Shown: positions 1-32,767 of the stretch, piece by piece
Numbering within the stretch: the stretch's first letter is position 1
How the letters are laid out: each line of letters begins with the position of its first letter
Assembly (NCBI GenBank): GCA_944363675.1
Contig: CALVUT010000092.1
Coordinates: 1-32,767, forward strand
Direction of reading: 5' to 3'
DNA: 32,767 nucleotides
From: an uncultured Bacilli bacterium
GTDB lineage: Bacteria; Bacillota_I; Bacilli_A; RF39; UBA660
The notes under the pieces: generated by a model
Seen by the model: the letters and a program-made list of their open reading frames with translations, nothing else
Told to the model about the DNA's origin: nothing
The model's database searches: none
Made by a program: the position numbers and the translations under genes

Positions 1-1
1 A

Positions 2-202
2 GAAGCAATTTATAATACATTTACTAAAAGAGAATCATCTGAATACTTAAAGGATTATGAAAAAATTATAGATTCTATCATTAAAAATGAAAGATTTTAT
101 AGTAATAAGTATAAGTATGCTTACGGCATAGATATTAATGAAATATTAAATTTATTAAAAGATACAATTAAAGAATTATACTTAGAAATTACTGCAGCAT
201 AA
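2..202 (+). CDS. C-terminal end of an unrecognised protein (partial)
   Basis: An open frame enters from the left edge and ends at TAA 200-202, giving 66 residues. The peptide is rich in Lys, Ile, Asn and Tyr, looks helical, and ends in EITAA. I do not recognise a family. No start is visible, so the gene begins outside the window. A terminator-like hairpin follows at 246-271, separating it from rnr. Confidence 0.55.
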   Translation, partial: EAIYNTFTKRESSEYLKDYEKIIDSIIKNERFYSNKYKYAYGIDINEILNLLKDTIKELYLEITAA

Positions 203-245
203 TTTATTAAGATGAAAAAGCAGATTTTTTAATCAACCTTACAAT

Positions 246-271
246 AAAGTTCACGAGAGTGAATTTTTATT
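246..271 (+). terminator. Rho-independent terminator after the partial gene
   Basis: A 9-bp stem (AAAGTTCAC with GTGAATTTT, one G-U pair) and a GAGA tetraloop lead into a T-rich tail. Confidence 0.7.
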
Positions 272-293
272 TTGTCAAGATATAAGGGAGTTC

Positions 294-322
294 TTGTGGT
301 TCTAAGGAAAAAAATGTATAAT
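294..322 (+). promoter_or_regulatory. Promoter of rnr-smpB
   Basis: TTGTGG at 294-299, a 17-base spacer and a perfect TATAAT at 317-322. The -10 box overlaps the upstream in-frame ATG at 321, so that ATG would lie before the transcript start. This is the main reason for placing the rnr start at 339. Confidence 0.65.
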
Positions 323-338
323 GATAGTAGGTGATACC

Positions 339-2450
339 ATGGAAGAACAGTTATTGAAATATATGGAGACAATGTACGATGCTAAAGATCTAATTAGTAT
401 TAATGATGCTTTGGGGCTTAAATCGGCAGAAGCCTTAAGAGAACTTCAAGATACTTTAAACAATTTAGTAGATAGATACATTGTTTTTAAAACCAAAAAA
501 GATAAATATATTCTTTTGAAAAATTGTCCAAATTTAAAAGTAGGTAAATATCAAGCCAACAAAAAAGGTTTTGGCTTCGTCTTATTAACAAAAGAAGATG
601 ATCTATATATAAGTGAAGAAAATGCAAATGGAGCCATTCAAGATGATGTGGTTTTAGCCGAAGTTTTGCGTAAAGGAATAAAACCAGAAGGCCACATTAT
701 TAAAATTTTAAAAAGGGATCTTCATAATTTAGTTGGTGAAATTATTGAAACCAAAAAAGGATTAGGAATAAAACTAGATGATGATAAAATTGACTTAGTA
801 ATCAAACTAGATAAGAAAAGCTTAACTGGTTGTGTCCCTGGTCATAAAGTTTTAATCAAATTAACAACAGAATTAGGTCGTAAAAAATATATTGGTGAAG
901 TGATAAAAATATTGGGGCATAAAGATGATCCAGGGACAGACATTTTAAGTATTGCTTATAAATATGGTATTGATCCTGAATTCAGTCCAAAAACAATTAA
1001 AGAACTAGAAGATTTGCCAGAAGAAGTAAAAGAAAGCGATTTATTAAATCGTGTGGATTTAACTGAAAAAGTAATATTTACAATAGATGGGAGCCATACC
1101 AAAGATATTGATGACGCAATCAGTCTAGAAATGGATGGAGACAACTATGTATTAGGTGTCCACATAGCCGACGTTTCAAATTACGTTAAAGAAAATACTT
1201 CTTTAGGCGATGATGCTTATGAAAGAGCAACATCTAATTATTTAGCGAATACAGTTATTCCAATGCTACCTCATCAATTATCAAATGGTATATGTTCTTT
1301 AAATGAAGGGGTCACTAGACTAACAATGAGCTGTGTTATGACAATTAACAAAGCAGGTAAAGTCATCGATTATAACATTTTTGAGTCTTACATTAAAAGC
1401 CGTAAGAAGATGACTTATGAAGCCGTAAACGATATTTTAATACGAGATATTGTCGCGGAAGGTTATGAACCTTTTGTAGAAATTTTAAAAAAGATGAACG
1501 AGCTAGCTCATATATTAAGAAAAGAAAAAATAAGTCGTGGATACATCGATTTTGATTTAGATGAACCAGAAATTATTCAAGATGAAAACGGTAAAGCTAT
1601 AGATGTGGTCCGAGTTGAAAGAGAAGATGGCGAAAAACTGATCGAAGATTTCATGATCGCGGCCAACGAAACCGTTGCAAGTCATATTTACAACATGGAT
1701 TTACCATTTATCTATCGTGTTCATGGAACTCCGAACTCAGATAAAATAGATGATTTTACCAATTTATTAAAAGTATTGGGCTATTCTCTAAAAACAAGAG
1801 TTATCGATATGAATCCCAAAACAATGCAAAATATTTTAAAAGAACTCGCCGATAAACCAGAGTTTACCATTCTATCTTCTATGCTTTTACGTAGTATGAA
1901 AAAAGCTGAATATTCAAAAGAAAACATTGGTCACTTTGGTTTAGCTTCCAAAGCATATACGCATTTTACTAGTCCAATAAGACGATTCCCAGATTTAACC
2001 GTTCATCGTTTACTAAAAAAATATCTAGTAGAAAAGGATTTCTCTATGTCCACGATCGATTACTTAAATACAAACCTTGTTTTAATTGCCGATCACTCTA
2101 GCGAAAGAGAAGTTGCGGCCCAAAATGCCGAACGAGATGTTGCCGACATGAAAATGGCTGAATATATGGAAAGTCATGTTGGTGAAATCTATGAAGGAAT
2201 AATCGATACTGTAACAAGTTTTGGCTTTTTTGTAGAGCTTCCTAATTTAGTAGAAGGCTTAGTGCATATTAGTACAATCAAAGGGGATTTTTACAACTAC
2301 GTTCCAGAATTGCTATCTTTAATTGGCAAATCAACAAAGAAAACCTATCGCATAGGCGATAAAGTAACTGTTCGATGTGTTCGGGCAAGTAAAGAGGCTG
2401 CAATGATTGACTTTGAACTTGTGGAGGAAAAAAATGGAGATAAAAAATAG
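339..2450 (+). CDS. rnr: Ribonuclease R, 3'-5' exoribonuclease
   Basis: A 703-residue RNase II/R family enzyme that degrades structured RNA in the cytoplasm and works with tmRNA-SmpB on nonstop mRNAs. In order: an N-terminal winged-helix-like part, cold-shock/OB folds (around residues 60-200), the RNB catalytic core with the conserved GSHTKDIDDA motif (metal-binding Asp near 256, 258 and 259), and a C-terminal S1 domain with GFFVEL and VEGLVHIS near 635-655. An in-frame ATG lies at 321, but it sits inside the predicted -10 box; the ATG at 339 has an AGGTGA ribosome site 4 bases upstream, so I use 339. The 3' end overlaps smpB by 17 bases, the usual rnr-smpB arrangement in Firmicutes. Length is normal for the family. 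Confidence 0.96.
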   Translation: MEEQLLKYMETMYDAKDLISINDALGLKSAEALRELQDTLNNLVDRYIVFKTKKDKYILLKNCPNLKVGKYQANKKGFGFVLLTKEDDLYISEENANGAIQDDVVLAEVLRKGIKPEGHIIKILKRDLHNLVGEIIETKKGLGIKLDDDKIDLVIKLDKKSLTGCVPGHKVLIKLTTELGRKKYIGEVIKILGHKDDPGTDILSIAYKYGIDPEFSPKTIKELEDLPEEVKESDLLNRVDLTEKVIFTIDGSHTKDIDDAISLEMDGDNYVLGVHIADVSNYVKENTSLGDDAYERATSNYLANTVIPMLPHQLSNGICSLNEGVTRLTMSCVMTINKAGKVIDYNIFESYIKSRKKMTYEAVNDILIRDIVAEGYEPFVEILKKMNELAHILRKEKISRGYIDFDLDEPEIIQDENGKAIDVVRVEREDGEKLIEDFMIAANETVASHIYNMDLPFIYRVHGTPNSDKIDDFTNLLKVLGYSLKTRVIDMNPKTMQNILKELADKPEFTILSSMLLRSMKKAEYSKENIGHFGLASKAYTHFTSPIRRFPDLTVHRLLKKYLVEKDFSMSTIDYLNTNLVLIADHSSEREVAAQNAERDVADMKMAEYMESHVGEIYEGIIDTVTSFGFFVELPNLVEGLVHISTIKGDFYNYVPELLSLIGKSTKKTYRIGDKVTVRCVRASKEAAMIDFELVEEKNGDKK

Positions 2451-2859
2451 AAAGGCATACTATGATTATGAAATCCTAAAAGAATTAGAAGCAGGGATAG
2501 AACTAGTTGGTACCGAAATAAAAAGTGTTCGTAAAGGTTCAGTCGATTTAAAAGATAGTTTTGTAACGATTAAAAATAATGAGGCCTATATAATTAACAT
2601 GTACATTGCCAGATATGAAGAAGGGAATCAATTCAATCATGACGAGCGACGAACAAGAAAACTTCTGTTACATAAAACAGAAATAAAAAGATTAAAAGAA
2701 GCTAAAGAAGCAGAGGGTATCAGTATCGTCCCAACAAGAATGTATTTAAAAAATAATCGTGCTAAAGTATCTATTGCTATTGCGAAAGGAAAAAAACTTT
2801 ACGATAAAAGAGAAGCAATTAAAAAAAGAGATTTAGAAAGAGAAGAAAGAAGATTTTAA
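2434..2859 (+). CDS. smpB: SsrA-binding protein SmpB
   Basis: A 141-residue SmpB, the tmRNA-binding protein needed for trans-translation. Visible hallmarks are the N-terminal NRKAYYDYEIL segment, GIELVGTEIKSVRKGSVDLKD, and the basic C-terminal tail KKLYDKREAIKKRDLERE that enters the ribosome. A longer frame begins at 2407, but the ATG at 2434 has GGAGG six bases upstream and gives the normal SmpB N terminus. It overlaps the end of rnr, so the two are probably translationally coupled. The ssrA gene that often follows is not found in the next 210 bases. Confidence 0.97.
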   Translation: MEIKNRKAYYDYEILKELEAGIELVGTEIKSVRKGSVDLKDSFVTIKNNEAYIINMYIARYEEGNQFNHDERRTRKLLLHKTEIKRLKEAKEAEGISIVPTRMYLKNNRAKVSIAIAKGKKLYDKREAIKKRDLEREERRF

Positions 2860-2865
2860 GTCATC

Positions 2866-2894
2866 TTGAGTTTTCGCTAAGATAATGCTACAAT
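2866..2894 (+). promoter_or_regulatory. Strong promoter for an orphan small transcript
   Basis: TTGAGT at 2866-2871, a 17-base spacer and TACAAT at 2889-2894 with an extended TGC just upstream. It lies directly after smpB and has no open frame downstream before a terminator. Confidence 0.7.
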
Positions 2895-2900
2895 AAACAA

Positions 2901-3022
2901 TGTGATGTTTTTAGTAAATTGTGCACAATAAAGCAAAAAAAATCACAATAATTTGCCTTTCTTGGTCAAAGCAGGAAAAGGTTTTTACAAAAATAGTCTT
3001 TCGTTAGAGAAAGACTATTTTT
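2901..3022 (+). ncRNA. Candidate small RNA of about 120 nt, family not recognised
   Basis: The segment lies between a good extended -10 promoter (2866-2894) and a strong terminator (2989-3022), contains no convincing open frame, and is separated from cysS, which has its own promoter. Likely folds: TGTGAT plus a T-run at 2901-2912 can pair with an A-run plus ATCACA at 2935-2947, enclosing the 12-base palindrome ATTGTGCACAAT (2918-2929); a second hairpin can form around CCTTT and AAAGG (about 2956-2981). I see no tmRNA, SRP RNA, 6S RNA or T-box signature. The transcript start is inferred from the -10 box. It could also be an untranslated leader remnant. Confidence 0.45.
2989..3022 (+). terminator. 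Terminator of the orphan transcript
   Basis: A perfect 14-bp stem (left arm 2989-3002, right arm 3009-3022) around the loop GTTAGA; the A-rich and T-rich ends give the usual tail. Confidence 0.85.
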
Positions 3023-3023
3023 C

Positions 3024-3051
3024 TTTGTTCTTGAATAAAATGTGATATAAT
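3024..3051 (+). promoter_or_regulatory. Promoter of cysS
   Basis: TTTGTT at 3024-3029, a 16-base spacer and TATAAT at 3046-3051 with an extended TGA. It begins right after the preceding terminator, so cysS is transcribed independently. Confidence 0.65.
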
Positions 3052-3071
3052 GAGTACAGGAGTGATGAGTA

Positions 3072-4460
3072 ATGCGTATATATAATACTTTAACAAGAAA
3101 AGTTGAAAAGTTTATTCCAAATGAAGACAAGAAAGTAAAAATGTATACATGTGGACCTACAGTATATAACTATGCTCATATAGGAAACTTGCGAACATAC
3201 ATTTTTGAAGACATTTTAGAAAAAACTTTGACCTATTTAGGTTATGAAGTAAAAAGATGTATGAATATTACTGACGTGGGCCATTTAACAAGCGACTCAG
3301 ACTCTGGTGAAGACAAGATGGTTAAAGGGGCCAAAAAAGAAAATAAAACGGTTTTAGAAATTGCTAAATATTATACAGAAGCCTTTAAAAAAGATACAGA
3401 AAAATTAAACATTAAATGGCCTGAAATTGTTTCTCTGGCAACACAAAATATTGACATGTATTTTAAGATTATTGAAAAATTATTAAAAAACGGTTATGCT
3501 TATGAAAGTGGGGGAAATATTTACTTTGATACCTCAAAATTAAAAGATTACTATCAATTAACCAATCATAAAATAGATGAAATGGTCGTCGGGGTAAGAG
3601 AAGGTGTAGAAATAGATCAAAACAAGAAAAATCAAGCGGACTTTGTATTATGGTTTACAAAATCAAAATTTGATGATCAAGAATTAAAATGGGAGAGTCC
3701 TTGGGGAGTTGGCTATCCTGGTTGGCATATAGAATGTTCTGGAATTAGTATAAAAAATCTAGGGGAATATTTAGATATTCACTGTGGAGGTGTTGATAAC
3801 ATCTTTCCACATCATACCAACGAGATTGCACAAAGCGAGGCTTACTTAGGCCATAAATGGTGTAACTACTGGGTTCATGGTGAACATTTAAATGATGAAA
3901 CGGGTAAAATGAGTAAGAGCAAAGGTGAATTTTTAACTGTGTCATTATTAGAAGAAAAGGGCTTTGATCCGCTTGCGTATCGCTTTCTTTGCTTGAACAG
4001 CCATTACCGTAAGCAGCTAGTGTTTAGTTATGAAATTTTAGAAAACACAGCCAACAGCTATTTAAAACTAAAAAATAAAATAAGAAGTTTAAACAAAGAC
4101 GGAACTATAGATAAAGAAGCATATCGTAAATATGACGAAGAATTTAAAGGCTTTATTGGAGATGATTTAAATACTGCCAATGCAATTACTTTAATGTATG
4201 ATCTTTTAAAAAGTGACGTATCAGACAAAACAAAATATGAGCTGATAAAAAATTGGGATAAAGTTTTGTCACTAGATCTATGTAAAGAAAAAGAAATATC
4301 TCCTGAAATGATCAAATACATTGAAGAAAAAATAGCCGAAAGAAAAGTGGCTAAAGAAAATAAAGAGTATCAAAAAGCGGATCAAATCCGTTCTGAATTA
4401 TTAGAAAAGGGTGTAATCCTAAAAGATACAAAAGATAAGACCACTTATGAACTCAAATAA
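3072..4460 (+). CDS. cysS: Cysteinyl-tRNA synthetase
   Basis: A 462-residue class I aminoacyl-tRNA synthetase charging tRNA-Cys. The N-terminal CGPTVYNYAHIGNLRT contains the HIGH-type signature (HIGN) and the first zinc-ligand Cys; WHIECSG and HHTNE supply further zinc ligands; KMSKS appears in GKMSKSKGEF near residue 279. The C-terminal helical anticodon-binding part has the expected ERKVAKENKEYQKADQIR segment. GGAG lies a short distance before the ATG. It is a single-gene unit: own promoter upstream, terminator overlapping the stop codon. The usual Firmicutes neighbours (cysE, mrnC, rlmB) are absent here. Confidence 0.98.
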   Translation: MRIYNTLTRKVEKFIPNEDKKVKMYTCGPTVYNYAHIGNLRTYIFEDILEKTLTYLGYEVKRCMNITDVGHLTSDSDSGEDKMVKGAKKENKTVLEIAKYYTEAFKKDTEKLNIKWPEIVSLATQNIDMYFKIIEKLLKNGYAYESGGNIYFDTSKLKDYYQLTNHKIDEMVVGVREGVEIDQNKKNQADFVLWFTKSKFDDQELKWESPWGVGYPGWHIECSGISIKNLGEYLDIHCGGVDNIFPHHTNEIAQSEAYLGHKWCNYWVHGEHLNDETGKMSKSKGEFLTVSLLEEKGFDPLAYRFLCLNSHYRKQLVFSYEILENTANSYLKLKNKIRSLNKDGTIDKEAYRKYDEEFKGFIGDDLNTANAITLMYDLLKSDVSDKTKYELIKNWDKVLSLDLCKEKEISPEMIKYIEEKIAERKVAKENKEYQKADQIRSELLEKGVILKDTKDKTTYELK

Positions 4461-4489
4461 GAAAAAGGAAAGACTTTTTCTTTTTTTGG
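4459..4489 (+). terminator. Terminator of cysS
   Basis: Nine-bp stem AAGAAAAAG / CTTTTTCTT with loop GAAAGA, running into seven or more T. The left arm starts inside the cysS stop codon. Confidence 0.8.
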
Positions 4490-4569
4490 TTTTCAAAAAA
4501 GAGGTATATTTATCTTAAAAAAGTAAAGTTTGATTACAAAGGATTTTTCAAAATATTTTCATTTGTTCA

Positions 4570-4598
4570 TTTACAAGCGAGTCATTTTTTGCTATGAT
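4570..4598 (+). promoter_or_regulatory. Promoter of the coiled-coil gene
   Basis: TTTACA at 4570-4575, a 17-base spacer and TATGAT at 4593-4598 with extended TGC. A second possible -10 (TATACT, 4599-4604) has a spacer that is too long. Confidence 0.55.
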
Positions 4599-4643
4599 TA
4601 TACTGAATCAGAATAAAAAGAATAAAAGAGAGGTTGATCTTTT

Positions 4644-6533
4644 ATGGTAGAAAATGTAATTCAAAAAATAAATGTGTTGATGAGTATGGCCGGTTCAAAT
4701 AATACAATCGACGCTTTGCAAGAGGAAGCCGAAGGAATAACGAAAGAACTGTTGCGCTTAGAAAAACAATTAGAACAATTAAAGTCTTCTATGGTAAATA
4801 CAAAATACATGAAGGCAAGTGAACGTATTATTGATGAAAATATAAAAATTGGTTTAGAAAATAAAATTGCCAAATTTCAAGATCAATTATCTCTATGTAT
4901 CGAAGAAATTACAAATGTAGCAAAAGAAGAGGAAGAATATCACGCCGTTGTTGAGAGTCTAGAAAATGACTTGAATTCATTAAAGAAATTTATTGAATCC
5001 TTAAATTTAAAGGCAAAAACAATTGGTACAAAAGACAAAGCTTCTTATAGTCTTTATCAAGATTTAATTGAAGATACCACAAATGAGATAGCACAGATCG
5101 AAAAAGAGTTAAAAGAAAAACAAAGTGCTTATGAACAGATAAAAAAGCGTTTGGAAAGTTATGGCGAACGCCGTGCTGATTTAGAAAGTAAAATTAAAGC
5201 GGAAAAATCCAAATTGGCTGAGACAAATGCATTTCTTGCTAATCCGGAAAATTACATGGATTATAAGGAAAAGCAAGAAGATGAAGAAAAGGTAGAAAGG
5301 CTTTCAAAAGAAATTGAAAGACTAGAAAGAAGAAAATTAGAAATCATAACGGATCCAATTTACATTGGCGAAGATGCTATAAAATTGGTGAAAAGTGAGG
5401 ATAAAACTGGAGCTTTAGAAAAAATAAAAGAATTAGTAACGATAGTTGAGACAAAACCTTATATGAATTATAAATACAATGATCTTGTTGATTTACTCGA
5501 AGAGGCTAAAGCTAAAAGAGATGAATTTGCCTCTCAAATCGAAGGAAAAGAGTATTTAGCGCGTGATAATAATGTGGCCAAACAAAGACTAGACTATTTA
5601 AACAAAAAATACCAAAAATTGACGAAAACAAAAGAAACTTTAGAAGCAGAAATTAAAGAAATCGATACACAAGAAGTGAAAGATTTAATGTCTTCTGTAA
5701 CTGAATTGCATCATTTTAAAGAAAAGCTCCATAAAGATATCGAGGAATATAAAAAAGTCATCGCTGAAAATGAAGACTATAAAACACCAAGAAAACAAGC
5801 TAATTTAAAATCAGCTTTTAAGCAAAAGTGTGAAGAATTAGCTTTCATAGATGATCTTTGGAAAAAGTATGAAAAAGAAATGGAAAATACCATTTCTAAA
5901 TCAAAAGAATTAGAAGAAAAAGAATTAAGTAAACTTCTTGAAGAAATACGCAACATTGAAATAGAAAGAAAAACACTCCAAGATTTTCTTAAAGAAGAGA
6001 ATAGTCCAATAGATATACTAGCTATGGAAAAAGACCGTGCAGAATTAAAACGGCTTTCAGATGAAGTCGAAAAAATTGTTAATCGTCAGAAATATAAAAA
6101 GATGCCAAGTGAAATTTATGATGAAATTGAGCTAGCCCTAAGATCTTCTGATGAAAACAAGCCAAAACTACGTCAAGAAAAAACAGATTATGTAAACATT
6201 GAAGACTATCGCATTGAAAATATTAATGATGCAGTTTTTAAAGAGGAAGAACCTCCTGTTGTCGACTTACCAACTCCAGAGCCACCTGTCTTAGAAGAAC
6301 CACAAAAGTCAAGGGAAGAGGAATTAGTTTTTCCACCACGAAATTCAATAAATGAAGAGAATCAAGAAAAAAGTGCCCAACGTTTAAAAGTAATTAAAGT
6401 TGAGCCAATAGAAGAAGAAAAAAGTGTAGAAGAACTTCCAGAAGATTCTTACATGGTCAATGATTTAGAAGATACAAACTATATTAGCTTTAATGATTTA
6501 TTGGAGGATACAAACGATGCAAATGAAAAGTAA
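4644..6533 (+). CDS. Large cytoplasmic coiled-coil protein, function unknown
   Basis: A 629-residue acidic protein dominated by long Glu/Lys/Leu heptad-like stretches (about residues 20-510), resembling the rods of SMC/EzrA-type proteins but without visible Walker A, Walker B or ABC signature motifs. No signal peptide or membrane segment is seen. The last 110 residues are low-complexity and rich in Pro and Glu (EEPPVVDLPTPEPPVLEEP), as in a flexible tail, and end in a short acidic peptide. It overlaps the next small gene by 17 bases and shares its promoter. A structural, scaffold or division-related role is possible from the architecture only; I do not recognise the family. Confidence 0.85.
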   Translation: MVENVIQKINVLMSMAGSNNTIDALQEEAEGITKELLRLEKQLEQLKSSMVNTKYMKASERIIDENIKIGLENKIAKFQDQLSLCIEEITNVAKEEEEYHAVVESLENDLNSLKKFIESLNLKAKTIGTKDKASYSLYQDLIEDTTNEIAQIEKELKEKQSAYEQIKKRLESYGERRADLESKIKAEKSKLAETNAFLANPENYMDYKEKQEDEEKVERLSKEIERLERRKLEIITDPIYIGEDAIKLVKSEDKTGALEKIKELVTIVETKPYMNYKYNDLVDLLEEAKAKRDEFASQIEGKEYLARDNNVAKQRLDYLNKKYQKLTKTKETLEAEIKEIDTQEVKDLMSSVTELHHFKEKLHKDIEEYKKVIAENEDYKTPRKQANLKSAFKQKCEELAFIDDLWKKYEKEMENTISKSKELEEKELSKLLEEIRNIEIERKTLQDFLKEENSPIDILAMEKDRAELKRLSDEVEKIVNRQKYKKMPSEIYDEIELALRSSDENKPKLRQEKTDYVNIEDYRIENINDAVFKEEEPPVVDLPTPEPPVLEEPQKSREEELVFPPRNSINEENQEKSAQRLKVIKVEPIEEEKSVEELPEDSYMVNDLEDTNYISFNDLLEDTNDANEK

Positions 6534-6762
6534 TACAATTATTACCTTGGAAAATGGTGAAAAATACATGGTATTAAATGAAGCCGTTTACGAACAAGAA
6601 AAATACTACTTAGTTATGGGAGTAGATCAAAATAAAGAAATCATTCAATCTAAAGTCGCAATTTTTAAAGAAGAGAAAGAAAATAATGAAACTTATGTAA
6701 CAAAAGTAGAAGACTCAAATGAAATCGTTAAGCTAACTCAAGAATTTAAAGAGCAGGTGTAA
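6517..6762 (+). CDS. Small acidic protein, DUF1292-like
   Basis: An 81-residue protein. The pattern ITLENGEKYMVLNEAVYEQEKYYLVMG followed by an acidic strand-rich C terminus recalls the DUF1292 (YrzB-type) family; this is my recognition of a pattern, not a search. The start is chosen at 6517 because GGAGG (6503-6507) lies nine bases upstream; an in-frame ATG at 6493 precedes that site and another at 6523 is possible. The gene overlaps the end of the coiled-coil gene, so the two are probably co-translated and may act together. A terminator follows at once. Confidence 0.8.
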   Translation: MQMKSNTIITLENGEKYMVLNEAVYEQEKYYLVMGVDQNKEIIQSKVAIFKEEKENNETYVTKVEDSNEIVKLTQEFKEQV

Positions 6763-6788
6763 AAGAACCATTAAAGTTCTTTTTTTTC
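6762..6788 (+). terminator. Terminator of the coiled-coil operon
   Basis: AAAGAAC (6762-6768) pairs with GTTCTTT (6776-6782) around a seven-base loop, followed by a T-run. Confidence 0.8.
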
Positions 6789-6808
6789 TATACTTTTAAA
6801 AAAGGATA

Positions 6809-6817
6809 TGGTATACT
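6809..6817 (+). promoter_or_regulatory. Extended -10 of perR-rbr
   Basis: TGG followed by TATACT at 6812-6817. No clear -35 is seen, as is common for extended -10 promoters. The expected start point falls inside the Per box. Confidence 0.55.
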
Positions 6818-6821
6818 TAAG

Positions 6822-6836
6822 TAGTAATCATTACTA
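6822..6836. promoter_or_regulatory. Per/Fur box (7-1-7 palindrome)
   Basis: TAGTAATCATTACTA is a perfect 7-1-7 inverted repeat that fits the PerR box consensus TTATAATNATTATAA at 11 of the 14 fixed positions or better. It lies at the predicted transcript start of the PerR-like gene, so binding would repress perR and rbr together until peroxide inactivates the repressor. Confidence 0.75.
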
Positions 6837-6850
6837 GTTAGGAGACAGAT

Positions 6851-7243
6851 ATGCGGAAGTCAGTTCAACGTGATCTAATAATGGATATCATCGCTAAGAG
6901 TAAAGAACATTATACATCTCATGAGATTTATGAAATTGCTCAAAAAAAGATACCCAATATTAGTTTGGGTACGATCTACCGCAATTTAAACCAATTAGTA
7001 GCAGAAGGATATATCACACGGTTAAAAACCAAAGATGGTTTAGACCGCTACGATAATAATATTCATAAACATCATCATTTTATATGTGATAAATGTTTAA
7101 AAATAATGGATATTGACGAAGAAATTCCTCTTGCGAAAAAAAGTTTTCCTGACGGTGATGTCGCTTACTATACCATCCAGTTTCATGGGTTATGTAAGCA
7201 ATGTAAAGAAGGGAGTAAGAACAATGGAACTAAAAGGAAGTAA
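6851..7243 (+). CDS. perR: Fur-family peroxide regulator, PerR-like
   Basis: A 130-residue Fur-family repressor: N-terminal winged helix ([24 protein letters not shown] as recognition region) and a C-terminal metal-binding part with [11 protein letters not shown] and GLCKQC, giving the two CxxC pairs of the structural zinc site. Linkage to rubrerythrin and the Per box at 6822 argue for PerR (peroxide sensing by Fe-catalysed His oxidation) over Fur or Zur. AGGAG lies 6 bases before the ATG. The 3' end overlaps rbr by 20 bases. Residues distinguishing PerR from Fur biochemically cannot be settled by eye. Confidence 0.88.
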
Positions 7244-7763
7244 AACAGAAAAGAATTTAATGGCTGCCTTTGCTGGTGAAAGCCAAGCTCATACAAAATA
7301 TGAGTATTATGCAAGCAAAGCAAAGAAAGACGGTTATGAACAAATCGCCGCAATTTTTGAAGAAACATCAAAAAACGAAAAAGAACATGCTAAACTATGG
7401 TTTAAATATTTACATGGTGGTGATATTCCAGACACAGTTACAAACTTAAAAGATGCTGCAAGTGGTGAAAACTATGAATGGACAGACATGTATAAAGAAT
7501 TCGCTGAAGTAGCAAAAGAAGAAGGTTTTGATGAAATTGCTTACTTATTTGAAAGTGTTGGAGCAATTGAAAAACATCATGAAGAAAGATATTTAAAACT
7601 TGTTGGTAATATTGAAGACAATTTAGTATTCCAAAGAGGAGAAGATACAGTATGGATTTGCCGCAACTGTGGACACATCTACGTTGGTGCAACTGCTCCA
7701 AAAGTTTGTCCAGTATGTAAACATCCTCAAAGCTTCATGGAAATGAAAGCAGAAAATTATTAA
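7224..7763 (+). CDS. rbr: Rubrerythrin
   Basis: A 179-residue rubrerythrin, a non-haem di-iron peroxidase protecting anaerobes from hydrogen peroxide. The N-terminal ferritin-like four-helix part shows [20 protein letters not shown] and IEKHHEERY with the diiron Glu/His ligands; the C-terminal rubredoxin domain shows [10 protein letters not shown] and CPVCKHPQ, the FeS4 ligands. A longer frame begins at 7113 inside perR, but the ATG at 7224 has AAGGGAG upstream and gives the standard N terminus. It is cotranscribed with perR, which probably represses it. Length is normal. Confidence 0.96.
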
Positions 7764-7768
7764 TAAAA

Positions 7769-7796
7769 AGAAAAGAAACAAATCTTTTCTTTTTTT
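7769..7796 (+). terminator. Terminator of perR-rbr
   Basis: AGAAAAGA (7769-7776) pairs with TCTTTTCT (7783-7790), loop AACAAA, followed by T-run. Confidence 0.75.
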
Positions 7797-7831
7797 GTGT
7801 TATAATATCTTTAGAATAGGAGTGAATACAA

Positions 7832-10800
7832 ATGAGAGAAATATTAGATGGCAATACGGCTTGCTCTAAAATGGCTTATCTATTTAGTGAAGTGGCCAGT
7901 ATCTATCCCATCACCCCATCTAGTCCTATGGCTAGCAATGTGGACCTATTAAGTAGTAAAGATAATTACAATTTATTTCATGACAAAGTAAAAGTAGTCG
8001 AGATGCAATCGGAAGCAGGTGCCGCAGGAGCAATGCACGGTGCTTTACTTGCTGGATCCTTAGCAACAACTTTTACAGCTAGTCAAGGACTGCTTTTGAT
8101 GATACCCAATATGTATAAAATTGCTGGAGAAGGTTTGCCAGGCGTCATTCATGTGGCCTCAAGGACAGTGGCTACCCATGCTCTATCTATTTTTGGAGAT
8201 CATTCAGATATCTATGCAACAAGACAAACAGGCTTTTGTATGCTTGCCAGCTCCAATCCTCAAGAAGCTTACCATATGGCTGCCATCGCTCACCTTTCAG
8301 CCATAAAAGCATCCTTACCTTTCTTACATTTCTTTGACGGCTTTCGGACAAGTCATGAATTAAATGTTGTGGAAGAATTAGAAAGTGGGCCATTATTAAG
8401 TTTAATCGACCAACAAAAACTAAAAGAATTTAAAAGTCGTTCTTTAAATATAGGAGAAAAAAAGCAATATGGTATGAGTGAAACCGAAGATATCTACTTT
8501 CAAAGTGTTGAAGCACGCAACGAATTTTATAATCAAGTTCCTGATATTGTAAATGATTACATGCAGAAAATAAATCTACTTGCGAATACCAATTATGCTC
8601 CTTTTATCTATCATGGGGATAAAGAAGCGGAAAATATTATTATTGCTATGGGCAGTATCTGTGATACTATTCGTCTAGTTGTGGATGAAGAAAATAAAAA
8701 AGGAAATAAAATTGGTATGATTACTGTTCATCTCTATCGGCCATTTAGTAAAGAGTATTTAAAAAAAGTGCTACCTAAAACAGTAAAGAATATAGCTGTA
8801 TTAGATCGAACAAAAGAATCTGGTAGTATTGGAGAGCCATTATATTTAGATGTTTTAGCTGCCTTAAAAGATGAATCAGTAAATATTGTTGGTGGACGAT
8901 TCGGACTTTCAAGTAAAAATACATCTCCTAAAGACATTAAAGCAGTATATGACATGTTAGAAACAAAACTGCAAAATAACTTTACAATCGGTATAACCGA
9001 TGATTTAACCCATACAAGCTTAGAATCAAAGCCTTATGAAATTCCCCTTAAAGCCTACGAATTGCAAATTTATGGCTTTGGCTCAGATGGTATGGTTTCA
9101 GCTAGTAAAGACGTCATGCATATTCTGGGAGAAAAAAAATACGTCCAAGGCTACTTTGAATACGACTCAAAAAAATCTGGCGGTGTAACAATAAGTCATT
9201 TGCGGATTAGCAATGAAAAAATCACGGCACCGTATTATGTTACTAATTCGGATTTAACTGTGGTGACAAAAGATGCCTATTTTGAAAAATATGAAATGCT
9301 CGAAAAAGCAAAGCCAAATAGTATTCTGTTAATTAACACTGTGGATGAACAAAAATGTTTAGAAAAAATGAGCCGTCATGACTTAGAACTTATAGAGGAA
9401 AAACACTTAAGAGTACTTACAATTAATGCGGAAGATATAGCCTTAAAACATCATATACCAGGTAAGATCAGTAAGATTATGGAAATTATCATTTTAAGTA
9501 TTTTAGGCGTCGAAAATCCAATCGATATTTTAAATAAATCCATCGAAAGTCAATTTAAAACAAAAGGAGATGACATTGTCAAAAATAACCAGGATGCTAT
9601 TAAAGTTGCCTTAAATCAAGTTCGTAAATTAGTAGTTACAAATAAAGACCTTTCCAATACAGATCATATACCTAAAGGAATTATCGAAAAAATTAATGCT
9701 CGTCTTGGTGATACCTTAACTACAAGTGAACTAGTAGATTTTAGAAATGGTAAATTTCCAGGAGGATTGACCGCTAAAGAAAAAAGAAATACATCGAACT
9801 TAGTTTCAAAATGGATTCCCGAAAACTGCATTCAATGTGGTATGTGTTCCTTTGTTTGTCCCCATGCAGTTATAAGACCGTTTTTAGTTAAAGAAGATAA
9901 AGGTTTGGAAGCAATGGGAGCAAAAGAATACCATTATATTATTAGTGTTTCCGAAAGTGATTGCACGGGCTGTGGTTTATGTGTCAAAGTTTGTCCAGGT
10001 AAACTTGGAAAAAAGGCATTATATATGGGCAAATACGACGAAGAAAAAGCCAAAGAAGCTCTACCTTACTTTAATGAGTACAAAAATCCTAAAGTCTATC
10101 CAAAATTTAGTATTAAAGGAAGTCAATTAGAAAAGCCAAAATTTGAATTTTCAGGGGCTTGCGCTGGCTGCGGAGAAACTGCCTATATAAAATTATTAAC
10201 TCAATTATATGGTAATGAAATTGTCATTGCGAACGCGACCGGATGTTCTTCTATCTACGGTGGTAGTGCGCCATCGACACCATACAGTCTTCCTTGGGCA
10301 AACAGTCTATTTGAAGATAATGCAGAATTTGCTTACGGTATGCATTTATCTTATCAAACAAAGAAAAAGCGTATCATTTCAATTATGGAACAAAGTAAAG
10401 AATCTGTTACAGAAAAAGTAAAAGCTCTTTATGAAGAATATTTTCATAATTCAAACAATTTTGAGATTACTTCGAAAATTAAAGAAGAATTAAAAAAAGA
10501 AGAAATTCCAAAAGAACTAGAAGAATTGTTGGATTACATTCCGTCTAGAACCGTCGTGGCTATTGGTGGAGACGGTTGGGCTTACGATATTGGCTTTGGT
10601 GGCATCGATCATGTTTTATCAAGTGAAGAAAATATAAAGGTTCTCGTTTTAGACACCGAGGTTTATTCAAATACCGGTGGTCAAATGAGTAAATCAAGTC
10701 ATATTGGAGCCGTTGCAGAATTTGCAGATATGGGCAAGAAAACCCATAAAAAAGATTTGTTCCGTATTGCCATGAGCTATCCAAATTGTTATGTAGCCTC

Positions 10801-11185
10801 TGTATCATTAGGGGCTAACATGATGCAGACTTTAAAAGTAATGAAAGAAGCTTTTGAACACCAAGGACCAAGTCTTATTATTGCATATTCTCCTTGTATT
10901 GAGCATGGTATCAAAGGTGGTATGAATTGTAGTTTAGAAGAAGGAAAACTAGCTGTCGAAGTAGGATATGTGTTGTTAATGCGTTATAAACCTGAAGAAG
11001 AAAAATTATATATAGATTCTAAAACACCAAATTTCGAAGATTATCATAAATTCTTAGAACGAGAAGTTCGTTATCGTGCCTTAATGATTAAAGATAAAGA
11101 GCTTTCAAACGTGTTATTGGAAGAAAATAAAATGGCTGCTATAAAACGATATAATTATTATAAAAATTTGATGGAAGAAGAATAA
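7832..11185 (+). CDS. nifJ: Pyruvate:ferredoxin (flavodoxin) oxidoreductase
   Basis: A 1117-residue single-chain PFOR, converting pyruvate and CoA to acetyl-CoA and CO2 with reduction of ferredoxin. Domains in order: pyruvate-binding domain I with YPITPSSPMA (near 24-33), a transketolase C-like domain, the gamma-type domain (YGFGSDGMVSASKD near 410), a two-[4Fe-4S] ferredoxin domain with CIQCGMCSFVCPH (near 667) and CTGCGLCVKVCPGK (near 711), then the TPP-binding domain with CAGCGE (near 777, proximal cluster), GDGWAYDIG (near 912) and SNTGGQMSKSS (near 946). Length matches the family, though short for the roughly 1170-1200 of some. AGGAG before the ATG; an extended -10 (TGT TATAAT, to 7806) precedes it. 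Indicates anaerobic fermentative metabolism. Confidence 0.97.
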   Translation: MREILDGNTACSKMAYLFSEVASIYPITPSSPMASNVDLLSSKDNYNLFHDKVKVVEMQSEAGAAGAMHGALLAGSLATTFTASQGLLLMIPNMYKIAGEGLPGVIHVASRTVATHALSIFGDHSDIYATRQTGFCMLASSNPQEAYHMAAIAHLSAIKASLPFLHFFDGFRTSHELNVVEELESGPLLSLIDQQKLKEFKSRSLNIGEKKQYGMSETEDIYFQSVEARNEFYNQVPDIVNDYMQKINLLANTNYAPFIYHGDKEAENIIIAMGSICDTIRLVVDEENKKGNKIGMITVHLYRPFSKEYLKKVLPKTVKNIAVLDRTKESGSIGEPLYLDVLAALKDESVNIVGGRFGLSSKNTSPKDIKAVYDMLETKLQNNFTIGITDDLTHTSLESKPYEIPLKAYELQIYGFGSDGMVSASKDVMHILGEKKYVQGYFEYDSKKSGGVTISHLRISNEKITAPYYVTNSDLTVVTKDAYFEKYEMLEKAKPNSILLINTVDEQKCLEKMSRHDLELIEEKHLRVLTINAEDIALKHHIPGKISKIMEIIILSILGVENPIDILNKSIESQFKTKGDDIVKNNQDAIKVALNQVRKLVVTNKDLSNTDHIPKGIIEKINARLGDTLTTSELVDFRNGKFPGGLTAKEKRNTSNLVSKWIPENCIQCGMCSFVCPHAVIRPFLVKEDKGLEAMGAKEYHYIISVSESDCTGCGLCVKVCPGKLGKKALYMGKYDEEKAKEALPYFNEYKNPKVYPKFSIKGSQLEKPKFEFSGACAGCGETAYIKLLTQLYGNEIVIANATGCSSIYGGSAPSTPYSLPWANSLFEDNAEFAYGMHLSYQTKKKRIISIMEQSKESVTEKVKALYEEYFHNSNNFEITSKIKEELKKEEIPKELEELLDYIPSRTVVAIGGDGWAYDIGFGGIDHVLSSEENIKVLVLDTEVYSNTGGQMSKSSHIGAVAEFADMGKKTHKKDLFRIAMSYPNCYVASVSLGANMMQTLKVMKEAFEHQGPSLIIAYSPCIEHGIKGGMNCSLEEGKLAVEVGYVLLMRYKPEEEKLYIDSKTPNFEDYHKFLEREVRYRALMIKDKELSNVLLEENKMAAIKRYNYYKNLMEEE

Positions 11186-11205
11186 AAAACCTTCTTCTTT
11201 TTCTT
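11174..11205 (+). terminator. Terminator of the PFOR gene
   Basis: GAAGAAG (11174-11180) pairs with CTTCTTC (11191-11197) and a T-rich tail follows. The left arm lies within the last codons of the gene. Confidence 0.6.
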
Positions 11206-11250
11206 AGCTTTTGATATAATGGGAGCAATAACTACAAATGGAGGTTGTAA

Positions 11251-12588
11251 ATGGAATTAACAGAGAAAGCAAAATATTTTGCAATTAATGCCCACAAAGG
11301 ACAAGTAAGAAAAAGTGAGCCAGATAAACCAATGATTATTCATCCAATCAGTGTTGGCGAACTATTAAAAGAATACGGATGTGATTCACAAGTTATTGCC
11401 GCGGGCTTTCTACACGATGTGGTTGAAGATACAAGTTATACACTGGAAGATATTCAAAAGGAATTTGGAACCGATATAGCAAGTTTAGTTCAAGGTGCAA
11501 GCGAACCCGATAAGTCTTTATCATGGGAAGAAAGAAAAGCCCATACAATTGCTGAAACAAGAAAATTACCATTAAGAAATAAATTGGTAATATGTGCTGA
11601 TAAAATAAATAATTTAGAAGATTTACTCTTGAAATTTCAAAAAAGTGGTGTCAGGGATTTCTCTGCCTTTAAAAGAGGCGAACAGTCGCAAAAATGGTAT
11701 TATCAAGGAGTATATGAAGCCTTAATTTTTCAGGAAGATCCCAATCTTCCCCTTTTCAAAAGATTAAAAGATGCAATCGAAAATTTTTTTGATTATCAAG
11801 AAGATCTTTACTTAAAAGATACAATATTTGTTGGTCACAATGAGTACTACGAAAGACTAAAGAGATTACATGCCCAAAAAATAGAATTACAAAGATTAAA
11901 AGCCTTAAATATTTTTCAAAAACCGTTTGTAATTGAATTTACAGGAACACCACATACAGGTATAACAACAATAATCTCAAATCTATATGATTTTTTTAAA
12001 AAAGGAGGATTCTCCGTATCCGTCATCGAAGAATTTACATCCTCATCTTACTATAAAGAAACTTTTCAAAAAAAGTATGGTCATCTAAGTAAAGGAGGGT
12101 TTAACTTAGCCATAATGGAACGCGTATATAACCAACTCATGGAAGCTTTGAAAATGGAAAAAGACATTATCTTAATCGACAGATCAATAAACGATCGTCA
12201 AATTTGGAATTACCGTTGTTATCAAAAAGATTACCTCTCAGAGTCACAGTACAATGAGTATAAATCCTTGTATGGTCATATTTCTCATGAGTTCATTGAC
12301 TTTTTAGTGATTACTTATGCTGATGCCCTAACTGCCGTAAAAAGAGAATACGTAAATTCCTTAGCGCTAGAAAAAAGAAGTTTTATCAACGAGCAAAATA
12401 TTGAGCAATACAATAATGCTCTAAGAGAACTAAGAGCATTTTTAGAAACAACCGCCCAAGATTTCGTATTCTTAGATACAAACTCTATGGACATTAATAA
12501 TACTTCAGTTGAAGTTGCTTTTCATGTCCTGCCATTGATCCGTAAAAGATACATCAAAAATTTCGAAGAAAGATACCATTTAAAATAA
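11251..12588 (+). CDS. HD hydrolase fused to a P-loop kinase-like domain with altered Walker A
   Basis: A 445-residue fusion. Residues 1-165 are a RelA/SpoT-type HD domain with the metal ligands H31, H55-D56 and D117 (IIHPIS, FLHDVVEDT, CADKINN), as in small ppGpp or nucleotide pyrophosphohydrolases; there is no synthetase domain. From about 225 there is a nucleoside/nucleotide-kinase-like P-loop domain: IEFTGTPHTGITTIISNL, then LIDRSINDRQIW (DRS lid/base motif). The Walker A Lys is replaced by Ile238 (codon ATA, 11962-11964), so phosphoryl transfer may be lost. GGAGG precedes the ATG and an extended -10 (TGA TATAAT, to 11220) lies upstream. Followed after 25 bases by the thioredoxin-like gene. 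Substrate unknown. Confidence 0.8.
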   Translation: MELTEKAKYFAINAHKGQVRKSEPDKPMIIHPISVGELLKEYGCDSQVIAAGFLHDVVEDTSYTLEDIQKEFGTDIASLVQGASEPDKSLSWEERKAHTIAETRKLPLRNKLVICADKINNLEDLLLKFQKSGVRDFSAFKRGEQSQKWYYQGVYEALIFQEDPNLPLFKRLKDAIENFFDYQEDLYLKDTIFVGHNEYYERLKRLHAQKIELQRLKALNIFQKPFVIEFTGTPHTGITTIISNLYDFFKKGGFSVSVIEEFTSSSYYKETFQKKYGHLSKGGFNLAIMERVYNQLMEALKMEKDIILIDRSINDRQIWNYRCYQKDYLSESQYNEYKSLYGHISHEFIDFLVITYADALTAVKREYVNSLALEKRSFINEQNIEQYNNALRELRAFLETTAQDFVFLDTNSMDINNTSVEVAFHVLPLIRKRYIKNFEERYHLK

Positions 12589-12613
12589 GTCAAAGTAAAA
12601 AGGATGAATAAAT

Positions 12614-13213
12614 ATGAAAAAAATAGTTTTATGTTTTCTTTTAATGTTTTTGGGTATTGAAATGACGCAAGCGGAAACCTTAAAAGAAGCATGTGAAAAA
12701 GAAAATCTAGAATGTAACTATGTAGAAAAAATAAATCGTGATACTTTGCCGACTGTTTATCTCTTTCGCGGTACAGGCTGCAAATATTGTAAAGAATTAA
12801 TAACATACTTATCCACTTTAATGACAGAAGGTTATAATGAAAAAGTTAACATAGTAAGTTATGAAGTAAAAGAAAATCCAGAAAATTTTGCTATTTATCA
12901 ACAAGTCGCGGCAAAATTTCAAGATGAAGCCAATGGTTATCCATACTTAGTTATTGGAAACTTTGTTTTTAAAGGTTACCATGAAAGGGATAATAAAAAT
13001 ATTAAACGGGCGTTAAACAAATTAGCTACCGAAAAAAAACCTTACGATGTTTTAAAAGAAGTTCAAAGCGGTAACCTTAATATGGTTAAGAAAAAAGAAT
13101 TTATATCCTGGTTAGGAGTACTAATGTCTATATCATTCGCGGTTGCTTTAGGCTTTATATTCCTCACTGTTATGCACTTTTTTAAACAAAAGAAAAACTT
13201 GCAAAGCAAATAA
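12614..13213 (+). CDS. Membrane-anchored extracytoplasmic thioredoxin-like protein
   Basis: A 199-residue protein with an N-terminal signal (MKKIVLCFLLMFLGIEMTQA, likely cleaved before ETLK), a thioredoxin-fold domain with redox CxxC in GTGCKYCKEL (about residues 54-63) and a cis-Pro-like YPYLVIG segment near residue 115, and one C-terminal membrane helix (WLGVLMSISFAVALGFIFL) with a basic cytoplasmic end. Probably a thiol oxidoreductase acting outside the membrane. It follows the HD/P-loop gene by 25 bases with AAGGAT as ribosome site and may share its transcript. Specific partner unknown. Confidence 0.8.
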   Translation: MKKIVLCFLLMFLGIEMTQAETLKEACEKENLECNYVEKINRDTLPTVYLFRGTGCKYCKELITYLSTLMTEGYNEKVNIVSYEVKENPENFAIYQQVAAKFQDEANGYPYLVIGNFVFKGYHERDNKNIKRALNKLATEKKPYDVLKEVQSGNLNMVKKKEFISWLGVLMSISFAVALGFIFLTVMHFFKQKKNLQSK

Positions 13214-13227
13214 ACACGTGCTACAAT
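13199..13227 (+). promoter_or_regulatory. Promoter of the phe T-box operon
   Basis: TTGCAA at 13199-13204, a 17-base spacer and TACAAT at 13222-13227 with extended TGC. The -35 lies in the last codons of the upstream gene. Confidence 0.75.
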
Positions 13228-13233
13228 ACATTT

Positions 13234-13446
13234 ATGAAGCGAAGAACATGACTAAGTAGTTTCTTTATTACCTCGATAGAGAAAAAGCATCATAGGCTGA
13301 AAGTGCTTTTGAGAAAATAAAGAAATGAATTTCATTATGGGAGCTTTAATCGTATTTCTGCGTTAAAGAAAGAAAGTGTATAGTTAAAACTATAAAATAA
13401 GGTGGTACCACGGGTGATCTCGTCCTTATGTTTATAGTTTTTTTGT
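13234..13446 (+). promoter_or_regulatory. T-box riboswitch, phenylalanine specifier
   Basis: A tRNA-sensing leader. The conserved T-box motif AAGGTGGTACCACGGG is at 13399-13414. Stem I carries AGAGAA and AGGCTGAAAG-type distal elements (about 13278-13305) and the specifier loop with TTC at 13331-13333 between GAAT and ATTATGGGAGC, matching tRNA-Phe. The T-box overlaps one side of the terminator: AAACTATAAAATAAGG and CCTTATGTTTATAGTTT flank it and lead into a T-run. Uncharged tRNA-Phe would pair with TGGT in the T-box and allow read-through into HAD-pheS-pheT. Confidence 0.93.
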
Positions 13447-13467
13447 TTTTTTAAGGAGGTATGGTAG

Positions 13468-14061
13468 ATGACGACTAAATACATTTTTGACTTAGATGAA
13501 ACAATAACCAAAACCAATTATCAATATGAGGAAGTTTTTTTTAAGAGTCATATGGGTGAAGATGCCAAATCTTTTTTGCCTCGTAAATATGAACTATTAA
13601 TGAGTTATGAAAAGTTATATAAAAAATACGACGTGAAAAACTTAAGTGACCATTTTGCCAATTATGGATTCAACATTCCACCGTATGTGATTGAAGAATG
13701 GACGGATTTTAAAGGAAACGTTGAAGCAATTCCAGAAATGGCAAGTCTTATCGTTTGGCTTGCCGATCAAAACAAAAAATTAATTTTATTAAGCAACTGG
13801 TTTACAAAAGCCCAAAAAGAAAAATTGCATAGAGTTGGTTTGCTCTCCTACTTTGATACCATTATTGGAGGCGATTATGCTTTAAAGCCCAATCCAGAAA
13901 GTTTTGAGTTAGCCATTGGGCAAACCCCTATAGAAGATTGCATCATGATTGGAGACGATTATGAAAAGGATTTTTTGGGAGCTATTCAAATGGGCTTATC
14001 TGCGTATCACGTTACAGACAAAAATAGAAATGAAATAATTAGAAAGTTGAGGTTAAAATAA
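13468..14061 (+). CDS. HAD-superfamily hydrolase, first gene of the phe operon
   Basis: A 197-residue HAD phosphatase-like protein: motif I FDLDETIT (nucleophile Asp and acid/base Asp), motif II LLSNW, motif III Lys in ALKPNP, and motif IV IGDDYEKD. The cap is of the small helical type inserted after motif I. AAGGAGG lies 8 bases before the ATG. It sits between the phenylalanine T-box and pheS, with pheS starting one base after its stop, so it is expressed under phenylalanine starvation. Substrate unknown; the HAD fold is clear. Confidence 0.87.
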   Translation: MTTKYIFDLDETITKTNYQYEEVFFKSHMGEDAKSFLPRKYELLMSYEKLYKKYDVKNLSDHFANYGFNIPPYVIEEWTDFKGNVEAIPEMASLIVWLADQNKKLILLSNWFTKAQKEKLHRVGLLSYFDTIIGGDYALKPNPESFELAIGQTPIEDCIMIGDDYEKDFLGAIQMGLSAYHVTDKNRNEIIRKLRLK

Positions 14062-14062
14062 A

Positions 14063-15103
14063 ATGGAAGAAACAAAAAAACAATTCGAACAAGAAATCAC
14101 TTTAGTTAAAAACTTAACAGATTTAAACGAATTAAAAGTAAAATATTTAGGTAAAAAGGGTATTATTACCGAATTAAATAGTAAAATCAAAGAAATACCC
14201 AATGAAGAAAAAAAAGAATACGGCCAAAAAATAAATGCTTTAAAAAATGCTTTTCAAACTTTATATGACGAAAAGAAAAGCGCTTTTGAACAAGATTTAT
14301 TAGATAAAAAGTTACAAGAAGAAGCCATTGACATAAGCTTACCGTCAACAAAAATTGTTATGGGAAGTCCGAATATTTTAGAAAAGCTTATTGAAGAAAT
14401 CGAAAGTCTTTTTATGAGTATGGGATATGATGTTGTAGATGGTCCAGAAATTGAAGAGGATCGCTACAACTTCGAACTATTAAACATTCCTAAAGGCCAT
14501 CCTGCTCGGGATGCTCAAGATACATTCTATCTTAAAGATGATGAAATCTTGCTTCGGAGTCAAACGTCTCCAGTACAAATTCGTTCGATGATGGCAAACA
14601 AAGGGGAAAAAGCAGTGCGGATGATTTGTCCAGGTAAAACTTATCGGCGAGACGATGATGATGCAACGCATTCCCATCAATTCATGCAGATTGAAGGCTT
14701 ATTAGTAGACAAAAACATCCATTTAACCGATTTAAAAGGAACCTTTGATGTTGTTGCGAAAAGATTATTTGGAAAAGACACCAATGTTCGTCTTCGTCCA
14801 AGTTATTATCAATTTACTGAACCATCTGTGGAATTGGATATCAGTTGCTTCAATTGTAAAGGAAAAGGTTGTTCCATCTGCAAAAATAGTGGTTGGATCA
14901 CAGTGGCTGGAGCTGGAATGGTTCATCCAAATGTCTTGAGAAACTGCGGTTATGATCCCTCTATTTGGAGTGGCTTTGCCTTTGGCTTTGGTGCAGAACG
15001 TCTAGCCATGTTAAAATATGGCATTAAAGATATTCGTACCTTTTACATGACCGATTTACGTGAAGTAAAAACATTTGATAGAAAGGAAGCAAAAAATGAT
15101 TAG
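14063..15103 (+). CDS. pheS: Phenylalanyl-tRNA synthetase alpha subunit
   Basis: A 346-residue class II synthetase alpha chain, catalytic half of the alpha2-beta2 enzyme. N-terminal coiled coil (residues 1-85) that contacts tRNA-Phe; motif 2 region MICPGKTYRRDDDDATHSHQF; the cysteine-rich insertion CFNCKGKGCSICKNSGW that is usual in bacterial PheS; and motif 3 in GFGAERLAMLKYGI. It starts directly after the HAD gene and overlaps pheT by 8 bases; regulated by the upstream T-box. Confidence 0.98.
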   Translation: MEETKKQFEQEITLVKNLTDLNELKVKYLGKKGIITELNSKIKEIPNEEKKEYGQKINALKNAFQTLYDEKKSAFEQDLLDKKLQEEAIDISLPSTKIVMGSPNILEKLIEEIESLFMSMGYDVVDGPEIEEDRYNFELLNIPKGHPARDAQDTFYLKDDEILLRSQTSPVQIRSMMANKGEKAVRMICPGKTYRRDDDDATHSHQFMQIEGLLVDKNIHLTDLKGTFDVVAKRLFGKDTNVRLRPSYYQFTEPSVELDISCFNCKGKGCSICKNSGWITVAGAGMVHPNVLRNCGYDPSIWSGFAFGFGAERLAMLKYGIKDIRTFYMTDLREVKTFDRKEAKND

Positions 15104-17468
15104 TTTAGAATGGGTTAGTGATTATATAGATATTGCCGGTTTAGACCCAAAAGAATTAGCCCAAAAAATTACTGAAGCTGGAATAAACATTGAAAAAGTA
15201 ATTAGCAATCATATCGACAACTTAGTCATTGGTAAAGTTTTAGAATGCACTTCTCATCCCGACAGTGACCATTTGCATGTATGTAAAGTTGATATTAAAA
15301 GTGAAGTAAAACAAATTGTTTGTGGGGCTTCAAACGTAAAAGAAGGCTTAACCGTAATCGTCGCGCTACCTGGTGCAATTTTACCAGGTAATGTTGAAAT
15401 CAAAAAAAGTAAAATTCGTGGTATAGAATCAGATGGTATGATTTGTGCCTTGTTTGAACTAGGCTTAGAAGAGAAAACAGAAGAAAATTACAACAAAGGA
15501 ATTTATGAATGTGATCCAAATTTACCTATTGGCGAAGATGCCTTAAAAGCCTTGCATTTAGACTCTACTTTATACGAACTAGATATTCATAAACACCGTA
15601 ACAACGACTGTTATTATCACATTGGCTTTGCTTATGAAATCGCTGCGATTTTAAATAAAAAAGTAACTTTACCGGAATTAAAGTTTAAAACAATTGAAGA
15701 AAACATCGCAGACAATTTCTCTTTAAAAGTAGAAACAAAAAAATGCCCATACTATTTAGCAAGAATGGTTAAAGATGTTGAGATAAAAGAATCACCAAAA
15801 TTTATCCAAAAACGTTTAATCGAGTCAGGTATGCGTCCAATCAATAATGTTGTCGATATTTCAAATTACGTTATGCTTGAATTCGGTCAACCTCTCCATT
15901 TCTTTGATAAAGATAAATTAGGCAATAAGATCATTGTTCGTGATGCTAAAGAAAATGAAACTATTACGACCTTAGATCATAAAGATAGAATACTTACAAG
16001 TTCGGATATAGTAATTACCGATGGTCATCATCCTGTTTGTATTGCCGGCGTAATGGGCGGCTTAAATACCGATGTTGATGAAAAGACCAAAAATATTTTA
16101 ATTGAAAGTGCGATCTTTGATTCTGTAAGTATTAGAAACACTTCCAATCGTTTAAATCTTCGTAGTGAAGCTTCTATTCGATACGGTAAAGGCTTATCTT
16201 ATGAATATACCAATATGGCAATCGATAGAGCTTGCTATCTACTAGAAAAGTATGCCAACGCTAAAATATTATCCGGAACAGTAAAGCATGATGAAATCGA
16301 CAAAACACCAAAAACCGTAACTTTTAAAGCCGAAGAAGTAAATAATTTACTAGGAATTACCATTGATACAAAAGATATGGAAGTAGAATTAAACCGTCTT
16401 GATTTCCCATATACTCTAGAAGAAGATACCTTTACAGTAACAATTCCATCACGACGTTTAGATATCGATCCAAATGTCAATGATATAGCCGAAGAAATTG
16501 GCAGATTATATGGCTACCATAACTTAACATCAACCTTACCAAATGTTCCAATCAAAAAAGGAGAATATATAGGTGATGTTGCTTATCGTAAATTTTTATC
16601 CAAAAGACTACGTGCTCATGGTTTAAACGAGACAAAAACCTATACCTTAGTCTCTCCAGAAATGGCTGCTAAATTTACTTATGATCAAAAAGAACATGCC
16701 GTCTTACCAAACCCAATGAGTGTGGATAAGTCTGTAGTAAGAACAACCTTAATTCCGTCTTTATTAAATGTTTATCAATACAATAAAGCACGTAAAGTAG
16801 AAAATATTTTCCTTTACGAAATCAGTAAAGTTTATGATAAAAACTATGAAGAAGAGTCCAAAGTGACTGGGTTACTAAAAGGGGACTTTGTCACAAGCTC
16901 ATGGAAACAAGAAAAAGTAAAAGTGGATTTCTACATTGTAAAAGGAATTGTTGAAGACCTATTAGATAGCCTGGGCTTTCATAATCGTTATAGCTTTGAA
17001 AAATCTAAGGAAAAAGATCTTCATCCAGGTATCTCTGCAACGATTTTATTAGATCGTAAACCGATTGGTATTCTTGGCAGGGTTCATCCAACACTTATAA
17101 AAGATGAAGTATATATTTTTGAATTATCCTTAAATGCCTTAATGAGTCCAGTAAAGCCAATTAAATATAAAGAAGCTCCAAAATATCCAAGTATAGAAAA
17201 AGATGTAGCTTTTGTAGTAAAAAAGGAAATATCTGCTTCAGACATTATGGCGATTATCAAGAAAAAAGGTGGTCGCTTACTCGAAAATGTCACGGTTTTT
17301 GATGTCTATACAGGTGACCATGTTAAAGAAGATGAAAAGTCTTTAGCCTTTAAACTAACTTTTATGGATCCGAATCGTACACTAACTGATGAAGAAGTTA
17401 TGTCGATATTCCATACGATTATTGATGGTGTAACTAAAGAGTTACAAGCAACATTAAGAGATTTTTAA
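15096..17468 (+). CDS. pheT: Phenylalanyl-tRNA synthetase beta subunit
   Basis: A 790-residue beta subunit. N-terminal EMAP/tRNA-binding domain (GKVLECTSHPDSDHLHVCKV, residues near 45-60), B3/B4 editing domain (MRPINNVVDISNYVMLEFGQPLH is split by eye around 255-280), B5 domain (DIDPNVNDIAEEIGRLYGY), a synthetase-like core, and a C-terminal ferredoxin-fold anticodon-binding domain ending RTLTDEEV. The frame extends upstream to 15075, but the ATG at 15096 has AAAGGAAG upstream and gives the standard MISLEWVSDYI start. It overlaps the end of pheS, so translation is probably coupled. A terminator follows. Confidence 0.98.
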   Translation: MISLEWVSDYIDIAGLDPKELAQKITEAGINIEKVISNHIDNLVIGKVLECTSHPDSDHLHVCKVDIKSEVKQIVCGASNVKEGLTVIVALPGAILPGNVEIKKSKIRGIESDGMICALFELGLEEKTEENYNKGIYECDPNLPIGEDALKALHLDSTLYELDIHKHRNNDCYYHIGFAYEIAAILNKKVTLPELKFKTIEENIADNFSLKVETKKCPYYLARMVKDVEIKESPKFIQKRLIESGMRPINNVVDISNYVMLEFGQPLHFFDKDKLGNKIIVRDAKENETITTLDHKDRILTSSDIVITDGHHPVCIAGVMGGLNTDVDEKTKNILIESAIFDSVSIRNTSNRLNLRSEASIRYGKGLSYEYTNMAIDRACYLLEKYANAKILSGTVKHDEIDKTPKTVTFKAEEVNNLLGITIDTKDMEVELNRLDFPYTLEEDTFTVTIPSRRLDIDPNVNDIAEEIGRLYGYHNLTSTLPNVPIKKGEYIGDVAYRKFLSKRLRAHGLNETKTYTLVSPEMAAKFTYDQKEHAVLPNPMSVDKSVVRTTLIPSLLNVYQYNKARKVENIFLYEISKVYDKNYEEESKVTGLLKGDFVTSSWKQEKVKVDFYIVKGIVEDLLDSLGFHNRYSFEKSKEKDLHPGISATILLDRKPIGILGRVHPTLIKDEVYIFELSLNALMSPVKPIKYKEAPKYPSIEKDVAFVVKKEISASDIMAIIKKKGGRLLENVTVFDVYTGDHVKEDEKSLAFKLTFMDPNRTLTDEEVMSIFHTIIDGVTKELQATLRDF

Positions 17469-17472
17469 CTTG

Positions 17473-17500
17473 AAAAGCATCTTTGAAAAGGTGCTTTTTG
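17473..17500 (+). terminator. Terminator of the phe operon
   Basis: AAAAGCATC (17473-17481) pairs with GGTGCTTTT (17490-17498) with one T-G pair and an 8-base loop; T-rich tail. Confidence 0.8.
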
Positions 17501-17533
17501 CATGCTTAAAACATAAACTATACTGGTGATAAA

Positions 17534-18832
17534 ATGCATAAAACGTCCATAATTATTTTAACGTACAATAACTTAAAATACACCAAAGAATGTCTAGAAA
17601 GTATTCAAAAATACACTGAAGATGGTTCTTATGAACTGATTATTGTTGATAATCATTCGACAGATCAAACCGTCGATTGGTTAAAAAAGCAAAAAGATTT
17701 AAAAGTGATTTACAATAAAGAAAATGTTGGTTTTCCTAAAGGCTGCAATCAAGGTATAGCTATAGCTGATCCTTACAATGATATTTTACTTTTAAACAAT
17801 GATACCATTGTAACCACAAATTGGCTAAAAAATTTACAGACTTGCCTTTATAGTGATCCTACCATCGGGGCAGTAGGTCCAACTTGTAATCAAAACGAAA
17901 ATCTTCAAGGCGCTAAATTTACTTATGAAACTTTTCCAGAAATGCAAGAAAAAGCCTTAAGAAATAATATCTCAGATCCAAACAGATGGGAAGAAAAAGT
18001 ATTTCTAATCGGTTTTTGCCTTTTAATAAAAAGAGAAGTTATCAACAAAATTAAGACTTTAGACGAAGCTTATACCCCTGGATATATCGAAGACAATGAT
18101 CTTTGTTTGCGCATATTAAATGAAAATTACCGTTTAATGTTATGTCATGATGTCTTTATTCATCACTATTTAGGAACCTCATTCCGTAAAAATTTAAATA
18201 CCTTTTATCCAATACTAAACAAAAATCGTGACTACTTCTTAAAAAAATGGGGTTTTTCTTCCTTTGTCTTTGATGAAATAAAAGATGCTTCACTAAAAAT
18301 ATTAGAACCCTCAAATTATTTATTAGATTGGCAATGTGGGTTAGGCGCGAATGCTTTAAAAATAAAATATCTTTTTAAGAATATTCAAATCGACGGCGTT
18401 GAAGCAAATGAGTCAAAAGCCTATTTTGCCCAAAAATTTATTCCTGTTCTTAAAGAAAAGGAACTTCCTTTAGACACATATGATGTGATTTTAATTGGTC
18501 AAATTTTAGAGGAAATACCAAATCCACAAGAATTTCTAACCCAAATAAGTGCTTATCTTAAAGAAGGTGGTATGATCATTGGTGAAATTGAAAATGCGTC
18601 CAGTGTTAAAAATATTGAAAAGTTGCTAAAAGGCGAAGCATATCAAAATAAAAATCATTTCACCATTGAAGATATAGAAAATCTTTTTGAAAAGTCAGGC
18701 TATACCCAAAATTATATCTTTTCCTGGTATATCACGCCAAATGAAGAAGAACAAAAACTTATAGATAAATTAAATGAAATAAAACCTAAAAATTATCAAG
18801 TTACTTACTATTCCTTTCGGTTTCAGAAGTGA
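17534..18832 (+). CDS. Family 2 glycosyltransferase fused to a methyltransferase-like domain
   Basis: A 432-residue protein. Residues 1-245 form a GT-A rhamnosyl/GT2-like domain: SIIILTYNN, LIIVDNHSTDQT, NVGFPKGCNQG, the metal-site motif LLLNNDT (in place of DxD) and YIEDNDLCLR with acidic catalytic residues. From about 258 a second domain resembles a degenerate SAM methyltransferase (LDWQCGLGANALKIK as a glycine-loop-like motif, YDVILIGQILEEIPNPQEF, LKEGGMIIGEIEN). No membrane segment is seen. GGTGAT is the ribosome site, and a TATACT is unusually close to the start (17519-17524). Likely modifies a cell-surface glycan or a protein; its neighbour is a surface adhesin. The acceptor is unknown. 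Confidence 0.82.
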   Translation: MHKTSIIILTYNNLKYTKECLESIQKYTEDGSYELIIVDNHSTDQTVDWLKKQKDLKVIYNKENVGFPKGCNQGIAIADPYNDILLLNNDTIVTTNWLKNLQTCLYSDPTIGAVGPTCNQNENLQGAKFTYETFPEMQEKALRNNISDPNRWEEKVFLIGFCLLIKREVINKIKTLDEAYTPGYIEDNDLCLRILNENYRLMLCHDVFIHHYLGTSFRKNLNTFYPILNKNRDYFLKKWGFSSFVFDEIKDASLKILEPSNYLLDWQCGLGANALKIKYLFKNIQIDGVEANESKAYFAQKFIPVLKEKELPLDTYDVILIGQILEEIPNPQEFLTQISAYLKEGGMIIGEIENASSVKNIEKLLKGEAYQNKNHFTIEDIENLFEKSGYTQNYIFSWYITPNEEEQKLIDKLNEIKPKNYQVTYYSFRFQK

Positions 18833-18926
18833 CTTTTTTTTCGTGCAAAATTTGTCGACTACTTTTTCTTTTGAAAAGAAGGAATCAAAAAAAAGAACCG
18901 GTATATAAAAGTAGGAGATGAAAAAA

Positions 18927-21035
18927 ATGAAAAAGATATTACTGCTGTTCATTGTTTTAGTAGCAGCAAACTTTGTAAATGTCAAAGCCGCGACATTTAC
19001 CTCAAAATTTATTGGCACATACCATTATGTAGATCAAAATGGAAAATGGGGCGATTTCGAAATGTTCTATCGTACCGATAACCATCGTGTGGCTTATTGC
19101 ATTGAACCAGGTACCTCCTTATCTTCCGAAGAATATATCGAATATGGGAATATTACGACCGCCGAGATGGCTAGTCACCTAAAAATAAGCGAAGATCTCT
19201 TGCGAACGATTGCTAAGTATGCTTTCTATGGATATAGCTATAAGGGACATTATGATAATGAATGGCTAATTGCAACCCAAGTGAAAATTTGGAGTTTAGT
19301 TGGACGTGAAGTGCAATTTACAAGTCAAAATAATCCAAGTAATCCATGGGCTTATGTAATAGATATGCCATCCGCAATTAAAGAAAAAATCGATGAATTA
19401 GAAAGGTTAGTTAAAGAATATCCAGATGTACCACAAATAAAAAACAAACATTATGAACTATCCGTTGGAGAAACCCTAAAATTACAAGACCCAGCTTTAA
19501 TTAATTATAAGTTAATCTCTTCATCGGATGAAGTAAAACTAGAAGCAGATACTTTAACTATCACCCCAACAAAAGAAACAGAATATACCGAAATCAATTT
19601 GGAGCTAACGTCAAAAATATTTTGGCCTAGAGATATGGTTGTCTACTATCATAGTACTGGACAAGATTTGTTACAACCCGGTCGTGTCGATTACGCAATT
19701 AAATTATCTTACGAAGCTACTTCGGGTCAAGTAAAACTAATTAAGTATGATGAAGACACAAAAGAATGTCGATCAAGTGGAAAAGCCACTCTAGAAAAAG
19801 CCATTTATGGTATTTATAAAGAAGATGGTAGTCTCGTTGAAACATTGACGATCAAAAATTGTGAAGCTACATCTGGAAATCTCCCATTAGGTAATTATTA
19901 TTTAAAAGAAATCGAGAGTCCTTATGGTTATGAACTCGATCCAAAAACTTACCCTTTTACCTTGACTAAAGATCAAAAACTAGTAACCCTAACAACTTAC
20001 GATAAACAAAAAGAAGTAGAGTTAAATGTAAATAAACAATATTTAGAAGATAAAGATCTTCCATTACCTGAAGAAGGAGCTATATTTCATGTTGTAAGTA
20101 AAACAACTCAAGAAGTAGTGGCTATTCTAAAAACAGATAAAGATGGTAATGCTCAAGTAAATTTGCCTTATGATGAATATGAATTGATCCAAATAAGTGG
20201 TAAAGAAAACTATATTTTATCAGAAACGCAAGCATTTATTTTAGATGAGAATACAGAAAATACAATAAAAATAAATTTAGTCAATGAGCCATACACGAAA
20301 AAAATAAAACTAATAAAAAAAGATGCTGCAACAGGTAAGCGAATTTATTTAGCCAATATCGAATTTAAGATTTATGATGTTGAGCGCAAAAAATACGTTT
20401 GTGAAAATGAAAGTTGCACCTTTAAAACCAATGAATTTGGTGAATTTACAACCGATGAATTATATCCATCAACTTACATCATTGAAGAAGTAAAAAAGAA
20501 AATAGATGGTTATCTATGGAACGAAGAAAAAATTAAAATAACGATAAATCAAAAGAGTGAAGATATTGTGCTTGTTGAATTTACCAATAAACCTGTTAAG
20601 GGTGAGTTGATTATCTATAAAGCCAATGAAGATCATTTGACTTTAGAAGGAGTAGAATTTGAGCTCTATGCTAAAGAAGCAATCTATGATAGTGAGCATA
20701 AACTTATTTATGCTAAAGATGAGTTGATTAAGAAATCAAAAACAGATGAGTTTGGTAAAATTGTGTTCGAAAATTTACCCTTAGGAAAATATTATATTAA
20801 AGAAAAAAATACCTTAGATGGTTACCAATTAGATATTAATGCTATTGATATGGAGTTGTTTTACATGGATGAAGAAACGGAAATGGTTTCCAATGAAATT
20901 CTTTTGATCAATTATAAGATTCCTCAAACCTATCAAAATGGATTTGCCATAATGCCAACAATCCCAATCGCGTGTTGGTTAGGAGAAAAAGAAAATGAAA
21001 AAAATAATAGTCATACTGTTCATACTTGTAACTAG
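18927..21035 (+). CDS. Thioester-domain, Cna-B-repeat surface adhesin; C-terminal end apparently frameshifted
   Basis: About 702 residues. Signal peptide (MKKILLLFIVLVAANFVNVKA); a TQXA-type thioester domain with Cys58 in AYCIEPG and Gln118 in ATQVKIW, the pair that forms the Cys-Gln bond used for covalent binding to host; then four prealbumin/Cna-B-like domains (about 250-340, 342-450, 455-560, 562-665) with Lys in VKLIK, IKLIK, LIIYK and Glu in YYLKE, YIIEE, YYIKE for isopeptides; domain 2 lacks the Glu. An IPQT sorting-like motif is near the end, but the frame then leaves the expected hydrophobic-basic tail. In the -1 frame the tail VLVRRKRK ends at TGA 20996-20998, overlapping the sortase ATG. 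The ATG at 18927 is chosen over 18918 because GGAG is nine bases upstream; at 18918 it would abut the start. Confidence 0.82.
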   Translation: MKKILLLFIVLVAANFVNVKAATFTSKFIGTYHYVDQNGKWGDFEMFYRTDNHRVAYCIEPGTSLSSEEYIEYGNITTAEMASHLKISEDLLRTIAKYAFYGYSYKGHYDNEWLIATQVKIWSLVGREVQFTSQNNPSNPWAYVIDMPSAIKEKIDELERLVKEYPDVPQIKNKHYELSVGETLKLQDPALINYKLISSSDEVKLEADTLTITPTKETEYTEINLELTSKIFWPRDMVVYYHSTGQDLLQPGRVDYAIKLSYEATSGQVKLIKYDEDTKECRSSGKATLEKAIYGIYKEDGSLVETLTIKNCEATSGNLPLGNYYLKEIESPYGYELDPKTYPFTLTKDQKLVTLTTYDKQKEVELNVNKQYLEDKDLPLPEEGAIFHVVSKTTQEVVAILKTDKDGNAQVNLPYDEYELIQISGKENYILSETQAFILDENTENTIKINLVNEPYTKKIKLIKKDAATGKRIYLANIEFKIYDVERKKYVCENESCTFKTNEFGEFTTDELYPSTYIIEEVKKKIDGYLWNEEKIKITINQKSEDIVLVEFTNKPVKGELIIYKANEDHLTLEGVEFELYAKEAIYDSEHKLIYAKDELIKKSKTDEFGKIVFENLPLGKYYIKEKNTLDGYQLDINAIDMELFYMDEETEMVSNEILLINYKIPQTYQNGFAIMPTIPIACWLGEKENEKNNSHTVHTCN

Positions 21036-21543
21036 TATGCTTTTTCTCGTTTCTTACGAAAAAAAGGAAAATTATGAAAAAATAAATGATCAAAAAGTAG
21101 AAGCTTTTTTTAATCAAGTTCAAGAAGAAAATATAAATAGAATTTATAAGGAAGAAAACTATATTGGAGTACTAGAAATCCCAAAATTAAATTTAAAAAG
21201 AGGTTTTTATACTTATGAATCTAAAGAAAATACTGTCGAAAAAAACATCGAACTAATATCAAAAAACTGTTATCCAAATCAAGATTGTCCATTCATTTTA
21301 GCCAGCCATTCAGGTAGTAGCAGTATTGCTTTTTTTAAGAATTTAGATCAATTAACGATAGAAGATAAAGCAATCATACATTATTTAAATGAAAGTTATG
21401 AATATCAATTAACTCAAATCATTCATGAACCCAAAACAGGTACGATTAGTATTCTTGACACTAATAAATCTCAATTAATATTAACTACATGCAATAAAAA
21501 GATAAGCACAGTGCAAGACATCTACATTTTTATAAAAATATAA
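20995..21543 (+). CDS. Sortase, adhesin-linked
   Basis: A 182-residue sortase: N-terminal membrane anchor (MKKIIVILFILVTSMLFLV), then the sortase beta-barrel with YIGVLEIPKLNL, the catalytic His in LASHSG and the catalytic Cys in LILTTCN. The usual Arg a few residues after the Cys is not evident: the C-terminal strand reads DIYIFIKI with Asp near that place. It follows the adhesin directly, starting within its 3' end, so the adhesin is the likely substrate; the IPQT-type signal would suit class B-like specificity. Sortase identity is strong, activity is uncertain. Confidence 0.85.
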   Translation: MKKIIVILFILVTSMLFLVSYEKKENYEKINDQKVEAFFNQVQEENINRIYKEENYIGVLEIPKLNLKRGFYTYESKENTVEKNIELISKNCYPNQDCPFILASHSGSSSIAFFKNLDQLTIEDKAIIHYLNESYEYQLTQIIHEPKTGTISILDTNKSQLILTTCNKKISTVQDIYIFIKI

Positions 21544-21575
21544 TCTATTTATTGAGCATTCTTCTTGCTAAAATC

Positions 21576-21591
21576 GGTTACATATGTTACC
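21576..21591. promoter_or_regulatory. Imperfect palindrome, possible toxin-antitoxin operator
   Basis: GGTTACATATGTTACC is a 16-base dyad with one mismatched pair, 55 bases before the broken toxin gene. Antitoxins of this kind usually repress their own operon through such dyads. No experimental support. Confidence 0.3.
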
Positions 21592-21645
21592 ACGAATTAA
21601 AAAAAGAGTGATTTAACGAAGTATAAATTAAATGGAGGAAAAATA

Positions 21646-21988
21646 ATGAATGCATCACAGATAAAGCTACTAGCAAAAATGAAAAAACTTATTACAATAA
21701 ATAAGAGAAAATTTGCTGTAAGAAAAGACAAAGACTATGTAGAAGAATTATTAGAACTTGGCATAACGGAAACAGAAACTTGGGGGTATATACTTAGTTT
21801 AAATGCAAATTTCTATTATACTGATCCTAAGCCATATTTATGTAAAATCACCGGATAGCCTAGTATTTAAAAGAAAAATAAATAATATTATGACATATAT
21901 AAAATTAAAAATAGAAACAAAAGAAGAAGAAGAAATTGTCGATTGTCTATCTTTCCATAAGATTATTAGATGGGATGTGAAAAAATGA
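21646..21988 (+). pseudogene. MqsR-like ribonuclease toxin, frameshifted
   Basis: The first frame (21646-21858) gives MNASQIKLLAKMKKLI to NFYYTDPKPY, the N-terminal two thirds of a small MqsR-family toxin (DYVEELLELGITETETWGYILSL is the typical helix). Homology continues in the +1 frame with YVKSPDSLVFKRKINN, then the strand YIKLKIE and the end CLSFHKIIRWDVKK (to TGA 21986-21988). The simplest lesion is one extra T in the run 21837-21839: removal gives KPYYVKSPDS without a break. GGAGG precedes the ATG. Its stop overlaps the antitoxin ATG (ATGA), the usual coupling. Family assignment is by pattern recall. Confidence 0.72.
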
Positions 21989-22954
21989 AATGTGATAATT
22001 GCAATTGTCAAGTATATTATATAAAAGAGCATAAACACACTTATAAGATAAAAGGAAAATAAATCACCTTTGTCTCTCCACGAAAATTCTGTAAAAATTG
22101 CCATCAATTGGTATATGATGCTAAATTAGATAACAAAGCAGGATGTAAAGCAATAGAGGAATATAATTTGAAATACGTTATTAATAAAGAAGAAATAATC
22201 AAACTAAGAAAAAGCCATCATCTATCACAAGAATTATTTGCTAAAATCATTGGCTGTGCCAAAAAAACATTAATCAGTTATGAAAAAGGAACCTCAATAC
22301 CTAATGATATTTACACTATCGTTTTAAATAGTTTGTTAAATAAACCAGATACACTGATAACTTTAATTGAGTCCAACAAAAATCATTTTACCACGAAAGA
22401 ATATCGTAAAATAAAAGAACAAATAAATAAAAGTAATGTGATAAGTGACAAGGAAGTAGAGAAAAAAACATACTTACAGAATTCAATGGCTATACAGAAT
22501 TGAATAACAACAAAATAGTAAATATGATTCTAATTTTATCGAGTGATGGTGTATTAAAAACGAAATTATTAAAAGAAATGTTTTATGCTGATTTTTATAC
22601 TATAAAAATTTTGGGGCATCAATTACCGGTTTAGAATATGCAAAACTAGATTATGGACCGGTACCAAATTGTTATGAGAAAATATTAGATTATTGTATAG
22701 AAAAACATTTGATTCAATATCAAGTAGAATATGAAAAAGATTATGAATGTCATAAAATCAAACAAATTGCCAAAAATGACATTGCAATTTTTAATAAAGA
22801 TGAATTAAATACGATAACTAAAGTAAAAAGATATTTTCAGGATTATAAATCAAAAGATATAGTGGATTTTTCCCATAAAGAAAAAGGTTTTATAGAAACT
22901 GAATTTTATAAAAATATAAGTTACGATTATGCATTTAACATAAATTTGGTATAA
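21985..22954 (+). pseudogene. Zn-finger/HTH/SocA-Panacea antitoxin, three inactivating lesions
   Basis: Reading across frames restores one protein: N-terminal zinc finger (CDNC near the start, FCKNC later), an XRE helix-turn-helix (IIKLRKSHHLSQELFAKIIG... KTLISYEKG), then a SocA/Panacea (DUF4065) domain with LKTKLLKEMFYADF, ITGLEYAKLDYGPVP and the end VDFSHKEKGFIET. Lesions seen: a TAA stop at codon 26 (22060-22062; AAA would fit), a one-base loss near 22480, and another near 22600. The first piece could still make a 25-residue peptide and the HTH part starts with ATG at 22108 (to 22503), so a truncated HTH protein of 131 residues might be made. Intact relatives pair with an MqsR-like toxin. 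Confidence 0.8.
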
Positions 22955-22990
22955 AAAAGAATAGATTCAAAAAATCTATTTCCTTTTTTT
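22953..22990. terminator. Bidirectional terminator between converging units
   Basis: AATAGATT (22960-22967) pairs with AATCTATT (22973-22980), loop CAAAA, with an A-run on the left and a T-run on the right. It lies where the antitoxin remnant and pepF converge and overlaps the pepF stop. Confidence 0.8.
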
Positions 22991-24724
22991 ATTGAATAAT
23001 AATTCAAAATCTTGAATGTCTTGTTCCATAACTTTAAAACCGTCATCAATAATCTTTGAATTTGTAAAATCGATATGAAGCATTTTTAATAGATCAAGTG
23101 AATATAAACTGCTTCCCGCAGATAAGAATTCAAAATATTCTGCTTGGGATAATTTTTTCTGATCTAATGAGTGAACCACAAAGCTAGCAATAAGTAATCC
23201 AGTTGCATATTTATAAGGATAATAACTCCAACGATATAATTTCCCAAGCCTTGTCCATTCTATTTGAGCTAAATCATCATAAACTATTTGAGGTCCGTAA
23301 TATTTTTTTAAAAGTTGAAAATAAGTACTCGCTAAAATTTCTGGTGTAATATCTTGTTTTGTTTTTAAAGAATATAACTTATTTTCAAATTCAGTATACA
23401 TAGTTTGTTTGAAAACTGAAGTGACAAAATTTTCAATTTCCTTACTTAAATAAAATTGTTTTTCTTCTAAAGAATTTGCGTGGGCATATAGATATTGATT
23501 GAGTAAAATTTCATTGACTATAGATGCCGTTTCCCCAACAAAAACAGTACTATCCACATATGGAAAAGCCTGTTTTTTAGAAGACAAATAATAATTGACA
23601 ATGTGACCGAGTTCATGAATCAAATTCTTTAAGTCGTTATAAGAACCTTTAAAATTTAAAAAAGAATAAGACCACCAGGAAAAAGTAATAGATTGATGTT
23701 TCTTGTCATCAGGCATTGCATCTATATGACCATGAAGCAACAATAAAACAACATCTAAATATTCTTGTCCAAGAGGTTTTAAAGCCTCTAAAATAATTGT
23801 AATTGCCTCATCTAAAGTATAAGTGATTTTTTCTTTTTGATCTAAAGGTACACCCAAATCATAAAGATGAGGATCATCAATCTGCAGAAAAGAGGCCTTT
23901 AAATTTAAATATTTTTGCATAAGAGGCAAATGATGTGTAACTGCTTGAATTAATACTTCAATAATTTTCGAATCAAGATTTTCTTCAAACAATTCTTTTT
24001 CCAAAACAGAAGAATAACTTTCCAGTTTAGCATTTAAAATTCTATAATGAAATAGAGAATTTAAAATGTGAGCAAAATCATCTTCTTGTTTTTGAAAAGC
24101 CTGATTTAAACTTAAATAAGTTTTTCTTCTTGTTTCCCGGTCCCGAGACATCAAGTACTTATTCACATTAGAAGCGGAAAGTTCAACCTGCTTATCATCA
24201 ATTTCAATCGTTCCATAGGAAAGGTCACGAAGTAAAACATTATACGAATTGCCTTCTTCTTGTATTCGATTTGTATAATCGGCAATTTTAGCAGCTGCTA
24301 AAGAATCTGGTACATGTTTTTGCTTTCGAAACAAATTTTTAACAACTAAAGAATAAGTTGCCAATTTGGCATTTTCGTTAAAAAATTGCTCAACTTTAGC
24401 TGAGCCCAATTCAATAATTTTTTGATCAACAAAACTTAAATCCAAATTGGTCTGATTAACCAAATTTTCAGCTCCTTTTTTCATTTGAATACATTCTTCA
24501 GAGTGAATATCTTTATAATATCTTAAAGAACCATATACTAAAATCGTATTAGCTCTTTGTTTAATAGTCCAATACTGCTCTAAAAGAGCATAAAGACTCT
24601 GGGCATCAAGAGATTGATCTTTATAGTCTAAAAAAATTTGTGTGCATTTTTTAACCTTTTCAATTTCTTGATAAAATTCAGTTGTATTAGAAAATAAATC
24701 TTTTAAATCCCATTTTAATTCCAT
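22976..24724 (-). CDS. Oligoendopeptidase F-like M3 metallopeptidase
   Basis: A 582-residue M3-family zinc peptidase that cuts short oligopeptides in the cytoplasm. HELGH is at residues 370-374 (His370, Glu371, His374), and VGET places the third zinc ligand at Glu398; the N-terminal helical region and SYNDLKNLIHELGHIVNYYL fit PepF-type enzymes. Start ATG follows directly after the stop of the upstream gene on this strand, with AGGTGA as ribosome site, so the two are one operon. Length (about 580-600) is normal. pepF would be a reasonable symbol but several M3B subgroups share these features. Confidence 0.93.
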   Translation of the reverse strand: MELKWDLKDLFSNTTEFYQEIEKVKKCTQIFLDYKDQSLDAQSLYALLEQYWTIKQRANTILVYGSLRYYKDIHSEECIQMKKGAENLVNQTNLDLSFVDQKIIELGSAKVEQFFNENAKLATYSLVVKNLFRKQKHVPDSLAAAKIADYTNRIQEEGNSYNVLLRDLSYGTIEIDDKQVELSASNVNKYLMSRDRETRRKTYLSLNQAFQKQEDDFAHILNSLFHYRILNAKLESYSSVLEKELFEENLDSKIIEVLIQAVTHHLPLMQKYLNLKASFLQIDDPHLYDLGVPLDQKEKITYTLDEAITIILEALKPLGQEYLDVVLLLLHGHIDAMPDDKKHQSITFSWWSYSFLNFKGSYNDLKNLIHELGHIVNYYLSSKKQAFPYVDSTVFVGETASIVNEILLNQYLYAHANSLEEKQFYLSKEIENFVTSVFKQTMYTEFENKLYSLKTKQDITPEILASTYFQLLKKYYGPQIVYDDLAQIEWTRLGKLYRWSYYPYKYATGLLIASFVVHSLDQKKLSQAEYFEFLSAGSSLYSLDLLKMLHIDFTNSKIIDDGFKVMEQDIQDFELLFNKKRK

Positions 24725-26212
24725 TTATACTTCACCTTTCAAATCTTTTAGAATTTGTTGAAAATTATTATAGGCATCTTGATAGTCTAAGCCATTACTT
24801 TTTTTAAAACAATAGCCTAACAAATATTCTCTTAAAAGATAAAGAGAATAAATCACATTGTTATCAACATTTTTAAACATTTGAAAGACAGGAATATTTT
24901 TGTGTTGCATTATTTTAGCATACTCATATAAAGAATCGCCAACTAAAAAATCATCAAAGTCGATCAAATAAACTATTTTTTTCTTAAAATCAACACACAC
25001 ATTATCAGGATTAATATCGCCATGTAAGTAATTTAAAGGAACATTAGTAAAATAAGTCTTATTTTTTTCTAAAAGTGTAAAAATAAAATCATAATCCTCT
25101 GTGGTCAAATCATCTTGCTCTAAAGCATAATCTGCATAGGCCTTCATATAAGAAAAAATAAAATCATACCAATTCTTATTGTGAAACCGAGTTGAAAAAT
25201 TAATAAAAGAACTTTTATGCGAATGTATCTCATTTAATATGTTTTTTAAAGCTTGAAAAACCCATTGCTGTTCTTCAGAATCTAACTGACATTTAGACAA
25301 AGGAATTCCTTCACCATTATCATAATATACCAATAATAAATAAGAATCATTTTCATTAATATAAATAACTTGAGCTAAATTCCTATAATAATCCCCAAGA
25401 AGTTCTAAACGTTTTTTATATTTGCTCAAATTCTTCTCACCAAGGATTAAAAGATACTTTTGGTTTTCCATTTCTAATAAAAACTTTGTATTTTTATTCC
25501 AATTTTGAATAGGTAAAATTTTAAAATGTTTATTTTTAAAAAAGTCATCCTTCTGAAGTAAAGCTTGAATATCGGTAATTTTTTGGTTCGTAATAAAGCG
25601 TAGAATTAAAAATTTATAAATAAAATCAGCAAAATGGTTTTCAGCGTCACTAGCCATAAGTGCTGCAATGGTAGGATAAAGCTGTTTGGAATTATTGAGA
25701 TAGGCCGACTCAATTTTTTCGTTAAAGTAATCATGAGAAACAGAAATCACTTTCTTGTTTTTAAAGATTCTTAATTCTCCATTTTCCAGGCAGAGTCTTT
25801 CCCATTCTTGAATATATTCATTTCTGTCTATAGCAGATAAAATCTTTTCATATTTAAGCAATTCTGAAACTTCGTTGTATGTAGCAGCGCTTAAAGAAAA
25901 CAAATCAGGTGTATAGTCATCGACAAATACAACGGAAATATCTTCTCCTTTAAAATAAGTACAAATATACAAAAAAGATAAATACTCGTGAATATCACTA
26001 TGACTTGTCCAAATCCGTATTTTCTTTGTAGAAGGTATAGGAATATCAATAGAAATATTTTGAATATCTCCCATTGTAAAATCGTGGTCAAAACAATAAA
26101 AAGAATTTGCTTTTAAAGCACTTTTAAACAAAGGCGCATAGCAAGCATCACTAAAATACACTTCTACTTGTAAACTATCTGTTTTATGAACTTTTGGAAT
26201 ATAAGTTAACAA
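24725..26212 (-). CDS. DUF1835-like domain fused to an APH-type phosphotransferase
   Basis: A 495-residue two-part protein. Residues 1 to about 215 resemble the DUF1835/DUF3658 proteins (VVFVDDYTPDLFSLSAATY then WERLCLENGELRIFK). From about 235 an aminoglycoside/choline-kinase-type fold: catalytic loop HGDINPDNV (His397, Asp399, Asn404) and metal-binding IDFDD (417-421) are intact, with a VYYDNGEGIPLSK segment like the hinge/lobe region. The start is TTG at 26212 with AAGGAAGTGA just upstream; no ATG fits. A promoter lies at 26238-26267. It is in one operon with the M3 peptidase. Substrate unknown; small molecules or peptides are possible. The domain calls are by eye. Confidence 0.75.
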   Translation of the reverse strand: MLTYIPKVHKTDSLQVEVYFSDACYAPLFKSALKANSFYCFDHDFTMGDIQNISIDIPIPSTKKIRIWTSHSDIHEYLSFLYICTYFKGEDISVVFVDDYTPDLFSLSAATYNEVSELLKYEKILSAIDRNEYIQEWERLCLENGELRIFKNKKVISVSHDYFNEKIESAYLNNSKQLYPTIAALMASDAENHFADFIYKFLILRFITNQKITDIQALLQKDDFFKNKHFKILPIQNWNKNTKFLLEMENQKYLLILGEKNLSKYKKRLELLGDYYRNLAQVIYINENDSYLLLVYYDNGEGIPLSKCQLDSEEQQWVFQALKNILNEIHSHKSSFINFSTRFHNKNWYDFIFSYMKAYADYALEQDDLTTEDYDFIFTLLEKNKTYFTNVPLNYLHGDINPDNVCVDFKKKIVYLIDFDDFLVGDSLYEYAKIMQHKNIPVFQMFKNVDNNVIYSLYLLREYLLGYCFKKSNGLDYQDAYNNFQQILKDLKGEV

Positions 26213-26237
26213 TCAAATCACTTCCTTAATTAAGTAT

Positions 26238-26267
26238 AGTATAATTCAATCACCAAAGGAATTTCAA
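26238..26267 (-). promoter_or_regulatory. Promoter of the kinase-peptidase operon
   Basis: On the minus strand TTGAAA (plus 26262-26267), an 18-base spacer and TATACT (plus 26238-26243) precede the TTG start by about 25 bases. Confidence 0.65.
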
Positions 26268-26473
26268 CTCAAAACAATTAAGAGGAAGGATCAAGTAATA
26301 TTTTGTTTAAAAAAAGTGCTTTAAAATAATAAAAAAATTCAATCGTTTCTGATTGACTTCTATATTAAAGTTCAAATAGTTTGAACAAATTTTAAAATTG
26401 GTATCCTAAATGAGCTTATCTCGAACCAATATATTATTTTAAAATATAATATGTATTTTTACCGTTTCCTTTT
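26268..26473. other. Gene-free AT-rich stretch with two inverted repeats
   Basis: No open frame of note. It holds a minus-strand terminator (26330-26356) and the dyad GTTCAAA-TAG-TTTGAAC (26370-26386), a possible binding site. The composition changes from here rightward, and this is a plausible edge of the mobile element. Confidence 0.4.
26330..26356 (-). terminator. Minus-strand terminator at the end of the cargo genes
   Basis: TCAATC and GATTGA (plus 26339-26344 and 26351-26356) pair around GTTTCT; on the minus strand a run of T (plus 26331-26337) follows. Confidence 0.65.
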
Positions 26474-26647
26474 TTACAATAATATTTGCTTTGATCTAGC
26501 AGATGAAATATCAAACAAAACGTCGACGACCTTTCTTGTTGCTGATGCTGATACATTACTCCGTCTAACAAATACACCAGATGGCTTTAGGCCCTTATCA
26601 GCTAAATAATAGGGCTTATTAGAGCCACTCATTAAAATAATTCTTCC
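26474..26647 (-). pseudogene. Remnant of an AlbA/Schlafen-type (AlbA_2 domain) protein
   Basis: An uninterrupted minus-strand frame closed by a stop at 26474-26476 and preceded by a stop at 26648-26650. It contains SGSNKPYYL and KGLKPSGVFVRRS, which resembles the diagnostic loop of AlbA_2 (Schlafen-like AAA_4) proteins (KPYYLK.KGLKPSGVYVR). Only about 55 residues of the expected 300-500 remain and no good ribosome site is seen, so this is a leftover, perhaps of an earlier insertion. Family recognition is by motif memory. Confidence 0.55.
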
Positions 26648-26663
26648 TTATTAATATTAATAG

Positions 26664-27392
26664 TTATCTAATTTTGCATAATTTTTTTACGTAATTATAT
26701 AATCCACTATTTTGAGAAAAGTCAGCTTTAGTGTAAAAATCAACGACATCTTTTTCTTTAATAGACTGCATATCTTTACTATTTAAATTTTTATATACAA
26801 AAATTGAAGTACCACCATGCTCTTTGATATATTTCATTGCATAATAGTCTGTGAATCCATCTCCAATATATATAATATTAGAACAATCCTCATTATCAAT
26901 TCCATTTTTTTTCAAAATTTCTTTTATTGCAATAACTTTATTTTTATCGCTCATTAAAAATTCAAAACCATTAGCTTCATAATCTTGATTATAAGTAAAA
27001 ATAGTTGCATAAATTTCTTTAAAATATGACGAAATTGAAATTTTTTCTAAAAAGACTTTTACTCCTGAACTTAATAAATAATTACTAATATTATTTTGGT
27101 ACAGCATATTTAAAAATTCTATTACACCATTATTATAATCGACATTATCATAACCTAAAGAAAAATTTTCATCTGTCAATTTGAAACCTGCGTTTTTAAT
27201 TATTTCAAAATATGTATCATACATAGCTCGATATAAATCAATATTCTCAACTTTAGACCTTTTTTGCGCTAATTCTAAAAACTGAGGACTGTGGGCTCCA
27301 TCTTTCATACCACTTTTTTCTAAAATTTCAAACTTAGGTAGTGAATATGGGGTTAATGTTCCATCAAAGTCATAAATAATAATTTCTTTCAC
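26664..27392 (-). CDS. HAD-family phosphatase, phosphoserine phosphatase-like
   Basis: A 242-residue HAD enzyme: motif I YDFDGTLTPY, motif II LLSSG, motif III Lys in MSDKNKV, motif IV GDGFTDYYAM. The helical cap lies between motifs I and II (residues about 15-95). The order resembles SerB-like phosphatases, but the substrate cannot be told. AGGGAGG lies upstream of the ATG. It follows the relaxase remnant and precedes the AlbA remnant, so it may be cargo or part of the older chromosome; a tail-end position is all the sequence shows. Confidence 0.85.
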   Translation of the reverse strand: MKEIIIYDFDGTLTPYSLPKFEILEKSGMKDGAHSPQFLELAQKRSKVENIDLYRAMYDTYFEIIKNAGFKLTDENFSLGYDNVDYNNGVIEFLNMLYQNNISNYLLSSGVKVFLEKISISSYFKEIYATIFTYNQDYEANGFEFLMSDKNKVIAIKEILKKNGIDNEDCSNIIYIGDGFTDYYAMKYIKEHGGTSIFVYKNLNSKDMQSIKEKDVVDFYTKADFSQNSGLYNYVKKLCKIR

Positions 27393-27479
27393 TTAAATCC
27401 CTCCCTTAAATTTATTTGAATTTTTATTACTTTGCTTTTGTAATTTCTATTTAATTATATCAGATATCTTCATTATATT

Positions 27480-27677
27480 CTATCTGTTCATATCAAAATC
27501 ATCATTATCTTTTGAATAATTGCCATATTGAATATATTCAATATCTTCATTTCTACCTTCTAATTTTTCTAATAATTCCATATTTGTTTCGTAAATTTTA
27601 TTAAACGATTCCTTACAGTATATTCGCATAGTATCTTGAATTTCGTGTAACGATTCTTTGATGAACATTTGGCTCAT
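27480..27677 (-). pseudogene. Fragment of a second MobV relaxase gene
   Basis: The frame reads MSQMFIKESLHEIQDTM and LEKLEGRNEDIEYIQYGN. It matches the intact relaxase at 31064-32410 over VFTKESLIRLQDKM ... KGRNRDIHVSDMDNY, the part just after its catalytic HxDExxPHLH motif. All the N-terminal and C-terminal parts are missing. It overlaps in another frame the end of the 90-residue ORF upstream, so the junction of a deletion probably lies near 27677. Shows that this locus once held another MobV element or a duplicated one. Confidence 0.7.
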
Positions 27678-27885
27678 AATTAAATGCTAGATAAGTAGTT
27701 CCATTTATAATAATTCTATGAGGTTCTACATAGGTGAGATTTGTGTGTTCAATTGTTCTAATACTTCCATTATGAATAGTTGGTGTAGTATTATAAAAGC
27801 TACATATAAATTCAATTTTATTTTTTAAAACAGCTCCAATTTCAATTTCTTGTTTAATAATATTAACCATTAAAGAATCTCTCAC
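27613..27885 (-). CDS. Small ORF of unknown function
   Basis: About 85-90 residues, start GTG at 27885 or ATG at 27870 (AGTGAGAG upstream of the latter). The readable core is IKQEIEIGAVLKNKIEFICSFYNT and RIIINGTTYLAFNYEP, rich in beta strands; no family recognised. The last 15 or so residues read through DNA that, in another frame, belongs to the relaxase remnant, so the true C terminus is probably lost and the gene may be a truncated fusion product. It lies after a structured leader with its own promoter and terminator. Confidence 0.4.
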   Translation of the reverse strand: MRDSLMVNIIKQEIEIGAVLKNKIEFICSFYNTTPTIHNGSIRTIEHTNLTYVEPHRIIINGTTYLAFNYEPNVHQRIVTRNSRYYANIL

Positions 27886-27898
27886 TTTCTTTTACACA

Positions 27899-27929
27899 AC
27901 AAAAAATCAATCCCATTTCTAGAATTGAT
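27899..27929 (-). terminator. Minus-strand terminator or attenuator before the small ORF
   Basis: On the minus strand ATCAATTC pairs with GGATTGAT (plus 27906-27929) and a run of T follows. It is preceded by a promoter and leader and followed by the 90-residue ORF, so it may act as an attenuator. Confidence 0.65.
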
Positions 27930-28036
27930 ATTTATCATTAAGCTCAAAACTATAAAAGTTCGAGCAATTATCAATCTGGTGCGATAGCTAAGATAGTCCG
28001 AAACCATCACAACAAATAAATAAACAATTTAATTCT
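27899..28036 (-). ncRNA. Structured leader or small RNA of about 138 nt
   Basis: From the predicted start of the promoter at 28043-28071 to the terminator at 27899. Minus-strand elements: ACTATC-TTAG-CTATCG pattern near 27975, GCTCGAACT with AGTTTTGAGC hairpin (around 27942-27965) and the terminal hairpin. No known riboswitch or tRNA feature is recognised. Confidence 0.35.
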
Positions 28037-28042
28037 ATAATC

Positions 28043-28071
28043 ATTATAGCACAATTTTAATTAATTGTTTA
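28043..28071 (-). promoter_or_regulatory. Promoter of the structured leader
   Basis: On the minus strand TAAACA (plus 28066-28071), a 17-base spacer, and TATAAT (plus 28043-28048) with extended TGC. The -35 overlaps the stop codon of the three-Cys gene. Confidence 0.6.
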
Positions 28072-28851
28072 TGTATTTTGCATTTCTGTTATAGTTTTTT
28101 CTTTTATATGATATTCAATATTTCTTTCTTCACAAAACTTAATAACTTGACTTGCTAGATTATTATAATATTCTTTATAACCTTTATATTGACTAACAAG
28201 TTTATTATAATGAAGTCTGCCAAATATTATTTTATCTACAAAAGAAATAGAATTTAGTATTTCTTCAAAATCTTGATCAATTATATTTGGTGTTGGATAA
28301 GGTTCAATACTAACCCAAGTTTTACATCCTTTATCATGAAGTTTTTTTAAACTATTAATTCTATCTAAATATGGTGCTGAACCAGGCTCCATTTTTTTTC
28401 TAAATTCTTCGTTTAGAGATATAAGAGTTATACCATAACTATTGTCTTTACTCAAATCTGCTAATTCTATTGGTAATACTCCTTTAGTTAAAGCAGTACA
28501 TGGTAAATTATAACTATTTATTAATTTAATCACATCAATTGATAAATTACATATATCATCATATCCATACATAAAAGGATCAGTAGTAAAACACAAATGA
28601 ACACTTTTAATTTTATCCTTTAATTTAGGTAGTTCCTTATTTAATAATTTCATTGTGTTTGAAACAATAACTGGACATATCCATTCTTCATATGTTTTTA
28701 CAGTGCCAAATCTTTTAGCTAACATTGAAGCATAACAAGGATACTTACAACCATGTGAACAACCTTGAACATGGTTTATAGTATAATCACCATATTCTAC
28801 ACCTGTTTTATATAAAAGAGATTTTCTTTCCATAGACTTATTACATATCAT
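28069..28851 (-). CDS. Three-Cys-motif radical SAM-like protein (TcmP partner)
   Basis: A 260-residue protein with a C-x3-C-x3-C cluster (Cys31, Cys35, Cys39 in GCSHGCKYPCYA), near the radical SAM C-x3-C-x2-C motif but with one extra residue, as in the three-Cys-motif family that pairs with TcmP. CFTTDPFMYGY, LTKGVL and IEPYPTP follow the spore-photolyase-like barrel pattern. AAAGGAGGT precedes the ATG and an extended -10 (TGG TATAAT, minus; plus 28882-28890) lies in the end of tcmP. Gap to tcmP 31 bases. Function: [4Fe-4S]-dependent chemistry is plausible; the target is unknown. Confidence 0.82.
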   Translation of the reverse strand: MICNKSMERKSLLYKTGVEYGDYTINHVQGCSHGCKYPCYASMLAKRFGTVKTYEEWICPVIVSNTMKLLNKELPKLKDKIKSVHLCFTTDPFMYGYDDICNLSIDVIKLINSYNLPCTALTKGVLPIELADLSKDNSYGITLISLNEEFRKKMEPGSAPYLDRINSLKKLHDKGCKTWVSIEPYPTPNIIDQDFEEILNSISFVDKIIFGRLHYNKLVSQYKGYKEYYNNLASQVIKFCEERNIEYHIKEKTITEMQNT

Positions 28852-28882
28852 TTTTTCTAACCTCCTTTATCATATAATACAA

Positions 28883-29704
28883 TTATACCATAGTTTTATC
28901 TTTTAAAATATACTTTTCTACTTTTTTTACCAATCCAATTGCTTTAGGATTATCATTACTAATTAATAAAAACAATAAAAACAATGGAGAATTCCTACTA
29001 TTTTTAAGTACCAAATAATTTTCAGATACATAAGGAAATACTTCTTTCATTTTTTTGCAAATAAACCTTTGTATATCTTTCACTGAAGCTTTTTCATATT
29101 CAACATCTTGAAATAAATTAAGTTGCGTACTTTCAAAATATAAATCATCTTCCCAGGAATCATCTCCTAAGCACCGATTAAGAACCTTTTTCCAATCATC
29201 ATCAATATTCTTATCTTTTTTAAGCATTCTGTTTACAGCATAAAATGGAAATAAATACCACACATCTATTGCTTTAGTTAATGAAATACTTCTTAGTAAA
29301 TTAAAATCAAGTTGAGTTGCATAAGGATCAATAAAAAGAACTCCTCGACTATATCTCCAATCAATATTATCAATTATTTTTGGTAATGCATCATTGCAAT
29401 CTTCGTTATAAATATGTATATTTAATTCAGGATGCTTTTCTTTTATTTTTTCAAGTTCATGATAATTTTTCTTGTTTTTTTCAATAAAATAATACTCGTC
29501 AAATTTATTATCTAAATTCAAAGACATAGTTGTTGATCCGTCAATCGTTGTTTCATCAGAAAACTCTATTTTCCCACTTCCTGCAAAACAATCTATGTAA
29601 ATTTTTTTAAATCGCATATTCTTTAAGGCAGTCATGTAAAAATTAAGATAATCTTGAAGTATATCGAGTTTTTGCTTTGTCCATTCCCCACCAAATTTAT
29701 TCAT
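28883..29704 (-). CDS. tcmP: Three-Cys-motif partner protein TcmP
   Basis: A 273-residue protein of the TcmP family (Wtkq-K..ILq.YL N terminus; FKKIYIDCFAGSGK; YNEDCND; LFIDPYATQLD). The DCFAGSG (38-44) and DPYA (126-129) motifs are those of a class I SAM-binding methyltransferase-like fold; NEDCND (100-105) fits the adenine-binding strand. It stands beside its usual partner, the three-Cys protein. TcmP pairs occur on mobile and defence-type loci, but their role is not established in my knowledge. TAGGAGGAG upstream. Confidence 0.85.
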   Translation of the reverse strand: MNKFGGEWTKQKLDILQDYLNFYMTALKNMRFKKIYIDCFAGSGKIEFSDETTIDGSTTMSLNLDNKFDEYYFIEKNKKNYHELEKIKEKHPELNIHIYNEDCNDALPKIIDNIDWRYSRGVLFIDPYATQLDFNLLRSISLTKAIDVWYLFPFYAVNRMLKKDKNIDDDWKKVLNRCLGDDSWEDDLYFESTQLNLFQDVEYEKASVKDIQRFICKKMKEVFPYVSENYLVLKNSRNSPLFLLFLLISNDNPKAIGLVKKVEKYILKDKTMV

Positions 29705-29787
29705 ATTTTCTCCTCCTAACTACTAAAAAAGGCATAGTATTCCTTATATTTATTAATAAGTCTCTACTAGCCCTTATTTTTAATTTA

Positions 29788-30999
29788 TTATTTATTAGAT
29801 GATTCTAATTTTAAAACTTTACAATTAGATCCTTCACCAATTTGAACATTTTGTTTTTTGCCTATCACTTCTAAAAAGTTATCAATTCTATCAATTAAGC
29901 CAGTTAAAGGTAATTCTCCTCTGATACACTTAACCATTTCTATTATTCTTTCTTCGGCTTGATTTACTGATTCCATATTAAAATCAGAATTATCAAAGCT
30001 TATAACCTTTTCGGTTAAATTTTTAGCAATTGCTTCTTGTGTAGAATTAGCAAAATTAGAAACAATAATATCACCACTATTATTACTATTTGCTTGAGGT
30101 AATAATAATGTGTTTGCAGTACCTAATAATGCAGGATTACTAGTTAAATCAACTTTTACACCTTTTCTAGAATAGAAATTTGCACGAATACCTTTTTTTC
30201 TACTAACATCAAATCTATATGTTCCATTTACTTTTCCATTTCCTTTATGTGTTTGAATTGCAACTGACCCATATTCTAAACTATCATCTGGATTTAATAT
30301 AGCTTCAAATGCAACTGAAGCATTATTTTGTTTATTTCTTTTATCATATTTTTTTGCAATTCTCACTAATCGCATTCCTGTACTTAAATCTCTTATTATT
30401 TCAATGTCATCAAACTTTTCCACTAATATGTTACCTTTTAATGATAATGTAAGGTAATCATATTTATATTTTTCTCTCCAATCGTCAGTTAATTGATCAA
30501 GAGTAATTGATATATCAAAATCATTTGATAGTACATTAAAAGATGTATTATAAGAAATTCTTCTTGGATGTTTAAGCGTTAATCTTGCTTTAGAAGATTT
30601 AGAAAATTTGATTGTTCCATTATTGTTAAATGAAAAATGCCTTGTTGACTTATGTGAATTCATACCATACCAATCAATTCTTCCAAATTCAACTTCAAAT
30701 TCCTTACTTCTTTCACCAGTTAGTGTATTATTACCAACTAAAGTTTCTTTAGCAAGAGGTATTCCAATACTATCAGCAGAATAGAAGGCATTTGCTAATT
30801 TGTATCTTGACTCATACTTTCTCTCCATATCTCTTACATCAGCTTCGCCAATTTCATAATGTAAAGGTAAACAATGCGCATCTAATAATTGTTCCCACCA
30901 TGAAGCGTTCCAACTTTTAACACATTCTTCGGCTTTTTGCATTTCTTCTAATACTTTTTCAACGGCAATCAATTGACTCTCTTTATCTAAAATTTCCAT
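29788..30999 (-). CDS. Unrecognised 403-residue mobile-element protein
   Basis: Not recognised. Residues 1-70 are helical and acidic (VEKVLEEMQKAEECVKSW), residues 90-310 look beta-rich with basic turns (FEVEFGRIDWYGMNS, LTLKHPRRISYNTSF, RFDVSRKKGIRANFYSRKG), and the C terminus is helical (LTGLIDRIDNFLEVIGKK). No signal peptide, membrane segment or catalytic motif visible. AGGGGGAA is the ribosome site and an extended -10 (TGA TATAAT, plus 31022-31030) gives its own promoter. It lies between the relaxase and tcmP in the same direction, so it may be a partner of the TcmP module or an accessory DNA-binding protein. Confidence 0.75.
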   Translation of the reverse strand: MEILDKESQLIAVEKVLEEMQKAEECVKSWNASWWEQLLDAHCLPLHYEIGEADVRDMERKYESRYKLANAFYSADSIGIPLAKETLVGNNTLTGERSKEFEVEFGRIDWYGMNSHKSTRHFSFNNNGTIKFSKSSKARLTLKHPRRISYNTSFNVLSNDFDISITLDQLTDDWREKYKYDYLTLSLKGNILVEKFDDIEIIRDLSTGMRLVRIAKKYDKRNKQNNASVAFEAILNPDDSLEYGSVAIQTHKGNGKVNGTYRFDVSRKKGIRANFYSRKGVKVDLTSNPALLGTANTLLLPQANSNNSGDIIVSNFANSTQEAIAKNLTEKVISFDNSDFNMESVNQAEERIIEMVKCIRGELPLTGLIDRIDNFLEVIGKKQNVQIGEGSNCKVLKLESSNK

Positions 31000-31063
31000 A
31001 GTATTCCCCCTATGACTTTATATTATATCATACTTTTCTGTGTATTTAACAAAATCTTTATTA

Positions 31064-32410
31064 TTATCTCTCAAAATCATCTTTTTCCTTGTTTAAATCC
31101 AATTCTTCTATGTCATCATCATCTAAAACATTATCATCATACATGTCATTAATAACATCAATGTATTTATCATCTTTATCATACCAACTATGAAGTTTAT
31201 CGTGTAAGAAGGATATTAATTTACTAAATTTATCCTTCCAATAATCTATTGTATCTTTTAAATCTTGTATTTTAGATTTTAAAAATGATATTTCATTATC
31301 CTTTTCTTTAATTGTATCATTTAAAGTCTTAACTCTTAAATTAAGTGCTTCATTATTTTCGATGAGAGTTTTTATCTTATTATTCTTATCTTTTAATTGT
31401 TCGTGAGCATTAACTAGTGTATTGGATAATGTATGAATTTTATCATATTCTTTACTGGAGTTATTTACTTGTTCAATAAAGTCGATAAAAGAATCCCTAT
31501 CTTCTTTTGATAAAATATAATTATCTTTATTTAATTTAGAGATTTTTAATTTATCAATTTTATCTTTTATTTCTTTTGAATTGTTTTTTAATTCATTAGA
31601 TTTTTTATTTGCTTGTTTCAAGTTTTCAGTATTCTTTTCAATTTGCTTTTTCATTTCGATATAGTTATCCATATCAGATACATGAATATCTCTATTTCTA
31701 CCTTTTTGTTTTTGCTTTAAAGTAGAATCTAAACTATATACTTGATTAAATTCTTCAATACATAAAGTTCTCATTTTATCTTGTAATCTAATTAATGATT
31801 CTTTAGTAAATACATCGGATTTACCAACTTGTTTTTCCATACCGTTCTTATTTTTATATTTAATTGGAACACCGACAATATGTAAATGTGGACTTGTCTC
31901 ATCATAATGAATTATAGCACTGGCTACTTTAAAGTTAGGAACAAGCATTTCTAAATCATCAACTTGTTTTTGATAAACTTCAGACATTTTCTTCTTGAAG
32001 TTTTTATCTTTAGTGTCCCAATATTCTTTATCTCCAAGTTCAAGAATAATTTCACAAGCAAGATCTTTTTTCTCATTATTGGATACATTATCAAAATAAT
32101 TTTCTATCATTCTACTAGGTCTAGTTTGTTTAGAATTATATTCTAATCTTGCTTCTTCAAATTCTTTTAAATATAGTTTTTTAACATCATCTAGTGGAGA
32201 AGAAGTTCCTCTTACTATTTCTATTAGTTCTTGGTTATCATCATATTTTCTATAATTATGTTTATCTACTTTTGATAATTGTCTTACATTTTGAATAGCA
32301 TTATTAGGTAAAGATGTTGTTCCACTTAAATTGTTTTTACCATTTTGTTTAGATATATTTTTTCTATTTTTATCACTACCTAAATGTAATGAATAAGCAA
32401 GTTCTGACAT
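31064..32410 (-). CDS. MobV-family relaxase (Mob/Pre)
   Basis: A 448-residue relaxase that nicks oriT to start conjugal mobilization. Motif I is around HNYRKYDD (residues 51-58) and the catalytic-metal motif HYDETSPHLH is at 168-177, typical of MobV/Pre. Then the KESLIRLQDKMR region and a long coiled coil (about 250-400) with an acidic C-terminal tail. AAGGAGG lies upstream of the ATG. The upstream 150 bases have the hairpins expected of an oriT. Intact, so the element could be mobilized by a helper. No type IV secretion genes are in the window. Confidence 0.95.
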   Translation of the reverse strand: MSELAYSLHLGSDKNRKNISKQNGKNNLSGTTSLPNNAIQNVRQLSKVDKHNYRKYDDNQELIEIVRGTSSPLDDVKKLYLKEFEEARLEYNSKQTRPSRMIENYFDNVSNNEKKDLACEIILELGDKEYWDTKDKNFKKKMSEVYQKQVDDLEMLVPNFKVASAIIHYDETSPHLHIVGVPIKYKNKNGMEKQVGKSDVFTKESLIRLQDKMRTLCIEEFNQVYSLDSTLKQKQKGRNRDIHVSDMDNYIEMKKQIEKNTENLKQANKKSNELKNNSKEIKDKIDKLKISKLNKDNYILSKEDRDSFIDFIEQVNNSSKEYDKIHTLSNTLVNAHEQLKDKNNKIKTLIENNEALNLRVKTLNDTIKEKDNEISFLKSKIQDLKDTIDYWKDKFSKLISFLHDKLHSWYDKDDKYIDVINDMYDDNVLDDDDIEELDLNKEKDDFER

Positions 32411-32431
32411 AGGTTTCCTCCTTTCTAGAAG

Positions 32432-32568
32432 TGACCACTCAAATGGTCATTTTGGTTATCCAAAATTTCTAACCCCCTAGGAATTTTGTACGCTAAGCAT
32501 ACAAAATATCCAGTGGGCTAAGGTTTAACACCTTAGAAACCGTTTACTTTATTTCACAATAACCAAAA
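32432..32568. other. Candidate oriT of the MobV element
   Basis: Hairpins in order: TGACCA/TGGTCA (32432-32449), ATTTTGG-TTAT-CCAAAAT (32449-32466), ATTTTGTA/TACAAAAT with GCTAAGC core (32483-32507, one mismatch), CTAAGGT/ACCTTAG (32518-32536), and a long-range 10-bp pair TTTTGGTTAT (32450-32459) with ATAACCAAAA (32559-32568). Position directly upstream of a MobV gene is where oriT is normally found. The nick site is not identified. Confidence 0.5.
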
Positions 32569-32639
32569 CTTCGTAATGGTTAAAGTTCATAAGTATTAAT
32601 TTTTAAATTGCTATCGCCACTTTCATTTACTTCGTAAAC

Positions 32640-32755
32640 AAAACGTGTTATCAGACATGTCCGATAACACGTTTTATCAGACAAAAATTATTATCAGACA
32701 TTTTAAGTAAGAAGTATTGATAATGCAATAAAATATTTTACTTTTTATCTGATAA
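32640..32755. repeat. Cluster of resolvase-type half-sites
   Basis: TTATCAGACA occurs at 32648-32657, 32674-32683 and 32691-32700; the opposite orientation as TGTCCGATAA at 32658-32667 and TATCTGATAA at 32746-32755. TGTCYGATAA is the half-site consensus of Tn3-family resolvase/invertase sites. The pair 32658-32667 and 32674-32683 has the inward geometry of a site, 26 bases long. A 13-bp perfect inverted repeat (32640-32652 with 32663-32675) lies within. Confidence 0.6.
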
Positions 32756-32767
32756 TATTTTTATATA

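Follow-up and report, generated by a model that had tools for sequence, protein, structure and literature searches.

The gene for TcmP, which lies directly upstream of a gene for a three-Cys radical SAM partner, is replaced as a module, with sharp DNA breakpoints, among related mobilizable elements. Pairs of this kind are already known and listed as a candidate defence system; what is new here is the distinct clade to which the partner belongs and the modular exchange of TcmP. The best reading of these observations, which we hold with middling confidence, is that the pair forms a modular unit for modifying the bases of nucleic acid and takes part in phage-host conflict.

The pair and its carrier element

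The window, meaning the whole stretch of 32,767 nucleotides that was analysed, corresponds to contig C92 in the draft genome (1.34 Mb) of a gut bacterium. Both open reading frames described in an earlier note on this DNA were present on the minus strand where it had placed them, and all those details of its observations that were open to checking proved correct. tcmP (28883-29704, minus strand) encodes 273 amino acids and is followed, after a gap of 31 nt, by the radical SAM gene on the same strand (28069-28851, minus strand; 260 amino acids). The note had assigned the pair to a mobilizable element, which is backed by a Mob_Pre/MobV-type relaxase gene of the carrier element (31064-32410, minus strand; 448 amino acids). 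Its product matched PF01076 (Mob_Pre) at 1.3e-11 and 45 bits, above the gathering cut-off of 25.5, and scored 33.4 bits against the NCBIfam MobV equivalog, short of the cut-off of 100. Upstream of the relaxase start, at a distance of approximately 230 bp, there is a near-perfect inverted repeat (32640-32675; 18-bp arms, 94%), possibly an origin of transfer or a regulatory site.

Between the relaxase gene and tcmP lies a third gene (29788-30999, minus strand; 403 amino acids), which is probably exchangeable cargo and not a core of the pair. Its place was taken by other genes in the related elements L002 to L006. Relatives of it occurred in a further nine genomes from the same bacterial family, with a weak match in three of them, and some lay close to remnants of a relaxase (L059, L061). 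Within that family of bacteria none of these relatives adjoined TcmP, and a search of IMG/VR with the third gene returned no relative. Because related elements have a different gene here and the relatives sit elsewhere, we rejected it as a core third component.

Several other features were observed in the window. Two overlapping short open reading frames of 90 and 65 amino acids occupy 27480-27885 (minus strand), the shorter of which is relaxase-like (45% over 53 amino acids) and probably represents a decayed second relaxase gene. A HAD-type phosphatase gene (26664-27392, minus strand) lies at the edge of the element. Farther away are a T-box leader (13233-13430, plus strand; RF00230, 105.7 bits), upstream of an open reading frame starting at 13468, and a gene for a helix-turn-helix protein with weak similarity to the MqsA antitoxin (22108-22503, plus strand). 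On two other contigs that hold no gene upstream (L001 and L013), the radical SAM gene was 99.9% identical to that of the window over 846 bp and then gave way to transposase-like sequence.

Exchange of TcmP between related elements

Six related elements (the window and L002 to L006) encoded radical SAM proteins that were 95-97% identical. Upstream of these, the window and L002 carried the 273-aa type of TcmP and L003 to L006 carried a type of ~380 aa from another subfamily; profile comparison showed homology between the larger subfamilies and the small one. Two conserved stretches of DNA bordered the exchanged gene. The first, a leader block of ~95 bp (29698-29792, minus strand), ends at the TcmP start and comprises a terminator-like hairpin, a U6 run and then AGGAGG; it was 82-85% identical by blastn in L003 to L006, with flanks that had no similarity, and was common to elements that differ both in TcmP and in the gene upstream. 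The second, a constant block (27957-28929, minus strand), consists of the last 47 bp of tcmP, the spacer, the radical SAM gene and ~110 bp downstream, and shared ~89-93% DNA identity between elements with different TcmPs. Between leader and constant blocks, the window and L003 to L006 had no DNA similarity across TcmP. The relaxase gene was ~83-90% identical at the DNA level in L003, L004 and L006, where it stood beside other cargo. From this pattern of blocks, the relaxase and radical SAM genes are retained, and replacement affects two adjacent slots, those of the third gene and of TcmP.

TcmP can also be doubled, with two TcmPs before a single radical SAM gene in four loci (L010, L020, L030 and L031). 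On a tree of 34 radical SAM proteins, many of whose branches are weak, the type of the partnering TcmP changed ~12 times, compared with 17.7 for shuffled labels and a minimum of 5. Several loci, L009, L025 and L041 among them, had overlapping genes, which is consistent with translation as one unit. The distribution of the pair was patchy, with 7 of 288 genomes of the order carrying it.

The hairpin and U6 run before the TcmP ribosome-binding site (29712-29776, minus strand) were conserved in L002 to L007, with folding z-scores from -0.2 to -5.0. In other genomes a similar hairpin was found 3' of Fic-like genes (L103, L105 and L107), and thus the hairpin may mark the edges of cassettes. It was not seen before TcmP in the Clostridia loci, and Rfam gave no match at the locus. 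A TcmP-specific riboswitch or attenuator is unsupported, given that a similar hairpin recurs after Fic-like genes and none was seen before the Clostridia TcmP; it is more likely a terminator at the cassette edge, which may also have a role in read-through.

The radical SAM partner and its CX3CX3C motif

The three cysteines of the partner are C31, C35 and C39 in the sequence CSHGCKYPC (residues 31-39). The earlier note had described this CX3CX3C motif as one residue longer than usual, and both the homologues and the profile alignment agree: C31, H33, G34, C35, P38, C39, Y40 and A41 did not vary among the 24 homologues aligned, and profile-profile comparison with canonical radical SAM proteins paired CSHGCKYPCYA with CLHGCTF-CYV, leaving one extra residue before the third Cys. 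As the motif is invariant in all 24 and exactly one residue is inserted, chance or a frame error behind it can be ruled out; judged from these alignments, the spacing is a signature of the clade. The most divergent CX3CX3C homologue (51%) was encoded on a viral contig (L042:5983-6801), with no recognisable TcmP adjoining.

Against PF04055 (Radical_SAM) the partner scored 1.6e-12 and 48.4 bits, above the gathering threshold of 29.5; against DUF5131 (PF07505) it reached 22.7 bits, below the threshold of 28.9. Its AlphaFold model (pLDDT 91) was nearest to spore photoproduct lyase (SPL; Z 19.0, 3.3 Å over 237 residues), with the next family at Z 15.9, and the fold also matched PFL-AE and viperin. 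The partner thus has the Pfam score and the barrel fold of the radical SAM superfamily without its usual CX3CX2C motif. Since CX3CX2C has been described as usual, not universal, for radical SAM proteins (PMC9692996), we file the partner, by predicted fold and Pfam score, as a divergent-motif member of the superfamily. For the CX3CX3C spacing itself we found one precedent, a review that applies the term to NifB yet also gives NifB as CX3CX2C; the former may be a slip. The partner has an SPL-like fold, but differs from SPL in its cluster motif (CX3CX3C instead of CX3CX2C), in sequence (~14% identity over the aligned part) and in its surroundings, in which no sporulation context was seen. Sequence searches returned no credible solved relatives for either the radical SAM partner or DUF5131.

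TcmP resembles RlmJ

The window TcmP is a full member of TIGR04474, without difference from that family, scoring 187.5 bits over residues 7-256 against a curated cut-off of 53. NCBI named TcmP after its three-Cys partner, and the family definition also places the gene beside that of a three-Cys protein, as was the case here and, with equal linkage, in related loci. The methyltransferase motifs pointed out in the earlier note, DCFAGSG (motif I, aa 38-44) and DPYA (motif IV, aa 126-129), are present, with D38, F40, G42, G44, D126 and P127 invariant in an alignment of 20 diverse TcmPs.

The AlphaFold model of TcmP (pLDDT 87) had RlmJ, the 23S rRNA A2030 N6-methyltransferase, as its nearest solved fold (Z 14.0, 3.5 Å, 205 residues aligned), tied with the tRNA methyltransferase Trm1 (Z 13.8). 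RlmJ was also matched at the sequence level by a profile of 20 TcmPs (E 0.0011), in which YIDaFAGtG was paired with YLDTHAGAG at motif I and DP-[FY], one residue shorter, with DPPY at motif IV. TcmP is therefore predicted to have an RlmJ-like class I methyltransferase fold. It is like RlmJ in fold and in motifs I and IV, but DPPY is shortened to DP[YF][GA] (DPYA in the window), identity is 12%, and TcmP is mobile and paired with a radical SAM enzyme. Methylation of an amine by TcmP is uncertain because the DPYA loop is one proline short of DPPY. Trm1 presumably has DPFG at the place of motif IV, which would be closer to the DP[YF][GA] of TcmP. As the nearest folds are RlmJ and SPL, both proteins of the pair resemble enzymes that act on nucleobases, though a common fold does not establish a common substrate, either for RlmJ and TcmP or for SPL and the partner.

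Partner types and relation to known systems

The three-Cys proteins found paired with TcmP were of three kinds, namely DUF5131 (CX6CX2C), canonical radical SAM proteins (CX3CX2C) and the CX3CX3C clade. Apart from L042, all loci with enough upstream sequence had a TcmP-type gene immediately upstream of the gene for the CX3CX3C protein. Of the TcmPs retrieved from viral contigs, nearly all had a three-Cys neighbour (L095 stops at TcmP, and in L099 no more than the end of a DUF5131-like protein is present); some of these contigs encoded the CX3CX3C protein as this neighbour and the rest DUF5131. On Nostoc and Natronosalvus plasmids the neighbour was a canonical CX3CX2C radical SAM protein, and the cyanophage Ssp-JY39 encoded TcmP beside a DUF5131-type gene.

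PADLOC lists TcmP with DUF5131 as the candidate phage-defence systems PDC-M30 and PDC-M41. The B models of both match DUF5131 at ~1e-100, and the A models represent different TcmP subfamilies. The window contains the A component of PDC-M41 (PDC-M41A, 1.2e-84, residues 2-268), whereas the larger TcmP subfamilies with which it is exchanged belong to the other model set (the ~380-aa TcmPs to PDC-M30A). Both types thus resemble these systems in TcmP and in having a three-Cys partner adjoining. They differ in the nature of that partner, which is a true DUF5131 in PDC-M30 and PDC-M41 and a CX3CX3C, SPL-like radical SAM protein here: its matches to PDC-M41B (2.5e-5, residues 15-88 only) and PDC-M30B (7.7e-5) span just 40-74 residues, so that the B component is absent. 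PDC systems are candidates without experimental validation (PMC10855318); of 100 P. aeruginosa strains, 32 had PDC-M30 and 68.8% of these were classed as phage-resistant, which is a correlation only (PMC10855318).

The radical SAM mobile pair A/B (TIGR04471/TIGR04470) also consists of two adjacent SAM-type enzymes, and its protein B (TIGR04470) has distant homology to the partner (45 bits, far below the cut-off of 410), but both of its members are radical SAM proteins and it has no TcmP. The best NCBIfam matches of the partner were the PA0069 and Rv2578c families (58 and 49 bits), far below their cut-offs of 360 and 430 bits. In the literature searched, we found no paper on DUF5131, TIGR04474, PDC-M41 or the function of the pair. 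TcmP appeared in tables only, one of which, a table of up-regulated genes, sets it with an Hna helicase gene (S. meliloti TcmP SMa2243 and Hna helicase SMa2245; PMC12445080). A single stretch of an Agrobacterium plasmid (pAt, L070) encoded a DEAD/DEAH helicase and a CHAT protein together with two TcmPs and DUF5131. The earlier note had proposed that two SAM-related enzymes on a mobile element could modify nucleic acid, for defence or to avoid it. Folds, neighbourhoods and the PADLOC candidates fit this proposal, which had missed the named family, the three partner types and the exchange of TcmP.

Genomic neighbourhood

Neighbours were initially chosen by hand, and a fixed rule was applied afterwards, taking the first open reading frame of at least 150 aa downstream of the radical SAM gene in 16 loci; such a neighbourhood describes company, not function. 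A clear PADLOC family match was obtained in 8 of the 16 loci, mostly to restriction-modification (a raw share, not an enrichment). These neighbours were type II restriction enzymes (L010, L037, L040), methyltransferases of type III (L020) and type I (L026), a type IIG enzyme (L041), a DUF262-type Orf5/HEC-06 protein (L032) and HEC-07 (L039). A resolvase-peptidase protein with a weak PADLOC match (L021) was left out of the eight, and the downstream open reading frame had no PADLOC match in L007, L023, L025, L035, L036, L064 and L065. In L022, L028, L030, L031 and L034 the neighbours were classed as type III-like only because they resemble that of L020. Upstream neighbours included a type IIG enzyme (L064) and a Thoeris ThsB-like protein (L021). 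In L036 the unit lay beside a phage terminase, and in L007 a uracil-DNA-glycosylase-like protein adjoined it.

A proposed mechanism and its alternatives

The relationships of fold and motif, the gene linkage, the exchange and the neighbourhoods come directly from the computation; catalytic activity, an exocyclic amine as target, the order of steps and a role in defence are what we infer for a modular base-modification unit. The two proteins very probably act as one unit, which would chemically modify bases of DNA or RNA. TcmP would most likely pick the target and methylate an exocyclic amine, and the radical SAM partner would most likely perform radical chemistry on the base methylated by TcmP. 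In wybutosine synthesis, Trm5 and then TYW1 carry out such a succession of methyltransferase and radical SAM steps on one base, and by analogy we tentatively suggest sequential action on one base here. The radical enzyme would be the constant part, and exchange or doubling of TcmP would change the target. The unit travels in the company of phages and defence genes, and its most likely role, towards which we lean slightly, is in phage-host conflict; this could lie in self-marking, in alteration of phage nucleic acid or in shielding of host RNA. Some copies belong to phage modules (L036), in which the unit could instead serve the phage. In its most specific form, a constant SPL-like CX3CX3C enzyme would be combined with interchangeable RlmJ-like methyltransferases of different targets, creating new hypermodified bases by modular hypermodification in phage-host conflict, which as a whole we regard as rather doubtful.

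The hints as to the target differ, as the nearest fold of the partner acts on DNA and that of TcmP acts on RNA. Possibly, though we would not expect it, the pair modifies host 23S rRNA or tRNA instead of acting on phage DNA and, as Erm or Cfr do, shields translation from a toxin, nuclease or antibiotic that targets RNA. The kinship of TcmP with an enzyme of 23S rRNA A2030 and, tied with it, a tRNA enzyme (14.0 and 13.8) speaks for such a role, and Erm and Cfr, mobile rRNA-modifying methyltransferase and radical SAM enzymes, are precedents for it. However, the partner is nearest to the DNA-acting SPL, the neighbours are mostly DNA restriction systems, and one fixed rRNA site would not predict repeated exchange of TcmP.

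Differing restriction specificities are something that the exchange of TcmP would follow if hypermodification by a phage- or plasmid-borne pair guarded the DNA of its own carrier from host restriction. Many TcmP-DUF5131 pairs in viral (prophage-like) contigs, the terminase adjoining the unit in L036 and the genes of Ssp-JY39 are in keeping with this anti-restriction role, which we nevertheless consider unlikely, many Clostridia copies being directly adjacent to restriction genes and not to phage modules. Both of these alternatives overlap with the broad reading of a base-modification unit in phage-host conflict, from which they differ in substrate and beneficiary. A unit for DNA repair or lesion processing without a tie to phage conflict is very improbable, for although SPL is the nearest fold of the partner and a uracil-DNA-glycosylase-like protein adjoins the unit in L007, the exchange of the methyltransferase, the patchiness (7 of 288 genomes) and the company of restriction genes are atypical of housekeeping repair.

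Implications

Pairs of TcmP and a three-Cys protein recur on phages, plasmids and defence islands, and the literature searched gave no function for them. The kinship with RlmJ and SPL, the three types of partner and the exchange give rise to a testable idea, that of a common radical enzyme with a replaceable targeting methyltransferase. The fixed CX3CX3C spacing offers a clean test case for variability of the radical SAM cluster loop. If the idea is true, radical base chemistry would join the modification-based conflicts, and there would be new nucleosides to look for.
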